A DNA stretch of 64,000 bases from Allomuricauda sp. (GTDB lineage Bacteria > Bacteroidota > Bacteroidia > Flavobacteriales > Flavobacteriaceae): contig NZ_PABT01000014.1 in assembly GCF_002699205.1 (NCBI RefSeq), forward strand, positions 434,001 to 498,000, read 5' to 3'. The notes under the pieces were generated by a model. That model worked only from the letters and a program-made list of their open reading frames with translations. It did no database searches and was not told the DNA's origin. How positions within the stretch are numbered: the stretch's first letter is position 1; the number at the start of each line of letters is the position of its first letter. Made by a program: the position numbers and the translations under genes. Positions 1 to 64,000 of the stretch are shown here, in pieces.

Positions 1-414
1 AAACAGGGTCCCAATGAGAAACTTTTTCAACGTTATTACTCTGTAGATCCCGGTCTTCCCACCGTTATGGGCAACAATGACAGTTATGAATTTTATGAGG
101 CCATGGTTGATTATAAACAGGGTAATTACGAAGTAGCTATCGATAAATGGGAAAGGCTCTTGCTTACAAATCAGGATAGCGACACATTGAATTATTTTTT
201 AGGAAGTGCTTATTTGGCACATGGGAACACCAACAAGGCCATTATTCTTTTTGAGAACACCTTGAACTCCAACGCACCAACTTTTAGTAAAGAAGCACAT
301 TATTACATGGCTCTTGCGCTATTAAAAAACAACAATATCGAAGAAGCCATCAAACACCTGAAAATGGTTCCGGATGAAAAGAGTCAGGAGCTACTGCAAA
401 AAATCCAAGAATGA
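1..414 (+). CDS. TPR protein, 5' end outside the window
   Basis: The reading frame is open from base 1, so this is the C-terminal part of a longer gene; the first ATG inside the window (67) is probably internal. The visible part holds about two to three tetratricopeptide helix pairs (YEAMVDYKQGNYEVAIDKW, then FLGSAYLAHGNTNKAIILFE, then YYMALALLKNNNIEEAIKHL). Its TGA shares bases with the ATG of the next gene (ATGA overlap), so the two are translationally coupled. In Bacteroidota such proteins often carry an N-terminal membrane segment and sit between a sigma factor and a TPR-CHAT gene. That upstream layout is inference here because the sequence is not visible. Confidence 0.85.
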   Translation, partial: KQGPNEKLFQRYYSVDPGLPTVMGNNDSYEFYEAMVDYKQGNYEVAIDKWERLLLTNQDSDTLNYFLGSAYLAHGNTNKAIILFENTLNSNAPTFSKEAHYYMALALLKNNNIEEAIKHLKMVPDEKSQELLQKIQE

Positions 415-3400
415 AATTCACGAAGTCGCATGCGTTGGTTTCCATACTGTGCATTGTACTGTTTTGCAGGGCAAACGCACAACAAGATGATGTCTTAGAT
501 AAAATAGACAGCCTAATCGCCACCAATGACTTCGTTAACGCCCAATTGATCCTTGAAAGCGAAATGGACAATCCAAAAAGTCCATTATTGGGACAGCTGG
601 TGTATCCATTGGGGAAGATAGAATTCTTACAAAATCCGGAAACTGATTTTGAAAAGGCCTTGGACTTGTATGCCCGGATAGATTCCAGAAAATTAAGAGA
701 CACCATTGCATACGGGGCCAATTTAGGAATGGGAATCCTGTACATAGATCAAGGCACACCATCAAAAGCACAAAAATATTTAAGAGAAGCAAATAGTTTG
801 GCCAAAGAATTGGGCGATATCCATCGAATGGTCGAATCTGAATTTCGTTTAAGTGAACTTGGCCTTAATACGGGAGATTTTGCATTATTGATTGCACACA
901 CCGATAACGCTCTTGATCTAATAAAAAAAAACGACTCCGACAATTTTCCTTTAGCACCCAGAATATACAATTACAAAGGGGCCCTAATGCATTTTAATGC
1001 CAAACCTGACAGTGCCGATTACTATTTTGAAAAGGCCATCAATGCTTTGGACAAAACCGATAACGACCCAGAACAAACCGATTATCTTCCGGGTACCATC
1101 TACGGCAATTGGTTCATGGTTAAACAATCTGCAGGCAACTTTGATGAAGCCATGCGTTTCACACTAAAAACAATAAACCATTACAATGCTTTTTTGAACA
1201 AGACCAATAACCATCCCTTAACGGAAAAAGTGCACGGAAACCTCATTATCTCCTATAGAAATTTGGGAAGCCTGTATTCCGATTTGGGGGAGAAGGAAAA
1301 GGCAAAAAGAATTGCCATGTTAGGGTATAACCATGCAAAGAAATACTTCTTAAAAAACACGATACAGTATTTCGGTGCCGCCTTGATGGTTGGCGAATCA
1401 TTACTATACAATAATGACCTGGAAAAAGCGGAAATTTATCTGGAAGAAGCAAAAACCTCTTTAAACTCAATCAAAGGGGAAAATTATTCTTACCAAGCCA
1501 ACCTTTACGGAGTATTGGGAGACTTGGCTTATCAAAAAGGTAATTACCAAGAAGCCGTGGACTATTACCATAGAACGCTTCAAGCGTATAAAAACAGTAA
1601 TGGACAAGGATTCTCACAGAATGAGGTTTATGCCAATATCAACCTGGCCAAATCTTATTCAAATCTGAAGGAGTATGCTGAAGGCATTCGTACTATCAGC
1701 AAAACCCTTGCCGAGGTTATTGCCGTACATGGAATGGATAGTTATTTGGCAAATGAGGTACGAATAGCCAAAGTCAAGATAATTTTTGATCAAAAAGATT
1801 ATAAAGGCACTATTGAACTGAGCAATCAAATTTTGGACTCATACAAGAGCCGGTCGTTCAATAGTATAATTTCTGAGGAATTTTTTAGCCCAAACCAACT
1901 AAGCTTATTGCTTTATCTCACAAAGGCCCAATACGAAATCGATTCGGAAAAGACTTTTAAAAGTCTGGTCGAAGTTACCAAGGTTATAGAGAATGCGATT
2001 CAAATAATAGATCGAAAAAAATCACTGATCACAAACGAAGATGATATCAACGCTCTATTGGGGAACAGTCGGGAATTGTTTGATTTTGGCAAAAAAGTAT
2101 ATCGCAAAATATTTGATCTAACGGGGGACAAAAAGTATTTGGAAAAAATCATTGAACTTCACGAATCTTCCATATATCACCGAATTCGCACACGCCTCAA
2201 TCTAACAGACAATGAGCTTACTCCAGAAAATATCAGGGAGGAAGAAGAATTATTGAAGAAGAAAATCAATTCATTTTTTGATACGGCGGAAGAAACCCAA
2301 TTCAATGTCGAAGATTGGAAGGCCAACGTTAGGGAGTGGGACAAATACCTTTCCAAATTAAAATCTGAATATCCCAAATATTATGCATTGAGATATAGTA
2401 CTGTTTCAATATCGTTGGATCATCTGCAGAGAAGTATAGACACGTTAAGTACTGTGGTGAGGTATCTTTTTATTGGAGACGACCTCGTTGCTTTCATCAT
2501 AACCAATGACCGTATGGAGATGGTGCCATTAACATCCGGTTTATCCCTGGATTGTATTAGGACCATATCGGATTACCGAAAGACCAATTCTGAAGTCTTT
2601 GAGTGCCTCTCACAGTTATACAAAGCTCTTTGGGAACCAATTCAAAACAAAATTAAGACTGAAAATATTATCATATTTCCCGATCAAGAATTGTTTAACC
2701 TGAATTTTGAACTCCTTACTCCCGATAAAATCAATTCCTTCGAAGATTTGGTAAATAATAGTCTTTTGGCCAAACATAATATTTCATACAATTATAGTTT
2801 GCTACTGCTGGATGATAAGCGAAAGGCACTGGATTTCAAAGATGACTTTGTAGCCTACGCCCCTACTTTTGATGAAGGTATGAAGCGAGCCTATAAAATA
2901 GCCATCAACGATTCTATCAATATTGATAAAACCTACTTGACCTTATTGCCCCAACCTTTCAGCGCAGCCATTGCCGAAAGATTTTCCAAACGTTTTGGGG
3001 GTAGGTCGTTTTTAAATCAGCAAGCCTCCAAAACCATATTTAATAAAACAGCAAACGAGCACAAGATCATACATATCGGTACCCATGCGGAATCGAACAA
3101 TGTAAACCCCGAACTATCGCGATTGGTCTTTGCAAAGAACATTTCTGATTCGACAATCATTAATGATAATTACCTGTATACCTATGAGATATACAATCAA
3201 AATCTTAATTCCAAACTAGCCATCTTAACAGCTTGTGAAACAGGTAAACCGAGCTATCAACCAGGTGAGGGTATGATTTCGTTGGCCCATGCCTTCAATT
3301 ATGCTGGTAGTAAAAGTATATTGACCAGTCTCTGGCAAATTGATGAACAATCAAGTGCTGAAATTCTGGATAAGTTTTATGGATATCTTGAAAATGGTCT

Positions 3401-3662
3401 CGCTAAAGATGAGGCACTAAGAAGTGCAAAGTTGGATTATTTAAACCATGCGGAGGGCAGAACACTTCACCCACAATATTGGGCAGGTTTGATTTTAATG
3501 GGAGATACCGATCCGATTCAGCTATCACCTACGATGGATAATTACTGGATTATCATATTCCTTGGGTTAGTATTAGTAGCTATTTTTTTTATCATATGGA
3601 AAAGAAAGGCCTCCAATTCCCGTGGAACTGAAGGCCCATCAAAATTGAACAATACTAACTAA
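411..3662 (+). CDS. TPR-CHAT domain protein with signal peptide and C-terminal membrane anchor
   Basis: A 1083-residue protein with a signal peptide (cleavage near NAQQ, residue 24), many TPR units through about residue 600, and a C-terminal CHAT domain (about 680-1045), a caspase-like protease fold. The catalytic pair is visible: His892 in IHIGTHAE and Cys942 in ILTACETG, followed by the typical GEGMISLAHAF and SLWQIDE blocks. A single membrane helix (about 1047-1067) and a short basic tail end the protein, so the CHAT domain probably faces the periplasm if the signal peptide is cleaved, anchored in the inner membrane. CHAT-TPR proteins are linked to regulated proteolysis, cell death and defence in other bacteria; the substrate here is unknown. 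It overlaps the upstream TPR gene by 4 nt, and its stop overlaps the stop of the convergent lipoprotein gene. Confidence 0.9.
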   Translation: MKFTKSHALVSILCIVLFCRANAQQDDVLDKIDSLIATNDFVNAQLILESEMDNPKSPLLGQLVYPLGKIEFLQNPETDFEKALDLYARIDSRKLRDTIAYGANLGMGILYIDQGTPSKAQKYLREANSLAKELGDIHRMVESEFRLSELGLNTGDFALLIAHTDNALDLIKKNDSDNFPLAPRIYNYKGALMHFNAKPDSADYYFEKAINALDKTDNDPEQTDYLPGTIYGNWFMVKQSAGNFDEAMRFTLKTINHYNAFLNKTNNHPLTEKVHGNLIISYRNLGSLYSDLGEKEKAKRIAMLGYNHAKKYFLKNTIQYFGAALMVGESLLYNNDLEKAEIYLEEAKTSLNSIKGENYSYQANLYGVLGDLAYQKGNYQEAVDYYHRTLQAYKNSNGQGFSQNEVYANINLAKSYSNLKEYAEGIRTISKTLAEVIAVHGMDSYLANEVRIAKVKIIFDQKDYKGTIELSNQILDSYKSRSFNSIISEEFFSPNQLSLLLYLTKAQYEIDSEKTFKSLVEVTKVIENAIQIIDRKKSLITNEDDINALLGNSRELFDFGKKVYRKIFDLTGDKKYLEKIIELHESSIYHRIRTRLNLTDNELTPENIREEEELLKKKINSFFDTAEETQFNVEDWKANVREWDKYLSKLKSEYPKYYALRYSTVSISLDHLQRSIDTLSTVVRYLFIGDDLVAFIITNDRMEMVPLTSGLSLDCIRTISDYRKTNSEVFECLSQLYKALWEPIQNKIKTENIIIFPDQELFNLNFELLTPDKINSFEDLVNNSLLAKHNISYNYSLLLLDDKRKALDFKDDFVAYAPTFDEGMKRAYKIAINDSINIDKTYLTLLPQPFSAAIAERFSKRFGGRSFLNQQASKTIFNKTANEHKIIHIGTHAESNNVNPELSRLVFAKNISDSTIINDNYLYTYEIYNQNLNSKLAILTACETGKPSYQPGEGMISLAHAFNYAGSKSILTSLWQIDEQSSAEILDKFYGYLENGLAKDEALRSAKLDYLNHAEGRTLHPQYWAGLILMGDTDPIQLSPTMDNYWIIIFLGLVLVAIFFIIWKRKASNSRGTEGPSKLNNTN

Positions 3663-4438
3663 CCCTCATGTCTCACGTTGGGGTCGTTATCATCTGGATC
3701 AAGATGTGCCGGGCTGCCATCCCCATCATTATCTATAAAGCCCCCGCCATCAGGCCGAACGTATAGTTGAAAATTAAACGGTAAAAAGGTATCCAAAGTT
3801 CGTTCATCAAACTCCACAGAGGGAGCTGCAGAAATTTGAATAGCGGAGTTTACCGTTCCCAAGCCCGGAACAAGTGTGGAACGTACCCATACAATGCCTG
3901 TAAATTCCCCAAATTGAATGACCCTACCATTGAAATTGACCAATAAACTTTCAAAATTTTGACTCTCATTACGGGAGCATATAGGTTCAAAGCCATTATT
4001 CGGGTCATAACCGACCTCGGCAAACATCGTATTGATTTCTTGGGCGATAATTTGATTGAAATCAGAAATACCAACAAGGCTTACATTGGGAATCCAACGA
4101 AAAAAAACCCTATTATCAAGTCGTTTTATATCAATCCCAATCGGAAAGTTTTGAGCATCCCTTACACCAGTTCCCGTATAACCCTCCGGATATTCGAGAC
4201 TTAAAAGAGGCTGTTCAATAAATGAAACGCGACCGGCCGGATTTTTAATGATGGGAACTTCATTCAAGGGCAAGAAAATGCCATTGGCCATATTCCAATA
4301 AGCAGCACCCGGTCCTGAATAATCAGTGCAAAATTGGGCTTGTACATTTTGTAAACTGTCAGTCGTAGCATCATCTTTGCTACAACCTAGCACTCCTACG
4401 AAAATCAGCGCAATGCTGACGTATTTTATTTTTTTCAT
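3659..4438 (-). CDS. Hypothetical lipoprotein with acidic Asp-rich C-terminus
   Basis: A 259-residue protein with a lipoprotein signal (IFVGVLGCSKDD, lipid Cys19). The body matches no family I recognise. The end, DNDGDGSPAHLDPDDNDPNV, is the Asp/Asn repeat typical of calcium-binding thrombospondin type 3 or dockerin-like loops. It is convergent with the CHAT gene: the two stop codons share the bases CTAA (3659-3662). It is probably an outer-membrane lipoprotein; no catalytic motif was seen. Confidence 0.8.
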   Translation of the reverse strand: MKKIKYVSIALIFVGVLGCSKDDATTDSLQNVQAQFCTDYSGPGAAYWNMANGIFLPLNEVPIIKNPAGRVSFIEQPLLSLEYPEGYTGTGVRDAQNFPIGIDIKRLDNRVFFRWIPNVSLVGISDFNQIIAQEINTMFAEVGYDPNNGFEPICSRNESQNFESLLVNFNGRVIQFGEFTGIVWVRSTLVPGLGTVNSAIQISAAPSVEFDERTLDTFLPFNFQLYVRPDGGGFIDNDGDGSPAHLDPDDNDPNVRHEG

Positions 4439-4756
4439 GATGGTTATTTTCCTCTTTATCGGAATAAAGGGAAAATGTCATCAATAATTTTTCGTCAAGC
4501 TTTTCACGCGCTTTTCTTTAAAGGTATTCAAGAAACATTACTAAGCATTTTCGATTCCGCTTAGTTCAAAGTGGTGTGCAAGGCTGTTCACTGGCGCTGT
4601 CTGAGGTAGTCTGTATTTTTAAAGTTATCGGTCAATGGTGTCCTGTTCACAACGGCTAAAATAGTACATTCGTACCTCCTTTAACCCGGTAAGACGCTCT
4701 TCTAACGGGAAGTTGTTCCATTCAGCGGTATTTGTACAATGGACTTTTATATTCCT
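4439..4756. other. Intergenic region, no gene supported
   Basis: This 318-bp stretch must hold the promoter of the leftward lipoprotein gene, but I found no clear TAnnTTTG box. On the minus strand, the frame of the EamA transporter stays open for 43 codons after its stop (4757 down to the next stop at 4625-4627) and reads protein-like, without a start codon at its beginning. It may be a gene relic or chance. No strong terminator was seen. Confidence 0.5.
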
Positions 4757-5650
4757 TTAGGACGGTTGTACTTTTTTGTCCTTTTTTGAAAGGATAAGTA
4801 TCGTAAACACGATACAAATACCGCCTAACATATCCACCCACAAAAAATCCGTTCGAAGCCAAACCACCGTGAGCAACACCACGACCAAGGGTTCCGTAGT
4901 GGCCAATAAACTTGTTTTTTGGGCCCCGATCAATTTGGTGGCACTGGAATAAAAATAAAAGGCCGCAAAGGAGCCCAATAGCACAATGAAGGCCATTCCG
5001 TATAACGTTTCCCTATCCAAGGCGCTTTTAACCTCCCATGGGGCCCTTACAAACCCCATAACAATTCCCCCAACAAACATACCCCATCCGATGACGACCG
5101 CCGAGTCGTATTTTTGTAACAAGTTCTTGGGTTGTACGGTGTATATAGCCATGGTAAGGGCCGAGGACAGTCCTAAAAACAAGGCCAAAGGCGTAATGGA
5201 CAAAGTGGAGACATTACCATGGGTCACCAGTAAAAATACGCCGACCATGGCCAATAGAATGGCCGTTATTTCATTTTTAAGAGGTATTTTTTTGTTTCGC
5301 ACCACAAAATAAAGGGTGATCATAATTGGCGCCAAATACTGTAATATGGTGGCGGTGGCCGCATTGGATTGTTCTATGGCGGCGAAGTAGGTATATTGAA
5401 CCCCCAATACCCCTAAAAGACCGAATACAACAAGTTGCAAGGTATCTTTGCGGGTACTCCAAATAGAAAAAATTGGCACTTTCCTATAAAGGGCAAGGGC
5501 CAAAAGCAAGATTCCGGAAACGAGGAGTCGTATCGTGATCAACCAAGCTACGTCCATGTTCTTTTCTTGAAACAAAAACTGGCCAAGGGCGCCTGTAATA
5601 CCCCAGAGAAACGCGGCGGTAATTCCCAATACAAATCCTTTTCTATGCAT
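4757..5650 (-). CDS. EamA/DMT-family transporter
   Basis: A 297-residue inner-membrane protein with about ten hydrophobic helices in two EamA repeats (first from GFVLGITAAFLWGITGALGQ, second from PLALFLGLSSALTMAIYTVQP). The family exports amino acids, metabolites or drugs; the substrate cannot be read from sequence. I chose the ATG at 5650 (MHRKGFV) over the upstream ATG at 5671, because a TAAGTTTG box on the minus strand at 5676-5669 would place transcription start near 5662, downstream of the first ATG. It diverges from an Lrp/AsnC regulator, a common arrangement for amino-acid exporters, so an amino-acid substrate is a fair inference. Confidence 0.88.
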   Translation of the reverse strand: MHRKGFVLGITAAFLWGITGALGQFLFQEKNMDVAWLITIRLLVSGILLLALALYRKVPIFSIWSTRKDTLQLVVFGLLGVLGVQYTYFAAIEQSNAATATILQYLAPIMITLYFVVRNKKIPLKNEITAILLAMVGVFLLVTHGNVSTLSITPLALFLGLSSALTMAIYTVQPKNLLQKYDSAVVIGWGMFVGGIVMGFVRAPWEVKSALDRETLYGMAFIVLLGSFAAFYFYSSATKLIGAQKTSLLATTEPLVVVLLTVVWLRTDFLWVDMLGGICIVFTILILSKKDKKVQPS

Positions 5651-5668
5651 GTTATTTGGTTTAGGACG

Positions 5669-5676
5669 CAAACTTA
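5669..5676 (-). promoter_or_regulatory. Putative -7 box (TAAGTTTG) of the EamA transporter gene
   Basis: It matches the Bacteroidota TAnnTTTG element and lies 19 bp upstream of the chosen ATG. No matching -33 TTTG is present at the usual spacing, so activation by the divergent Lrp protein is possible. Confidence 0.45.
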
Positions 5677-5737
5677 TTGCATTTAAGGGTGACTTTTTGC
5701 TTATATTTAGACTCCTATTTGCAATTTTGTTTCGTGT

Positions 5738-6199
5738 ATGGATAATTTGGATATTAAGATTTTACAGATCTTGCAGAAGAACAATCTCGTGCCACAGCGG
5801 GATATCGGCGAGACCATTGGTCTTTCGGCCCCGGCGGTACAGCGGCGTATAAAACGGATGCGGGAGACGGGCATTATCAAAAAGGATGTATCCGTTATCG
5901 ATAAGGATGCCATTGGCAGTTATGTGACCATTCTTGTCGAGGTGTTCTTGGATCGTGAAAACAAGGGGGCTACCCAATCCATTAGAAAGGAGTTGGAATC
6001 CGTTCCGGAGGTGCAACAGTGCTTTTATGTTAGTGGGGAATCTGATTTTTTCCTCATTGTGGTAGTTCCTTCCATGAAGGCCTACGAAATGCTCACAAGA
6101 AGGATTTTTCTGGAGAATGAGAACATTCGACGTTTCCGTACCATTGTTGCCATGGATACCATTAAAAGCTCTTTGGAAATACCCTTGGAGCCCATTTGA
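5738..6199 (+). CDS. Lrp/AsnC-family transcriptional regulator
   Basis: A 153-residue protein with an N-terminal winged helix-turn-helix (about residues 1-60: LDIKILQILQKNN, then GLSAPAVQRRIKRMRETGII) and a C-terminal RAM/ligand-binding alpha-beta domain (about 65-145, with GESDFFLIVVV). Family members form octamers and sense amino acids. It diverges from the EamA transporter with an 87-bp gap to that gene's chosen start, so local control of the transporter is likely. Confidence 0.92.
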   Translation: MDNLDIKILQILQKNNLVPQRDIGETIGLSAPAVQRRIKRMRETGIIKKDVSVIDKDAIGSYVTILVEVFLDRENKGATQSIRKELESVPEVQQCFYVSGESDFFLIVVVPSMKAYEMLTRRIFLENENIRRFRTIVAMDTIKSSLEIPLEPI

Positions 6200-6260
6200 T
6201 GGTTAAATCGGAAAGCTGTTTCATCGCTTGCTTATCCCTTGGTCATATCACACTTCCCGT

Positions 6261-6281
6261 AGTCCGTTTTTACACCGGACT
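6261..6281 (+). terminator. Possible weak terminator after the Lrp gene
   Basis: Arms AGTCCG (6261-6266) and CGGACT (6276-6281) form a 6-bp stem, followed by a pyrimidine-rich stretch. The stem is short, so support is modest. Confidence 0.35.
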
Positions 6282-6367
6282 CTTTCCTTTGCCTAGTGTC
6301 AATAAACAATAGGTTTCTCGGCCTTTCCCCAATTTACCTTGTTTAAAACGGGAGGTAATCGGTTTAT

Positions 6368-7693
6368 TTACTTGCCCTGATTGTTTTTATTACATTTTTC
6401 TTTGTCCTTGTTCAGGATGTCCGTTTTTATAAAATCGTTTTTTAAAACGGGACTCCATTTAAAATCGGTGGTTTCCGAAACGGTAAAATTTTTCCCAGGG
6501 TCGGTGGACAATAGGGTTTCGGTGAAATCGTCCTCCATTTTTTTGAGCTTGTCCAAGTCGCAGGCCGGCAGTTCCCCTTTTACGGCAAGGGCTCCCAGTT
6601 TATCTATTTCTTTGGGTTTCACCCCTTTGTTCATCCGTACGGTTACGGCCTTTTTCGTATCCATACGCTGCAGGGTAAACAGGCCGTCGATATCCTTGGA
6701 GACATAAAAGGTGTTGAACTGATACCTTGCTCCCGTGGTATATATGGCTACATCGGTCAGGCAAGGCGATGGTTGGCTTACGATACGGGTATTGGTACGG
6801 TCTATGAGTCCGTCGGGATACAGTTCGTTCAGGGCCTCTTGCAGGGCAAGATGGCCCACTACCAAGCCGTCGCAAAGGTGGCCGTGAAATTTTACGAGGT
6901 CGTCGAGGTCTATGTTTTGGATATGGCCCATACGGCCTTTGGAGAAATCGGTATCATTGACACGCATTCCCGTTTTTACACGGTTATTTTTTTTCGGCAA
7001 ATAGATTTTGAACGATCGGTCGCCCGAGGTAATTTTATACAAATGGCCCATAAAGGTTTGGTCGTCCTTTAAATAATGGACGTGCACAAAGCTTTTGGAA
7101 CCTGTAAAAACCCCCTGGTGTTGTTCCGAATAAAATCCGATCAATTGCCCCTTCTCGTTTTTGGAAATGAATTTTTGGGACTTTACATCGGGTTTGTAAC
7201 CTTCCACTTCCGGATTTCTAGGGGTAACGATATGAACTGTGAGCTGGTCAAATTCCCCTGCAACCTTAAATGCAAAAGGTTCCTTCAGGTCATAGCCCTT
7301 TTCTTTGGCAAGGGTAGCTACTTTATACTGAATGTCCTCAACGCTGTTCAGTGGTCCGTCAATATTGAACACCTCCCATTCGGGCACATTGCTATACACA
7401 AAAAAAGGGGAACGGATATCCCAACTCTGACCCACAACGGCTTTTCCATCCTCAAAGGCCGAGGCATGGAAGGGTATACCGTCCACAACGGTTATTTCAC
7501 CCTTCATACGGTCATAAGGTCCCATGCCGTACAGGTGCGATTTCTGGGGAAGGGTATCCAGCCAGACCTTAAGGTCGTAGGTGTTGCCCATATCCTTCAT
7601 TGCCCCAACAGCGTGCACGGTTGGCACGGTCTGTCCTAAGAAGGACTGCGATGTGAAAATGAGGATCAATAGAGCAGGAATTAATTTTTTCAT
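6368..7693 (-). CDS. Secreted acetolactate-decarboxylase-like / FmdE fusion protein
   Basis: A 441-residue protein with a signal peptide (cleavage near LGQT, residue 21) and two domains. Residues about 25-235 resemble alpha-acetolactate decarboxylase: a MKGEITVVDG block (Glu66) and HVHYLKDDQTFMGH, in which His204, His206 and His217 reproduce the HxH-x10-H zinc motif. Residues about 262-400 are an FmdE domain with the signature KFHGHLCDGLVVGH (His270, His272, Cys274) and a further Cys311. FmdE is named for formylmethanofuran dehydrogenase operons but also occurs outside methanogenesis as a metal-binding module. The gene is the last of an ArsR-controlled operon, 12 bp after the permease gene. 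A periplasmic metal-dependent role is inferred; the substrate is unknown. Confidence 0.82.
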   Translation of the reverse strand: MKKLIPALLILIFTSQSFLGQTVPTVHAVGAMKDMGNTYDLKVWLDTLPQKSHLYGMGPYDRMKGEITVVDGIPFHASAFEDGKAVVGQSWDIRSPFFVYSNVPEWEVFNIDGPLNSVEDIQYKVATLAKEKGYDLKEPFAFKVAGEFDQLTVHIVTPRNPEVEGYKPDVKSQKFISKNEKGQLIGFYSEQHQGVFTGSKSFVHVHYLKDDQTFMGHLYKITSGDRSFKIYLPKKNNRVKTGMRVNDTDFSKGRMGHIQNIDLDDLVKFHGHLCDGLVVGHLALQEALNELYPDGLIDRTNTRIVSQPSPCLTDVAIYTTGARYQFNTFYVSKDIDGLFTLQRMDTKKAVTVRMNKGVKPKEIDKLGALAVKGELPACDLDKLKKMEDDFTETLLSTDPGKNFTVSETTDFKWSPVLKNDFIKTDILNKDKEKCNKNNQGK

Positions 7694-7705
7694 AGATGAT
7701 AGGAA

Positions 7706-8680
7706 TTAAAGAATGAGGTTAAAGAGATATCCTGATAGGATGATGCACAGGGTTACGACTCCAAAGAAAATAGCGATCAATTTTAGTGACATCACCTTTT
7801 TGAGCAAGGTAGCTTCGGGAATGGAGAGGCCTACCGTTGCCATCATAAAAGCAATAGCGGTACCTAGGGGAACCCCTTTGGCCACAAAGACCTGGATGAT
7901 GGGGACAATGCCGGCGGCATTGGCGTACATGGGCACGGCCACCAGCACGGAAAGGGGCACGGTCCACCATTGGCCACCGCCCAAATACTGGTTAAAAAAG
8001 TTCTCGGGAACATAACCGTGCATGGCGGCGCCAATGGCGATACCTATAATCACATACAACAGCACTCCCTTGACAATATCCCAGGCGCCCCGGGTAATCT
8101 CGGGCAAACGATCGCGAAAGGTTCGTTTCTCCCCTTGGAATTCGGCTTGTTGCATTTTGTTCTCAAGAATTTCCTTTACCCAATCGGATAGTAAATGTTC
8201 CAATTTCAATTTGCCCAAGAGCCATCCCCCGAGGGAGCCTAAAAGAATTCCGGAAAGGGCATAGATCAAGGTGGCCTTTGCCCCGAACATCCCCAAAAAC
8301 ATGGCTACGGCCACTTCGTTGACCAACGGCGAGGTAATCAAAAAAGCAAAGGTGACCCCCAAGGGAATGCCCCCTTGTACAAAGCCGATAAAAAGAGGCA
8401 CGGACGAACAGGAACAAAAAGGGGTGATGGCCCCAAAAATGGAGGCAAAAAAGTACTCCAACCCATAGAGTTTTTTCTTGTTCAGATAATCTTTTAGACG
8501 TTCAATAGGGAAGTAGGCGTTCACTATCCCCATGATAAAAACGATAAAGAATAGGAGGATGAGAATTTTCAGGGTGTCGAAGACAAAGAAATTCAAGGCC
8601 GTACCCAGATGGGTATCCGCTCCTATTCCAAACACCGAATAGATCAACCAATCGGCAAAATGTTGCAGCCAATCAAACAT
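7706..8680 (-). CDS. Permease of the ArsP / SO_0444 (DUF318) type
   Basis: A 324-residue inner-membrane protein with about eight helices. The signature GAITPFCSCSSVPLFIGFV, with its Cys-Ser-Cys, is the family hallmark; in ArsP the cysteines bind trivalent organoarsenicals. Two half repeats are visible (FVQGGIPLGVTFAFLITSPL and FVAKGVPLGTAIAFMMATVG). It overlaps the OsmC gene by 8 bp. The ArsR regulator and CxxC protein in the same operon suggest efflux of a soft metal or metalloid, or of a thiol-reactive compound. The exact substrate is inference. Confidence 0.9.
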   Translation of the reverse strand: MFDWLQHFADWLIYSVFGIGADTHLGTALNFFVFDTLKILILLFFIVFIMGIVNAYFPIERLKDYLNKKKLYGLEYFFASIFGAITPFCSCSSVPLFIGFVQGGIPLGVTFAFLITSPLVNEVAVAMFLGMFGAKATLIYALSGILLGSLGGWLLGKLKLEHLLSDWVKEILENKMQQAEFQGEKRTFRDRLPEITRGAWDIVKGVLLYVIIGIAIGAAMHGYVPENFFNQYLGGGQWWTVPLSVLVAVPMYANAAGIVPIIQVFVAKGVPLGTAIAFMMATVGLSIPEATLLKKVMSLKLIAIFFGVVTLCIILSGYLFNLIL

Positions 8681-9080
8681 TGGGAACGGTTTTTATGGTC
8701 CCCGAAATGGAACATGATCGTTTTACGGTATTGTAAATGGTGCCGAACTTTTCGATGTTCTTTTTCAATAGGGCCGTGTTCAACTTGTCATCATCGCTGT
8801 ATATCGTTAGGTTGTATTCGATGGCATCCATTCTAGGAGGACTTTCAAGACGCGTGGCCTTTACCTCTAGCGTAGTTTTGGTATAGGAGAATCGCATCAT
8901 GGCCGAAAAACGCTCCACGTTTTTTAGCATACAGGCGGCAAAGGACCCCAAGAACAACTCGGCCGGATTGGGCAGGCTGTCCGCGGTTTTCTGTGTCGTT
9001 CCAAACGCGATGTTCGATTCCTTTATATGGATCTTGGCATCGTCATTTGCGACCGAGGAAGCTTTGATTTGATAATCCAT
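8673..9080 (-). CDS. OsmC/Ohr-family protein
   Basis: A 135-residue protein with the OsmC-like fold. It keeps PAELFLGSFAACMLKNVERF, with the conserved cysteine on the central helix, and a C-terminal KRSCSISGT with the second cysteine. OsmC/Ohr proteins reduce organic hydroperoxides through such a Cys pair. It is cytoplasmic. It lies in the ArsR operon, 10 bp after the small redox protein gene and overlapping the permease gene, which suggests handling of reactive or thiol-modifying compounds. Confidence 0.88.
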   Translation of the reverse strand: MDYQIKASSVANDDAKIHIKESNIAFGTTQKTADSLPNPAELFLGSFAACMLKNVERFSAMMRFSYTKTTLEVKATRLESPPRMDAIEYNLTIYSDDDKLNTALLKKNIEKFGTIYNTVKRSCSISGTIKTVPNV

Positions 9081-9090
9081 AATACCGGGT

Positions 9091-9327
9091 TTAGCTCAAC
9101 AAGTCCAATACTTCCTCTTTTGAGGGCACCCGGCCTTTTATGGTAATCACATCGTCAATGACCAATGCCGGGGTGGTCATTACATTGTATTTCATGATTT
9201 CCATGATATCCTCTACTTTTTCGATCGTGGCGTCTATGTTGTTTTCGGATACAACATCTGTGACAACTCCTGTCAATGATTGACATTTTGGACAACCGGT
9301 ACCTAGAATTTTAATTGTTTTGCTCAT
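9091..9327 (-). CDS. Small thioredoxin-like redox protein (CxxC)
   Basis: A 78-residue protein of the redox-active-disulfide type (MTH895/TM0996-like). The N-terminal GTGCPKC motif gives the CxxC pair, and MTTPALVIDD is the cis-proline loop of a thioredoxin fold. These minimal thioredoxins often lie beside ArsP/SO_0444 permeases and ArsR regulators, as here. A role in passing a bound soft metal or electrons to the permease is inference. Confidence 0.9.
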   Translation of the reverse strand: MSKTIKILGTGCPKCQSLTGVVTDVVSENNIDATIEKVEDIMEIMKYNVMTTPALVIDDVITIKGRVPSKEEVLDLLS

Positions 9328-9376
9328 AATAATTTATTTGTATATCGCCAATAGACGATTTGATTAGTAAAAAAAA

Positions 9377-9682
9377 TCAGTCAAAAAATTGCTGGAACAA
9401 CGATTTTGCAATCTTCCAGTTTTCTTTATTGATACAGTATTTTATTTTGGGCGGTTTTAATTCTCCTTGGATAAGTCCTGCATTTTTCAATTCCTTCAGA
9501 TGTTGGGAAATAGTCGATTGCGCCAAGGGAAAAACATCCACCAAATCACCCGTAAAACAGCAGGACTGGCTTTCAAGATGTTTTAAAATGGCAATCCGCG
9601 TCGGATGCCCCAGTGCTTTGGCGAATTTTGCCAAGGCTTCGGTATCCTCCTTGTATTCGATATGTTCTAAACTTCTTTTCAT
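9377..9682 (-). CDS. ArsR/SmtB-family repressor
   Basis: A 101-residue winged-helix regulator. ALGHPTRIAILKHLESQSCCFTGDL leads into the recognition region AQSTISQHLKELKNAGLI. The vicinal Cys pair (SQSCCFTGD) lies where ArsR proteins carry ligand-binding cysteines. It is the first gene of a five-gene leftward operon. A perfect palindrome 8 bp upstream of its ATG is the probable operator, giving negative autoregulation relieved by the inducer. Confidence 0.93.
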   Translation of the reverse strand: MKRSLEHIEYKEDTEALAKFAKALGHPTRIAILKHLESQSCCFTGDLVDVFPLAQSTISQHLKELKNAGLIQGELKPPKIKYCINKENWKIAKSLFQQFFD

Positions 9683-9689
9683 TTTTCTT

Positions 9690-9705
9690 ATCGTAAAATT
9701 ACGAT
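9690..9705. promoter_or_regulatory. Probable ArsR operator palindrome
   Basis: ATCGTAA-AA-TTACGAT is a perfect inverted repeat with 7-bp arms, starting 8 bp upstream of the arsR-family start codon. Size and place fit a SmtB/ArsR dimer site. Confidence 0.65.
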
Positions 9706-9721
9706 GAACGATCGACCTGTA

Positions 9722-9739
9722 ATGTGACTAAAGTCACAT
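9722..9739. promoter_or_regulatory. CRP/FNR-type palindrome upstream of the ArsR operon
   Basis: ATGTGACTAAAGTCACAT has perfect 8-bp arms and matches TGTGA-N6-TCACA, the site of CRP/FNR-family dimers (HcpR and FNR-like proteins in Bacteroidota use similar sites). Its centre is about 48 bp upstream of the ArsR ATG. No TAnnTTTG box is evident between it and the gene, consistent with activator dependence. Confidence 0.55.
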
Positions 9740-9821
9740 AAGGCCATTTTTTTTTATAAAAAGTGCTTTTTTTGGGGGAAGGGCCATGAGGTGATGGCCG
9801 GAAGTGAAGGGGGTATCAACC

Positions 9822-9855
9822 AAAAGCGGTCCGAGTGTAAGCTCGGGCCGCTTTT
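9822..9855. terminator. Intrinsic terminator downstream of the redoxin gene
   Basis: 14-bp arms (9822-9835 and 9842-9855) pair with one mismatch around a 6-nt loop, and the arms begin with A4 and end with T4, so it can act in both directions. It ends the leftward group that stops at 9887. Confidence 0.8.
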
Positions 9856-9886
9856 ATATATCGGTATACGGATCTTTGTTTTAAGC

Positions 9887-10585
9887 CTACCTGGCCCTTA
9901 CCGGGCAACCTATCGCCTTGGTGAAATTAGGTTCGGGGTCGCTACCGTTCTCCAAGGCTAGTATGGCATTTTCGACATATTTTACCTTGACGTCGTCCGC
10001 CGATCGGGCATTGTCGTCGACGGTGCCGATATACCGTACCTTTTTATCCTGGTCCAATAAAAACACATGTGGGGTTCTTACGGCCCCGTACTTGGGGAAT
10101 ATATCGTGTTCCTCATCGGCCAAGTACACAAAGGGAAAATTCTTTTCCTCCGCCCTTTTTTGCATGGCCGCAAAGCTTTCCCGTTCATTGTCATCACTAA
10201 CATTGGGGTTAATGGCCACTACCGGATATCCCTTGGGGGCATAGGTGTTGTGAAGGGCTATTAAACGGTCTTCGTACATTTTGGCAAAGGGACATTCGTT
10301 GCAGGTAAAAACCACGATATAGCCTTTGGCATCCTTAATGTCGGACAGGGAAAAGGTGCTGCCATCTACATTTTTTAGTTCAAAGTCGGTAGCCACGTCC
10401 CCTATTTGATACCCTCCTATTTCTTCGAGGGTTTTGGTCTGTACAGGACTGTGCCCCCCTCCCGGAGGTCCTTTGCGCTCACCATTTGGTGGCGGTCCCT
10501 TTCGGTCTTGCGCGTTGATGTGGGCGGTTGTCAAAAAACTGCCTAAAAACAGAATGGCAATCAATGCCAGGTTACATTTTTTCAT
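9887..10585 (-). CDS. Secreted peroxiredoxin/thioredoxin-fold protein
   Basis: A 232-residue protein with a signal peptide (cleavage near INAQ), a Pro/Gly-rich linker (about 27-50) and a redoxin/AhpC-TSA domain (about 58-200). FTCNECPFAK carries the redox Cys pair spaced CxxC, and VRTPHVFLLD is the cis-Pro loop. It is probably periplasmic or lipid-facing. It is the last gene of the leftward group, 5 bp after the TlpA-like gene, and a strong terminator follows. Confidence 0.87.
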   Translation of the reverse strand: MKKCNLALIAILFLGSFLTTAHINAQDRKGPPPNGERKGPPGGGHSPVQTKTLEEIGGYQIGDVATDFELKNVDGSTFSLSDIKDAKGYIVVFTCNECPFAKMYEDRLIALHNTYAPKGYPVVAINPNVSDDNERESFAAMQKRAEEKNFPFVYLADEEHDIFPKYGAVRTPHVFLLDQDKKVRYIGTVDDNARSADDVKVKYVENAILALENGSDPEPNFTKAIGCPVRAR

Positions 10586-10590
10586 TACGG

Positions 10591-11121
10591 TTACTTGTTT
10601 ATTGTTTTTGTTACTTCGCTTTCCAAATCTTGAATGTTTTCAAAAGTGCGTTCGTAAAACGAACGGTTCTTGTTATTAAAGATAATGGTAAAAGGAATGG
10701 CACCCGACCAATTGGGGTCGATCTTATCGATCCAACTATTGGAATCGGGGTCATCCAACAGCACTACTTTCGATGAAATCCCTTTCTTCTTTAAAAAGGG
10801 TATTAGCCTTGTTTCGATGTCCTCGGGAAAATCAAGGCTGACGAAGACCATTTCCACATCGGGATTGTTCTTGGCGTACTCCCTAAAAACGGGAAGCTCC
10901 TTTACGCAAGGGGCGCACCACATCGCCCAAAAGTTGACGATATGTGTCTTATCCGAATCGGTGTAGAGCAAGGGTTCCAGGGCATCGAAATCGTAAACGG
11001 CAATGTCGTCGCCCGCGCTGAACCCTTGTGCGGACACCTTCGAATTGTTTTCGGTAGTGAAGGCAAAGAACAAAAAGGATGTGAATACGTATAACAGGGT
11101 CTTGTTCACTTTACAATTCAT
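10591..11121 (-). CDS. TlpA-like periplasmic thioredoxin
   Basis: A 176-residue exported thioredoxin-fold protein with the active site WCAPC (FWAMWCAPCVKEL) and cis-Pro in GAIPFTII. An N-terminal hydrophobic segment (about 8-22) is a signal peptide or anchor. TlpA/ResA-type proteins reduce periplasmic disulfides, often for metalloprotein maturation. It precedes the redoxin gene by 5 bp and follows the YHYH gene by 68 bp, so it may help mature the Cys-containing exported proteins of the same group (inference). Confidence 0.9.
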   Translation of the reverse strand: MNCKVNKTLLYVFTSFLFFAFTTENNSKVSAQGFSAGDDIAVYDFDALEPLLYTDSDKTHIVNFWAMWCAPCVKELPVFREYAKNNPDVEMVFVSLDFPEDIETRLIPFLKKKGISSKVVLLDDPDSNSWIDKIDPNWSGAIPFTIIFNNKNRSFYERTFENIQDLESEVTKTINK

Positions 11122-11189
11122 TGATGATATCGTGTTACGACCGCAAATTAATTAGAGGGTTTAATGTCAAGGTCTTTTTTTGCATTGTT

Positions 11190-12506
11190 TTAACGGTCCT
11201 GTTTTTTTCTTTGATAGGTCGATGTGGTACTCGTTCCGTCGGGATGTACAAATTCAAAGGTATACTCCCCTTCCTCGTTCCAACCGTAGTTGATGGTATG
11301 CTCTTCGGAACCTAGGGTATAGGTCAATTCATAGGAATGGGGGGCCAGGGTTTTGAATCCGGTAATTTTCGCCCCTTTTAAAGGCCGCAGGTCGGGGCGC
11401 ACCCCTTTCGTTTTTGCCTGTGGCATTATTTCGTTTTCCGGGGCCTTTGTCCTGGGGTTGAGCTGTACTTTTCCGCGCATGGAGGCGATCAAATACGGGT
11501 ATTCTTCCACGGCGTGGTATTCATAGGAGCCCTCTTCGTTAAAGCGGCCCAGGCTTTCGTCGAGCTCTTCGTCGGTTTCCCCATATACGGGAAAACCGTC
11601 CAGGGCATAGGCGATGGGTTTTCCCTCGCCCACTTGTTCCTGCAAGTGCGTGGGCGGCAAATGATAGTGGTAGTCATCGGCCCTTCCACAGTGTCCGCCC
11701 CATTGGTCCAACTCCCCAATGGCATTGGCGTCTTCACCGCGGTTGTTCAAGGGGTTGAAGATGGGAAGTCCGTTCGCCGCGATGGCGATGGCCCCTTTCA
11801 TAAAGTTGGTCTTGGTCGAAAGCGGGGTCTCCGCCAGTTCGGGTTGCAATGGGATCGCCCAGGCGTTATTGCCCGAATAATCCTGGTCTATAGGCACCTG
11901 TTGTTGCCAATTGCTAATGCCCGTCATCATTTCATGTTCGGGAATACCATCCGATTCCACATAAAAATAACGGTCGTCGTAACGTGTGGTCACTTTGTCG
12001 AAGGCGCCAAAAACGGACTCCATAAACGAAACGTCATTGGCAGGGACCTTTAGGTTCGCCGTGGCGGACTTCTCTTTGCCCGATGCATTTTTACAGCCAA
12101 TGACCATCAATACCAAGCCCAGGGCCCCGTAGGCCAAATGCCCTTTTTTGTAGCGTTTTCCCCATTTAAAAACAGGGAAGAAAAGCAATACCGCCCCAAA
12201 GGCCATCAATAGATAGCCATAGTCGAATTCATGGGGATGGCTTGCCGTATTGGCCCTAAGGATCCATTGGGCCTTTTCTTCGATGAATTGTTGGTCCGCT
12301 TTCGAAAACTCATTGATGTTGAAGGTAAGGATGTTGTTCTCCTTATCGCTTAAATAGACCTGATCCCCTTCTTGTTTTATAAAGTTGGCCTCTAGGGTAT
12401 CGTGGGCCAATTTCCATGTTTTGGTCGGTGTTCCATGCCCGCCCACATGGGCCAAGGCGCTGAACGCCGCCAATTGAAGCAGTACGATGAATATCAATTT
12501 TTTCAA
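11190..12506 (-). CDS. YHYH-domain protein with SHD1-like N-terminus
   Basis: A 438-residue exported protein. After the signal peptide (cleavage near LAHVGG), residues about 28-85 (VYLSDKENNILTFNINEFSK) resemble the SHD1 (SLA1 homology) module; two hydrophobic segments follow (about 93-112 and 121-140), the second ending in a Cys (VIGCKNASG). The C-terminal half is a YHYH domain: GGHCGRADDYHYHLPP then AYALDGFPVYG. The family occurs in secreted proteins of marine bacteria and is poorly characterised; the conserved histidines suggest metal binding. It starts 6 bp after the stop of the Cys-rich lipoprotein gene, so the two are cotranscribed. Confidence 0.85.
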   Translation of the reverse strand: MKKLIFIVLLQLAAFSALAHVGGHGTPTKTWKLAHDTLEANFIKQEGDQVYLSDKENNILTFNINEFSKADQQFIEEKAQWILRANTASHPHEFDYGYLLMAFGAVLLFFPVFKWGKRYKKGHLAYGALGLVLMVIGCKNASGKEKSATANLKVPANDVSFMESVFGAFDKVTTRYDDRYFYVESDGIPEHEMMTGISNWQQQVPIDQDYSGNNAWAIPLQPELAETPLSTKTNFMKGAIAIAANGLPIFNPLNNRGEDANAIGELDQWGGHCGRADDYHYHLPPTHLQEQVGEGKPIAYALDGFPVYGETDEELDESLGRFNEEGSYEYHAVEEYPYLIASMRGKVQLNPRTKAPENEIMPQAKTKGVRPDLRPLKGAKITGFKTLAPHSYELTYTLGSEEHTINYGWNEEGEYTFEFVHPDGTSTTSTYQRKKQDR

Positions 12507-12512
12507 AACGTG

Positions 12513-13544
12513 CTATTTTACGGTGTACCTAACTAAAACTTCATTGTCCAAAACGACGTTGGTCGACCAGATGAATTGGGCGTCATGGTCCCTGTCATCG
12601 AAAATATCGGTGAAATTGGTATACGCAGGTTTGTTGTCCACGCCGATATCCCTGTTGGTAAAGGTGGTGGCATTGGGCCAATTGCCGTCGTCGAAACCGG
12701 CTTTCATCCAACCGTCGGGAAGCTCCCAATGCAGGGCATAAAAATTGCTACCGTCCTGTCCGCCATTGGTGTCACAATTTTTGGAATAGCGATAGGCGCC
12801 CTCTTCCGAAACACAACTTAGGTGGGTGATGGGGGCCGTGTAAAAGGTCTGGGCCTTCCAGTTTTCATCGGTAACGGCCACGGTTTCGTCCTTTTCGTTT
12901 TTGATGACGGCCACCATTCCGCCGTCACCGGCGTGAAAAGACTTGCCCCTGTTGGCCTCGCAACCTACGCCGAGGTGTTCTTCCCAATCCACCAGCTTCA
13001 TGGCGATGGTAAATGGTTTTTGGACCTTGAATTTTACAACACTGGAATTAAACTGGGTAAAGGGGACCTTGTCTTTTCCGACAGGAACGCCGTTTACGTA
13101 CATTTCAAAATAGTTATCGGCAAAAACATATGCCGTGTACAGTTCCCCGTCCGCATCGATTTCGACGATATTGGAAGCGTCAAAATGGGAAAGGGCCTCC
13201 TCGCTGCTCGCATAGTTTTTACCTTCACATTCATTGTTCAAATCCGTTGCAAAGGGAAAACTGTCATCGGTGTAATGGGTTTCGGCGGGAACGGTCCATT
13301 TTTTTCCGTCCGTGGAAACAATTTCGCCCACATCGGTCTTTCTGCCCCGTTCACAGCTATAAATGTTCTCGGCGATCGTTTTGGCCACCCCCTGGGTTAC
13401 GCTGGCCGTACCCTTGTAGGCGATGTTTTCTGAAGCCTTGGCACTTAGCTCCGATTTGCTTTTCGATTTTTTTTCCGCACAACTAACCACAAATAAAAGT
13501 GATACGAGCAATGAAATGGTGTTTGTTAGTGTTTTCATATTCAT
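12513..13544 (-). CDS. Cys-rich secreted lipoprotein, beta-sandwich-like
   Basis: A 343-residue protein with a lipobox (LLFVVSCAEKK). Its mature part contains several cysteines (for example IYSCERG, LNNECEG, GVGCEAN, LSCVSEEG, KNCDTNG) that could form disulfides after export. Two stretches (YTAYVFADNYFEMYVNGVP and WELPDGWMKAGFDDGNWPNA) look like the galactose-binding/jelly-roll fold in which a small ligand or glycan binds; this fold call is from pattern only. The next gene downstream is a YHYH protein, and two thioredoxin-like proteins follow. An alternative start is the Met two codons downstream. Confidence 0.78.
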   Translation of the reverse strand: MNMKTLTNTISLLVSLLFVVSCAEKKSKSKSELSAKASENIAYKGTASVTQGVAKTIAENIYSCERGRKTDVGEIVSTDGKKWTVPAETHYTDDSFPFATDLNNECEGKNYASSEEALSHFDASNIVEIDADGELYTAYVFADNYFEMYVNGVPVGKDKVPFTQFNSSVVKFKVQKPFTIAMKLVDWEEHLGVGCEANRGKSFHAGDGGMVAVIKNEKDETVAVTDENWKAQTFYTAPITHLSCVSEEGAYRYSKNCDTNGGQDGSNFYALHWELPDGWMKAGFDDGNWPNATTFTNRDIGVDNKPAYTNFTDIFDDRDHDAQFIWSTNVVLDNEVLVRYTVK

Positions 13545-13571
13545 AGGTTTCGTTTTCGGATGTGAAATTAT

Positions 13572-13605
13572 AAATCCTCATAGGCCTTGCAACCTATGAG
13601 GATTT
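13572..13605 (-). terminator. Strong hairpin between the lipocalin-like and Cys-rich lipoprotein genes
   Basis: Perfect 13-bp arms (13572-13584 and 13593-13605) surround an 8-nt loop. On the minus strand the stem ends in TTT followed by ATAAT, so it may be a partial terminator or an mRNA processing/stability element that sets different levels for the first gene and the next four. Confidence 0.6.
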
Positions 13606-13631
13606 AAATTAACATTTATTTATTAATGATA

Positions 13632-14639
13632 TTACCAACCGCCCACTAATTCCATATGGCAGATACCGGTAACTTCCTGACCTTGGAATATGCCTTTGGC
13701 ATTGGCAGGGGTTTGCATGTTGTGTTCCAGGCCGTGCAATGGTTTTTGTTGCCCCTTGGGCCTTGCCATGGCTGCCGAACTTAGCATCTCGTTGCCGTGG
13801 TTGGTGGTGGCCACTTCCAGTTTTGTTTCCAAGGAAGGGATTTCTATGATCCATTTGTTGTTATACCTCCTACCGGAAATGGGACTCTCCCAAACATCGG
13901 AGGCGTTTTTGGCCAAGGGGACCACGGGGGCCGTGATATTGGCTCCCTCCGGACTCAGTACACAGGCAAAGGATTCCTCGGCCTCTCCGTCTCCCTCTTT
14001 CCAAAGCACGTCCCAAACGGTAATCACATAGCCGTTATCGAGGTTGATGGCAAACCAAGACCATTTAAAGTCGTTGGTAAGTACTATAGGGGGGAAATTG
14101 AGCCACTGCCTGTCAAAGAAAGATTGGCCACTTACCTTTAGTTTTTTTCCGTCAAGGGTAAATGTTCCCTGAGTATCCATTTTAGGAAAGGCATATTCCC
14201 AGTTAGGGGTTCCTTTAATGAAAGGGAAAACCCCACTGTTGTAATATAGAACGGGACCTTTGGGTTTTACGACCAGATCCAGGTCGCCAGCTGGGGTGTT
14301 GGCCTTTATTTGCATTTCGGTACCATTGCCCATAATGGTAGATTCGGGCATAATTACCTCCAGTTTTTCCTTGGATGCCTTTAAATCGTCTATGGGGTAT
14401 ACCTTGTGGTCAAATACACGGGTCCCCTTTGTGATGTTGGTGAAGGCAACCTGTTGCCATGCAAATCGAGGCCGTCCTTCACCACCGTCTACCTTGGTGT
14501 TGTGTAAAAGGTAATCGTATTCTTCCCCGGTTTCCTCATCGAAAAGTCTACCGAAATAGTACCAGGAATCTGCTTGAAATTCTTCTTGTGCCGCCAATGA
14601 TGCCTCTGCATCGCAGACGTTCATAAATCTATTTTTCAT
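13632..14639 (-). CDS. CrtC/AttH lipocalin-like protein
   Basis: A 335-residue protein of the carotenoid 1,2-hydratase / AttH family (two lipocalin-like barrels). Diagnostic stretches are YYFGRLFDEETGEEYDY near the start, SGQSFFDRQWLNFP in the middle, WSWFAINLDNGYVITVW, and GICHMELVGGW at the end. No clear signal peptide is seen, in contrast to most neighbours. Family members act on lipid-like or isoprenoid ligands; no specific reaction can be given. It is the first gene after a canonical promoter at 14678-14708. Confidence 0.82.
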   Translation of the reverse strand: MKNRFMNVCDAEASLAAQEEFQADSWYYFGRLFDEETGEEYDYLLHNTKVDGGEGRPRFAWQQVAFTNITKGTRVFDHKVYPIDDLKASKEKLEVIMPESTIMGNGTEMQIKANTPAGDLDLVVKPKGPVLYYNSGVFPFIKGTPNWEYAFPKMDTQGTFTLDGKKLKVSGQSFFDRQWLNFPPIVLTNDFKWSWFAINLDNGYVITVWDVLWKEGDGEAEESFACVLSPEGANITAPVVPLAKNASDVWESPISGRRYNNKWIIEIPSLETKLEVATTNHGNEMLSSAAMARPKGQQKPLHGLEHNMQTPANAKGIFQGQEVTGICHMELVGGW

Positions 14640-14677
14640 GCCAATTAAACTTTATTGTTACTTATTGAGTATAGGGA

Positions 14678-14708
14678 CAAAAGTAACGGGACCTCAGGGC
14701 CTCCCAAA
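14678..14708 (-). promoter_or_regulatory. Canonical flavobacterial promoter of the lipocalin-YHYH-redoxin group
   Basis: On the minus strand TTTG (14708-14705), a 19-bp spacer and TACTTTTG (14685-14678) match the Bacteroidota -33/-7 consensus exactly. Transcription would start near 14671, about 32 bp before the lipocalin-like ATG. Confidence 0.75.
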
Positions 14709-14876
14709 GTCAAGAAACAGCATGTTTTGGTATATTTCCTGTATTGTTAGGATTTTTCGGTTCTCTTGAAAAACTACACCCTAAAGAAGCTTGTTCTTTG
14801 GTCGTATTTTACAAAAATTAACATATAATTGGCTTTTTGGGTATGTTTGGTTTGTGTAACTGCCGCTTTACAAAGG

Positions 14877-15896
14877 TCAATGTAAGAGGTTGGAACGGAA
14901 TTGATTTGGTGAATATCCTGTATTCGATTTGAAGAATTTACCAAAATGCGATTGGTCTCCAAAATAGAGTTCGTGGGCAATATCGGCAATGGTCAAGTGT
15001 TGGTCCGATAGTAGAATTTTGGACTCCGCTATCAAAAATTCATTGATGAGCTTTAAGGTGCTTTTTCCGAAAATCTGTTTCAGCACCCCCGAAAGGTGGT
15101 CCGCACTTATACAGAGGGCATCGGCATAAAACTTTACGCTATGCTCTTTTTTGAAGTTTTCCTTGAGCAGGGTCAAGAATTTATAGGCAATTTCGTCCTT
15201 GCGCGACAGTTCTAGGTTTTCTTCCTTTCCTTCCATATATATACTTGCCAGTTCGTAAACAATGGCGTTGAACAAATGGGAAACGATATGGGCCTTGTAC
15301 AGTTGGGTGTTCCCTCTTTCGTTTTTGGTCTTTAGGGTCTGCACCAGTGCGACGAGCTCGTCTATTTGAAACTCCCTAAGGTTCTTTTTTGGGGGAACCT
15401 TGAGCAAAAAACGGGAAAACAAATGAAAATCGTTGTTCATCTGGTTTTCGATCAGGTAGTCCGAAGAGAAACTTAAAACGTACACCTTGGCCTTGTTGTG
15501 TATATGTTGCAATTGCAAGATGCTATTGGGCGAGGCAATCATGACGTCGTTCTTTTTAAGGACCTGTTTAATGAAATCGACCTCGATAACAATGCTCTCC
15601 TCCAGCATAAATATTACGATGTAATGGGACAGGCGAAAGGGATAGAGTAGGGGAAACTCGCCCGAAAGATTTTCCTTTAGGTAAACGTGTAATTTATCCG
15701 ATTGCGGTACTTCTTGTAAAATGCTTACAAGGTCGTGGATCGCATGGTTTTTGTAGTGTTGTTTTTCCACTGGTATCAATTGGATCGATGATAGGCCATA
15801 TACATAACCGGTTGCCGTTCCCATTGGTCGTTTTTCCCTTACTTGGCCAAGTAAGGACCGATAAATATGGGCTCGATGGGGATGCTTTATTTGCAT
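14877..15896 (-). CDS. AraC-family transcriptional regulator
   Basis: A 339-residue protein with an N-terminal cupin-like sensor half and a C-terminal double helix-turn-helix (about 240-335). The second motif reads IADIAHELYFGDQSHFGKFF and KSNTGYSPNQFR closes the domain. The same-strand lipocalin-YHYH operon begins 237 bp downstream with its own promoter, making it a likely target. An alternative start is the Met at codon 25. The 253 bp upstream (15897-16149) show no gene. Confidence 0.9.
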   Translation of the reverse strand: MQIKHPHRAHIYRSLLGQVREKRPMGTATGYVYGLSSIQLIPVEKQHYKNHAIHDLVSILQEVPQSDKLHVYLKENLSGEFPLLYPFRLSHYIVIFMLEESIVIEVDFIKQVLKKNDVMIASPNSILQLQHIHNKAKVYVLSFSSDYLIENQMNNDFHLFSRFLLKVPPKKNLREFQIDELVALVQTLKTKNERGNTQLYKAHIVSHLFNAIVYELASIYMEGKEENLELSRKDEIAYKFLTLLKENFKKEHSVKFYADALCISADHLSGVLKQIFGKSTLKLINEFLIAESKILLSDQHLTIADIAHELYFGDQSHFGKFFKSNTGYSPNQFRSNLLH

Positions 15897-16149
15897 CTAA
15901 GATACTATTTGTTTTCAAAGTGAGAGCGAAGCAAGTTGGAATCCGCTAGAATTTCTATGGGAATTTATAATCAATAATTCTTTATTTAAAAAAGGTTGAT
16001 AGGTTTAGTGAAAAAAATGGTTTTAGAAAAGACGTGAACCGCCTTCATGTATCGCTTTAAAATTTCTATTTTTTTGTATTGCTTGGCCTTTTTCGGCTTT
16101 GTACGTCAAATAGATGAAGGTATTGTTCCTTTTTAAGCATGTGTTGTAG

Positions 16150-18555
16150 CTATCTTTTTAAAGTAAAGTGACCGGACAATGTTTTTCCTGTTCCTTGGTC
16201 TACATACTTAAACCAATAATCACTGGAGGGCATCGGTTGCCCTTTGTAGGTACCGTCCCAAGTGGCATTGTTGTTCGGGTCCAATTGCACCAACAATTTA
16301 CCATAGCGATCGAACACATAGATATAGGTACTGTTTTCCCCTGCAAGAATGGAAGTGTCCCAATAATCGTTGGTTCCGTCATTGTTGGGTGTGAAGAATT
16401 TTGGAAGCCCCAAAGATTCGGAATCGTTACAGGCGGCAGTGTCAATGGTCACGGTAAAACTGGTTTCTTGGGCGCATCCATCGGATTCCGCTCGAACGTA
16501 GATCAATTGGGTTTCAACGATCTCATCTCCAGGGTATAGTTGCAGGCCTTCGCCATTGCTCTCCGTAAAATAGCCTTCGCCTGTAGGTAGGATCGGCAGA
16601 ATATAGCCCTTGCATTCGGTCACATCTTCCAGCATGGTAACTTCGTTCACCCTATCGATGGTAACCGTAAAGCTACTTTCGTCCGTACAGGTATCCGGTC
16701 CCGAACCGTTTTCGGCATATACATACACGGTGGTCGTTTCCGATATGACATCCCCGGGATCTAGTTGCGTTCCCGTTTTGTTCGGCCCCGTATAATAGTA
16801 GTTGTTCTCGCTCAACGACGGTAATTCGAAATTATCGCACCGCTCTACATCCCCGAAGGTATCCGCTACTGGAGTTTCTTGGGCAAATAGGGTAAAAACG
16901 GTCTCGTTGTAACAACCTGAGGAACTGGTCACCCTAACCGTAATATCCTGTTGGACGGGAGTGGTATTGGTATATGATGCCGTTAAGTTTATGGGGTTTC
17001 CCATGGCGTCGAAATAGGACACGGTGACCCCGGTCTGTGAGCCGATCACTTGGGATTCCATCTGGGGCAGGTCCAAGGTAAAGGTTGCAATACCGTCCCC
17101 GTCCGTGTCACATGCATAAAAATCCTCAATGGGGTTGGCGGTTGGGCCTACGTCGCTTACGGTAAGCGTTATCGGGTTTCTTTCCAATACCAGATCTGTG
17201 ACGATAGTGCTGGTTATCACACAGGTATAGACCCCGGAATCGGAAGGTTGGAGGTTGTCCAGTTCCAAATTGGCACTGTCGGAACCGGGGATGGCAACGC
17301 CGTCCTTAAACCATTCATAGGTATTGGCCGAACCGCTTACCGTGGTTTCGAGGATAACTGTGTTTCCTGCACAGGTGGTAATGTTCTCTACCTCATCGAC
17401 CTTTGCCTGGGGGTTATCCACAAAATTTAAAATATTGGAGCTATAGCTATCGAACTGATCCTCGAAGTCTCCAAATTCAAAACGATTATTTGCTATATCT
17501 AAACCCCATAATGTTGATATACCGCTAAAATCAGGTATTGCGCCCTCTAGTTCATTATCATGTAAAATAAGCCACTCTAAGTTATTGAAGTTTGCAAACT
17601 GTGGCGGAACCTGACCTGTTAAATTATTACGGTCAAGTAGAATTAATTTGGGGTCCGACCAATTTTCATAACTAAGAGGTATGGACCCTTCTATAAGGGT
17701 ATTGTTGATATTAAAAGTATGAATATTTTCAAAATTACCTAAAGATGCAGGCAGCGTTCCCGTTAGTTCTTGACTGCCAATCCTAAAGTCCACCATGTTC
17801 ACCAGATTTCCCAATTCTTCCGGTATATCTCCTGTTAGCTCATTATTCTCAAGCTCAAAGTGCGTCAAATTAATAAGATTGCCATATTCCGGGTAGATAA
17901 AACCCGTAAAATTGTTTGTACCCAAATAGAGAATACGAAGATTTATTAAATTGGTTATACCAATGGGGATTTCGCCTGTAAGTTCATTGAAACGTAATGA
18001 GAGAATAGTCAAATTATTCAATAAAAGCAATGATGGTGGTATCTCGCCCGTTAATTGGTTCTGACTTAGGTCAAGCATTGTAAGATTTGACAAATCTCCA
18101 ATATTGTCAGGAATGCCTCCGGTAAAATTATTTCCTCGTAGGTCAAGCGATATCAAATTCGTTAATGTGGTTATACTGGCGGGTATGGAACCTGACAGCT
18201 CTCCTAGCTCTACATTTAAGAGTTGTAGAAAAGGTAAATCCCCAATCTCTTCCGGTAATACCCCTATCAAGTTGTTCTTCCCGGCTATATCACCGGTAAG
18301 GTTCATGTTAATTTGGGTAACGTTATTTCCTGATATGGTCAGCCCATACCAATCATTGGTTACTATCGTATTTTCTATGGGGACCACAAAATTCCAATCG
18401 TTTGTGGGGTCACCATCTGATTCGCTGAACCAGCCAGGTCCCCCGGTCGCATCATAAAAAGCCTTTAGTGCTTGTATTTCGGATATGGGAAGTTGAGCCA
18501 ATGAAACGAAACTGCCTAAAAAAAGCAGCATTACAAATGATAGGAGGTTTTTCAT
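16150..18555 (-). CDS. Secreted LRR / Ig-like adhesin with type B T9SS C-terminal domain
   Basis: An 801-residue exported protein. I start it at 18555 (MKNLLSFVM), which gives a clean signal peptide. Residues about 20-380 carry leucine-rich repeats of the LxxLxLxxNxLTGxIP type, about ten units. An Ig-like domain follows (about 388-465, YEWFKDGVAIPG and DSGVYTCVI), then an adhesin-like domain and two related repeats ending in SSFTVTID / TSFTVTID. The last ~85 residues (LPKFFTPNNDGTNDYWD) are the gliding-motility-type (type B) sorting signal of the type IX system, so it is exported to the surface or medium. The LRR part looks clearly more A+T-rich than the C-terminal half. A binding or adhesion role is inferred. 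Confidence 0.9.
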   Translation of the reverse strand: MKNLLSFVMLLFLGSFVSLAQLPISEIQALKAFYDATGGPGWFSESDGDPTNDWNFVVPIENTIVTNDWYGLTISGNNVTQINMNLTGDIAGKNNLIGVLPEEIGDLPFLQLLNVELGELSGSIPASITTLTNLISLDLRGNNFTGGIPDNIGDLSNLTMLDLSQNQLTGEIPPSLLLLNNLTILSLRFNELTGEIPIGITNLINLRILYLGTNNFTGFIYPEYGNLINLTHFELENNELTGDIPEELGNLVNMVDFRIGSQELTGTLPASLGNFENIHTFNINNTLIEGSIPLSYENWSDPKLILLDRNNLTGQVPPQFANFNNLEWLILHDNELEGAIPDFSGISTLWGLDIANNRFEFGDFEDQFDSYSSNILNFVDNPQAKVDEVENITTCAGNTVILETTVSGSANTYEWFKDGVAIPGSDSANLELDNLQPSDSGVYTCVITSTIVTDLVLERNPITLTVSDVGPTANPIEDFYACDTDGDGIATFTLDLPQMESQVIGSQTGVTVSYFDAMGNPINLTASYTNTTPVQQDITVRVTSSSGCYNETVFTLFAQETPVADTFGDVERCDNFELPSLSENNYYYTGPNKTGTQLDPGDVISETTTVYVYAENGSGPDTCTDESSFTVTIDRVNEVTMLEDVTECKGYILPILPTGEGYFTESNGEGLQLYPGDEIVETQLIYVRAESDGCAQETSFTVTIDTAACNDSESLGLPKFFTPNNDGTNDYWDTSILAGENSTYIYVFDRYGKLLVQLDPNNNATWDGTYKGQPMPSSDYWFKYVDQGTGKTLSGHFTLKR

Positions 18556-18671
18556 GAAAAAAAATAACAAGGACTACAAAATAATGTAAAATCACACAAA
18601 AATTATTGAAACTTGAAGGGATTCGATATAATGAAAAAAACGACGAAGAAAAAACACTGTTTTCTTTTCCA

Positions 18672-18803
18672 TTATTCCGTTTCCAGGTCTTCTGTTTTTC
18701 TGAATAGGGAGATGATATCTTTCGCATTTACGGCATCGGTAACCTCTATGTCAAGATGGTGGTAGTCCTTGATAAACAGGTATAAACCGGCAAGGGAGAC
18801 TCA
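18672..18803 (-). other. In-frame open tail after the PepSY reductase stop (possible gene relic)
   Basis: After the TGA at 18801-18803 the same frame stays open for 42 codons to a TAA at 18672-18674. The translation reads protein-like (GLYLFIKDYHHLDIEVTDAV and on) but has no ATG, GTG or TTG start. The reductase already ends in a normal way (MDCY), so this is more likely a relic of another gene's 3' end or chance than readthrough. Confidence 0.25.
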
Positions 18804-20996
18804 ATAACAATCCATCATAATCTGCTTGCGGTTTTGGAAGTGGCTCAAGTCTTTGTTCAAGTATGTGCTACAGATGGTTTTCAATTCCTTCATTACTTCC
18901 CGCTGCATGGCAATGGAGCCGCATATCATCACATAACCACCTTTGTTCAATAACTCCGCTATTTTATTACCGTCTTTTTTCACCAAATGCTGTACATAGG
19001 TTTTATCATTACCTACTCGTGAGTAGGCAGGCATAAAACGGTGAAGCTTTTTTTGTGTGAGGGCTTCATCAATATAAGGCTTGTAAAGGACTAGGGACTC
19101 CGGAGCTCTACCTCCCCAGTATAAATGTAATTTTCGTTTCGGAGTGTTCGAGACAATCATCCCCAAAAAAGGCCCTATACCGGTTCCTGTAGCAATCAAT
19201 ACGGTTTCTTTTGAGTTCTTAGGAAGATGAAAATGTCTATTGTTGACCACCCCTGCGGTTAGAATTTCTCCTTTCTTTAATTGCCCCAATCTGTTTGAGC
19301 AAATACCGTTGGGATGTTTTTTTACACTTATGGCCAATATATTGTTTTTTAAGTGGCCTATGGAATAGAGACGTTCGCGTCCGTCTTCCTCCGGTGTTAC
19401 CGACAATAGATCGCCCGAGGTAACCTTTGCGCCATTCATGTTTTTTAAAGTAAGAAGAAAAGTATCTTCTTTTTCAAGATCCACTCTATCAACAACCACA
19501 AAATCGGAAACATGGTTTTTGGCCAACGTGGTTTTCGGCTTTTCAAGATGTAGGGTCATTCCTTGGGATTTTGCCCAGCTATTGGTCCAATTGGAAAAAG
19601 CCTCAAAGGATTGGTTGTTTACGGTGAATACCTTATCCAATGCTTGGGCATTATTCTGGGATTTCAATAGCTCGTATGCCTCATAAGCGAATTGACAAAA
19701 ATTAGGATAGGAGGTGGACCCGAAACCGATAACTGAAAAGGTAAAGGGTTGTTTTTGCTGATATGTTGTGGCCAATTGCTTAAACTTAGAAGCACTTGCA
19801 GGCGCTTCGCCTTGCCCATAAGTGGCCGTGATTATGATAAGCTGCTTCATCTTTGCGAACGAACCATAATCGTTCATCATTCCCAAAAAACTTTTTTGAC
19901 CCGCTTTTAAAAGTTGCTCGTGCAGCGCCTTAGCGAACAATAGGGTAGTGCCCCCTTCGGTTCCGACCAATATGATATGATCGCTTTCGCTTTTGGAAAA
20001 CTTATTTTTGATACGGGTCTTGGGTCGTTTAAAATAGATGATAAAACCTGTTACCATCAGAAAGGGAACGGAAAGGCTCCCCAGACCTAAAATGATACTC
20101 CAAACAATGCTTCCCTCGCCGGTATGCAGCACGGTGGCCCAAGAAGACACTACAGAGATGGAAGGGTGTTTTTTTTCGGATATGATTTCCCCGGTATACT
20201 GGTTAAGCAATACTTCTCTATCCTTAAGGGTAACCGTATAATAATCCTCAACAAATTCAGAAAAGGGGTATTCGAGCTCTCGGAGTTGTCCCAAAGGGGT
20301 GCTCTGAAAAATTTCGAATTCTTGAAAGGGTTTTGCCGGTGTTTCTTGTAATGAGTCATAATCTACTTCGTGAACAAGCTGTTCTTCAGGAATCAGGTTG
20401 AAGCGTAATAATGATAGGTACACACCTGATATAGCCAAGATCAGAATGGGCAATAGTGTAAGGCGAGAGTACACTACATGATTGAATTGTGAAAAGTTTT
20501 CTCGCACAACAGGAGCGAAAAAATATTTGAATCCCCCTTGGCGTTTGGCGATGAGGACAATTCCTGATATTGCAATTAAAAACAGAAGGAAGGATACCAG
20601 ACCGACCAGGAGCCTCCCCGTTGATTTCAGGAACAGAGAACGGTGTAAACTGGTACTGAACTGAAAAATAGGGGCTTTTTCAATAAGCGGGCCCAACGCT
20701 TCACCCGTGAACGGATCCACATAAAATTGGTTGCTTTGCCCGTCGTTGATCGCCGAGATGCTAATAAACCCATTGCGGTCACGAGAAACGAAAAGGACTT
20801 CGTCGTATTTCCCACTCAAGTTTTCCAAGGTTTCGGCCAGTGTCAGCTCGTCCGCATTGGCCACGCTGTAGGGCCGGACCTTGTTCGATATGGGTTCCAC
20901 AGCAAGAATCACCCCTGTAATCGATGCAATCAACAAAAACAGGGATGATATAAATGCTAGGATCAAATGACTATAACGCCATATCGAAAGGGCCAT
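18801..20996 (-). CDS. PepSY-flavodoxin-FNR membrane reductase (XusC-like)
   Basis: A 731-residue fusion. The N-terminal half is a PepSY membrane module with four helices (about 10-33, 125-150, 175-198 and 298-322) and periplasmic PepSY segments; then a flavodoxin domain (about 340-480: LVGTEGGTTLLFAKAL, ATYGQGEAP, GFGSTSYPNF) and a ferredoxin-reductase module (about 495-731: RLYSIG for FAD, GTGIGPFLGM for NADPH, terminal aromatic MDCY). It would carry electrons from cytosolic NADPH through FAD and FMN across the inner membrane to reduce ferric siderophore or free iron. It lies at the end of an iron-uptake locus, 7 bp after the DUF2271 gene, matching the place of the PepSY gene in xus loci. 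Confidence 0.9.
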   Translation of the reverse strand: MALSIWRYSHLILAFISSLFLLIASITGVILAVEPISNKVRPYSVANADELTLAETLENLSGKYDEVLFVSRDRNGFISISAINDGQSNQFYVDPFTGEALGPLIEKAPIFQFSTSLHRSLFLKSTGRLLVGLVSFLLFLIAISGIVLIAKRQGGFKYFFAPVVRENFSQFNHVVYSRLTLLPILILAISGVYLSLLRFNLIPEEQLVHEVDYDSLQETPAKPFQEFEIFQSTPLGQLRELEYPFSEFVEDYYTVTLKDREVLLNQYTGEIISEKKHPSISVVSSWATVLHTGEGSIVWSIILGLGSLSVPFLMVTGFIIYFKRPKTRIKNKFSKSESDHIILVGTEGGTTLLFAKALHEQLLKAGQKSFLGMMNDYGSFAKMKQLIIITATYGQGEAPASASKFKQLATTYQQKQPFTFSVIGFGSTSYPNFCQFAYEAYELLKSQNNAQALDKVFTVNNQSFEAFSNWTNSWAKSQGMTLHLEKPKTTLAKNHVSDFVVVDRVDLEKEDTFLLTLKNMNGAKVTSGDLLSVTPEEDGRERLYSIGHLKNNILAISVKKHPNGICSNRLGQLKKGEILTAGVVNNRHFHLPKNSKETVLIATGTGIGPFLGMIVSNTPKRKLHLYWGGRAPESLVLYKPYIDEALTQKKLHRFMPAYSRVGNDKTYVQHLVKKDGNKIAELLNKGGYVMICGSIAMQREVMKELKTICSTYLNKDLSHFQNRKQIMMDCY

Positions 20997-21003
20997 GTTC
21001 TAT

Positions 21004-21501
21004 TTAATTTGGAACCATTCGGATATAACGGATATAGCCTTTTCCGTCCACTTTTTCTCGAATAGTGGCTGAATTCAATGCTATTTCCGCATCAACGGTA
21101 TAGTATTCCTGATTTTCTACGGCTGATTCAAACCGAACCTTGTAACCATTGTCAATTTGGGAGGAATCAAAGGTCAGGGATATGATGTTCCTTTCTCCAT
21201 TACCTATGGTAGCTCCGGTAATACCATCAATGTTCTCATTGGTGCCATGGCTAAAGGCCCACCAATTTTTTAAATCGGGAAACCACTCTGGGTCATCCCC
21301 TTGAACATATAGGGTTTTAACGTACTTCCCATCAGGATTTATAAGCGAGACGACCACATAGGCTTTTTCCCCAGTATAATTGGCCATCTGGATCATACAT
21401 TTGTACGATACTTGGACAGGTGCCAAAATGTAGGAGGAAAATGTTATTAAAACCAGAAGTAGTGAAATGGTGGCCGCTGAACGGTACAATATTCTTTTCA
21501 T
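21004..21501 (-). CDS. DUF2271 exported protein
   Basis: A 165-residue protein with an N-terminal membrane/signal segment (about 8-28) and a DUF2271 beta-rich domain (YVVVSLINPDGKYVKTLYV, DIDGITGATIGNG-like block NIDGITGATIGNGE). DUF2271 proteins accompany PepSY reductases in many iron loci and are thought to be periplasmic partners. It sits between the ankyrin gene (8-bp gap) and the reductase gene. Confidence 0.85.
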   Translation of the reverse strand: MKRILYRSAATISLLLVLITFSSYILAPVQVSYKCMIQMANYTGEKAYVVVSLINPDGKYVKTLYVQGDDPEWFPDLKNWWAFSHGTNENIDGITGATIGNGERNIISLTFDSSQIDNGYKVRFESAVENQEYYTVDAEIALNSATIREKVDGKGYIRYIRMVPN

Positions 21502-21509
21502 GCGTTGAT

Positions 21510-23021
21510 TTATTGATTGAGGAAATCTAAATTCACATTGTTTTTAGCCAAAAGTTCGTTTTCTTGTGCCAAATCGTACGCCGTTTCGCCGAACGCTGTG
21601 GTTGATGTTATATCGGCACCATTGGCAACTAGGTATTTAAGGATGTCGGTATTTCTGGATTTCATTGCGGCATAGTGCAACACCGTATTGCCTTGTTCAT
21701 CCTTGGCGTTGATATCGGCACCAAACGCCTGTACTTTTTTGAGCAGGGCCAGATCGTTTTTGTCCATGGCCAAGTGCCAAACGGTTTTTTTGTCCGATTG
21801 AGTGGTTTTGAGATCGAGTCCTGCTTTACTCAAAGCCTTTGCCTTGGCATCAAAATCCCGGGGATTGCCCCGTGAGGAAAATAGGTAATACGCAAGATTG
21901 TTTCCTTTTTTGTCCAAAATAGTTGTTTTGGCCCCTTTGGATATCAAATAATCCACAACTTCGGCACTATTGTCCTGGACGGCTAGTGTTAAAGCCGAAT
22001 GTCCTTCTTTGTTGGTGTGGTTAAGATGATCTGTTTTTTCCGCCAAATATTTGACCACTTCCAAGGTGTTGCGGCCCGCTGCGTTTAAAAGTGCCGTGTT
22101 CCCGTCATTGTCAACGGAGTTTGGATCCACACCTTTTTCCACAAAGTAATCGTAAAGGGCGAGATCTTTTGAAGAACGGGAGATGTTGTGCAATGGCGTA
22201 ATACCATCTGTTGATGTGATATTAACATCAAGGCCAAGACTTTCCAAATATTTAAAGACCTCAATACCGTTGCTGGTCCCTCTTCCTCCACGACTGGCAA
22301 AAAGGATGGCATTTTCGTTTGTCTTGGGATTTTTTTCAATGGAGACTCCACGTTCCACCAATGCTTTTAGAACATCAATGTTTCCGCCTTGTGCTGCAAT
22401 ATTGAAAATTCCATTGCCATTGTTGTCAGTAGCGTTTATGCTAAGACCTTTTTCAATGAAGTAATCGATGAGGTCCAGATTTTTGACTCTGGGTGCAGCT
22501 ACCAATAAAACGTTACGGCCATCGTGGTCTTTTTCGTTTTTGAGGTCTGCTCCGTTTTCAATGAGAAAATCATAGACTTTGGTGTCGCTTTGACCTCCTG
22601 CCGCGGTAAACTGGGTTACGGAATAGCCGTGGGAATCTTTTAAATCCAATTTAGCTCCCTTTTCAACCAAATATTCCATTACCTCTAGGTTGCCCCGGGA
22701 GGCTGCCCAAAAAATATAGGTGCGTGAGTCATGGGTACGCTTGTTCACATCGTTTCCTTTTTCAATAAGATGTGCAATGGTGGAAACGGGATTTCCGGCA
22801 AAAATGGCAAAGGTAGTGGGGTCGAAACCACTTCGGTTTGCCTTGGTTATGGAGTGTCCTTCAGCAATTTTGGCGTCAATGTCCGCTATAGTGGGTTTGG
22901 AAGCCCAATATTCCCTGTCCATAAACGGATTTTCGGAACCGCCTTGTTGCCCCATGGCCGTTTGGGCCATAAGTACAACGGCAAAACCGAGCAAGAAGGA
23001 TTTTATTGTTTTTGTTTTCAT
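21510..23021 (-). CDS. Exported ankyrin-repeat protein
   Basis: A 503-residue protein with a signal peptide (MAQTAMGQQ cleavage region) and about a dozen ankyrin repeats filling the rest (for example GRNVLLVAAPRVKNLDLIDY, GNTALLNAAGRNTLEVVKYL, GNTVLHYAAMKSRNTDILKY). It is expected in the periplasm, where ankyrin proteins serve as binding scaffolds; some periplasmic ones protect against oxidative stress. Its place between the DUF4374/TonB pair and the DUF2271/PepSY pair suggests a scaffold or holder in iron uptake, which is inference. A TATTTTTG box at 23054-23047 and a hairpin at 23157-23191 indicate its own transcript. Confidence 0.88.
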   Translation of the reverse strand: MKTKTIKSFLLGFAVVLMAQTAMGQQGGSENPFMDREYWASKPTIADIDAKIAEGHSITKANRSGFDPTTFAIFAGNPVSTIAHLIEKGNDVNKRTHDSRTYIFWAASRGNLEVMEYLVEKGAKLDLKDSHGYSVTQFTAAGGQSDTKVYDFLIENGADLKNEKDHDGRNVLLVAAPRVKNLDLIDYFIEKGLSINATDNNGNGIFNIAAQGGNIDVLKALVERGVSIEKNPKTNENAILFASRGGRGTSNGIEVFKYLESLGLDVNITSTDGITPLHNISRSSKDLALYDYFVEKGVDPNSVDNDGNTALLNAAGRNTLEVVKYLAEKTDHLNHTNKEGHSALTLAVQDNSAEVVDYLISKGAKTTILDKKGNNLAYYLFSSRGNPRDFDAKAKALSKAGLDLKTTQSDKKTVWHLAMDKNDLALLKKVQAFGADINAKDEQGNTVLHYAAMKSRNTDILKYLVANGADITSTTAFGETAYDLAQENELLAKNNVNLDFLNQ

Positions 23022-23046
23022 TTTGGTTCAAATAAGGTTTTAAATG

Positions 23047-23054
23047 CAAAAATA
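23047..23054 (-). promoter_or_regulatory. Putative -7 box (TATTTTTG) for the ankyrin-DUF2271-PepSY genes
   Basis: It matches TAnnTTTG 26 bp upstream of the ankyrin ATG. No -33 TTTG occurs at 18-20 bp, so it is a weak or regulated promoter. Confidence 0.4.
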
Positions 23055-23156
23055 GGTATCCATATACGAATCACTGTATGATTACCTATGTTCTCGCTGA
23101 TAAAGGAATTTTTGAGTGTTATAAAACATTAAAATTCAGAAAAAGAACTAAGTAAT

Positions 23157-23191
23157 AAATTCCATGGAAGCAAAATGCCTCCATGGAATTT
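23157..23191 (-). terminator. Hairpin after the DUF4374 gene
   Basis: Perfect 12-bp arms (AAATTCCATGGA at 23157-23168, its complement at 23180-23191) enclose an 11-nt loop. It starts 22 bp beyond the DUF4374 stop and lies 136 bp before the ankyrin gene. The U-run is only that of the stem, so it could be a partial terminator or an mRNA-end stabiliser. Confidence 0.6.
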
Positions 23192-23212
23192 CCTCAGGAA
23201 ACCTCCAAAGGT

Positions 23213-24562
23213 TTAGAATGTTCCAATAAAGTGGCTTCCTTCCACATTTACCAATTCTGCACCTTTGGTTACTTCTCCGGTTTCCGTATCAATAACATAG
23301 ATGTTCCCGTTTTTGCCGACTGGGGCTTCGGTTACATATATTTCAGTTCCATCGACCACAAAACCTTGGTATTGGAACAAATAGAAATCTGGATCATAGG
23401 GAATGGCATCGATTTTCTCTGCGGTTTTGGTGTTTAAATCCGCAAGCGCAAAAAATCCTTGGGGTCCGGCCACACCTTCAGCGGAACCATCGTGTCGGTA
23501 TGCAATGACCGCCTTGCCGTTTGAAGCAGGTCTCCATGCAAGAATGTAGGCCCCTTCTACACCCAAAGCTTCATCTAAATTAAATACATAAGAATCGTCG
23601 TATTGGTTGTCGGCATCAATCTTTAGGATGTGGGAGCCTTCTGGGTCACTTTGGTTTGCCTGGTAAACACTGCCTTCATATAGGAACGCATTGATACTTC
23701 GATATCCGTTGGTGTTCCCGTGACCTACGTTGGAAGTGATTACGGTTGGGTTTAATAGGGAAGGGTAGTCCAAAACAATGGTCTTTGACCCTAAAATTTC
23801 ATAATCGCTGTCACTTTCTGCAGTTGCAGGATCAACCTTGCTCAAACGTGCACCAATATAAAGTTTGTCGCCTGCGGCATTGAGTGTGGGCATATCTATT
23901 CTGGAAATATAGTATCCGTTAGCTTCTTCTTCCTCGGTCAAGGGTACGCTGTGCTCTTGATAATTTATGATTTGTGAATTCACCAAATCCAAGGTCACGA
24001 TTCCCATTGTGGCTTCTGTACGTACATAATTGTCTTCTTCATCGAATTGGTGTTCTGTTGAGACATATACTGCAGCTCCGGTTTGGTCCCCATCAAACAA
24101 TTTGATCCATCTTGGAGCGGAACCAACGTAGGGGGCGATGCTTATCTCGGTGCCGGTTTGTTTAAAGTTTTGACCACCTTCTACGGTGTATTTGGTATAA
24201 TTTCCACCAGTGTCCCCTGCATAGCTGATATTGAAAATTGTATTGCCGTCCTCTGAAGATTGTAACCTGGCGGTTCTGTTTGAAGGCACGATAAATCCAT
24301 TTTCAAAAGGTTCAATGGACACAGTGGGGTCTTTGGCATCTTCGCTGCTAACGGCATATATCAATGTCCCACCATTTCCATCTCCTGGGCTGTCTCCCAT
24401 TCTTGCAGCGGCAACGGTTATCCATCTGGATTCTTCAACAGGGTCTGGGTCAGGATCGGGATTTGGAGTTGTATCGTTATCATCGCTACTACATGAGGCC
24501 ATTAGACCCACCATTATTGTGGCGGCGGCCATGCTTCTAATGTTGATAAAGTTGCGTTTCAT
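23213..24562 (-). CDS. DUF4374 surface lipoprotein (XusB-like)
   Basis: A 449-residue lipoprotein: lipobox GLMASCSSDD (Cys24), an acidic/proline linker (NPDPDPDPVEES) that fits the Bacteroidota surface-export signal, then a DUF4374 beta-propeller-like domain. In Bacteroides the XusB member captures ferric xenosiderophore outside the cell and hands it to the TonB receptor XusA. It follows the receptor gene by 19 bp in one transcript here. The siderophore bound is unknown. Confidence 0.88.
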   Translation of the reverse strand: MKRNFINIRSMAAATIMVGLMASCSSDDNDTTPNPDPDPDPVEESRWITVAAARMGDSPGDGNGGTLIYAVSSEDAKDPTVSIEPFENGFIVPSNRTARLQSSEDGNTIFNISYAGDTGGNYTKYTVEGGQNFKQTGTEISIAPYVGSAPRWIKLFDGDQTGAAVYVSTEHQFDEEDNYVRTEATMGIVTLDLVNSQIINYQEHSVPLTEEEEANGYYISRIDMPTLNAAGDKLYIGARLSKVDPATAESDSDYEILGSKTIVLDYPSLLNPTVITSNVGHGNTNGYRSINAFLYEGSVYQANQSDPEGSHILKIDADNQYDDSYVFNLDEALGVEGAYILAWRPASNGKAVIAYRHDGSAEGVAGPQGFFALADLNTKTAEKIDAIPYDPDFYLFQYQGFVVDGTEIYVTEAPVGKNGNIYVIDTETGEVTKGAELVNVEGSHFIGTF

Positions 24563-24581
24563 TTTAATGATATTTAAGGAG

Positions 24582-27011
24582 TTAGAATTTATTGATTGCG
24601 TAATTTAATTTTAGGTAAAAGGCTCTTCCCGGTTTTTGTACCGATAGATTATCGTAAACAGGTTTGTCAAATATGTTCTTGACATCGAAACTCATCACAA
24701 ACTTGTTTCCCGGAAAAGCATAGCTGAGCCCAAAATCCTGTGACAATTGTTCTGGGACTTTAAAAAAGTCATCGCCAACGGTGTTCGATCCTTGGGACAC
24801 CAAGTATGAAAACTCATCGGTGAAGTACATGGAATAGAAAAGATTCAATCTTGAATCTTTCTGGATCAAATCTTTGAGCGAATAACGAAGGCTCCCGTTC
24901 ATGGTGAAAAATGGTGTATTGGGGACATCTATTTCCACGCCATTGTTTTCAATTTTCAAATCAAATTTTGAAACATTGAAGTTGAGCCCTAAATTATTGT
25001 TGTACGTGTAATTGAATTGGGCATCTATCCCTTTGGATGTTCCGCTTCCTTGATTTACGTAGAGGATCAATTCGTCGTCCACATTCAGGGATGTTTCAAT
25101 GGGCAAACCAATTCTATCCTTGATGTTTCGGGTGAATAGGTTGGTCGAAACGGTGAATTGATGCTTTTTTATATTAAATGCGCCAAACCGAAACCCTAGG
25201 TTGTAATTATTGCTTTGTTCTGGGTCAATACTTGAATTTGCCACGACGTTGTCTCCGTCATTACCAAATATTTCGGTTTCATTGGGAAGGCGAATCGCTT
25301 TTTCGGCAGACGTTAAAAGGGTGATGTTGGGAATAAGGGCATAAGAGAAAGCAAAACCATACCCGTCATATTTTTTATTGCTGCTGACAACTTCATCTAC
25401 AATGTATTCGTTCCCATTTTCATCTGTTTCAATTGCGGGGTCTACGCTTGTTGTCTTTTGTTGGTAATGCTTGCCGAACAAACTTGCTTTTAGTTTGTCC
25501 TGGAATGCCGATAATTCATAGGTTAAGGAATAGATGTTTTTATCAAGGTCCCTAGTTCCGGTAAAGGTGTTTTCCAGTACGGACCGCAATGCATCACTAT
25601 CTTCCCGGTCCACACCGCTGTACACATGGTTGAACAGCACTTTATGGTGCTCGTTGAAGGCATAGGATACGCCAGTTCGAATGGAGGCCACGTTTCTTTC
25701 AATTTTTGCCAAGGTAGGGCCGCCTTCCTGTTGGGAGCCCCAGGAATATTGGTACTCGTCCCCTTTATAATCAATGGCGCGTTCACCTGTCCAACTGTAG
25801 GCCCATGGAACAGTATCGTTCACCATTCGGTTACGCTTGCCGTACAAACCGTTCACGCTTACATCCAAACCTTTGGTGAAAAGGTCTTTCTTTTGATAGG
25901 TTAGGTTGGCCAAAAGGGCGTCCGATTCCAGAAATCGACCTTTATAGGGGGTAATGGTCATAAAAGCTCCATGCTGAACTTCTTTATAGGAGTCGGAAGC
26001 TGTGACGCCCACCAAAAATTGATCGGCCCATTTTACATCGGTATAGCCAATTTGAGCCATTCCGCCAGTGGATCTATAGGCATCATTGAACCTTCTGGCG
26101 GTAATGGGGGTTTGCACTCCTCCCAAACCCGTGACCACAACACTCCTCCCGGAAACTTTATAGTCGTTGTCCGAATAATTATGGAAAAGGGATGCTTTTA
26201 CGGTGAAGCCGGATTCTTTAAAACGATATAGGCCATTTACATTTGCTTGAAAAGTGTTGAAAGACCCGTAGGAAACAGAGGCGTTCAAATTGGTTTTTGC
26301 CCCTTTGTGCAACACGATGTTTATGGCTCCTCCAAGGGCATCATCGGCCAAATGTCCTGGAACGACACCTTTGTACACTTCAATTTGTTCAATCATTGAC
26401 GGAGGAATACTGTTTAGGTTGAATGATGAACCATAGGTGGAGATTGGAATCCCATCAATAAAAATGCGAACAGCACTACCGGACAATCCGTTCAGGGAAT
26501 ATTCCACATTGGAACCCAAACCGCCGTTTTGCCTAATTTTTACGCCGACCGTGGTGTTCAATAATTCATTGGCCTGGATATTTCTTAGGCTGACTTCTTT
26601 TGTGTTCAATGCACTGACCGCAAAACCTATTGTTTCCAGTTTGGTTTCTTTGGATTTTCCGCTTACGGTGACTTCATCAAGATGTTCGGCATTTTCTTCA
26701 AGCGTAAAGTCCATTTGTATATCCTTTCGCTTTTTGGTAATGGAAATTTTATCGGAAAGGGTCTTAAAGCCAACATAGGAAACGGTCACTACATAGTCGC
26801 CATTTGGAATATTTGAAATACGATAGTTGCCATTTTCATCCGTTTGTACGCCATATCGGGTATTTTCCAAGAGTACGGTGGCCCAGGGCAAAGGTTCACC
26901 ATCTTGATTGCTCACCGAACCATACAAACTTCCTTTGCTTGACTGGCCAACTGTGACGAAGGGGATTAATAGTGTTAATAGTAGTAGTTTGTGCATTGAA
27001 AATAACTTCAC
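24582..27011 (-). CDS. TonB-dependent siderophore-type receptor (XusA-like)
   Basis: An 809-residue outer-membrane receptor: signal peptide (VTVGQSS cleavage region), a carboxypeptidase-D-like domain (about 25-110: GSVSNQDGEPLPWATVLL), a plug (about 115-240: LLNTTVGVKIRQNGGLGSN and VYKGVVPGHLADDALGGAINI), and a 22-strand beta barrel to the C-terminal aromatic-rich end (KLNYAINKF). With the DUF4374 lipoprotein it forms the outer-membrane part of a xus-like iron-siderophore importer. A TAGCTTTG box lies upstream, inside a palindrome shared with the divergent AraC gene. Confidence 0.92.
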   Translation of the reverse strand: MKLFSMHKLLLLTLLIPFVTVGQSSKGSLYGSVSNQDGEPLPWATVLLENTRYGVQTDENGNYRISNIPNGDYVVTVSYVGFKTLSDKISITKKRKDIQMDFTLEENAEHLDEVTVSGKSKETKLETIGFAVSALNTKEVSLRNIQANELLNTTVGVKIRQNGGLGSNVEYSLNGLSGSAVRIFIDGIPISTYGSSFNLNSIPPSMIEQIEVYKGVVPGHLADDALGGAINIVLHKGAKTNLNASVSYGSFNTFQANVNGLYRFKESGFTVKASLFHNYSDNDYKVSGRSVVVTGLGGVQTPITARRFNDAYRSTGGMAQIGYTDVKWADQFLVGVTASDSYKEVQHGAFMTITPYKGRFLESDALLANLTYQKKDLFTKGLDVSVNGLYGKRNRMVNDTVPWAYSWTGERAIDYKGDEYQYSWGSQQEGGPTLAKIERNVASIRTGVSYAFNEHHKVLFNHVYSGVDREDSDALRSVLENTFTGTRDLDKNIYSLTYELSAFQDKLKASLFGKHYQQKTTSVDPAIETDENGNEYIVDEVVSSNKKYDGYGFAFSYALIPNITLLTSAEKAIRLPNETEIFGNDGDNVVANSSIDPEQSNNYNLGFRFGAFNIKKHQFTVSTNLFTRNIKDRIGLPIETSLNVDDELILYVNQGSGTSKGIDAQFNYTYNNNLGLNFNVSKFDLKIENNGVEIDVPNTPFFTMNGSLRYSLKDLIQKDSRLNLFYSMYFTDEFSYLVSQGSNTVGDDFFKVPEQLSQDFGLSYAFPGNKFVMSFDVKNIFDKPVYDNLSVQKPGRAFYLKLNYAINKF

Positions 27012-27041
27012 TATTCTTATTAAGATTTAATCTAAATAAAT

Positions 27042-27057
27042 TAGTTTTGCAAAGCTA
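27042..27057. promoter_or_regulatory. Palindrome carrying two face-to-face -7 boxes
   Basis: TAGTTTTGCAAAGCTA reads TAnnTTTG on the plus strand (27042-27049) and TAGCTTTG on the minus strand (27057-27050). It could serve divergent promoters of the AraC and TonB receptor genes that cannot be occupied together. On the plus strand the start would fall only a few bases before the AraC ATG. Confidence 0.5.
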
Positions 27058-27059
27058 GT

Positions 27060-28103
27060 ATGAGTTCTAAGGTGGGAGTACCGCAAAAAGAAGTTTTAAC
27101 TACGCAAAAGGAAGCAATGGAGCTAATTTTGAAAAGTGATATTTTTGAGGATAGCGTTTATCGCAAAAAATTCAATAAGGATTTTTTGACCGAGGAGCTA
27201 TTGGAAAACCGTATTCAGGTTCAATCTTCCCATGTAAAAGGCTTCATTAAAGAGCTTCAATTGAATGGGGTATATGTGGTGTGCAAAGACATCAATGCTC
27301 CTGGTGGCTACTCTTATAAGGTCGAAAATAATTATGAGACCTTTAAGCTTCACTTCGAAATTTCCGGGAACTATAGTTGTTTTTATAAGGAGGAAGAGGA
27401 GCCGTTGGTGGTGATACCGGAATATCACTATAACATGTTTTACTTACCTAGAACCAATGGGCGTTATGATTATATGGGGTCTCCCAGACGTACACTGGAA
27501 CTGTTCTTTACTTTGGGGTTTGTTAAAAAGATAGCGGGCGACAATTATGGTTCAGTGCTGGAGAGGATTAATAACGCAATTAATTCTGGGAAACCATATG
27601 TATTCTGGGATAGGCCTTGTCCAATTTCACACGATATGTTCCAAACCTTGCAAGAAATCATCGGTTGTACCTTTACTGGAACGTTAAAGCAAAGCTACTT
27701 GCAGTCCAAGATTACAGGTTTGTTGGTGGAGGTATTGGTAGAGGCCAACAAAAAACCGGTGCGGGCACAGGAAATCAAGTTGCCAAAACCTGACCTGGCC
27801 GGTCTTCATTTGGTGGAAGAATATATAAAATCCAATTTGAACAAAACTTTGACCATCGAGGAACTGGCCACAAAAGCAGGTTTCAATACTTCAAAATTAA
27901 AAAGGGATTTTAAAAGGGTACATGGTACTACTGTTTTCAAATATATCACACGATTGCGCATGGAAAAGGCCAGAGGACTTATACGCGATGAAGGCTTTAC
28001 GATTGCCCAAGCGGCCTATGAGGTTGGGTATGTGAACCCACAGCATTTTACCAATGCTTTCAAGAGGACTTTAGGGTATTTGCCAAGTACACTTAAAAAG
28101 TAG
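27060..28103 (+). CDS. PchR-type AraC-family regulator of the siderophore locus
   Basis: A 347-residue protein whose C-terminal ~100 residues form the AraC double helix-turn-helix (LTIEELATKAGFNTSKLKRDF and IAQAAYEVGYVNPQHFTNAF). The N-terminal part has the FEISGNYSCFY-type effector fold seen in PchR-like regulators that bind ferric siderophores. It diverges from the TonB receptor gene with only 48 bp between starts, so it very likely activates that locus. If transcription starts from the palindrome box the mRNA would be almost leaderless; the Met at 27117 is an alternative start. Confidence 0.9.
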   Translation: MSSKVGVPQKEVLTTQKEAMELILKSDIFEDSVYRKKFNKDFLTEELLENRIQVQSSHVKGFIKELQLNGVYVVCKDINAPGGYSYKVENNYETFKLHFEISGNYSCFYKEEEEPLVVIPEYHYNMFYLPRTNGRYDYMGSPRRTLELFFTLGFVKKIAGDNYGSVLERINNAINSGKPYVFWDRPCPISHDMFQTLQEIIGCTFTGTLKQSYLQSKITGLLVEVLVEANKKPVRAQEIKLPKPDLAGLHLVEEYIKSNLNKTLTIEELATKAGFNTSKLKRDFKRVHGTTVFKYITRLRMEKARGLIRDEGFTIAQAAYEVGYVNPQHFTNAFKRTLGYLPSTLKK

Positions 28104-28168
28104 TTTCTGTTGGATTTTGAATGGATTTTGATAACTTTCGTGATTCCAATAAATTTCCAACTTCTGTC

Positions 28169-28207
28169 CTATGTCCTTAGTATTTTTAACAGCTCATCCT
28201 TTCTTCT
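28169..28207. repeat. 39-bp direct repeat, left copy
   Basis: It is identical over 39 bp to 30028-30066, the last 12 codons plus stop of the LytTR gene. On the minus strand this copy encodes RRKDELLKILRT and a stop, but the frame is closed by a stop four codons upstream, so it is only a fragment. Confidence 0.9.
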
Positions 28208-28261
28208 GACCTCTTCCCGTTAAACCGGACAGTTTTAAATTTTTAAATTAGAGAAAAGTAG

Positions 28262-28717
28262 ATGAATAAAATTGAAACAAGATTATCAGAATTAGGAATT
28301 CAATTGCCAGAAGTTCCAAAACCTGTTGCGAATTACATTCCTGCGAAACGGACAGGAAATCTGATTTATGTAGCAGGACAAATTCCTGTTGAAAAAGGAA
28401 TCGTAAAAAAAGGAAAACTTGGAAAAGATTTAAGTTTAGATGAAAGTAAGTTTGCGACTAAACTTTGTGCAATTGGTTGTTTGGCCGCAATTAAAACTAT
28501 ATGTTCACTTGACAAAGTAACCAGTATTGTTGCGATGCACGGATTAGTAAATTCTACTTCTGAAAATACTGAACAGGCCGATGCTATGAATGGAGCTTCT
28601 GATTTTATTGTTGAAGTATTCGGAGAAATCGGAAAGCACACACGCACGGCAGTTGGGGTTAGCGTGCCCCATAATATTGCAGCTTCTGTGTATATGGTAG
28701 CCGAAGTCAAGGAATAA
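28262..28717 (+). CDS. RidA/YjgF-family protein
   Basis: A 151-residue protein of the YjgF_MJ0310-like group (VAGQIPVEKG near the start, HTRTAVGVSVPHNIAASVYM near the end). The substrate arginine is kept (TRTAVGV), but the glutamate that in E. coli RidA lies in IEIEAI is replaced (ASVYMVAEV), so imine deaminase activity is doubtful; a binding or different hydrolytic role is possible. It is inside the repeat-flanked segment, convergent with the cupin gene with a 2-bp gap. Confidence 0.88.
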   Translation: MNKIETRLSELGIQLPEVPKPVANYIPAKRTGNLIYVAGQIPVEKGIVKKGKLGKDLSLDESKFATKLCAIGCLAAIKTICSLDKVTSIVAMHGLVNSTSENTEQADAMNGASDFIVEVFGEIGKHTRTAVGVSVPHNIAASVYMVAEVKE

Positions 28718-28719
28718 AA

Positions 28720-29154
28720 CTACATTTTAATTATCATATCATAATCCCCCGCTGTTTTTATTACCTCTTGGATAATTTCGGGCGATACTGACTTTTCTTG
28801 AGCGTTCATATCGTTAACAGAAACCCCTAATGCTTCAAAAAAATTGCGGAACCCCTTCGGACTATGAATGTTTACCCATTTACATGGCCGATTGGACCTG
28901 TTGCCGAATGTATGCAATGTTTCAGGTGGAATATCAATAGATTCGCCTGCTTTTAACACTTTTATTTCACCGTTAACCATAAATTCCATTTCGCCTTCTA
29001 CCATCAAAAATACTTCTTTGAAAGAATGGTGTAAATGTGGTGGTGGACCTTGTACCATTGCGGGTGTTTCACCCATCATTAAATCGTAATCCCCTGTCGT
29101 TGTATAAGGTGTTATTTTGTGTCCGAGCACCCATTTTGCTGTATTGTTGTTCAT
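28720..29154 (-). CDS. Single-domain cupin protein
   Basis: A 144-residue cupin with the metal motif PPPHLHHSFKEVFLMVEGEMEF and the second motif PPETLHTFGNRS (His residues for one metal). I use the ATG at 29154 (MNNNTAKW) rather than one further upstream, because the promoter -7 box (29182-29175) would start transcription near 29168. It diverges from the TetR gene, and an operator copy covers its promoter, so it is probably the regulated gene. Substrate unknown. Confidence 0.85.
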   Translation of the reverse strand: MNNNTAKWVLGHKITPYTTTGDYDLMMGETPAMVQGPPPHLHHSFKEVFLMVEGEMEFMVNGEIKVLKAGESIDIPPETLHTFGNRSNRPCKWVNIHSPKGFRNFFEALGVSVNDMNAQEKSVSPEIIQEVIKTAGDYDMIIKM

Positions 29155-29157
29155 TTT

Positions 29158-29175
29158 ATGAGATTTGTGTCTCAC
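29158..29175. promoter_or_regulatory. Operator copy 1 (ATGAGA-N6-TCTCAC)
   Basis: An imperfect palindrome with one mismatch. It covers the -33 TTTG of the tetR promoter (29164-29167) and touches the -7 box of the cupin promoter, so a bound repressor would block both. Confidence 0.65.
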
Positions 29176-29195
29176 AAACATAAAAGGTATTTTTG
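29164..29195 (+). promoter_or_regulatory. Promoter of the TetR-family gene
   Basis: TTTG (29164-29167), a 20-bp spacer and TATTTTTG (29188-29195) match the flavobacterial consensus. The start would be near 29202, giving a leader of about 25 nt. Confidence 0.65.
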
Positions 29196-29206
29196 GATTC
29201 CGCAAA
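29175..29206 (-). promoter_or_regulatory. Promoter of the cupin gene
   Basis: On the minus strand TTTG (29206-29203), a 20-bp spacer and TATGTTTG (29182-29175) match the flavobacterial -33/-7 pattern. Confidence 0.65.
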
Positions 29207-29210
29207 TTTT

Positions 29211-29228
29211 ATGAGATATTTGTCTCAT
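29211..29228. promoter_or_regulatory. Operator copy 2 (ATGAGA-N6-TCTCAT) over the TetR start codon
   Basis: A palindrome with perfect 6-bp arms. It lies 53 bp (about five helical turns) from copy 1 and includes the first two bases of the TetR ATG at 29227, so bound protein would block transcription into the gene. Confidence 0.65.
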
Positions 29229-29823
29229 GAAAGACGAATATTTTAAAAAGGGAAGGGTAAGGCAAAAACAAGAGACCCGGGAAAAAATACTATCCAGCAC
29301 CCAAGAGCTTATGAATTCCGGTGAAAAATTCACACTTGAAGACGTGGCTGAAAAAGCGGGGGTTTCAAGGGCAACGATATATCGATATTACTCTAATATT
29401 GACATATTGTCTGCCGAAGCAGGAATAGACATCAACACAAAAAGCCCGAAAACCATATATGAAAATTTACAGGGTTTGGAAATAAAGGATAAACTCTTGG
29501 GCGTACAAGAATACTATAATAATCTTGCTCTTGATAACGAAAATGCATTTAGGAATTACTTAAGTATTGTACTTACTTCAGATGCTAAATATAACAAAAG
29601 AGGTGCAAGAAGGAGTAAAACGCTTAAAATGGTGTTGGAAGAAGCTAACCTAACAAAATCGGAAATCACAAATCTTCAAAACTTATTTACTGTTCTAATG
29701 GGGATCGAACCGCTTATTGTAACAAAAGATGTTTGTGGATTAAACAATGAGCAATCTAAAAAACTACTAAAATGGGGAATGGAGCTTCTTCTAAAAGGAA
29801 TTTCAATTGACAAAAGTGAATAA
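29227..29823 (+). CDS. TetR/AcrR-family repressor
   Basis: A 198-residue regulator with an N-terminal TetR helix-turn-helix (about 18-60: FTLEDVAEKAGVSRATIYRYY) and an all-helical ligand domain. Two near-identical palindromes in the divergent promoter region are the likely binding sites, giving autoregulation and control of the cupin gene. It is the last gene of the repeat-flanked segment. The 204 bp after it (29824-30027) hold no gene. Confidence 0.92.
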   Translation: MKDEYFKKGRVRQKQETREKILSSTQELMNSGEKFTLEDVAEKAGVSRATIYRYYSNIDILSAEAGIDINTKSPKTIYENLQGLEIKDKLLGVQEYYNNLALDNENAFRNYLSIVLTSDAKYNKRGARRSKTLKMVLEEANLTKSEITNLQNLFTVLMGIEPLIVTKDVCGLNNEQSKKLLKWGMELLLKGISIDKSE

Positions 29824-30027
29824 AGCCAGTTGCCAACAAAAGTAACCGTTGCACAACTCTTCTTTTCTTATAGATCGATGATTTTAAAATTGTTCTAAAA
29901 CAAAAATCACTAAGAATCAGTTTGTTATAATTTTTTGGTAATTTAGGGGAAATGGCATTTTAATTAATTTTAGGGTTGTGCAGCAGGTACAAAACATATA
30001 CGTAACGCGGTCTTATCTTTTCTCCTT

Positions 30028-30066
30028 CTATGTCCTTAGTATTTTTAACAGCTCATCCTTTCTTCT
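30028..30066. repeat. 39-bp direct repeat, right copy (3' end of the LytTR gene)
   Basis: It begins exactly with the stop codon of the LytTR gene and covers its last 12 codons. It is identical to 28169-28207. Confidence 0.9.
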
Positions 30067-30774
30067 TACGGCGACTTCAATCTGGATGCCGTCAGATAAT
30101 GTAATGTGCCCTCCTTTTCCTTTGGTGTAGGTTTTTATATAACCCAAGTTGACGAGGTGCGATTTATGGACTCTAAAAAACATGTTTTCGTCTAGTATGT
30201 CCTCAAAATATTTGATGGTTTTTGAGACGGTTATTTTTTTTCTGGATAAGGTATGTATATGGGTGTAGTTTGCATCCGATTGAAACCTGATGATCTCTTT
30301 GGTATCGATCATCGTAAAACCTTCTACCGTTGGTATCGCTATTCTTTTAGAGGATGCGTTGCTCTCTTTAAAATTATGAAACAGGACATCTATTTTTTTT
30401 GAAGCTTCTTTTAGGCTTTTTTGTTGCCGTAACTTCTGTAGGGCATTGTCAAGCTCCGTATTATCTATTGGTTTTAACAAATAGTCCAAGGCAGAGAATT
30501 TTATGGCCTTTAGCGCATATTTGTCATAAGAGGTAGTGAAAATCACTTCAAAATCTATACTGTTTAATTGCGATAGGAGGTCAAAACCGGTCTCGTTTCC
30601 CAGTTGTACATCCAAGAACAGAATATCCGGGGTAATTTTGGCAATTTCCTTTTTTGCTTCACCAATTGTTTTACAAAGGGCTATTATTTGTATGTTGTGC
30701 GTACTGGACCGTAACAACCTTTCTAGGCGGTCGATGCAGTGTTGTTCATCATCAACTATTAATGCTTTTAACAT
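30028..30774 (-). CDS. LytTR response regulator
   Basis: A 248-residue protein: receiver domain (about 1-120, phosphate-accepting Asp55 in LFLDVQLG, acidic pair VDDE at 8-9, KPI loop) and a LytTR DNA-binding domain (about 140-248: IRFQSDANYTHIHT, FFRVHKSHLVNLGYI). It starts 7 bp after the kinase stop, so they form one operon. Target genes are probably the divergent lipoprotein and four-paralog cluster. Its 3' end is the duplicated 39-bp site. Confidence 0.94.
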   Translation of the reverse strand: MLKALIVDDEQHCIDRLERLLRSSTHNIQIIALCKTIGEAKKEIAKITPDILFLDVQLGNETGFDLLSQLNSIDFEVIFTTSYDKYALKAIKFSALDYLLKPIDNTELDNALQKLRQQKSLKEASKKIDVLFHNFKESNASSKRIAIPTVEGFTMIDTKEIIRFQSDANYTHIHTLSRKKITVSKTIKYFEDILDENMFFRVHKSHLVNLGYIKTYTKGKGGHITLSDGIQIEVAVRRKDELLKILRT

Positions 30775-30781
30775 GCTGTTC

Positions 30782-32581
30782 TTAAAATTGAAGTTCTAAA
30801 GGAAGTGTTATTTCAACGCGTACCCCTTCTGGTTTATCCATCAAATTAATAGATCCCTTTTTGTTTTTTATATGGCTCAGGATATCGATTCGGCTTTTTG
30901 TGATCTTAATACCAAAAGATCCGTTCGATTTTTTCTCCCTCATATTCTTTTTGGGTTGTCCTACACCGTTGTCATCCACCACATATTTTAGCATATCGCC
31001 CTCTTTTTCAATTTTAATAGCTATGTGTCCATCTCCCTTTTTAGGGGCGATACCGTGCCAAATACTATTTTCTATAAAGGGCTGTAAAATTAGTGGGGGA
31101 ACCAGCGTATTGTTGGGTTCAATATCTTGGTCGATCGTAATTTTATGGTGCAATTTGTTTTCTAGACGTATGGCCTCTATCTGCATATATAGTTCCATCA
31201 ACTCAAGGTCCTCGTTTAAGGTAATCGATTTTTTCTCTGAGTTTTCTAGAATTGCCCTTGTCAGCCTGGAGAATTTGACCAGGTAGTCATCTGCTTGTTG
31301 AATATCGTTTTTAGAAATAAAATCGCTGATGGAATTGAGGGAGTTAAAAATAAAATGGGGGTTCATTTGCGAGCGTAGGGCCTTAAGTTCTGTCTCCGAT
31401 ACCTTGGCATTGAATTCGGCGTTCTTCTTTTTTTCTAGCTCATCGCGTCTACGCTTGTAAATATAATAACCGAAGATGGCCAGCAACACTAATAAAATGG
31501 CCCCGATCAAATAAATATTCTTCACCAGTTGCTGCCGTTTGATCTCTTCGTTGGCCACCGCTTGCTGGCGCTCCATCTCAAATTGCATTTCCTTGCGGGT
31601 CAATTCCGATTTCTTTTCTTCATTTAGTACACTGTCCCTTAACTGTATATGCTTTTTGTAGGCATTCATAGCCTCGGCCATTTTACCATTTTGCTCATGA
31701 ACCTTACTTAAGACTTCCCAAGAATCAGCTTCCCACTCCATGGCCCCGATTTCTTTGGAAAGGGTAAGCGCTTTGTTTGCATTTGTTTCGGCCACGGTAT
31801 AGTTTTTCAGCAATACGTTTATTTTTCCGATACTGTTCAGCGCAGAGGCCTCAATGTATTTATTATCTATTTTTTGTGCTATTGCCACAGCTTCTTTATA
31901 GTGATCAAGTGCCTTTTGGTGTTCCCCCAAATTTTTATATGCCAAGGCCAAATTGTTGGTAACGGCCGCGATGAACAAATCGTTTTCCTCCTGTTTGGCC
32001 AATTCTAGGGCTTTGTTCAAGTAAGATACACCCTCTTTAAAATTTTCAGTATCGTTGTAGATAATGGCGATATTGGAAAGTGCTTTAATTTCTTCCGCCC
32101 GGTTGCCCATTGCCTGTGACGTTTCTAAATAGGCACGGTAATTTTCTAATGCCCGGTCGTATTCCTTTAAATCCGCATGTATATTTCCTAAGTTGCTTAA
32201 AATACTGGATTCCAGTTGTTTGTCGGGTATTTTTCTGCTGAGTGACAACGCCTGTTGGTAGGCGTCCAAGGCATTTAGATTATCCGCCAAAACATAATAC
32301 AAATTTCCCTTTTGCCGTTGGGCCAAGGCCTCACCTTTGATCCACCCGTTTTTTTTAGAAATAGTAATGGCCTCTTCTATGAATGAAAATCCCTCATTTG
32401 GTTCGGAATAGGTCATTTCACTCGCTAGCTCAATAAGCATGCCTGCCCTTATGGTATCTTTTAAGGTGTGGGTTTGTAACTCGTTCTTTAAGGAGTCTAA
32501 TTTATTTTGCTGAGAAGTACCAAAAAAATGTACCAAACAGATAAGTATTATACAATACTTGTTTTTAGTTGGTCGGGGCAT
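30782..32581 (-). CDS. TPR-containing LytS-type sensor histidine kinase
   Basis: A 599-residue protein with a signal-like N-terminus (YCIILICLVHFFGTSQQ), about six TPR units (to about residue 330), a coiled coil, one membrane helix (YLIGAILLVLLAIFGYYIYK) and a LytS-type kinase (QMNPHFIFNSLN with the phosphorylated His, then ILQPFIENSIWHG and VDDNGVGQP). The sensor TPRs would be periplasmic. I start at 32581 (MPRPTKNK), because a TAAATTTG box at 32609-32602 places transcription start downstream of the upstream ATG at 32623. Confidence 0.9.
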   Translation of the reverse strand: MPRPTKNKYCIILICLVHFFGTSQQNKLDSLKNELQTHTLKDTIRAGMLIELASEMTYSEPNEGFSFIEEAITISKKNGWIKGEALAQRQKGNLYYVLADNLNALDAYQQALSLSRKIPDKQLESSILSNLGNIHADLKEYDRALENYRAYLETSQAMGNRAEEIKALSNIAIIYNDTENFKEGVSYLNKALELAKQEENDLFIAAVTNNLALAYKNLGEHQKALDHYKEAVAIAQKIDNKYIEASALNSIGKINVLLKNYTVAETNANKALTLSKEIGAMEWEADSWEVLSKVHEQNGKMAEAMNAYKKHIQLRDSVLNEEKKSELTRKEMQFEMERQQAVANEEIKRQQLVKNIYLIGAILLVLLAIFGYYIYKRRRDELEKKKNAEFNAKVSETELKALRSQMNPHFIFNSLNSISDFISKNDIQQADDYLVKFSRLTRAILENSEKKSITLNEDLELMELYMQIEAIRLENKLHHKITIDQDIEPNNTLVPPLILQPFIENSIWHGIAPKKGDGHIAIKIEKEGDMLKYVVDDNGVGQPKKNMREKKSNGSFGIKITKSRIDILSHIKNKKGSINLMDKPEGVRVEITLPLELQF

Positions 32582-32601
32582 GCTATGAGGTTGGTTATAT
32601 C

Positions 32602-32609
32602 CAAATTTA
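32602..32609 (-). promoter_or_regulatory. Putative -7 box (TAAATTTG) of the kinase-regulator operon
   Basis: It matches TAnnTTTG 21 bp upstream of the chosen kinase ATG. No -33 TTTG is present at the usual spacing. Confidence 0.45.
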
Positions 32610-32661
32610 AACTTTTTGTTCAATTAATTCGCTGTTATGCCCGTGTTTACGAATATTTGAA

Positions 32662-32730
32662 CAATTACAACGGTAAAATGGCAAATGGATACGTAGAATA
32701 ATTCTGTATGGTACGGACCGGTTGTAATTG
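32662..32730. promoter_or_regulatory. Spaced inverted repeat between the TCS and the paralog cluster
   Basis: CAATTACAAC (32662-32671) and its exact complement GTTGTAATTG (32721-32730) lie 49 bp apart in the divergent intergenic region. They may bind the LytTR protein or another regulator. Confidence 0.4.
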
Positions 32731-32770
32731 ATAGTTTAGGTATAACTAAACCAAATAATTAGGTAACCGC

Positions 32771-33310
32771 GTGAAAAAGAAAGTTAAAAATTTACTGTAC
32801 TGTTCAACCTTCTTTCTCATTTTTGGTTGTGGGTCGGATGATGGAGTTGGTCAAGAAAATGGGGATGACAACCAGGTTTCTGGAACCATAACATTGTCCG
32901 GAGCGGAGACATCGGAGTTGGGAACCTCGTTAACCGTTGGAAATATTGAGGTTGCAAATGCCTCCCTTACAGGAACGGATAAGTCCGTGATACTCATGTC
33001 GGAGAATATTTCTGTGGTCGATAATGAATTTGTTTATGACGATGACCAGAACGGATTCGTTATCGTAGCGGCTGATTTTTCTACTGGAGGGTCGACTGAT
33101 ATCGACAGTAGTATTTCCATGACCATCGTAAAAGATGGTGTAGAGTACAGGCATGCTTGTTCTTCTCCCTATCTAAACTTTTTTACTGCCTGTGGCGATG
33201 GATTCGGAATTGATTTTGACGCCAAGAGCGTCACTTTTGATGGTACTACGGTAATCAACACCGAAGATGATACTATTTTGACCATGGACGGTACCATCAC
33301 TTGGGATTAA
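32771..33310 (+). CDS. Hypothetical small lipoprotein, first gene of the paralog cluster
   Basis: A 179-residue protein starting at GTG (32771), which gives an ideal lipoprotein signal (FFLIFGCGSDDG, lipid Cys20). The mature part is acidic and beta-rich (SGTITLSGAETSELG, DGTTVINTEDD) with a Cys pair (RHACSSPY, FTACGDGF). No family was recognised. Its stop is 20 bp before the ATG of the first paralog, so it belongs to the same transcript. Confidence 0.8.
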   Translation: MKKKVKNLLYCSTFFLIFGCGSDDGVGQENGDDNQVSGTITLSGAETSELGTSLTVGNIEVANASLTGTDKSVILMSENISVVDNEFVYDDDQNGFVIVAADFSTGGSTDIDSSISMTIVKDGVEYRHACSSPYLNFFTACGDGFGIDFDAKSVTFDGTTVINTEDDTILTMDGTITWD

Positions 33311-33330
33311 AAAATATAAAGGTAAAAGTT

Positions 33331-34338
33331 ATGGTAAGGTCATGTTTGTGCATTGTTTTGTGTTTTTTAGGAGTGCTTTCGGGTAATGCACAGTCTATAG
33401 ACGATAAAGAAATGGTGGTCTACCAATCACCTTCCGATAAGTTTACTTCCATTACATTACAGGCACATAAGGGCTTGCCACGTTTTGGGGTTCCGAATAT
33501 GTATCGGGAACAAACGGGTGGGCAAAGACAGGGAATGCGGACCGTTAGACCGGTTCGTGGGGGTAAAAACCCTGTGAGTAATGATAAAAACAAGATCGTA
33601 ACTACGGGCAAAAATAATTTTTCGCTATTGGTCGGCTTAAAATATTTACGACCGTTTATGGAGGATCTGGATAGGAAGGGGTTAACCACAATGACCTCCA
33701 ATATGACCGAAAAGGAATCTAATTCCGCTTTTTTACAGCGATTTTTAAAGAGCCAGGTGGCACCAAACCTATGCTTGACAGATGAATGTAAGAATGCCGG
33801 CCAAGGCAAAAATGAATTTGAAAGACTTCGTAATTATACATCTTTTGTGGACAACTGCTTAAATCTGCTTTTAGATTGGAGTAAAAATATAATGGAGGAC
33901 GATGAATTAATCGGCTACCATGTTTCTATGCTGAACATAGGCAATAATTATGATTTTGATAAAAAAGGATATACAGCATACCATTCTATAATACTCAACA
34001 ATATTTTTACTAGGAAGCAGGGTATTTTAAACCAAGTGGTCTTTAAACCGGTGAAACCGTTCGAGGAGGCACTTCAAAACTCGATAGATAGGAACAAGAA
34101 CATTGAATTTTTGCTTTCGATGGATGAACAAACGGCAGAACGATTTCAAAAAGAGGGCATAAGACGCTTGTATGTGGTAAAAAAGATAAAGGTAAAACGG
34201 TCGAACAAGCAAATGGGGTCAGCGTCTGAGAACATAGAATTTAATTATTCTCACGAAAGTGCCGATTTGGAAATCTATACGGACGAGGCACTTACGCAAC
34301 ACTTTAAAACATTGTCACTGGCAGACCTAACCAATTAA
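33331..34338 (+). CDS. Paralog 1 of a tandem family of exported proteins
   Basis: A 335-residue protein with a signal peptide (CIVLCFLGVLSGNAQ). I start at ATG 33331; the TTG further upstream would spoil the signal peptide. Shared family blocks: YQSPSDKFTSITLQAHKGLP (start), RNYTSFVDNCLNLLLDWSK (middle), NNYDFDKKGYTAY, and LEIYTDEALTQHFKTLSLAD (end). It has a Cys pair (NLCLTDECKNAG). It is the most divergent member, with a Gly/Arg-rich insert after the first block. No known family; probably periplasmic. The next gene begins 3 bp after. Confidence 0.82.
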   Translation: MVRSCLCIVLCFLGVLSGNAQSIDDKEMVVYQSPSDKFTSITLQAHKGLPRFGVPNMYREQTGGQRQGMRTVRPVRGGKNPVSNDKNKIVTTGKNNFSLLVGLKYLRPFMEDLDRKGLTTMTSNMTEKESNSAFLQRFLKSQVAPNLCLTDECKNAGQGKNEFERLRNYTSFVDNCLNLLLDWSKNIMEDDELIGYHVSMLNIGNNYDFDKKGYTAYHSIILNNIFTRKQGILNQVVFKPVKPFEEALQNSIDRNKNIEFLLSMDEQTAERFQKEGIRRLYVVKKIKVKRSNKQMGSASENIEFNYSHESADLEIYTDEALTQHFKTLSLADLTN

Positions 34339-34341
34339 ATT

Positions 34342-35373
34342 ATGAAACAGTTCCTCATTATTCTAATACCGCTAGTCGTACATTTTTCGGTTTGTGGGCA
34401 AGGAGAAGAAAAAGTTTTTTCAGCTCCTTCCTCAAGTTTTATAGACCTGTCGCTACAGACCCACAATGGCAAACTACGGTTTGGCCTCCAAGATGGATAT
34501 TATATCAAATCGGACGGTAGCTATGTAAAGAACAACGAAGCGTCCTATTTTGAAATGGATAAAAGATTCAGCCATAACAATGCCAGCAGACATGCCTTTA
34601 CCGAACTTTTAAAGATGCGGTTTAAAGAAGATATGTTCGCGGCAATGGATAAAGATTATTTCACCGTACGTACACCGAACATGTACGACAAGGAGCAGAA
34701 ATCCTACACCGCACAGCAACATATACTTGCCCTGGCGAATGCCCTTTGCACCACCGAACAGGCGATCCAATTTTTCTGTAATCCAAAAGAAGAGGATTGT
34801 ACCAGGGTATTCCCAGAAGAGGGGTATTACAATGAGCCCAGAAATATAAGGTATTGGGGCGGAAGGGGAGCTTCGGAGTTTCAAAAGTTGAGGGCATACA
34901 CCTCGTTTGTAAAAGAAAAGTTTCCGTTGGTGCAAGAATGGGCGAAAACCCTATATCCCGATAATAAAATTAACGGTTATTACGTGGCCAAAACATATTT
35001 GGGAACCTACGATTTTAAAGAGGGCGGTTACTGGTTACGTACCGGTGAGTTTAGTAACAACGGCTTTTTGTTGAGGTGGTTCGGCCTTCAGCCCAGTAAT
35101 TCGTCGGAAAGAAAATTGGTGCATCCCAACGGTTCATCCATCCTCCTAAAAATGTCCCCTGAAAAAGCGGAGGCCTTTTCGGAAAACAATCAGTACCTGT
35201 TTTTGGTTTTTGACGTCACGGGGCAGCTGAACGGACTGGAAAACTTTAGGGCAGACCAGCTAAAGACCACATTTACCCTCAACAGTCCGGTTATTGAAAT
35301 TTATACCGATGATGCGCTTACCCATAGGGTGGGGGAAATTGATATAAACACCATGGTATCCAAAACCAGATAA
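34342..35373 (+). CDS. Paralog 2 of a tandem family of exported proteins
   Basis: A 343-residue protein with signal peptide (IPLVVHFSVCGQGE). Family blocks: FSAPSSSFIDLSLQTHNGKL, RFGLQDGYY, then WGGRGASEFQKLRAYTSFV, TYDFKEGGYWL, MSPEKAEAF and IEIYTDDALTHRVGEID. Two Cys (FFCNPKEEDC) lie at the same place as in paralogs 1 and 3. No catalytic motif was recognised. A 3-bp gap to paralog 1 and 6-bp gap to paralog 3 make one operon. Confidence 0.85.
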   Translation: MKQFLIILIPLVVHFSVCGQGEEKVFSAPSSSFIDLSLQTHNGKLRFGLQDGYYIKSDGSYVKNNEASYFEMDKRFSHNNASRHAFTELLKMRFKEDMFAAMDKDYFTVRTPNMYDKEQKSYTAQQHILALANALCTTEQAIQFFCNPKEEDCTRVFPEEGYYNEPRNIRYWGGRGASEFQKLRAYTSFVKEKFPLVQEWAKTLYPDNKINGYYVAKTYLGTYDFKEGGYWLRTGEFSNNGFLLRWFGLQPSNSSERKLVHPNGSSILLKMSPEKAEAFSENNQYLFLVFDVTGQLNGLENFRADQLKTTFTLNSPVIEIYTDDALTHRVGEIDINTMVSKTR

Positions 35374-35379
35374 TAGACA

Positions 35380-36543
35380 ATGATGAAAATTAAAAATATA
35401 AAAGCACGTTTTGTACTACTTTTTGCCATAATTGGTTTCTTGGCACCAAGCGCCATGCATGCCCAGTTTTTTAAAAAATTAAAAAAGAATGTAGAGGACA
35501 GGGTGGTGGAGGTCGCCGGTGAAAAATCGGACCAACTTTTAAACGGGGAAACGGAAACTACCGTAAACGATAATGTAAAAACAGGGACCGATACCAAAAC
35601 AACACCGACGGAAACAACGGTAAAAAAGGTAGCCCCAAGTCCTCAAGACCAAGAGGTTTTAAGGTTCAAGGCACCTTCCAAAGATTTTAGGGATATTGTA
35701 ATACAGGCATATAAAGGCCTGCCAAGATATGGTGAACTCAATTTTAAAAATGGAACAAATGCCTTGATCACCAATAATGCCTATAAAGCCCTTTTAGAGT
35801 TGAAATTTTTAGAGGATACTTTTAAGGATATGGATCGGTCTAAATTGACCAAACATAAAAATACTACAGGCGACCTTGCCAAAAAGAATTCAGAATTTTC
35901 CCAGAATCATTTAAGGATTCTTGCTGGGGAAACGCTATCCGTCGAAAAATTGAAAGAATATTTTTGTGATTCGGAAACCCCATCATCCTGCAGTTTCTAC
36001 AATCGGGCGGGGGAGAGGATATTTGTTTCGTATTGGGGAGGTACGTCTAAAAATGAATTTGCCCAGAACCGTAGCTATACCACCTTTGTAAAGGAATACT
36101 TTGATACCCTTAAAAATTGGAGCCAAACATTTTATACCGATGGTAGCGAGGTTGTCTATTATGTGGCAAAGGGGTTGGTGGCCGAAAAATATGATTTTAA
36201 GGAAAAAGGGTATTGGATAGGAAATCTATTTTCCATCGGAGGGGACTTCATACTACACCAGTCCAATTTTTTGGCGTACACCGAGAACGAAAAAGCAATA
36301 AGGTACCAAGGCAAAAAAATATTCCTGCCCATGGATGCCGATAAGGCAAAGACCTACAAGTTAATTCCTAGGTCACCGGTATTTGTAGTGTTCAAGGTGC
36401 TTGTAAACCCCAAACCCAACAATACAACCTCTGTAAAATGGGAATATGAACTGGAGAGTCCGATTCTTGAAATTTATAAGGATGTGACACTTACGGACAA
36501 AATGGGAGAGGTAGATATTAATAGTACAAATCTTAAAAACTGA
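35380..36543 (+). CDS. Paralog 3 of a tandem family of exported proteins
   Basis: A 387-residue protein with signal peptide (APSAMHAQFF). It adds an N-terminal helical stretch (QFFKKLKKNVEDRVVEVAGE) and a Thr-rich linker before the family domain. Blocks: FKAPSKDFRDIVIQAYKGLP, SYWGGTSKNEFAQNRSYTTF, KYDFKEKGYWIG, PMDADKAKTY and LEIYKDVTLTDKMGEVDINS. Cys pair YFCDSETPSSC. The pattern of a YDF block followed by a D-x-A-x-A block recalls DUF4852, but I cannot confirm this. Confidence 0.85.
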   Translation: MMKIKNIKARFVLLFAIIGFLAPSAMHAQFFKKLKKNVEDRVVEVAGEKSDQLLNGETETTVNDNVKTGTDTKTTPTETTVKKVAPSPQDQEVLRFKAPSKDFRDIVIQAYKGLPRYGELNFKNGTNALITNNAYKALLELKFLEDTFKDMDRSKLTKHKNTTGDLAKKNSEFSQNHLRILAGETLSVEKLKEYFCDSETPSSCSFYNRAGERIFVSYWGGTSKNEFAQNRSYTTFVKEYFDTLKNWSQTFYTDGSEVVYYVAKGLVAEKYDFKEKGYWIGNLFSIGGDFILHQSNFLAYTENEKAIRYQGKKIFLPMDADKAKTYKLIPRSPVFVVFKVLVNPKPNNTTSVKWEYELESPILEIYKDVTLTDKMGEVDINSTNLKN

Positions 36544-36546
36544 CAG

Positions 36547-37803
36547 ATGGGGAGCAGACGTACAATTATGGTGGTAATGGGAATGTTGTTCTTTATAATG
36601 GCACCCCGAGCCAATGCCCAGTTTTTTAAAAAGCTAAAACAGCAAGCCGAGGCAAAGCTTATAGACAAGGCCGATAAAGGGGTAGACGATATCTTATCAG
36701 GAAATAAGGGTACAACAAAGAAAGAGGAGGAATCAAAAGAATTGGGAACCGTCAAAACCGATGAAAACAAAGTTGTACCGCCTACTACCGTACAGCAAAC
36801 GACAACCACTTTTAACGACTCGGATTATTTGGTGTATAAATCGCCAGATCCGGCATTTCATGATATTTACGTTCAAAAATTTAAGGGGCTCCCAAGATTC
36901 GGTTCCTGTGATTTTTATACCATGCCCAACAATCCCCAAAGGCCCGTGTCTACTCCCGAGGTCAATGAGAAAAGAGTAAAAATAAAAAAGGGTTATAATG
37001 CTTTTTTGTTATTGGCACGAATGCATACCCTAAAGGATCATTTTAAGGTAATGGACAGAACGGCCCTCACCCCCCTTAGTAAACCCTTGGTAGAAGAAGA
37101 GGTAAAATCCAATATGGCACAAGGATACCTAATGAATTTTGCATTTTTAATGGGTACGGATGCCTTGAAAAAAGAATATTTTATGAATGATCGGGACGGT
37201 ACCGGTAATGGCCCCATTGTATCCAAATGGGGAGGACAATATGCCGATGATTTTACCGAGAATGAAAAATATGTGGCATTTGTAGCAAAGTATTTAGATA
37301 AAATACTGCAATGGACCCAAACATTTTTTGAAGACGCTACCGAAGATTTTCAATTTGTTGTTCCGCTGGAGTTCAAAGGATCTTATGATTTCGACAAAAA
37401 TGGATTTTGGGTGCAACTGCCCACCAAAAGGAGGTCTAGTTATAGTATGGATTTTGGAAGTACGAGGGATAATTATTTTTTTGAATTTCTTCCCAAGACA
37501 CCATACGGGCAGCAAATCTTGAATAAAACACAACAGGTGGAACATATAAATGCCGAGGTGCTCTTTAAAATAGATCCGGCTGCAGCCGAAGCTTTGATCA
37601 ACGATAAAACAAAGAACCCGCAGATGGTGGTAAAGGTAAGAGTAGTCTATGAAGGGTTCCGACCCGAGAATCCCACGATATATGCTCCCAAATATACCTA
37701 TCATTTACTGGATCCTATGATGGAACTGTATTCCGATGCCGGGCTCACTTCAAAAATTGGGGAAATCAATTTGGAAAACTTGATTTATAAAGAATCTAAC
37801 TGA
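36547..37803 (+). CDS. Paralog 4 of a tandem family of exported proteins
   Basis: A 418-residue protein, the longest member, with signal peptide (MAPRANAQFF), the same helical N-terminal stretch as paralog 3 (QFFKKLKQQAEAKLIDKADK), a Lys/Glu/Thr linker, then the family domain: YKSPDPAFHDIYVQKFKGLP, SKWGGQYADDFTENEKYVAF, SYDFDKNGFWVQ, KIDPAAAEAL and MELYSDAGLTSKIGEINLEN. It lacks the paired Cys of the other members. It closes the operon; the 188 bp after it hold no clear terminator. Confidence 0.85.
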   Translation: MGSRRTIMVVMGMLFFIMAPRANAQFFKKLKQQAEAKLIDKADKGVDDILSGNKGTTKKEEESKELGTVKTDENKVVPPTTVQQTTTTFNDSDYLVYKSPDPAFHDIYVQKFKGLPRFGSCDFYTMPNNPQRPVSTPEVNEKRVKIKKGYNAFLLLARMHTLKDHFKVMDRTALTPLSKPLVEEEVKSNMAQGYLMNFAFLMGTDALKKEYFMNDRDGTGNGPIVSKWGGQYADDFTENEKYVAFVAKYLDKILQWTQTFFEDATEDFQFVVPLEFKGSYDFDKNGFWVQLPTKRRSSYSMDFGSTRDNYFFEFLPKTPYGQQILNKTQQVEHINAEVLFKIDPAAAEALINDKTKNPQMVVKVRVVYEGFRPENPTIYAPKYTYHLLDPMMELYSDAGLTSKIGEINLENLIYKESN

Positions 37804-37959
37804 TTTGTTGCTTTTCATTGTCGTGTAATCCTATACTTTCATTTTTTGCAATTATTTAGTGCTATCTTCAAATTAGCATCATTTTTGGTCGATTAAATCA
37901 TCTCGATTTTGACATGAGAGGAATTTTTTTATAATTTTTCCATGCAATCACATTTGTTC

Positions 37960-37967
37960 TAAATTTG
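37960..37967 (+). promoter_or_regulatory. Putative -7 box (TAAATTTG) for the 105-residue protein gene
   Basis: It matches TAnnTTTG 24 bp upstream of the chosen ATG; a -33 element is not clear. Confidence 0.45.
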
Positions 37968-37991
37968 AAACAAGGAGTTAATCATAACATC

Positions 37992-38309
37992 ATGAAGAAC
38001 CTCAAACGTGTAATAGTTGACTATAAGAAATTGACTTCAGAGGTGCTTAAGCTTTTGGTGGAGAAATATCCTGACGGATACGGGGACGATGATGTAATCA
38101 ACTTCAGGAACCTAAAGGGAGAATTAATAGAAGCAGTGGAGGTATCCACTGCCGACACCAAATATCTTGTCAAGATCAGCTCCAAGCTCGAACGCACCAT
38201 GGCAGATTTCGATGAGGATGACGACGAAGATTTTAATCCGGAAGATTATGAAAAGCTTCCGGTAGAAGGAGACAAGGATTTCTTGGAACCAGGGGACGAC
38301 GAAGACTGA
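37992..38309 (+). CDS. Conserved small flavobacterial protein with acidic tail
   Basis: A 105-residue cytosolic protein starting MKNLKRVIVDYKKLTSEVL. The promoter box at 37960 rules out the earlier start at 37965. The globular part (about 1-75, YPDGYGDDDVINFRNLKGE) is of a type I recall as widely conserved in Flavobacteriaceae; the tail is very acidic (DFDEDDDEDFNPEDYEKLP). Function unknown. It stands alone, convergent with the threonine dehydrogenase gene. Confidence 0.85.
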   Translation: MKNLKRVIVDYKKLTSEVLKLLVEKYPDGYGDDDVINFRNLKGELIEAVEVSTADTKYLVKISSKLERTMADFDEDDDEDFNPEDYEKLPVEGDKDFLEPGDDED

Positions 38310-38312
38310 TCC

Positions 38313-39260
38313 TTACTTCTGTGTCTTTAGGTTGTCGATCATTTCAATGGTTGTTTGGTCCAGATTGAAGCTGGGCTCCCAGCCCCATTCTTCTCTGGCG
38401 GCAGAGTCATCAATACTGCTGGGCCATGAATCTGCAATTTCTTGTCTAAAATCAGGGGCATAACTTATCTCAAAATCTGGGATATGCTTTTTAATACTTT
38501 CTGCCATCTGTTTTGGCGTAAAACTCATTCCACCCAAATTATAGGAAGACCGGACTTTTATATTTTCAGAAGGACTGTCCATTAGGTTGATGGTGGCTCT
38601 TATGGCATCGTCCATGTACATCATCGGAAGTTGGGTGTCACTGTCCAAAAAACACTTGTAGGAACCTTTTTTTAGAGCTTCGTGGTATATTTCCACAGCA
38701 TAATCCGTAGTGCCTCCTCCGGGCATGGTCTTCCAGCTTATCAACCCTGGGTAACGAATACTTCTGACATCTACGCCGTATTTTTTATGGTAATATTCGC
38801 ACCATCTTTCCCCGGACTGTTTACTAATGCCGTAAACAGTACTTGGTTCCATAATGGTGTTCTGTGGTGTATTCTCCTTTGGAGTACTGGGTCCAAAAAC
38901 AGCAATGCTGGAAGGCCAAAAAACTTTGGAAATTTTCTTTTCCTTGGCTAAGTTGAGCACATTAAAAAGCGAATTCATGTTGAGGTTCCAAGCCCGCATT
39001 GGGAATTTCTCCGCCGTGGCACTCAGCATAGCGGCCATTAGATAAACCTCGTCAATTTCGTAATGCATCACCACATCCTCCACGGCAGCATAGTCGGTGG
39101 CGTCCAAAAGTTCAAATGGACCTGATTGCATTAAAGCTTCCCCACCTTCCCGAATGTCGCTGGCTATTACATTTACAGCGCCATATTTGTTCCGGAGCAC
39201 AATGGTCAGTTCGGTCCCTATTTGACCACATGCGCCGATTATTAAAATTGGTCTGTGCAT
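38313..39260 (-). CDS. tdh: L-threonine 3-dehydrogenase, SDR type
   Basis: A 315-residue extended short-chain dehydrogenase: NAD motif GACGQIGTEL at residues 9-18, catalytic YGISK, and the block SIRYPGLISWKTMPGGGTTD that marks the flavobacterial/archaeal-type threonine dehydrogenase. It oxidises L-threonine to 2-amino-3-ketobutyrate with NAD in threonine breakdown to glycine. I start at 39260 (MHRPILIIG); longer starts lack support. The partner ligase gene is not in the window. It diverges from the lipoprotein gene at 39325. Confidence 0.9.
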   Translation of the reverse strand: MHRPILIIGACGQIGTELTIVLRNKYGAVNVIASDIREGGEALMQSGPFELLDATDYAAVEDVVMHYEIDEVYLMAAMLSATAEKFPMRAWNLNMNSLFNVLNLAKEKKISKVFWPSSIAVFGPSTPKENTPQNTIMEPSTVYGISKQSGERWCEYYHKKYGVDVRSIRYPGLISWKTMPGGGTTDYAVEIYHEALKKGSYKCFLDSDTQLPMMYMDDAIRATINLMDSPSENIKVRSSYNLGGMSFTPKQMAESIKKHIPDFEISYAPDFRQEIADSWPSSIDDSAAREEWGWEPSFNLDQTTIEMIDNLKTQK

Positions 39261-39324
39261 TAAAATCAAAGTTAATTTAGTCTGGAGGCAAAGATACCCT
39301 TTATTAAAATTTGTACATTCGCCT

Positions 39325-39822
39325 ATGCAAAAATTGTTAGGCATACTTATTTTATTCTCCATTTTGGGAGCATGCAAAAAAGTTGAGAAAACTACTGCTA
39401 AGGTCGAAAAGCAGGAGTTGGAGTTCAATTATCGGAAAATGCCGGATAAAATAGAGATCAATTCCGATGCAGCTGCCATTATTGATGAATGGAACCAATT
39501 CAAGGACTTGAATGCAAGTATTGATGTACTGTACAAAGCAACCAATAACGAAGATTTAGCGTTGGCCATTGACGACCTTATCGAAAAGGAGAAAAAAATG
39601 GCTGATGGAAAATATCCGGAACTGTTCGATACTTTTCAGGTAAAAAGTAGGCAAAGGGTACTGCGTACGTTCTTGTACAAAGCAAAAGCAAATATTATGG
39701 AAAACCAGCCTACTACCGAATCCATTGTGGATGTGCTGGAAGCATACAACAACATACGAAGACAGTTGAATGTGATAGTGAACAGCCAATTGGACAAAAA
39801 ATTGATACTGGATGAAGGGTAA
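39325..39822 (+). CDS. Small helical lipoprotein
   Basis: A 165-residue lipoprotein (lipobox LFSILGACKKVEK). The mature protein is mainly alpha-helical and polar, with no family I recognise. Its last codons overlap the start of the next gene by 11 bp (ATGAAGGGTAA), so translation is coupled. Confidence 0.8.
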   Translation: MQKLLGILILFSILGACKKVEKTTAKVEKQELEFNYRKMPDKIEINSDAAAIIDEWNQFKDLNASIDVLYKATNNEDLALAIDDLIEKEKKMADGKYPELFDTFQVKSRQRVLRTFLYKAKANIMENQPTTESIVDVLEAYNNIRRQLNVIVNSQLDKKLILDEG

Positions 39823-40312
39823 TATATTATTGTTGGGATTATTGTTGGCATCCATGACCATTGGTGCCCAAAACACGGAAGAACGGAAAATCGATGAGGT
39901 GTTGGATGGGTGGCATTTAGCTGCTGCCAATGCCGATTTTGAGGCCTATTTTGATAAAATGACCGAGGATGGGGTGTTTTTGGGAACCGATGCTATGGAA
40001 AACTGGCAAAATGATGAGTTTAGAACTTTTTCCAAACCTTATTTTGATAAGGGAAAGGCATGGAGCTTTACTGCCGTGCAGCGCAACATCTATGTAGATG
40101 AATCCGGTACATTTGCTTGGTTCGATGAACTGCTAGACACCCAAATGAAAATTTGTAGGGGTTCCGGAGTATTGAAAAAAGTAAATGGGCAATGGAAAAT
40201 TGCCCATTATGTGCTTTCAATTGCAGTACCGAACGAATATGTGGACGAACTTGTCCAAATCAAGAAGGAAAAAGACGATCAACTGCTCCTAGAACTAAAA
40301 AAGAAGCAATAA
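39812..40312 (+). CDS. Exported SnoaL/NTF2-like protein
   Basis: A 166-residue protein with a signal peptide (LASMTIGAQN) and an NTF2-like cone fold: DEVLDGWHLAAANADFEAYF at the start, DGVFLGTDAMENW, and VLKKVNGQWKIAHYVLSIAV at the end, typical of SnoaL-like domains. A charged C-terminal helix follows. It is coupled to the upstream lipoprotein gene. A ligand-binding or isomerase-like role cannot be decided. Confidence 0.87.
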   Translation: MKGNILLLGLLLASMTIGAQNTEERKIDEVLDGWHLAAANADFEAYFDKMTEDGVFLGTDAMENWQNDEFRTFSKPYFDKGKAWSFTAVQRNIYVDESGTFAWFDELLDTQMKICRGSGVLKKVNGQWKIAHYVLSIAVPNEYVDELVQIKKEKDDQLLLELKKKQ

Positions 40313-40313
40313 G

Positions 40314-41018
40314 TTAGTTCTTTTCTCCCCCTTCGACAGCTTCTTTTTTTCTGGATTCCAAAGCCTGTTTGCTCAAACTTGCCAAGTTGAAATTTGGTGC
40401 AATTTTAAGAGCCTCGTCAATGGAGGCGATGGCTGCATCAATATTTTCTTTGTCCATATTAAAATCTGCCAATCCTTTTAAATGATAAAAAGCAGCCTTA
40501 AGGGGCACTTCATAAGGTTGTTGACGCTCATAAAACGCATATTTCATGTCGTCGGTCGAATTTGCAATGCCATATTCAATGTTGGGAATGGCACCGTTGG
40601 TGTCGCCTATTTGTATTTTTAGATCAGCCATTTCATAGGCCAGGTACGGAGAAGAATTTCGGGAAAACAGTTCTTCAAAGTGTTCCAAGGCCCTTTTGGG
40701 CTGGTTCAATGCTTTTAAGGAAAAGGCTTTGACTTGTAGTGCAAGTTCGGAATCATCGGAATTTTTCTCGATACCGATAGTGTTCAAAGCCTGCATGTGC
40801 TGGCCATTGTTCATATAAACAAAAGCCAAGGTGTCCCTTCTTTCTTTTGAGGGTGATAGCACGTTCAAATGGGTCAAAGCACTGATAACCCCGTTTGCAT
40901 CACCTTGTAAACGCATTTCTTTGTAATAAGCTTCGTAATGTTTCAAAAGCTCATTGTTGGTTTGGGAGATTCCGCTAAAACCTGCAAGGAGGAGCAATAA
41001 GAGTATAGTCTTTTTCAT
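40314..41018 (-). CDS. Exported TPR protein
   Basis: A 234-residue protein with a signal peptide (LLLLAGFSGISQT) and four to five TPR-like helix pairs (for example FVYMNNGQHMQALNTIGIEK, YHLKGLADFNMDKENIDAAI). It is convergent with the NTF2-like gene with a 1-bp gap. It is probably a periplasmic scaffold. Confidence 0.83.
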   Translation of the reverse strand: MKKTILLLLLLAGFSGISQTNNELLKHYEAYYKEMRLQGDANGVISALTHLNVLSPSKERRDTLAFVYMNNGQHMQALNTIGIEKNSDDSELALQVKAFSLKALNQPKRALEHFEELFSRNSSPYLAYEMADLKIQIGDTNGAIPNIEYGIANSTDDMKYAFYERQQPYEVPLKAAFYHLKGLADFNMDKENIDAAIASIDEALKIAPNFNLASLSKQALESRKKEAVEGGEKN

Positions 41019-41098
41019 TGATCTTCAATTTTGTGCGCCAAATCTAACAAAATAATCCCAACTGGGCTGTTAAGAATTCAATAAGTAATGAATGTGGT

Positions 41099-41908
41099 TC
41101 AGGAAATTATTGAAGTAGTAAAACTATGGCGTTTCTCTAAAAAATTGTTGCTCAAAACTATCTTTCCGTTCGTTTCGAAAGAATCTGTTTTATAGGATGG
41201 GGTGGGCAACCCTCTTTTTTGGGCCTCTTCAAAATAATAAACCTGTTTTTTGGGGTGATGTGGATATACTCCATTGAATAGTTCGCCCCAATATGCTTGC
41301 TCCAAAATGGTTAGGATCATATGGATGCAATCGTCAAGGTGGATTAAATTGATCGGATGATTTCCGTTGGATAAATTTTGTTTGCCCGATAGCATGTTTA
41401 TTGGGTGGCGGTCAGCGCCTATCAATCCCCCAAACCTAATAATGGTGGTTTTGAACCCTTCTTGCTCTTGGAACAGTTTTTCGCTTTCTGCCAATTGTTT
41501 GCCTGATTTGGTAACGGGCATGAGTGGTGATGACTCGGTTACTTCCCCTTCGGCATTGCCATAAACAGCTGTGCTGCTCACAAACAGAACATGGGAAACA
41601 CCACTTTTCTCGATTTCGGTATTCAGGAATTTCATCTTGTTGAGAAAACTTTCGGAAGGGTTGCCCCGAAGTTTGGGTGGAACGTTTACGATCAACGTTT
41701 CCATATTGGAAAGAAACCCAACGATATCACCTGTGATCCCTGTCTCCGATATGTTGATTTCAAAAGGGGTTATGTCTTCATTTTGTAAAAGTTTTAATTT
41801 ACTGGAGGACGTGGTCGTGCCCTTGACGTTGTACCCTTTTTCAATCAGTCTTTTGGCCAAGGGAAGTCCTAGCCAGCCACACCCCATAATACCGATGTTT
41901 TTATTCAA
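41099..41908 (-). CDS. NAD(P)-binding SDR-like protein (YeeZ type)
   Basis: A 269-residue protein with the dinucleotide motif GCGWLGLPLAKRL (about residues 10-22) and SSTAVYGNAEGEVTE, typical of YeeZ-like epimerase/dehydratase-related proteins. The catalytic YxxxK is not obvious, so it may act on an unusual sugar nucleotide or be non-enzymatic. Its start overlaps the M28 peptidase gene by 8 bp. Confidence 0.82.
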   Translation of the reverse strand: MNKNIGIMGCGWLGLPLAKRLIEKGYNVKGTTTSSSKLKLLQNEDITPFEINISETGITGDIVGFLSNMETLIVNVPPKLRGNPSESFLNKMKFLNTEIEKSGVSHVLFVSSTAVYGNAEGEVTESSPLMPVTKSGKQLAESEKLFQEQEGFKTTIIRFGGLIGADRHPINMLSGKQNLSNGNHPINLIHLDDCIHMILTILEQAYWGELFNGVYPHHPKKQVYYFEEAQKRGLPTPSYKTDSFETNGKIVLSNNFLEKRHSFTTSIIS

Positions 41909-44171
41909 ATCGCAAGGTTTTTATGGTCAAAATGGCATCATTTAGCACAAAGGGCATGGGAATGCTGTTTTTTGGCCGTTGGGGAATGCTAAAATCGGGA
42001 TGTGTGAGGAGGTCGTTGGAAGCTTCGTACAAGGTTAGCTCAAGCACCGAATCCTTTGGGAACTCCAATTGCAATTCCGTGAAATCATTATTTGTGATAT
42101 AGTGCGTTATCAGTCTGCTTTTACGGTTTTCCAAAAAATAAGAGGATAGTTCAATTTGGTTCACCTTGGCCCTGTTCAAGGTAATAGGGTTGGTAAATAC
42201 TTCAAGTCGATTTACATTTCTTTTAGGGGCGATACAAAGCTCAATAAGTCTGTTTTCCCCGATAATGGTGTCCAATACGGTATCAATGTAAGGAGCTTCA
42301 ATATTTTTCTTTGGAGCATCTGCCACATAGCTTAGGTTGGTACGGTATTTACTGGAAATGGTCTCAGCGTTGGGCACCCTTTTGTTTTCTCCCAAGAATT
42401 GTCCGTTCCAACCTATCAGGACATTATCATAAGTGGCCCAAAGCGCGGAATCCGTATCTGCATTGTAAACATACAAAAGGCTGCTCGGTTTTGGGCGGTC
42501 TTCATTAAAATCGGATTGTATATGGGCGGTTATGCCAAAAGCGAAGAAAAGAAACAAAAAGAGATAGGCCAATCTCCCCTTGCTCTTAAGCTGGGCAAAA
42601 AATGGTAGGACCAGTAAAAATAGCAAGGTGGTAAAAATTGTGGCGGCCACCATCATTTTTAGGCCGAGTCCTACGGGAAACATTTTTATGAAGGGAGAAT
42701 AGATCAATACAGCTGGCAAAGCCAAGAACACCAGAAGGAACGGGTTGGGCTCTTCTTGGTTTATGGTTACCAAAAAAGCGGCCAGCAAACCAAATAATGG
42801 GACAATAAAAAAAGCGGCCCCTTTTAAATAGGCTGAAACCAATCCACAGATGACCAACCAAATAATAATTGGCGCAACCAATAGATCTGGGGTGCTGATT
42901 TTGCGAAACTTGTTATAGGTGTAGAAGCAGACAAACAGGGAAAACATTACATAGACTACAATATAGGTGTGGCCGTTATAGGTGAAACCATGCAATATAT
43001 CCTTAAAGCCAGGGTACCACCATGTAATGATATTCCAACAAAAATATCCGGCAATTCCATTTATGCCCAAGGTAATGAGCATGGGCAAAAAACCTTTAAA
43101 TGTGTCCTTTACATTGAGTTTTTTCTTTTTAAAGCCATAAACAAGCAAAAGAACAAAGCCTAAAACCGCAACAGCGAACATGGGCCAGATCCATTCAAAA
43201 GGGTAGGATACCAGTTTATAGATCGGCAGATTGTAGTATACTTTGTCGTTCAAACTTTTAAGGTTGTCCAGGTCGGCATCACTAAAATAAGCGAGCAATG
43301 GCATCAAATAGCTGCCTTGGTGTGCCAAGGTATTTCGGTCAAGTCGCTCGTAGGTGTCCAAAGCGGTATGATAATCGAAATGATCATCTATGAAGGCAAA
43401 GTTGAACCCCTCTATGTCACCATCTTCCCTAAAAACGGTAAGATCGGTATCGTTCGGTAACATTTTATAAATACTATAGGCCAAAGAATTGGCTACTGGG
43501 TATTTTGGATTGGCATTTTTAAAGGCCTCTATCAAATTTCCATTGCCTCTATTGGTTTCGATGAGCATATAACTGGGGCCTCCGCTTCCTCGAGCTTCAA
43601 AATTTAGGGCAAGTCCCACATCTTTGGCCCATGGATGTTTGTTCACAAAGAGATCGGCTCCGTTGAGTCCAAGTTCTTCGGCATCGGTAATAAGAATGAT
43701 AATATCATTTTTCGGGGTCTTGTTCTTGTTCAAAAATGCCCGAACCCCCTCCAAAATTGTGGCAACCCCGCTAGCAGCATCACTTGCGCCGTATGAGGAA
43801 TGTGGGCTACTGTCGTAATGGGAGATCAAAAGAAGAGCCTTTCCATTGCTACTACCTTTGATTCTGGCCAAAATATTGGTGGCTTTGCTTAAGTTTCCCC
43901 AATCTCCTGCAGTATATCCCTCCTGCGTGATGGTTTCCAGACCCATTTTTTTCAGTTCGGAAATAATATAGCGCTTGGCTCGTTCGTGTCCGGGAAAACC
44001 AACGCCATGGGGTTCCACCGATAATTGTTTTACGTGGGCGAGCGCCCTGTCCGTGGAAAAGGATTCCAAGGAAACCTCTTCATTGGGGCTGTAGGATGGC
44101 ATCAACGATTTGAAACTCCAATAAACAGCTAAAAAAAGAAGTAGTAAGGCAAGCGTCCGGGAAAATTTCAT
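41901..44171 (-). CDS. M28 metallopeptidase with multi-pass membrane domain
   Basis: A 756-residue protein: an N-terminal anchor (about 6-22), an M28 zinc aminopeptidase domain (about 40-310) with SHYDSSPHSSYGASDAASG, TDAEELGLNGA and FIDDHFDYHTALD carrying the metal ligands, then about nine membrane helices (about 325-550) and a C-terminal beta-rich domain. This layout is that of ERMP1/Fxna-like peptidases. The catalytic domain would face the periplasm. It is co-directional with the SDR-like gene, overlapping by 8 bp. Confidence 0.9.
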   Translation of the reverse strand: MKFSRTLALLLLFLAVYWSFKSLMPSYSPNEEVSLESFSTDRALAHVKQLSVEPHGVGFPGHERAKRYIISELKKMGLETITQEGYTAGDWGNLSKATNILARIKGSSNGKALLLISHYDSSPHSSYGASDAASGVATILEGVRAFLNKNKTPKNDIIILITDAEELGLNGADLFVNKHPWAKDVGLALNFEARGSGGPSYMLIETNRGNGNLIEAFKNANPKYPVANSLAYSIYKMLPNDTDLTVFREDGDIEGFNFAFIDDHFDYHTALDTYERLDRNTLAHQGSYLMPLLAYFSDADLDNLKSLNDKVYYNLPIYKLVSYPFEWIWPMFAVAVLGFVLLLVYGFKKKKLNVKDTFKGFLPMLITLGINGIAGYFCWNIITWWYPGFKDILHGFTYNGHTYIVVYVMFSLFVCFYTYNKFRKISTPDLLVAPIIIWLVICGLVSAYLKGAAFFIVPLFGLLAAFLVTINQEEPNPFLLVFLALPAVLIYSPFIKMFPVGLGLKMMVAATIFTTLLFLLVLPFFAQLKSKGRLAYLFLFLFFAFGITAHIQSDFNEDRPKPSSLLYVYNADTDSALWATYDNVLIGWNGQFLGENKRVPNAETISSKYRTNLSYVADAPKKNIEAPYIDTVLDTIIGENRLIELCIAPKRNVNRLEVFTNPITLNRAKVNQIELSSYFLENRKSRLITHYITNNDFTELQLEFPKDSVLELTLYEASNDLLTHPDFSIPQRPKNSIPMPFVLNDAILTIKTLRFE

Positions 44172-44294
44172 GGTATAGTATTGTTGGCAGTTAAAAGTAT
44201 GAAATTATGAAAGGTTCTCATATTTAAAGGTATAAAATTAGGATATTCGCCAAAAAAAAACTATATTTATTAATCAACTTTAAAATCTAACCTT

Positions 44295-44765
44295 ATGGCA
44301 ATCAAAAGTTTTCAAGGCGTACGAAGCAAGGAGGAGAACAAGAAAAAGTACGATGCTCCTATTTTGGTGGAAGATTACATGACCAAAAAATTGATTACCT
44401 TTTCCCCCGATCAATCCATTTTGGAGGTGATGGAGGCTTTTGCCAAACACCATATTTCAGGTGGACCTGTAGTGGACAACAATGGTTTTTTGGTTGGTAT
44501 TATTTCCGAAGCCGACTGTATGAAGCAAATTTCAGAAAGTCGATATTTTAATCAACCCATCCTAGATAAGAGCGTAGAACGTTTCATGACCAAAAATGTG
44601 GAAACTATTCCGTGTGATATGACCATTTTTGATGCTGCAGGAGTGTTTGACAGGCATAATAGGCGCAGGCTGCCAGTAATGAAAAATGATATTTTGGTTG
44701 GGCAGATAAGTCGTAAGGATATTGTGATCGCTGCACTTAAACTAACATCTCATAGCTGGAAATAG
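44295..44765 (+). CDS. CBS-domain pair protein
   Basis: A 156-residue cytosolic protein made of two CBS domains (about 25-85: MTKKLITFSPDQSILEVMEA, and 95-150: FMTKNVETIPCDMTIFDAAG). Such pairs bind adenosine nucleotides and regulate partner enzymes or channels. No partner is adjacent; the next gene is convergent with a 1-bp gap. Confidence 0.9.
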   Translation: MAIKSFQGVRSKEENKKKYDAPILVEDYMTKKLITFSPDQSILEVMEAFAKHHISGGPVVDNNGFLVGIISEADCMKQISESRYFNQPILDKSVERFMTKNVETIPCDMTIFDAAGVFDRHNRRRLPVMKNDILVGQISRKDIVIAALKLTSHSWK

Positions 44766-44766
44766 T

Positions 44767-45120
44767 CTATTCCCTTTTTACGATCATATAATAGTCGTTG
44801 TCTAACGGTAAATACCCTAAATCGTAGACAAAATAGTAGGTGCTGCCTTTTTTTGTGGTATAAAGGTTTGTAATGTAATCAAAATCAAAGCCTTTGTCCA
44901 GTAAACGCATCTTGGTAGTCTTGGTTTTTCCATCTTTAAGGGGAAAGCTGTCCAAAATTCTATAGTTTTTGCGGAGTTTGTTGTTGATGTTGCGCACCAA
45001 GTTTTTGCTATCTCGGTTCATTAGATTATTGTAGGCATTTCTACAATGATCGGAACAGTATTTTTGGTCTATGCGGCCTACAAGTTTTTCCCCGCATACC
45101 AAGCATTTTCTTTCGGACAT
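44767..45120 (-). CDS. Small zinc-ribbon protein (DUF2116-like)
   Basis: A 117-residue protein. The N-terminus has four cysteines/histidines in a zinc-ribbon pattern (CLVCGEKLVGRIDQKYCSDHC), as in small DUF2116 proteins; the rest is basic, with a beta-rich end (YFVYDLGYLPLDNDYYMIVK). Possible RNA or protein binding; not proven. It is followed 15 bp later by the pentapeptide gene's stop region on the same strand. Confidence 0.8.
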   Translation of the reverse strand: MSERKCLVCGEKLVGRIDQKYCSDHCRNAYNNLMNRDSKNLVRNINNKLRKNYRILDSFPLKDGKTKTTKMRLLDKGFDFDYITNLYTTKKGSTYYFVYDLGYLPLDNDYYMIVKRE

Positions 45121-45135
45121 AGGAATAGGATAAGA

Positions 45136-45708
45136 TTAGGTCACCACAATATCATACTTTTTTAGCAAACCGATCAAACCATCTTTACTGAACTTGGCTT
45201 TCTTGGTTCGGTTTAGGGATGGGTCTATGTTGAAATTAAATGCTGATACAAGGTCGGCTTGCTCCAAATCCGTATTTTCGAATATGGCATTGTCCAAGTT
45301 ACAATTGGAAAATTTGGCCTGTTTCAAATTAGTTTCGGTAAAGTCGACCTGATGCATTTTACAATCTTGGAATTGGGTACGAGGTATGTTCAAGCCAGAA
45401 AAAGAAGCTACTGAAAGATTGCATCCGACAAATTTGAAAGACATTAATAGTTGGTCGCAAGTTTCAAACTGTAGACCTACCATTTTACATCTCTCAAAGG
45501 TCACATCATTGAAAATGGTATGGGAAATGTTGGTATTGGTGAGGTCACAACCTTCAAAGGTGCATTCCACAAAATTTTGATTGTCCAAAAAACCCTTGGA
45601 GAAAAGGCAGTCCACAAAACGACAATTTTCATAATCGCCCTTGGGCAATTTCGTCTGTGAATAATCTTGTTTCGTGAACTCCTGTTCTATCCAAAAGGTG
45701 TCAGACAT
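45136..45708 (-). CDS. Pentapeptide-repeat protein
   Basis: A 190-residue protein with A(D/N)LxX-type repeats from about residue 25 to 165 (for example FEGCDLTNTNISHTIFNDVT, TETNLKQAKFSNCNLDNAIF). These fold as a right-handed beta-helix. Some family members (Qnr/MfpA) protect DNA gyrase; this one has an extended F/C-rich repeat typical of McbG/YjbI types, but function is not assignable. Confidence 0.9.
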   Translation of the reverse strand: MSDTFWIEQEFTKQDYSQTKLPKGDYENCRFVDCLFSKGFLDNQNFVECTFEGCDLTNTNISHTIFNDVTFERCKMVGLQFETCDQLLMSFKFVGCNLSVASFSGLNIPRTQFQDCKMHQVDFTETNLKQAKFSNCNLDNAIFENTDLEQADLVSAFNFNIDPSLNRTKKAKFSKDGLIGLLKKYDIVVT

Positions 45709-45722
45709 GTTTTATGTTTGAA

Positions 45723-46214
45723 TTATTTCGCCCGTTTGTAGGCAAAGAGGATTTCTTCTGTATTGCCCCCTTCTTCAATAAGTACGTGGACATTCATTTG
45801 GTCGTCATTGATTCTTTCCATGGTGAGCCCTTCAAAATACACCTTGTTCGGTTCCAGTTTCACCAATTTAAAATCAACGGTTTCATCCTTTTCTTCCCAA
45901 CCTTTTAAGTTACCATCAAAATGCTTGAGTTGGAGTATGATGGAATCGTCCAATTGTTGAATGTGGCCCGATTCGTAGAAGGAAACTTTGCCGTCGTTCA
46001 CCATTCGGAAAACGAACATCATGGAGTTGCCCATCGGTGCGCTCCAGATCTCTTCCGCGGTGCCCCCAAAGGCTTCACCTATCCAGTGACCCTCAATCCA
46101 GGCAACATCTTCGAGGTTTGCTTTGGGTGATGTTGCTCCTTCGGGCAATTGCAAGGTATGCTGTGCAGAAATAACCCCTGCACTAATCAAAAAAATAAGT
46201 GTGATTGATTTCAT
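45723..46214 (-). CDS. Exported DUF6265 protein
   Basis: A 163-residue protein with a signal peptide (SAGVISAQHT) and a DUF6265 beta-barrel-like domain (DVAWIEGHWIGEAFGGTAEE, then SMMFVFRMVNDGK, and KVYFEGLTMERIND). The fold resembles lipocalin/calycin-like small ligand binders; function unknown. It is the second gene of a leftward run. Confidence 0.85.
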   Translation of the reverse strand: MKSITLIFLISAGVISAQHTLQLPEGATSPKANLEDVAWIEGHWIGEAFGGTAEEIWSAPMGNSMMFVFRMVNDGKVSFYESGHIQQLDDSIILQLKHFDGNLKGWEEKDETVDFKLVKLEPNKVYFEGLTMERINDDQMNVHVLIEEGGNTEEILFAYKRAK

Positions 46215-46247
46215 AATAGGGTTTTTTGATTGATGAAAGCCTTGCCC

Positions 46248-46949
46248 TTAATTGGACAAAGCAAATTTTACATTGACCGTGGTCTCAACTTTGATTTTCT
46301 CAAAATCGATGTCCAAGGGTTGTGCTTGGCCTATGTCCGCGGAAGTAGCTTTCATCTCCATCATTGGAGCTGTATTGTATCGTGGATAATAGGGTTGTGA
46401 GTTGTCCGCAATATGAATGGCCATTCCTACTTTTTGTCCAAGTGGTTTTGTAAGGGCATCGGCTTTTTGCTTGGCTTTTTTTACGGCCCTTGATTTTAGC
46501 TCCAGTTCCAGTTCGTCCATTTTTGAATACTCGGTCTTTTCAATACTTGTGTTGGCAATGTCCAATTGTTCCAAGGCCATCATAACATCACCCAATTCTT
46601 TCCCAGAATAAACAAGTAAAGAGTATTGTTTGCTTTTGAGCACCTCTTTCTGGCGCAAAAAGTATTTTTTAAAGTTGCTGCCCATATCCTTGATGGTCAG
46701 TTGCTCATATAGATCAATGCCAAGGGCTTTCAATCTTTGTGCCATTTGGTTCTCTTGTTCCTCTACAGAAACACGACCTTTGGTATCTTTTTCTTGGATG
46801 ATGATATTCAGGTAAATTTTATCAGGGGTGACCAAGGTGTCCACTCTGGCCATAGTTTCCAGATAAGTGGTGTCCAAAAAGTTTTTGGATTGAGCAAAAA
46901 TGGTCGAAGTGATTAAAACCGTAGCTATAAAAATGATTGTCTTTTTCAT
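46248..46949 (-). CDS. Exported SIMPL-domain protein (DUF541)
   Basis: A 233-residue protein with a signal peptide (ITSTIFAQSKN) and a SIMPL domain: TYLETMARVDTLVTPDKIYL, AMRKAKQKADAL-like block AVKKAKQKADALTKPLGQKV and the terminal VETTVNVKFALSN. Such proteins (BP26/OMP28 family) form channel-like oligomers in the periplasm and relate to oxidative-stress tolerance. It is co-directional with the DUF6265 gene (33-bp gap). Confidence 0.9.
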   Translation of the reverse strand: MKKTIIFIATVLITSTIFAQSKNFLDTTYLETMARVDTLVTPDKIYLNIIIQEKDTKGRVSVEEQENQMAQRLKALGIDLYEQLTIKDMGSNFKKYFLRQKEVLKSKQYSLLVYSGKELGDVMMALEQLDIANTSIEKTEYSKMDELELELKSRAVKKAKQKADALTKPLGQKVGMAIHIADNSQPYYPRYNTAPMMEMKATSADIGQAQPLDIDFEKIKVETTVNVKFALSN

Positions 46950-47042
46950 GATGTAATTTTATTAAAAGTAAATACTTCCCCCTTACATTCAAAACCTGTG
47001 CCGTATTTTAAGGTCGATGGAATCATCAAAATCTCTGGATTA

Positions 47043-47059
47043 ACTCAATTAACTTGAGT
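47043..47059. promoter_or_regulatory. Palindrome upstream of glycerate kinase
   Basis: ACTCAA-N5-TTGAGT has perfect 6-bp arms and lies 11 bp before the chosen ATG, a plausible operator or autoregulatory site. Confidence 0.4.
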
Positions 47060-47070
47060 ACATTGTGACC

Positions 47071-48207
47071 ATGAAATTTATTTTGGCACCCGATAAATAT
47101 AAAGGTTCCCTTACAGGACGTGAATTTTGTGAAACCGTTGCCTGTGGCATCAAAAAAGTTTTTCCAAATGTCGAGATCATCAATAGGCCCTTGGCCGATG
47201 GCGGTGATGGTACCATAGATGTGGTCGCGGATTACCTTAATGCTTCAAAAGTGACCGTAAAGGTCAAGGATCCTTTGTTTAGAGAGATCACCACACAATA
47301 TTTACTTTCGGAAGACAAACAAACGGCCTTTATAGAAATGTCCGAAGCATCTGGGTATAAATTGCTCAAAAAATCGGAGATGAACTGCATGGAAACCACA
47401 ACCTTGGGTACTGGTGAGATGATTGTGGATGCTATCGAAAAAGGGGCCAAAAATGTTGTTTTGGGAATCGGGGGCAGTGCCACCAACGATGGGGGCATGG
47501 GTATGGCCGTAGCTTTGGGCTATTCTTTTCTGGACGCTGATGGAAATGAACTGGAACCGATTGGACGGAACTTGGGCAAGGTGGAAGAGATTCAGCGGAA
47601 CAATATTAATCCAAAGTTGTCCAATGCTAAAATTAAAGTGGCCTGCGACGTGAACAACCCTTTTTATGGTGACAATGGAGCTGCTAAAATTTACGGTCCG
47701 CAAAAAGGGGCTTCGGGGGAAGAAGTAACGTTTTTGGACAGTGGCTTACGAAGTTTTGCCAAAGTACTACGCTCTACTTTTGATATAGATGTGCAAAACA
47801 TACCTGGTGCCGGAGCGGCTGGAGGGGTAGGAGGAGGTGCAGTTGTTTTTTTGAATGCCGAACTGGCCTCTGGGGTTGACTTGGTGATGGAACTTGCCAA
47901 TTTTGATGAGGTATTGGAAGGAGCCGACTGGGTAATCACCGGTGAGGGGCAGTTGGACGGTCAGACCTTTTCGGGTAAAACCATTAATGGCGTAGTGCAA
48001 TCCGCAAAAAAAAGAAATGTTCCCATCGCGGCATTCTGTGGCTCCATTGATGTAACTATTGAAGAGATGCAAAAAATGGGATTGGACTATGCTGTTTCCA
48101 TTCTCAATCAAATAGGAAACTTGGAAGACGCCAAGGCAAAGACCACGATAAACTTAGAGCTGGCCAGTTATAATTTTGCGAACTTGTTGAGGCTGGGCAA
48201 AGACTAG
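47071..48207 (+). CDS. Glycerate kinase (GlxK/GarK type)
   Basis: A 378-residue type I glycerate kinase. MKFILAPDKYKGSLTG opens the protein; I use the ATG at 47071, not the GTG six bases earlier. GIGGSATNDGGMGMAVALGY and GAGAAGGVGGGAVVF are the family's conserved blocks, and DWVITGEGQLDGQTF binds substrate. It makes 2- or 3-phosphoglycerate from glycerate and ATP, in glyoxylate or photorespiratory-type salvage. The gene shares its stop bases (CTAG) with the convergent GNAT gene. Confidence 0.93.
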   Translation: MKFILAPDKYKGSLTGREFCETVACGIKKVFPNVEIINRPLADGGDGTIDVVADYLNASKVTVKVKDPLFREITTQYLLSEDKQTAFIEMSEASGYKLLKKSEMNCMETTTLGTGEMIVDAIEKGAKNVVLGIGGSATNDGGMGMAVALGYSFLDADGNELEPIGRNLGKVEEIQRNNINPKLSNAKIKVACDVNNPFYGDNGAAKIYGPQKGASGEEVTFLDSGLRSFAKVLRSTFDIDVQNIPGAGAAGGVGGGAVVFLNAELASGVDLVMELANFDEVLEGADWVITGEGQLDGQTFSGKTINGVVQSAKKRNVPIAAFCGSIDVTIEEMQKMGLDYAVSILNQIGNLEDAKAKTTINLELASYNFANLLRLGKD

Positions 48208-48806
48208 TCCAAACGGTTGGTGCCCATTTTAAATTCCAACGACGTTTTTACGGTCTTCCATTCGCTGTTCAAAATGGAAAACACCACAGTGTCACGAAGA
48301 TTTCCAAACTCGTCTATTCGGTGGTTACGTAAAATACCATCTTGTTTGGCTCCCAAACGAAGTATGGCATTTCTGGAAGGATGGTTGTGAAAGTGGGTCC
48401 TGAATTCTACGGCGATACAGTTCAAGCTTTCAAAGGCATGTTTTAGTAAAAGGTACTTACATTCGGTGTTGATCCCGGTACGCTGGGCTTTTTTCGCATA
48501 CCAAGTTGCCCCGATTTCCACCCGTTTGTTTTTGGAATCCACATTCAAATAACGTGTGCTGCCGACCACGGTATTCGTTGTTTTGTCGATAACGGCAAAG
48601 GGCAGTGCATTTCCCTTTTCTTGCTCGGCAAGTGCAATTTCTATATAGGAATCAATGGATTTGGGAGATGGGACGGAGGTGTACCAAAGTTCCCAAAGCT
48701 TTCCATCGGATGCGGCAAAAGCAAGGTCTACTTTCTGGGATTTCTGCAAGGGGACAAGCTTTACCAATTTACCTTCCAGCTCAATGGGACACAGCCAAGA
48801 TTCCAT
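48204..48806 (-). CDS. GNAT-family acetyltransferase (RimL-like)
   Basis: A 200-residue acetyltransferase with the acetyl-CoA fold. WLCPIELEGKLVKLVPLQKS opens it, ATWYAKKAQRTGINTECKYL holds the acetyl-CoA loop region, and EFRTHFHNHPSRNAILRLGA is the RimL-like block. It may acetylate a small molecule or a protein N-terminus. It is convergent with the glycerate kinase gene. Confidence 0.92.
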   Translation of the reverse strand: MESWLCPIELEGKLVKLVPLQKSQKVDLAFAASDGKLWELWYTSVPSPKSIDSYIEIALAEQEKGNALPFAVIDKTTNTVVGSTRYLNVDSKNKRVEIGATWYAKKAQRTGINTECKYLLLKHAFESLNCIAVEFRTHFHNHPSRNAILRLGAKQDGILRNHRIDEFGNLRDTVVFSILNSEWKTVKTSLEFKMGTNRLD

Positions 48807-48959
48807 AGGATGATTTTAAAGTCCAAATATAGGCTTAAATGTGCCCATTTTTTATAGAAAAAGACTGGAAATCCACTCCTTGTCCTTTTTGTCAGTGAGG
48901 AAATTGTTTTGGAGGACATTATCTTACATTGATTTATCACTGACATATATGGAATAATT

Positions 48960-48993
48960 AAGGCGCATCACCAAAGACAAAGGGATGCGCCTT
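48960..48993 (-). terminator. Hairpin after the beta-barrel protein gene
   Basis: Perfect 10-bp GC-rich arms (AAGGCGCATC at 48960-48969 and its complement at 48984-48993) enclose a 14-nt loop. On the minus strand the stem is followed by TTAATTATT, a weak U-rich run, so it likely ends the leftward beta-barrel transcript. Confidence 0.55.
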
Positions 48994-49061
48994 GAGCGGG
49001 CCAATTCAAAAAAAATTGAAACAGGCTTTGGACGGGTTGGCAATTATAAAAATGAACAAAA

Positions 49062-51488
49062 CTAGTTGCCACCCACTCTGTCCATTTCCTCCAAGCTATT
49101 TTTGCGAACCTTTCTTTCTGCTTTATTGCCGTTGTCAAAACTATAACGCAGGTTAAGGTTTATAGCCTGTTGCCCGAAATATTGTTTAAGGTTAAAATAG
49201 TTACCTCCATAAGTTGCATCTATTTTCATATCCATGGTCTTGAAGATATCGGTAGCCTGTAGGGTAACATTCAGTTTATCATCCATAAAAGAGCGTTTAA
49301 TGCCTGCATCCAACCACCATTGACCGCTAAGTGTATAAATTCCATAAGCCGTTGGTCCATTGACAGTAGCGCCCATTTCCAGTTTAAAGTCTGCAGGAAG
49401 GCTGATTTGGTGGTTGGTTTGGATCATATAAAAGAACTTGTTGTTATTGATCGTTTCGTTGTCTATCTCCATTTTATAGTATTGCTGCGTAAAGAGAAGG
49501 GTGTTATTGGTTTGCCAGAAGGGAGCCAATTGAATCGGGGCAATTACAGTGGCATTGTAACTTTTAAAATAATCCAGGTTTTTTATGGATAATATGGTTT
49601 TACCGGTTGTGGGGTTGGTGGATGGTAGTTCTGCCATGTAATTTTTATTATAATCGTAACTCAGTATTAGATTGTACTTTCGGAAAAAAGTCTGTCCTAA
49701 TTTAAATGAATTGGATATTTGAGGCCTTATATCGGGGTTGCCCACGATAGAGGTATTTGGATCCAAATAGAACAGAAATGGATTCATCAACTCGTAATCT
49801 GGACGGGTAATCCGTTTGCTAAAGGAATAGTTCAGTTTATAATTATCGCTTACTTGTTGTTCAATAGAAACATTGGGGAAAAGGTTAAGGTAATCTTTCT
49901 TATTGGTTTGGTCGAGAATAAAGGATCTCCCTTTGCCCTTTGTTTGTTCTAAGCGTAAACCTCCTTGAATATTCCAGGTATCATTAATACGGTTACTATA
50001 GTTTACATATCCGGCAAAAATTTCTTCTTCATATCGGAAGTCATTGCTTCCGTTGGGATCCAAAGTACTGTCTTCCCCTATGCCCAAATAGGCCTGCAGT
50101 TCGCTATTTGAAATTACCTTACTTGCCTTTATGCCTGTTTCAAGTGTTGAAGCATTTGACAAAGGCAGGGTAAAGTCGATTCTTGCGGCATAGATATCGT
50201 AGTCTGAGTTGCTTTCGTTGGATAGCGATTCAAACGGGTTGGAACCATCTTCGGAATACAAATATTGATTCCTGAATTGCGATTCGCTTTCCTTTTTTAG
50301 CCTAACATAATCGATATCCGCGGATATGCGGGTTCCTATGGTATCGAGTTTTCCCATATAATGAAGGTTTATCCGTGCATTTCCAAAACTTTCATCCATA
50401 TGATTTTTGGCATCGATATCTACAGTGGTATCGTCGTTCATGATTCCAAGACTTTTTAGATCCCAGTTTTTGTCACCATTCTGGTACATAAAATTGCCCA
50501 TTATCCCTACGCTGTGCTTTTCATTTAAGGTATAGTCGGTTCCGATTTGGATCGAGGGAACAAAACGCTTGTTGTGCTGTACCGCATCTTGACTGTAATA
50601 ACTATAGGCACTCTCATCCGGAAAGGTGCGATAAGAGAAAGCATCCCTTACCAAGCCCCGTTGTGAAGCATCTATGTTTACAAAAGAGTTCCATTTCCCC
50701 TTGTTATAATTTAGGCTTGCGCCACTGTTGAGGAGTGTTTGTCGGCCAATTTTTATTCCGCTGTAAACACTTCCGTTCATACCGCTAAGGCTATTCTTTT
50801 TGAGGGTGATATTAAGTATACCAGCACTTCCTTCGGCGTCATATTTGGCAGAAGGGTTCGTTATTACTTCTATGTTTTCGATATTTTCTGCAGGCATGTT
50901 TTCAAGTAGGTTTTTGAGCTCTTCGGAGGTAAAATAAGTAAGGCGTTCATCGATCATTACAGCGACTCCACTATTACCGTTAATTTGGAAATCACCATTT
51001 TGATTGACAGATACGCCCGGTGCTTTGGTCAGCATCTGGTATGCGGAGCTTCCTGCCGCAAGGGAGCTTCCAGCGACCCGCATTACCACTTTTCCGTTTT
51101 CGGCACGCACTTGGGGCCTCAAGGTCTTTACGACCACTTCATCGAGCATGGTGGTTTCTTCGTTAAGGGTGATGCTTCCAAAATCCTTGCTAAACTCGGG
51201 ACCAGTAATCTCAAATTCCGGGGTGAGGGTATTGGTGTATCCAATTGCACTAAGCCGCAGAAAATATTTTCCGGTAAGATTGGGAGTTAGGCTAAATTTT
51301 CCATCTATATCGCTCATGGTCCCGGTAACCATGGTCGAGTCGGGCAGTTTCATCAAGGCGACCGTGGCAAAGGGAACGGGTTCATTTTTTTGGTCGTACA
51401 AAGTTCCATTTAGGTTGGGGCCCTGGGCAAGCAAAAAGTTGCCTACAAACAAGGTCATTGACAAGAAAATTATCTGATAACGTTTCAT
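49062..51488 (-). CDS. Outer-membrane beta-barrel protein of the TonB-receptor-like family
   Basis: An 808-residue protein starting at 51488 (MKRYQIIFLSM). Signal peptide (VGNFLLAQGPN), a carboxypeptidase-D-like domain (about 20-110: GTLYDQKNEPVPFATVALMK), a plug-like segment (LTKAPGVSVNQNGDFQING, IEVITNPSAKYDAEGSAGIL) and a large beta barrel. The plug and barrel are of the OMP_b-brl_3 type found beside LytTR pairs, rather than typical iron receptors. The divergent LytS/LytTR pair is its likely regulator. Cargo unknown; possibly envelope stress or small-peptide handling (inference). Confidence 0.9.
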   Translation of the reverse strand: MKRYQIIFLSMTLFVGNFLLAQGPNLNGTLYDQKNEPVPFATVALMKLPDSTMVTGTMSDIDGKFSLTPNLTGKYFLRLSAIGYTNTLTPEFEITGPEFSKDFGSITLNEETTMLDEVVVKTLRPQVRAENGKVVMRVAGSSLAAGSSAYQMLTKAPGVSVNQNGDFQINGNSGVAVMIDERLTYFTSEELKNLLENMPAENIENIEVITNPSAKYDAEGSAGILNITLKKNSLSGMNGSVYSGIKIGRQTLLNSGASLNYNKGKWNSFVNIDASQRGLVRDAFSYRTFPDESAYSYYSQDAVQHNKRFVPSIQIGTDYTLNEKHSVGIMGNFMYQNGDKNWDLKSLGIMNDDTTVDIDAKNHMDESFGNARINLHYMGKLDTIGTRISADIDYVRLKKESESQFRNQYLYSEDGSNPFESLSNESNSDYDIYAARIDFTLPLSNASTLETGIKASKVISNSELQAYLGIGEDSTLDPNGSNDFRYEEEIFAGYVNYSNRINDTWNIQGGLRLEQTKGKGRSFILDQTNKKDYLNLFPNVSIEQQVSDNYKLNYSFSKRITRPDYELMNPFLFYLDPNTSIVGNPDIRPQISNSFKLGQTFFRKYNLILSYDYNKNYMAELPSTNPTTGKTILSIKNLDYFKSYNATVIAPIQLAPFWQTNNTLLFTQQYYKMEIDNETINNNKFFYMIQTNHQISLPADFKLEMGATVNGPTAYGIYTLSGQWWLDAGIKRSFMDDKLNVTLQATDIFKTMDMKIDATYGGNYFNLKQYFGQQAINLNLRYSFDNGNKAERKVRKNSLEEMDRVGGN

Positions 51489-51571
51489 AATGGCAAATTT
51501 TAAATGGTTCATTTTTATCGTTTTCGGTAGCAAAAATGCCGTGATTGAAAGGGCTGTAGAAGTGGTTTCCG

Positions 51572-51628
51572 ATGAATCGGGATATGGGCTAAATGAATCG
51601 GGATATGAAGGCAATGAAACGGAAGGAC
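51572..51628. repeat. Three repeats with exact 21-bp period (probable LytTR operator)
   Basis: ATGAATCGGGATATG occurs at 51572-51586 and again at 51593-51607, and a weaker copy (ATGAAACGGAAGGAC) at 51614-51628, each 21 bp apart. LytTR proteins bind direct repeats with about 21-22 bp period, on one face of the helix. The site lies between the beta-barrel gene and the LytS/LytTR operon. Confidence 0.65.
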
Positions 51629-51683
51629 AGGTAAGCGAATTTTAGGAAATTGGGGGTAGTATAAGCATTGAAACCAAAGAAGT

Positions 51684-52847
51684 ATGCAATCGGGAAAGAA
51701 CAGAAATATTTTATATTTTTATCTTAAACACAACTTATCCTTTATTAAACCAAAAGAGGGAAATACTAGCCTTGCCCAAGAAAAATGGTCTCGTTCGCGT
51801 TTTTCGGTAGTTCTGGAAAAAATCGGAATAGCGGCCCTCACCACCCTTGTCGTTTTTGAAGCGGTGGTCTATATGAATGTTGGGAAGGTGAAGCTCCTTT
51901 TCTCCATATATGAGTTGCAAGAACTTTTCTTCGCATTTGTCTTTCTGCTCTCATTGTTCGGGGCCCACAGTTTGATCTCGGTATGGATGAAGCATCGGTT
52001 TTTCAACGAAATCAACCGTTTTCTGAAGCTTTTTATTGAAATACTGATCGTAATTTCCTCTACCTTGGTCATCTATATGGTCACCAATTACCTTCCCTTG
52101 ATCCTTATCTTTGGAGAGGAAGGACTTTTACCGGTACGTGTAAGAACGGCATTTATATCGGGTACCTTTATCTCGTTGTTTTTCTACTATTTTGTGGAGC
52201 GCGAGCGGCATAAAAACCAATTGCAGGCCGAAATGCTGCGCTCGGCAAGGCTACAGAAGGAAAACTATCAAGCGCAGTTGGAGGGACTCAAAAACCAAGT
52301 GCAGCCCCATTTTTTGTTTAACAGTCTAAACGTTCTGAGGTCTTTGATCAATAAAGACCAAGAGAAGGCGACCGAGTTTACCGAAAGGCTGTCCGATCTT
52401 TACCGTTCTTTTCTCACCTATGGCAATGAGCCCTTGATTTCCCTGAAAAAAGAACTGGAAGTAACCAAAGCCTATATTTTTCTGCTTGAAACACGTTTTG
52501 GAAAGGCTTTACAAATAAACTTGGACATTCCCCAAGATACCTTATCCTACTTTTTGCCTCCTGGGGCCTTGCAGACACTTATTGAAAATGCCATAAAACA
52601 CAACGGGTCCACATCTAAAAATCCGTTGCGGGTAAGTATCTATACCGAGGAAGGAAAGTTGGTGGTACGCAACAGGCTTAGCCCGAGGTTTGAAGAAACC
52701 ACTTCGACAAAAACGGGGTTGAAAAACCTAAAAACGCGTTACAGGTACCTTTCGCAAGAAGAAGTGGAATGGGGAAGGACGGAGGAGGAATTTATAGTCA
52801 GGCTTCCGTTGTTAAAAGTCGAGAATTATGAAAATAGTAATAGTTGA
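51684..52847 (+). CDS. LytS-type sensor histidine kinase
   Basis: A 387-residue kinase with four membrane helices (about 48-64, 71-98, 116-144 and 155-171), a linker coiled coil, and the LytS kinase domain: phosphorylated His209 in QVQPHFLFNSLN, then GALQTLIENAIKHNG as ATP-binding N-box. It has no large sensor domain, so sensing occurs in the membrane or via a partner such as the divergent beta-barrel protein. It overlaps the regulator gene by 20 bp. Confidence 0.93.
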   Translation: MQSGKNRNILYFYLKHNLSFIKPKEGNTSLAQEKWSRSRFSVVLEKIGIAALTTLVVFEAVVYMNVGKVKLLFSIYELQELFFAFVFLLSLFGAHSLISVWMKHRFFNEINRFLKLFIEILIVISSTLVIYMVTNYLPLILIFGEEGLLPVRVRTAFISGTFISLFFYYFVERERHKNQLQAEMLRSARLQKENYQAQLEGLKNQVQPHFLFNSLNVLRSLINKDQEKATEFTERLSDLYRSFLTYGNEPLISLKKELEVTKAYIFLLETRFGKALQINLDIPQDTLSYFLPPGALQTLIENAIKHNGSTSKNPLRVSIYTEEGKLVVRNRLSPRFEETTSTKTGLKNLKTRYRYLSQEEVEWGRTEEEFIVRLPLLKVENYENSNS

Positions 52848-53598
52848 AGACGAGCCCTTCGCGGGAGATGCCCTCGAAGAACTCGTGCTAAAGCTCAGGC
52901 CTGATTATGAGGTGTTGGAAAGAATCGAGTCCGTCGAGGAAGGCATCGAATGGTTTGATACCCACGATGCGCCGGACTTGATCTTTTGCGACATCCATCT
53001 TTCCGATGGCCGGAGCTTTGAGATGTGGCGGGAGGTAAAAATCGACTGTCCAGTTATATTTACGACGGCCTATAACCAATATGCCATTGAGGCCTTTAAA
53101 GTCAATAGTGTTGATTATTTGCTAAAGCCCATCAAGGAGGAGGACCTTCGAAAAGCCATTGAAAAGTATGAAAACCTGCACAAGGATGCGCTTTCCTCCG
53201 AAATGAAAAACTTGCGGAACCTGATTGAAAATTCTGTTTTGGAACGGGGGCATCTCGAAGTCAAGAACAGGTTTATGGTAAAAACCGGGCAGGTGATAAA
53301 AAGCATTTCCACGAGCGACGTGGCTTATTTTATTGCAGAAGAAGGTGTGGTGCTGTTGGTCAATTTTAAAGGGAACCGTTTTGTGGTCAACTATACCCTT
53401 GACCAACTGGAAACGCAATTGGACCCGCAAATGTTTTTTAGGGCCAACCGTCAAATGGTGGTAAACATTCGGGCCGTAAAAGAGGTGACGCCGTATTTTA
53501 AAGGACGACTGCATTTGCTTTTAGATCCTGCTCCCAAGGGGGATCAAATCATAAGTAGTGGAAAGGCGAACTCTTTTAAAGAATGGTTGGATATGTAA
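52828..53598 (+). CDS. LytTR response regulator
   Basis: A 256-residue protein: receiver domain (about 1-125, Asp55 in FCDIHLSDG, acidic pair EDE at 7-9, KPI loop) and a LytTR DNA-binding domain (about 145-250: DVAYFIAEEGVVLLVNFKGN, FFRANRQMVVNIRAV). It overlaps the kinase gene by 20 bp, so they are coupled. Its target is probably the 21-bp-period repeat before the operon. Confidence 0.94.
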   Translation: MKIVIVEDEPFAGDALEELVLKLRPDYEVLERIESVEEGIEWFDTHDAPDLIFCDIHLSDGRSFEMWREVKIDCPVIFTTAYNQYAIEAFKVNSVDYLLKPIKEEDLRKAIEKYENLHKDALSSEMKNLRNLIENSVLERGHLEVKNRFMVKTGQVIKSISTSDVAYFIAEEGVVLLVNFKGNRFVVNYTLDQLETQLDPQMFFRANRQMVVNIRAVKEVTPYFKGRLHLLLDPAPKGDQIISSGKANSFKEWLDM

Positions 53599-53602
53599 TG
53601 GT

Positions 53603-53887
53603 TTAGTGGTCTTTTTGGGCTGTTTCCCTATTTGTACATTTCGTTTTCCGATCAGGAACGTCGGATAGATCGTTTACATTTTTAATTATGAAACCATTAC
53701 AAAGGGATTCATAAACTTCTAAGGAAATATCGGTTAGATACTCTTTTTCTTCACTAAATACTTGTTGTGGTTCTTCATGGATGGGATCTTTCTCTTGAAT
53801 ATAGATGGTTTCCATTATATCGTACATCTTTTTACAAATACTAAATCTTTTGATGACCGTATACTTATCAAAACTTCTAATCTGCAT
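53603..53887 (-). CDS. Possible small hypothetical protein
   Basis: A 94-residue frame starting MQIRSFDKYTV (a longer start at 53989 is less likely). The sequence is charged, with an acidic middle (EKDPIHEEPQQVFSEEKEYL); no family is recognised. It is convergent with the response regulator gene with a 4-bp gap, which fits a real gene, but it could be chance. Confidence 0.45.
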   Translation of the reverse strand: MQIRSFDKYTVIKRFSICKKMYDIMETIYIQEKDPIHEEPQQVFSEEKEYLTDISLEVYESLCNGFIIKNVNDLSDVPDRKTKCTNRETAQKDH

Positions 53888-53962
53888 TAGGTTGTGGTTT
53901 TCGAGCTTACTTAATCTGACACGAAAAAAAATTATTTGGTCACCGTTAAACGATTGCAACCA

Positions 53963-53982
53963 TTTACATACGTTTACAAACG
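53963..53982. repeat. Short tandem repeat TTTACAnACG x2
   Basis: TTTACATACG (53963-53972) is followed directly by TTTACAAACG (53973-53982), about 106 bp upstream of the ssb start. It may be a regulatory site. Confidence 0.4.
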
Positions 53983-54024
53983 AAAACAAGTGATTACAAA
54001 CCGAATGTGGTTTTTGAGTGAACC

Positions 54025-54032
54025 TATGTTTG
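54025..54032 (+). promoter_or_regulatory. Putative -7 box (TATGTTTG) of ssb
   Basis: It matches TAnnTTTG 56 bp upstream of the ATG, which would give a leader of about 50 nt. No -33 TTTG at the usual spacing. Confidence 0.45.
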
Positions 54033-54088
54033 TCTCGTCGGACAAGGAAGTTCGATGGATAAATATTTAAAACTTAAATCTTACTATT

Positions 54089-54421
54089 ATGAATTCACTT
54101 AAAAACAAAGTACAATTGATTGGTAATCTTGGAAACGATCCAGAAATCGTAATGTTGGAGAACGGGAGCAAATTGGCAAAGTTTTCCATTGCAACAAACG
54201 AAACTTATAAAAATGCAAGTGGTGAAAAAGTTACGGATACACAATGGCACAATATTGTGGCATGGGGCAAACTGGCCGAAATAGCAGAGAATTTTCTATC
54301 TAAAGGCAAAGAGGTTGTCATAGAAGGCAGGTTAACGAACCGCTCGTACGAGAACAGCGAAGGAGAAAAAAGGTATATCACTGAAATTAGATGCAATGAA
54401 CTATTGATGCTTGGGAAGTAA
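54089..54421 (+). CDS. ssb: Single-stranded DNA-binding protein, short form
   Basis: A 110-residue OB-fold protein (LKNKVQLIGNLGNDPEIVML, TDTQWHNIVAWGKLAE, SKGKEVVIEGRLTNRSYENS, YITEIRCNELLML). It lacks the acidic C-terminal tail (DDDIPF-like) through which SSB recruits repair and replication enzymes, so it may be a secondary SSB. It stands alone, with a clear terminator right after. Confidence 0.93.
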   Translation: MNSLKNKVQLIGNLGNDPEIVMLENGSKLAKFSIATNETYKNASGEKVTDTQWHNIVAWGKLAEIAENFLSKGKEVVIEGRLTNRSYENSEGEKRYITEIRCNELLMLGK

Positions 54422-54444
54422 GTAATAAGTAAATAAGATGGAAG

Positions 54445-54467
54445 AAAGGGGCAACTGCCCCTTTTTT
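54445..54467 (+). terminator. Intrinsic terminator of ssb
   Basis: Stem AAAGGGGC (54445-54452) with complement GCCCCTTT (54457-54464), a 4-nt loop and a run of T. Confidence 0.85.
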
Positions 54468-54560
54468 ATTTTCTTGTTAGGGTAAAAGCATTTTGAGTTG
54501 TTACATAGTCAAACGCCAGAACTTTAGTAATGAACAACGTATCAATTCAAACTCCGAACG

Positions 54561-54968
54561 ATGAAATTAAAAGTTCAAATCACGTTACTGTTTACCTTGT
54601 TCTTGGCGGCAATAACATCTGCACAAGAAGACCAATACTCTTTTTATAAGGAACAAGCTAGGAAAGATGCCAACTACGAACAATCACTTGTGGTGGTAAA
54701 TGCAGAGGACGAAGAAGATTATTGGAAAGACCAAGAACGCTATGAAAAGGGTCTAAAAAAACATGACAGCACGGCATACAAGGTGTACATGAACGAAAAA
54801 AGGGCTGCATATTCAGAACATGCCCAACGGTGTGGAAATCATTGCATTCATAGTGACTTCTACTACCAGCAAGCAAGTTTCTATTTTATTTATAGTCCAG
54901 ATAATCAAAATTTCTCTAAAGAGACTATTGGTTTGATAGTCCAAGTAGCTTCTCCTCGAAATTTATAA
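54561..54968 (+). CDS. Small exported hypothetical protein
   Basis: A 135-residue protein with a signal peptide (TLFLAAITSAQED). The mature part is very charged and aromatic (EQARKDANYEQSLVVVNAED, then FYYQQASFYFIYSPDNQNFS) with two Cys (AQRCGNHCIHSD). No family recognised. A bidirectional terminator follows. Confidence 0.75.
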   Translation: MKLKVQITLLFTLFLAAITSAQEDQYSFYKEQARKDANYEQSLVVVNAEDEEDYWKDQERYEKGLKKHDSTAYKVYMNEKRAAYSEHAQRCGNHCIHSDFYYQQASFYFIYSPDNQNFSKETIGLIVQVASPRNL

Positions 54969-54993
54969 ATGTGCCTTTTAGTTAGTTAGTGAA

Positions 54994-55020
54994 AAAGCGC
55001 CCCTATTTTAGGGACGCTTT
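54994..55020. terminator. Bidirectional intrinsic terminator
   Basis: 12-bp arms (54994-55005 and 55009-55020) with one mismatch, flanked by A and T runs. It serves both the small exported protein gene (plus) and the M28 peptidase gene (minus). Confidence 0.85.
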
Positions 55021-55041
55021 TTTAATTTTAATATAGCGGGT

Positions 55042-56595
55042 TTAATTCTGGCCACCATTTCGTTCTGGTGAGCGTGGAGTGGGCCATTGCAATTGTTCCC
55101 CCGTTCTATTACTTATGGGCAGAACAGCTTTTTCCCTGTCAGTTTTCTCCGGGTGCTCACTGGCCATATATGCTAGAATCGCCGTTAGGATGGCATTGTT
55201 TCGAACATCATCAAAAATAATCTTGTCATAGGTGTCCCTATTGGTATGCCAAGTATAGTTCCAGTATGACCAACTTAAGGAACTAAGACTAAATGCCGGT
55301 GCACCTGCAGCTTGAAAAGAAGCATAATCGGAGCCACCACGTGCTGGGGTGCCAGGGAAAATTGTTTCGATTTCATCGGTGATTTCCTTTGGAACCTCGT
55401 GCAACCATTTGCTTAAATAATCATAAGAGTTCAAAAATCCACCGCCGGAAATCCGAACCACTCTACCGGTTCCATTGTCTTGGTTGAAAACGGCCTGTAC
55501 GCCTTCCACAATCTTTGGGTTGTCCTCAACAAACGCTCTGGAGCCATTAAGTCCTTGTTCCTCGCTGCCCCAATGCCCAACAAGAATGGTGCGTTTGGGG
55601 CTGGGATACACTTTTTTCAAAATGCGCATGGCCTCCATCATTACCAAAGTCCCTGTTCCATTGTCTGTAGCACCTGTTCCGCCATCCCACGAATCAAAAT
55701 GGGCGGATAGGATGACATACTCGTCAGGTTTTTCGGAACCCTTGATTTCCGCAATGGTGTTAAAAGTGGGTACCGTGCCCAATTCTTTGGATTCTGCGAC
55801 AATGTGAAGTTGCGGTTTTTGACCTGATTCCACCAATCGGTACAACATCCCGTAATCTTCCAATTCCAAATCAACGGTAGGCACTTTTTTGGTATATGCC
55901 CCAAAAATTTTATTGGCGCCAAAACCTCTGGACCAATTGGAAGCGACAATGCCCGCGGCCCCAGCTTCTTCAAGGGCGATAGGCAGGGTGCGTCTGTTCA
56001 ATCCGGTGTTTCTCATGTTTTTGTTCCAAGCATCGGTTTGCTCTATACGTTCTTTTTTCATTTTTTCGAAGGACTTCTCCGTGGCAAATTCTTCCCAGTT
56101 GTAATCCGGTCTTCCCGTGGGTTGGGGCATGGATATCATTACCAATTTGCCTTTTACCGAGGGCAACCATTTTACAAACTCCAAGGAATCTGATACTGTG
56201 GGCAAGACCACCAATTCCGCAGTTATTCCCTTTTTGGGTGTGCTCGGGCTCCAGGCCAATTGGGTGCCCCTTAAGCTTTGAACCCTTGGGTATATCATAT
56301 CAATATGACTTATGCCGCGTTCCCATCCTTTCCATTCGCCCCATTGTTCATTATGGGCCGGAATGCCCCAACTTTCATATTTGGCGACCGCCCAATCATG
56401 GGCTTTTTTCATTTGAGGTGTACCCACTAAACGGGGACCGATGCCATCCATAAGTTCATGGCCAAGAATTTCTAATTGGGAATTTTCATTCGCTTCCTTA
56501 ACAATGGCATCGATTACTGCATCTTTGTCCTGTGCAAACAAAGCAGTATTGCACAAAAGGAGTAGCGCAAATAATAAAGAGGTTTTTTTAATCAT
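55042..56595 (-). CDS. Exported M28 peptidase (carboxypeptidase Q-like)
   Basis: A 517-residue protein with a signal peptide (LCNTALFAQDK) and the M28 zinc domain split by a PA-type insert: ILSAHFDSWDGGTGATDNG, GHWGSEEQGLNGSRAF, AVFNQDNGTGRVV and ARGGSDYASFQAAGAPAF contain the metal ligands. It releases amino acids or dipeptides in the periplasm, feeding peptide use. It stands alone, with a terminator downstream. Confidence 0.92.
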   Translation of the reverse strand: MIKKTSLLFALLLLCNTALFAQDKDAVIDAIVKEANENSQLEILGHELMDGIGPRLVGTPQMKKAHDWAVAKYESWGIPAHNEQWGEWKGWERGISHIDMIYPRVQSLRGTQLAWSPSTPKKGITAELVVLPTVSDSLEFVKWLPSVKGKLVMISMPQPTGRPDYNWEEFATEKSFEKMKKERIEQTDAWNKNMRNTGLNRRTLPIALEEAGAAGIVASNWSRGFGANKIFGAYTKKVPTVDLELEDYGMLYRLVESGQKPQLHIVAESKELGTVPTFNTIAEIKGSEKPDEYVILSAHFDSWDGGTGATDNGTGTLVMMEAMRILKKVYPSPKRTILVGHWGSEEQGLNGSRAFVEDNPKIVEGVQAVFNQDNGTGRVVRISGGGFLNSYDYLSKWLHEVPKEITDEIETIFPGTPARGGSDYASFQAAGAPAFSLSSLSWSYWNYTWHTNRDTYDKIIFDDVRNNAILTAILAYMASEHPEKTDREKAVLPISNRTGEQLQWPTPRSPERNGGQN

Positions 56596-56938
56596 GATTT
56601 CTAGTTTGTTTTAAAAATACAATAATTACCCCTATCTATGGAATGGTACTATCCTTTTGTACATCTGTTTTCCATAATTGTGGTAAAAGTGGACCACACC
56701 TTGTCAAACGACAAATTTTCATTTGCTTATTCCTTAAAATTACCTGAATATTTCTGATTATTTTTTAATGGAAGCTTGATACTTTTTTGAATTTTATTTT
56801 TTTGATTTGATCCTTAATTCAAACATTATGATTAACCTTTAAATATCCGTAATTTTATGGGAAACTAAACTTAAACAAGCCTTTATTCTTCACTTTAAAC
56901 AAGTAAGGCTATACGTTATTAATGCCCATAAAATTTAA
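56596..56938. other. Divergent intergenic region, promoters not resolved
   Basis: This 343-bp A+T-rich region separates the M28 peptidase (minus) and CoA-transferase (plus) starts. It has no full TTTG-N19-TAnnTTTG promoter. A repeat TTAAACAAG occurs at 56871 and 56895, 24 bp apart, in the leader zone of the CoA-transferase. No small gene was found. Confidence 0.5.
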
Positions 56939-58441
56939 ATGAAAACAGAACAAATGGAAAGAATCTTGTACAGCCCGTACAAAGAAAAGATTCTTACGTC
57001 CGAAGATGCCGCAAAATTTATCAAGAACAATTATATCGTAGGGGTAAGTGGTTTTACCAAAGCGGGGGATAGTAAATCAGTTTTGCCTGCTTTTGCTGCT
57101 AGAGCCAAGGAAGAAAACATCAAAATCACACTTTTGAGCGGGGCTTCTTTGGGCTATAACACCGATGCTGACCTTGCCGAAAACGGGGCGTTGATAAAAC
57201 GTATGCCATTTCAGGCGGACCCAACCCTTAGAAAAAGTATAAATACCCATCAAACGCTGTATGTAGATCAACATTTAAGTGAAACTGCCGAAATGTTGCA
57301 CAATGGTCATTTGCCCAAAATAGACTTGGCCATTGTTGAAGCCACTTATGTGGATGCCAATGGATATATTGTGCCCACTACGTCGGTTGGGAACTCGGCT
57401 TCGTTTACCGAATCGGCAGATGAAATTATTGTGGAGGTCAACATGTCCATACCATTATCCTTTAAGGGAATCCATGATGTTTATATTCCCAAACCTTATC
57501 CAAATCGTGAAATTCTACAGATTACCGAGCCAGATTCCAGAATAGGCACCGAGTATATGAAGATCGACCCTGAAAAGGTGGTTGCCGTGGTATTTACCAA
57601 CAAACCGGATAGTCCAGCTCGAATTGCTCCGCCGGATGAGAATACTACCGCGATTTCCCGTCATCTGTTAAATTTTTTCAACAAAGAGGTGGAAGAGGGC
57701 AGGTTGACCAAATCTTTGCTGCCCTTGCAAGCTGGAATAGGTAAAATAGCCAACGCAGTTTTGTCAGGGTTCAAGCACAGTCAGTTTGAAGAACTTACCA
57801 TGTATTCCGAAGTGTTGCAGGACAGTACTTTTGAATTAATGGATGCAGGAAAGATGATCTTTGCCTCGGCGTCATCAATAACCGTTTCCGAAGAATGTCA
57901 TGGACATTTTATATCCAACTTTGAGAACTATAAGGACAAACTGGTATTGCGTCCACAAAACATCAGTAATTCTGCTGAGGTTATTAGGCGGTTGGGGGTC
58001 ATAGCCATCAATACGGCCATTGAGTTCGATATCTACGGAAATGTAAACTCCACGAATATTCTGGGCACCAACATGATGAACGGCATTGGGGGGTCCGGGG
58101 ATTTCGCCCGTAACTCATACTTGAGCATTTTTGTATGTCCATCCGCCTCCAAGAACAATACGATTTCCCATGTGGTTCCGATGGTTCCGCATGTGGACCA
58201 TAGTGAGCACGATGTGGACATTCTTGTTACTGAACAAGGGTTGGCCGATTTAAGGGGACTTGCGCCCATAGAGCGCGCAGAGGTAATTCTTGAAAACTGT
58301 GTGCATCCTGAATACAAACAACAGCTACGCGATTATTTTGAGGAGGCCAAAGGAATGGGGGGACATACACCTCATATTTTGGAAAAAGCTTTTTCTTGGC
58401 ATATCAATTTTAAAAACAATAAAACAATGAAGTTGTCCTAA
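56939..58441 (+). CDS. Acetyl-CoA hydrolase / succinyl-CoA:acetate CoA-transferase family
   Basis: A 500-residue class I CoA-transferase-like enzyme. The catalytic Glu lies in NTAIEFDIYGNVNSTN, followed by GTNMMNGIGGSGDFARNSYL; VTEQGLADLRGLAPIERAE is the C-terminal signature. It is of the Ach1/Cat1 type that swaps CoA between succinate or propionate and acetate; the acceptor is not certain. The gene stands alone. Confidence 0.9.
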   Translation: MKTEQMERILYSPYKEKILTSEDAAKFIKNNYIVGVSGFTKAGDSKSVLPAFAARAKEENIKITLLSGASLGYNTDADLAENGALIKRMPFQADPTLRKSINTHQTLYVDQHLSETAEMLHNGHLPKIDLAIVEATYVDANGYIVPTTSVGNSASFTESADEIIVEVNMSIPLSFKGIHDVYIPKPYPNREILQITEPDSRIGTEYMKIDPEKVVAVVFTNKPDSPARIAPPDENTTAISRHLLNFFNKEVEEGRLTKSLLPLQAGIGKIANAVLSGFKHSQFEELTMYSEVLQDSTFELMDAGKMIFASASSITVSEECHGHFISNFENYKDKLVLRPQNISNSAEVIRRLGVIAINTAIEFDIYGNVNSTNILGTNMMNGIGGSGDFARNSYLSIFVCPSASKNNTISHVVPMVPHVDHSEHDVDILVTEQGLADLRGLAPIERAEVILENCVHPEYKQQLRDYFEEAKGMGGHTPHILEKAFSWHINFKNNKTMKLS

Positions 58442-58472
58442 CTCAAACGTGTTTTGATCAATAGGGGGAAAT

Positions 58473-58634
58473 TTAGGCAACCTTTTTGAGAAGATCAGAG
58501 CAAGGGCATTTTTTACAGCGCTTGCTTTCGCTTTTCTTGTATTTTTTACAGCACTTGGTTTTTACCTTTCCTGTGGGGGGTAATTCTCTAAGCTTAGCTT
58601 TTTTTATTTTTTTCTTTTCTTTTTTCTTTCCCAT
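58473..58634 (-). CDS. 53-residue Lys/Cys-rich small protein
   Basis: A short gene, ATG at 58634 and TAA at 58473. It starts with a very basic run (MGKKKEKKKIKKAKLREL) and ends with five Cys in a tight pattern (KCCKKYKKSESKRCKKCPCS), which fits a zinc-binding knuckle. The high Lys content suggests nucleic-acid or ribosome contact. I recall similar small proteins in Flavobacteriaceae, but I cannot confirm it. A distinct function is unknown. Confidence 0.7.
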   Translation of the reverse strand: MGKKKEKKKIKKAKLRELPPTGKVKTKCCKKYKKSESKRCKKCPCSDLLKKVA

Positions 58635-58714
58635 TGCTACGTGCAATATTGGGGCGAAAATAATTATTTTAAATCAATCTAAATAAAATTTAACACAAAT
58701 AGGGAGTCAATCCA

Positions 58715-59560
58715 TTAAAAATGAAGGGAAACACCTAAGGTGTTGGGTCCAAAAGATAGATTCCAGCTAACATTTTTCGTTTTCGGCGTATCATTATATT
58801 TTTCATCGTATTTGGAATCCAAATATTTATCAATCGACTCCACAATAAAGATGCTGAGTACCGTACTAAAGGCAATATCGGAAACCCAATGAAAGTCATC
58901 CATTACCCGAACTAGGCCTGGAATCATCCCAACGGTATATAGTCCGGCTTTTACCCATGGACTTTTAAATTGTTTGGCGATGACATATGCATTGCTGAAA
59001 GCCAGCATGGCGTGTCCGGAAGGAAAGGAATCATAATCAAAGACGCGATCCAAATGAAAAGGGTCGAACGTACTGGAGTTATTCCCGCTTTTCGGACGTG
59101 AGCGCCCAATGATCCTTTTGCTCACTTGTTGTAGAAAGCCCCCAGCTGTGGCCGAGGAAATCAATAATACCCCTGTTCTGCGTAGTTTTTCGTTTTTTGT
59201 AAAGAGCCCTGCCAAATAGACTCCTCCGGTTAGCATGTAATTGTTTTGGGGATTACCATACTTATGGCCATAGTCCATGATCGCATCCGGAACATCATCA
59301 TTGAACCCATGAGTCCATTTGTTGAGCTCGTCGTCCACAGTGAAAAGCAGCAGGGTGCCGCCTGTCAAATAACCAAAGTTGGCCCAATCCTTCCCTTGCC
59401 AGTGCAACGGTCGTGAATAGGCATAGCCTGCACCTCCAAATATATTTCCAAGGTCGTACGTGAAATTGTTCCAGAGTTTATCCTGTTTAGGAGATTGTAC
59501 ATCTTGAGCTGAAACGGATAGAACTGAAATAAAAAGTAAAATTAATTTTAGATATCTCAT
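58715..59560 (-). CDS. PAP2-superfamily membrane phosphatase
   Basis: A 281-residue protein starting at 59560 (MRYLKLILL), with a signal peptide (FISVLSVSAQDV) and the three PAP2 motifs: KRIIGRSRPKSG, FPSGHAMLAF and RVMDDFHWVSD. The last has VR in place of the usual SR before the catalytic His. It probably dephosphorylates a lipid phosphate in the envelope. It is followed by other leftward genes but has its own promoter. Confidence 0.9.
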   Translation of the reverse strand: MRYLKLILLFISVLSVSAQDVQSPKQDKLWNNFTYDLGNIFGGAGYAYSRPLHWQGKDWANFGYLTGGTLLLFTVDDELNKWTHGFNDDVPDAIMDYGHKYGNPQNNYMLTGGVYLAGLFTKNEKLRRTGVLLISSATAGGFLQQVSKRIIGRSRPKSGNNSSTFDPFHLDRVFDYDSFPSGHAMLAFSNAYVIAKQFKSPWVKAGLYTVGMIPGLVRVMDDFHWVSDIAFSTVLSIFIVESIDKYLDSKYDEKYNDTPKTKNVSWNLSFGPNTLGVSLHF

Positions 59561-59585
59561 AAAGGTTGAAAACAAGAACAGTCGG

Positions 59586-59615
59586 CAAAATTAGGTATAA
59601 ATATCTTGTGCCAAA
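59586..59615 (-). promoter_or_regulatory. Promoter of the PAP2 gene inside the 3' end of the HDAC-like gene
   Basis: On the minus strand TTTG (59615-59612), an 18-bp spacer and TAATTTTG (59593-59586). It overlaps the last codons of the HDAC-like gene. Confidence 0.5.
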
Positions 59616-60493
59616 CGAAAAGTATTGGCATGTGCCTCAACTATCGTTTTTATTTCTGGGGAATATCCGCCACCCATACTACATTGAACAGGTATTTTAG
59701 CGTCGTGACAGATTTGAAGCACGAATCGGTCCCGCTCTTTACATCCATTCAAGGTCATGGATAAGGTACCTAATTTATCCGAAGCCAAAACATCTACTCC
59801 GCAGAGGTAAAAAATAAAATCGGGCTGCACCGTTTCCAATAATTCAGGTAAGGTCTTTTTTAAGATGGAAAGGTACTCTTCATCTGTTGTACCCTTTTCC
59901 AAAGGAATATCCAGATCGGAAGTTTCTTTTTTGAAGGGGTAATTGGCCTTACCGTGCATAGAAAAAGTAAAAACAGAACGGTCTGTCCTAAATATTTCAG
60001 CGGTTCCATTGCCCTGGTGCACGTCCAAGTCCACAATCAAAATACGGGTTGCAAGATGATTGTTTAAAAGATATTGTGCACCGATGGCTTGGTCGTTCAG
60101 CATACAAAAGGCCTCTCCGTGATTGGAGTAGGAATGGTGTGTGCCCCCCGCAATGTTCATGGCGATACCATGTTCCAACGCAAAATCACATCCTTGAATA
60201 GTGCCATCAACAATGATGCGTTCCCGCATAACAAGCTCTTTGCTCAGGGGAAAACCTATTTTACGGGCCTCTTTATGAGGGATGGACAGATTGACCAAAT
60301 CCTGATAATATGCTTCATCATGTACGGCTATAATATGTTCGTCATCTGGTAACCCCGGTTGATAAAAGTTCTCCTCTGTACATGTGCCTTCGTAGAGCAA
60401 TTGTTGGGGCAACAATTCATACTTGGCCATGGGAAAACGATGTCCATCCGGTAAATGATGTTTATAGATGGGATGGTAGGCGATTTTCAACAT
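59591..60493 (-). CDS. Histone-deacetylase-like protein
   Basis: A 300-residue HDAC-family enzyme: GTHHSYSNHGEAFCMLNDQA carries the charge-relay His pair, ILIVDLDVHQGNG holds the zinc ligands Asp and His, and CGVDVLASDKLG the third Asp. Bacterial members deacetylate polyamines or acetyl-CoA synthetase. It begins 11 bp after the Tex stop on the same strand, so it is probably cotranscribed with tex. Substrate unknown. Confidence 0.93.
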   Translation of the reverse strand: MLKIAYHPIYKHHLPDGHRFPMAKYELLPQQLLYEGTCTEENFYQPGLPDDEHIIAVHDEAYYQDLVNLSIPHKEARKIGFPLSKELVMRERIIVDGTIQGCDFALEHGIAMNIAGGTHHSYSNHGEAFCMLNDQAIGAQYLLNNHLATRILIVDLDVHQGNGTAEIFRTDRSVFTFSMHGKANYPFKKETSDLDIPLEKGTTDEEYLSILKKTLPELLETVQPDFIFYLCGVDVLASDKLGTLSMTLNGCKERDRFVLQICHDAKIPVQCSMGGGYSPEIKTIVEAHANTFRLAQDIYT

Positions 60494-60504
60494 TAATGAG
60501 GTTT

Positions 60505-62628
60505 TTACTTATGCAGAGCCAACTGGATTCGTTTCCGTGGCACATCAATATCCAAAACCTTGACCACCACTTGCTGATGGAGGCTCACATGCTCATTGAC
60601 ATCTTTTACATAGGTATCGGATAGGTTGGAAATGTGGATGAGTCCACTTTCCTTGATCCCAATATCCACAAAACAACCGAAATTGGTGATGTTGTTGACA
60701 ATGCCCGGTAACAGTTGTCCCTGTCTCAGGTCGGTTATTTCCTTTATATTTTGATTGAATGTGAATACTTTGGCCTTTTCACGAAGATCCAAGCCCGGTT
60801 TTTCAAGCTCCTTTATAATATCTTCCAAAGTGGGTAGGCCAATGGTTTCCGTGCAATAGGATTTTAAATCGATACTTTTCAAAACTGATTTGTTCCCTAC
60901 TATTTCTTTGAGTGGCACGCCTTGGTCCTTTGCCATTTTGGATACCAGAGCATAACTTTCTGGATGCACCGAAGAATCATCCAAAGGATTGTCACCGTTC
61001 TTGATGCGCAAAAAACCAGCACTTTGCTCAAAGGCCTTTCCGCCCAAGCGTGGTACTTTTTTGATTTCTTCCCTGTTCTTGAACGCTCCATGTTCATTTC
61101 GATAAGCTACAATGTTCTCCGCGAGCTTTGGTCCAATTCCGGAAACATAACTGAGTAAGGGCACACTGGCGGTATTGATGTTGACCCCAACAGCGTTTAC
61201 GCAACTTTCCACCACAGTGTCCAATGAGGTTTTCAATTGTGTTTGGTCCACATCATGCTGGTATTGTCCCACACCAATGGATTTGGCATCTATTTTCACC
61301 AATTCGGCCAAAGGGTCTGCCAAACGGCGACCAATGGAAACAGCTCCCCGTACTGTAACATCATAATTCGGAAACTCGTCCCTGGCTATTTTGGAAGCTG
61401 AATAAATGGAAGCCCCGGCCTCGCTCACCACGAAGACCTCAATTGGTTTTTTGAAGGGAATTCGCTTTACCAATTGCTCTGTTTCTCGGGATGCTGTCCC
61501 GTTTCCTATGGCAATGGCCTCTATTTTATAGGCATCCACCAAAGAACTTATCTTTTTGATGGCCCCTGAGCTATCCCGTTGTGGCGGATGAGGATAAATG
61601 GTCTCGTTGTGCTTTAGATCACCTTGTTCATCCAAGCAGACCACTTTGCAGCCCGTTCTGAAACCAGGATCAATGGCCAAAATGCGTTTTTCGCCCAAAG
61701 GTGCGCCAAGAAGTAATTGCTTTAAGTTTTTGGAAAAAACCTGAATGGCGGATGCATCTGCCTTTTCCTTGGCTGTTTTTAAAATTTCTTTGGACAGGGA
61801 AGGGAACAACAGCCTTTTGTAGGCATCCGCTATGGCCAATTCAATTTGTTCGGCACAAGCATTATTTGTTTTGATGATGCGTCGCTCCATATTTTCTAGG
61901 GCCCTATCATCATCTATTTCGATTTTAACTCGGACAAAACCTTCTTTTTCTGCCCTCATGATGGCCAAAAAGCGGTGCGAAGGACAACGACTCAATGGTT
62001 CGCTCCAATCAAAATAATCACGGAACTTCTGGGCTTTTTCATCATCCTTTTTGGTTTTGACCACTTTGGTGGTTATGATAGCATGACGCTCCAATTGACC
62101 TCGCAGTTGGTTACGAATATCCGTGCGTTCATTGATCCATTCGGCAATAATGTGTCGAGCCCCTTCGAGTGCATCATCTTCGTTGACCACATCCTTGCCC
62201 AAATATTTGGAAGCGATAAACTCGATTTCATCGCTGCGTTGTGCCATAATGATCTTGGCCAAAGGCTCCAGACCATTTTTACGAGCGGTTTCAGCTTTGG
62301 TTTTTTTGCTTTTCTTGAACGGGAGATAGAGGTCTTCCAAACTGGTAAGATCACTACAGTTCGAAAATTTAGTTTTCAGTTCGGGAGTGAGCAAACCCTG
62401 TTCCTCGACCGCTTTTATAATGGCAGCTTTTCTTTTTTCCAGTGCCTCAAACTGGGTTTTGTACTGTACAATGGCACCAATTTGAACCTCGTCCAGATTA
62501 CCGGTGCGCTCTTTTCTATATCTAGAAATAAAGGGAACCGTACAATCTTCATTCAAAAGGGCCACGGTATTTTCCACGCTTTTTTCAGGAAGCTGGGTAT
62601 GGCGAACAATGTAGGGGACAAGTTGCAT
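60505..62628 (-). CDS. tex: Tex-family RNA-binding transcription accessory protein
   Basis: A 707-residue protein with the Tex layout: N-terminal helical domain, YqgF-like nuclease fold (about 318-440: ILAIDPGFRTGCKVVCLDEQ), helix-hairpin-helix domain (about 490-570: VPLLSYVSGIGPKLAENIVA), and C-terminal S1 domain (about 640-707: GQLLPGIVNNITNFGCFVDI). It binds RNA and affects transcription and stress tolerance. The length is slightly shorter than many Tex proteins. Confidence 0.95.
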   Translation of the reverse strand: MQLVPYIVRHTQLPEKSVENTVALLNEDCTVPFISRYRKERTGNLDEVQIGAIVQYKTQFEALEKRKAAIIKAVEEQGLLTPELKTKFSNCSDLTSLEDLYLPFKKSKKTKAETARKNGLEPLAKIIMAQRSDEIEFIASKYLGKDVVNEDDALEGARHIIAEWINERTDIRNQLRGQLERHAIITTKVVKTKKDDEKAQKFRDYFDWSEPLSRCPSHRFLAIMRAEKEGFVRVKIEIDDDRALENMERRIIKTNNACAEQIELAIADAYKRLLFPSLSKEILKTAKEKADASAIQVFSKNLKQLLLGAPLGEKRILAIDPGFRTGCKVVCLDEQGDLKHNETIYPHPPQRDSSGAIKKISSLVDAYKIEAIAIGNGTASRETEQLVKRIPFKKPIEVFVVSEAGASIYSASKIARDEFPNYDVTVRGAVSIGRRLADPLAELVKIDAKSIGVGQYQHDVDQTQLKTSLDTVVESCVNAVGVNINTASVPLLSYVSGIGPKLAENIVAYRNEHGAFKNREEIKKVPRLGGKAFEQSAGFLRIKNGDNPLDDSSVHPESYALVSKMAKDQGVPLKEIVGNKSVLKSIDLKSYCTETIGLPTLEDIIKELEKPGLDLREKAKVFTFNQNIKEITDLRQGQLLPGIVNNITNFGCFVDIGIKESGLIHISNLSDTYVKDVNEHVSLHQQVVVKVLDIDVPRKRIQLALHK

Positions 62629-62713
62629 TTCTTTTAGAATTTAAAGTAGGTATAGTGCTTTTTGATGTGGCTGAAATGCCACAAAAAAGTACATATTTGG
62701 GTTATACTGGAAT

Positions 62714-64000
62714 TTAATTGATAGTCTCCCCATTCTCGACCCCATCCTCATCTGGGTTGACAAAAACGAGTTTTCCTTCCTTGTTCTCCGTCATCAAAAT
62801 CATTCCCTCGCTTTCCACACCTCGTAGTTTTCGTGGTGCCAAATTCACCAAAACGGTCACTTTTTTGCCAACAATGTCTTCAGGCTTAAAGCTTTCGGCA
62901 ATTCCGGAAACAATGGTTCGGGTATCCAATCCAGTATCCACTTTCAATACCAATAGTTTGTTGGCCTTCGGCATTTTTTCAGCTTCGATGATGGTTCCCA
63001 CGCGCATATCGAGTTTGGAGAAATCATCAAAAGTGATGGTATCTTTTTGTGGGGCAACTTCTTTTTCCATTTGGGCATTGACTTTTTTAGTGGCTTCCAA
63101 CTTGTCCAGTTGTTGCTGAATTTCTTTGTCCTCAATTTTTCTGAAGAGCAGTTCGCTTTTATTGATGGTGTGCCCTACAGGAAGCAAAGTCTCTTTTGAA
63201 CTGACATCGTCCCACGCAATAGATTTCCCACCTTCGTCTGAAATGACATTGAGAATCCCTTTCAATTTCTTTGAAGTAAACGGCAAAAAGGGCTCACTGA
63301 GCACTGCCAATCCAGTCGCAATTTGAAGCGCTACGTACATGATGGTCTTTACCCGATCTTCATCGGTCTTGATCAATTTCCATGGTTCGGCATCAGCAAG
63401 ATATTTGTTCCCTAAACGAGCCAAGTTCATCAACTCTTGGCTTCCTTCGCGGAATCGGTACCGTTCCAGTGAATTGGACAGTATTTCGGGGTAGCCCTTT
63501 AGGGCTTTTAAAGTTTCCAGATCGGTTTCGGTAAATTCGCCCGGAGCAGGAACTACACCATTATAGTATTTATGGGTCAATACGGTCACGCGATTAACAA
63601 AATTCCCAAAAATGGCCACCAACTCGTTATTGTTCCTAGCTTGAAAATCTTTCCAAGTAAAATCGTTATCCTTGGTCTCCGGAGCGTTTGCAGTTAAGGT
63701 ATAGCGAAGAACATCTTGCATATCCGGAAATTCTTCCAAATACTCGTGCAACCAAACGGCCCAGTTTTTTGATGTGGAAAGTTTGTTGCCTTCCAGGTTG
63801 AGAAACTCATTGGCGGGAACATTGTCCGGTAAAACAAATTCACCATGTGCTTTTAACATACAGGGGAAGATGATACAGTGAAATACAATGTTGTCCTTCC
63901 CTATAAAGTGCACCAATTTGGTGTCCTTGTCCTTCCAATAGGGTTCCCAATCCTTTCCTTCACGTTCTGCCCATTCTTTTGTGGAAGAGATATAACCGAT
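62714..64000 (-). CDS. metG: Methionyl-tRNA synthetase, 5' part outside the window
   Basis: The frame is open to the window's end, so the N-terminal part is missing. The visible 428 residues begin in the catalytic domain ([20 protein letters not shown]), continue with the KMSKS-equivalent motif, here NKLSTSKNW, then the anticodon-binding helices, and the C-terminal tRNA-binding (EMAP/Trbp111-like) domain ([34 protein letters not shown]). It charges tRNA-Met. The intergenic region before tex (62629-62713) is 85 bp. Confidence 0.96.

Follow-up and report, generated by a model that had tools for sequence, protein, structure and literature searches.

Results

A repeated gene end brackets a segment of mixed content

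The window analysed here (the whole stretch of 64,000 nucleotides, from an Allomuricauda draft genome) contains an AraC-type regulator gene and an intact LytTR response regulator gene, separated by a segment that holds, in order, the stump of an IS3-family element, a RidA gene, a divergent cupin-TetR gene pair and a remnant with IS1182-type ends (Table 1). The final 12 codons and the stop codon of the LytTR gene stand on both sides of this segment as an exact direct repeat of 39 bp. The original prediction, made from the sequence alone, had named such a perfect repeat, with a dead gene fragment on the left and RidA, cupin and TetR genes as cargo, and these points were borne out: the match is exact and far above chance (about 4e-14 such pairs are expected in 64 kb), the left copy is a fragment of the gene end, and the three genes carry the domains of these families. 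All 10 repeated 30-mers found in the window, with direct repeats as the kind indexed, are part of this repeat, which grows to 42 bp when one mismatch is allowed and whose copies are spaced 1859 bp apart.

Table 1. Features of the insertion locus and its neighbours, in window coordinates.
Feature	Position	Strand	Evidence
AraC-type regulator, left neighbour	27060..28103	+	HTH_18, E 9.8e-22; 77.9% nucleotide identity to G050
Native AraC-LytTR spacer, left part of empty site	28104..28168	.	Joined-flank alignment with G050
Left repeat copy, dead LytTR 3' end fragment (12 codons + stop)	28169..28207	-	Cut at 28207 by IS3-type end
IS3-family left-end stump (TGACCTCTTCCCGTTAAACCGGACAG...)	28207..28258	+	BLAST homology to 28241, remainder by eye
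RidA (YjgF), cargo piece 1	28262..28717	+	PF14588; 86.9% nucleotide identity over whole gene to G102
Cupin (-) / TetR (+) divergent pair, cargo piece 2, putative cassette body	28720..29823	.	PF07883, PF00440; matches L067, L068, L069
Left core (R''-like) of the cassette's attC-like site, GCCAGTTGCCAACA	29825..29838	+	Same tail behind TetR elsewhere
IS1182-type remnant, inverted ends GTAACCGTTGCACAACTC ... AGGGTTGTGCAGCAGGTAC	29839..29990	.	Replaces rest of attC-like site
Stretch up to right repeat copy	29991..30027	.	Family search: no separate match seen
Right repeat copy, intact LytTR 3' end	30028..30066	-	Exact repeat
LytTR response regulator, intact	30028..30774	-	Response_reg + LytTR domains; 78.5% nucleotide identity to G050

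The right boundary of the repeat coincides exactly with the LytTR stop codon. On the left, base 28207 doubles as the first base of the IS3-family end (TGACC...), so that the duplication of the gene end proper may cover 38 bp, with one further T common to gene end and IS end, and because the left copy stops exactly at this end, it is the IS element that sets the length of the repeat, at least on that side. The 39 bp are thus what remains of a duplication whose left copy was cut by an IS3-family stump. Since 38 neutral sites are unchanged between the copies, the duplication should be no older than corresponds to roughly 8% divergence. A search for further copies of the site, as the original prediction had proposed, located just the two known copies in the draft genome of 4.47 Mb (probed with the first 24 nt, allowing up to 3 mismatches), and no second gene end was found at any of 21 LytTR ortholog loci (20 genomes, 2.5 to 12.9 kb downstream).

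A relative carries the empty site

In G050, a genome of the same genus and the nearest relative found, the AraC and LytTR genes adjoin, with AraC convergent to LytTR and about 40 bp away. When the flanks of the window are joined at the repeat they align with G050 through this spacer, the alignment needing gaps of 20 and 6 bp in the G050 sequence, and the comparison with relatives that had been suggested thereby yielded a natural empty site, the one such site known. Among 29 loci of other genomes, G050 is also the only one in which AraC lies no more than about 1.5 kb from LytTR, and its LytTR is the closest to that of the window (79% identity in the search, 78.2% by tblastn). The two neighbours are equally diverged from G050 at the nucleotide level (Table 1), so both look native and the LytTR gene does not appear to be an import from a distant species. 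Judged by these alignments, the 1.86 kb between the repeat copies is an insertion, with the LytTR gene restored on one side and a fragment left on the other, as had been proposed.

A probable patchwork of recycled mobile DNA pieces

The pieces of the segment have separate histories. Intact elements of about 1.2 kb that carry the left end TGACCTCTTCCCGTTAAACCGGACAG together with a partner end GGGAGGAGGTCA occur in other genera (L079, L097) and encode HTH_Tnp_1/rve transposase genes, and decayed pieces of the same IS3 element lie at two other places of the Allomuricauda genome. No right end GGGAGGAGGTCA was found near the window segment, and a transposon bounded by IS3 ends was rejected since the left end alone is present. 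Solo left ends of the element, about 35-45 bp long, are seen in several genera beside unrelated neighbour genes (L078, L082, L084, L086), some of them without a transposase nearby.

The RidA gene's match in G102 is not accompanied by the cupin-TetR pair, and evidence for RidA as a separate cassette amounts to a weak upstream site in that genome (15.8 bits, E 0.3). Conversely, the cupin-TetR pair recurs in other surroundings at two loci of Winogradskyella psychrotolerans (L067, 93.2% nucleotide identity; L068, 91.0%) and in Tamlana agarivorans (L069, 90.3%). RidA stands beside the pair at none of 39 other TetR loci, 38 of which have both cupin and TetR, indicating that the three genes do not travel as one unit. 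The intergenic region of the pair contains a 22-bp direct repeat (91%; 29153-29174 and 29206-29227, ATTTTATGAGAT.T.TGTCTCA), likely a TetR operator pair.

The IS1182-type remnant, about 150 bp long, lacks a transposase; elsewhere (L089) the same end leads an intact element with a DDE_Tnp_1_6/DUF772 transposase. No recombinase gene was found inside the segment, in agreement with the original prediction. A search of positions 27000-31500 gave no Rfam match up to E 1, a distant blastn search of the plasmid collection gave no match and a plasmid-borne copy of the island was rejected, and no second copy of the whole unit was found at the nucleotide level in 397 genomes of the family. The segment has thus most probably been pieced together from recycled mobile DNA, and the idea of a single element whose attachment core is the 39 bp is not supported.

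The cupin-TetR pair resembles a stray cassette

Directly behind the TetR gene the window carries the short tail GCCAGTTGCCAACA. This tail stands behind TetR in G108 too, and in L067, L068 and L069, where two of the three copies carry one or two changes; in each of these other genomes it runs on into a palindromic sequence. When 299 Flavobacteriaceae genomes were searched for exact matches to a longer core, 16 of them proved to contain a total of 18 sites, and the reversed core pattern was absent among the matches listed. With a covariance model of the palindromic sites (described below), the pair was found between two such sites in L069 (126 and 41 bits) and L068 (102 and 62 bits), the second score in each case being that of the attC-like site behind the 3' end of TetR, while the flanking sites of L067 are weak (22.1 bits, E 0.012, and, behind TetR, 14.4 bits, E 0.61).

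The units of L067 and L069 share the start GTTGGCAACAAGCTGATAA although they lie beside different genes. The cassette start reads GTTGGCAACAAGC in both, and its complement GTTGCCAAC stands at the end of the unit, exact in L069 and with one change in L067; the 5' start is accordingly complementary to the unit's own 3' core in L069 (GTTGGCAAC / GTTGCCAAC) and nearly so in L067. In the window, the end core is kept, the start core is missing at the junction where the unit is fused to the RidA gene, and the IS1182-type remnant occupies the place of the remainder of the site. Scanned with the covariance model, the window yields no attC-like site. Having lost the 5' core and most of the attC-like site, the pair owes its membership to its context in other genomes, and on that context it is best read as an orphan, decayed cassette. 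The original prediction had offered the segment as a passenger moved in trans; this would hold for the cupin-TetR pair, as an integron-like cassette, and not for the segment at large, as the system concerned uses its own sites and not the LytTR end.

Cassette arrays occur across the Flavobacteriaceae

The sites that flank the pair elsewhere belong to a widespread class of palindromic sequences of about 140 bp, reading GCCAGTTGCCAACAACGTATA ... TATACAAAACCGTT plus variable bases, which we take to be attC-like, assuming the box names R'', L'', L' and R' and the G^TT cut. Two loci, each close to one of the sites found with the longer core, exemplify their arrangement: behind genes for tyrosine recombinases of 387 and 396 aa (L164 and L165) come successive genes separated by such sites, all in one orientation. 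Recombinase gene and array together span 5698-18822 in L164 and 943-16444 in L165. A recombinase gene with a long co-oriented array is likewise seen at L203, L210, L212, L216, L220, L222, L231, L235 and L239.

The stem of the site comprises 13 consensus pairs, 8 of which show compensatory changes on both sides across 31 sequences. When 40 recombinase-anchored loci were scanned with a covariance model built from these 31 sites, 313 matches reached E 0.1 or better, and at least 35 of the loci have one or more sites among the 300 matches listed; as a background control, 232,562 bases of LytTR flanks from the same genus gave a single match.

The right end of a site is complementary to the left end of the next site rather than to its own left end, as if each unit were a circle that had been cut open where its two cores meet. 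Complementarity of at least 6 of 7 bases was seen in 12 of the 14 neighbour pairs of a first set, a count reached by none of 10,000 shuffles. In a second set, which partly overlaps the first and comes from 12 loci chosen for richness among the 40, 114 of 129 neighbour pairs were complementary by the same measure, compared with 7 when the two ends of the same site were compared and 2 in reversed order; shuffles (5,000 each) reached at most 16 overall and 36 within a locus, against the 114 observed. For this set 150 of 168 matches were aligned and 147 had readable ends, giving 135 pairs, 6 of which were dropped for gaps of at least 2.5 kb.

Most array segments are consistent with single-gene cassettes. 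The longest ORF lies on the strand of the site in 106 of 131 segments and on the opposite strand in 2, with 23 segments lacking an ORF of 60 aa, and in 91 of the 106 a stop codon falls -20 to +30 bp from the site. An attI candidate is suggested by the place where the first cassette begins: in 9 of 12 loci this start lies 26-128 bp beyond the stop codon of the recombinase gene, often preceded by a CATATAAC-like sequence; in two of the other loci it lies at 723 and 1240 bp, behind an attC-like right arm, and in the third no start was found.

Sites at E up to 1e-8 were found in at least 50 of 296 Bacteroidota genomes from several families, a survey that applied strict filters and capped scoring at 11 candidates for each genome, so that its counts are lower bounds. 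The Allomuricauda genome (G000) itself has 8 scattered attC-like sites with E < 0.01, all outside the window, on contigs C10, C19, C31, C32 (two), C38 and C52 (two), and no array beside its best recombinase match (contig C21). One of these sites (L249, 7284-7422) lies directly behind a 392-aa ORF. Many recombinase genes found with the three-protein profile described below stand near a contig edge on the array side (matches at contig starts include G194:C39, G085:C210, G123:C10 and G250:C44), as would be expected if repetitive arrays break draft assemblies.

The attC-like cores also appear to attract insertion sequences. By a strict rule, IS1182-type ends lie directly behind the ...AACA of an attC-like core in 13 of 22 distinct end matches, a proportion biased upwards since most of the loci were fetched through the junction motif; it is as if the IS1182 family targeted these cores. 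IS1182-type ends GGTAACCGTTGCACAA at attC-like cores were seen in the window at the remnant and at L088-L096, L129-L131, L205 and L247.

Four aligned array recombinases lack the integron-integrase segment

The recombinases that head the arrays consist of Phage_integrase and SAM-like domains behind an extra N-terminal stretch of about 95 residues. All three recombinases scanned match TIGR02249, the integron integrase family, in two stretches and below its cut-off, and no protein exceeded this cut-off in 249 genomes of the family or in 14 control genomes, on which basis a canonical integron was rejected. Alignments of four array recombinases to IntI4 (2a3v) all break at the same place, with 42-44 IntI4 residues missing. 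The best matches among solved structures are 5hxy and 4a8e, over the two core domains, and NF040815 scores at or just below its cut-off. Of 199 genomes searched with a profile built from three recombinases, 121 have a match at E up to 1e-60; a further 20 lower-scoring recombinases also have arrays, from which it follows that the recombinase group is broad and that these 20 cannot serve as a negative control.

Discussion

Origin of the insertion and of the repeat

The account that we favour, to which we assign a probability of roughly 60%, combines a patchwork segment, an orphan cassette from an integron-like system of the Flavobacteriaceae, and a capture event that was anchored in LytTR on one side and illegitimate on the other. 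Incoming DNA would have been anchored by recombination within the LytTR gene, while its other side would have been joined illegitimately at or near the IS3 end, leaving a remnant of the resident LytTR end at the left and a whole LytTR gene at the right. Homology-assisted illegitimate capture of this kind is the most likely source of the 39-bp duplication. A capture anchored at one end would give both repeat copies in one step, where a longer duplication subsequently cut back by IS3 would take two. No intermediate of the duplication was found.

The two-step route is one of the competing explanations, in which a circle carrying a longer piece of LytTR entered by a single homologous crossover and the left duplicate was then cut to 38 bp by an IS3 insertion with an adjacent deletion. 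It accounts for the coincidence of the repeat end with the IS end as well as for the intact LytTR gene beside its kinase, but it presupposes a donor in which the cargo adjoins this LytTR, of which none was seen, and we regard it as unlikely. We are equally doubtful of the explanation advanced in the original prediction, that a small element without a recombinase integrated site-specifically into the LytTR 3' end, the 39 bp being its attL and attR and the IS debris a later arrival. The locus does share with genomic islands at gene 3' ends a perfect direct repeat of the gene end that reaches to the stop codon, a gene restored on one side and an empty site in a relative. It differs from them in lacking an integrase, in a site that is reused neither at the ortholog loci nor elsewhere in the genome, and in a repeat cut by an IS end, with which a later IS3 insertion would have had to coincide; the cargo genes, moreover, do not travel together. 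The 39 bp as the attachment core of one mobile element at the LytTR end were consequently rejected.

Long direct repeats are known from the IS1182 family, and a further explanation to be weighed is a transposon-like unit with one IS3-type end and IS1182-type ends that transposed in one piece and duplicated a long stretch of its target. IS-type ends do lie on both sides of the cargo, and IS1272, an IS1182-family element, is described in a part of PMC5678879 as inserting at inverted repeats, that is, palindromic targets; however, at least 37 bp separate the IS1182-type ends from the right repeat copy, the two ends share one side of the cargo, no IS3 right end was found nearby, the 39 bp are not palindromic by eye, and neither the 397 family genomes nor the plasmid collection gave a second copy of the whole unit, so that we regard this as improbable. 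An assembly artefact might be suspected of a draft genome in 53 contigs, yet the locus is a single place deep within its contig, its repeat is much shorter than the usual assembly words and the cargo matches other genomes, so that we consider an artefact very improbable indeed. One-end-anchored capture therefore remains the favoured origin of the duplication.

An integron-like system with a different recombinase

The arrays from which the cupin-TetR pair appears to derive share many features with integrons: a recombinase gene, an attI-like start, co-oriented arrays, imperfect palindromes of about 140 bp, and a site core whose end is complementary to the cassette's own start. The pair in the window, in turn, behaves like a stray cassette of the kind seen in clusters without an integrase (CALIN). 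The architecture of the arrays, as read from the sequence, is integron-like, comprising a tyrosine recombinase, an attI-like start and mostly single-gene cassettes that each end in an attC-like palindrome, and the array recombinases presumably carry out the recombination of these cassettes. In contrast to integrons, the recombinases lack the integron-integrase segment in all four alignments, reach TIGR02249 below threshold, and possess the extra N-terminal stretch, their genes being transcribed towards the array. In their structural matches and their near-threshold NF040815 score they are similar to XerA/XerC-like tyrosine recombinases, from which they are set apart by that N-terminal stretch and by their tie to cassette arrays. 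The position of IS1182-type ends directly behind attC-like cores resembles the insertion of IS1182-family elements such as IS1272 into inverted repeats, though the window remnant measures about 150 bp and has no transposase.

According to passages of PMC9668308 and of a second paper, the extra segment defines integron integrases or is essential to them. The relevant portion of the IntegronFinder 2.0 report (PMC9024848) lists for the Bacteroidetes only In0 elements and one complete integron, in Salinibacter ruber, and the phylum is named among integron carriers in sections of PMC8618304, PMC9668308 and PMC2426708. An excerpt of PMC9892861 describes attC sites in a Polaribacter phage, some of them recombined by IntI1, and these are the nearest published hint that we found. 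No description of such arrays in Flavobacteriaceae was found in the open full text of PubMed Central, and the system seems to be previously undescribed. Recombinases without the integron-integrase domain would be missed by standard integron finders.

Together these observations suggest that the Flavobacteriaceae, with sites also in other Bacteroidota, probably possess their own kind of integron, run by XerA-like recombinases that lack the integron-integrase domain, for which the extra N-terminal stretch is perhaps a replacement. Taken as a mobile element at a novel type of integration site, the 39-bp repeat is of minor interest; what matters more is that a large family of marine and host-associated bacteria widely carries an integron architecture in which the canonical integrase is missing. 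If this is correct, a whole lineage has lost, or found a substitute for, a domain regarded as essential to cassette recombination, and the system offers a direct test of the need for that domain. It would mean that cassette capture also runs on another branch of the tyrosine recombinases, and it would open a large cassette pool to study and explain many of the 'orphan' small genes scattered through the genomes of these bacteria.
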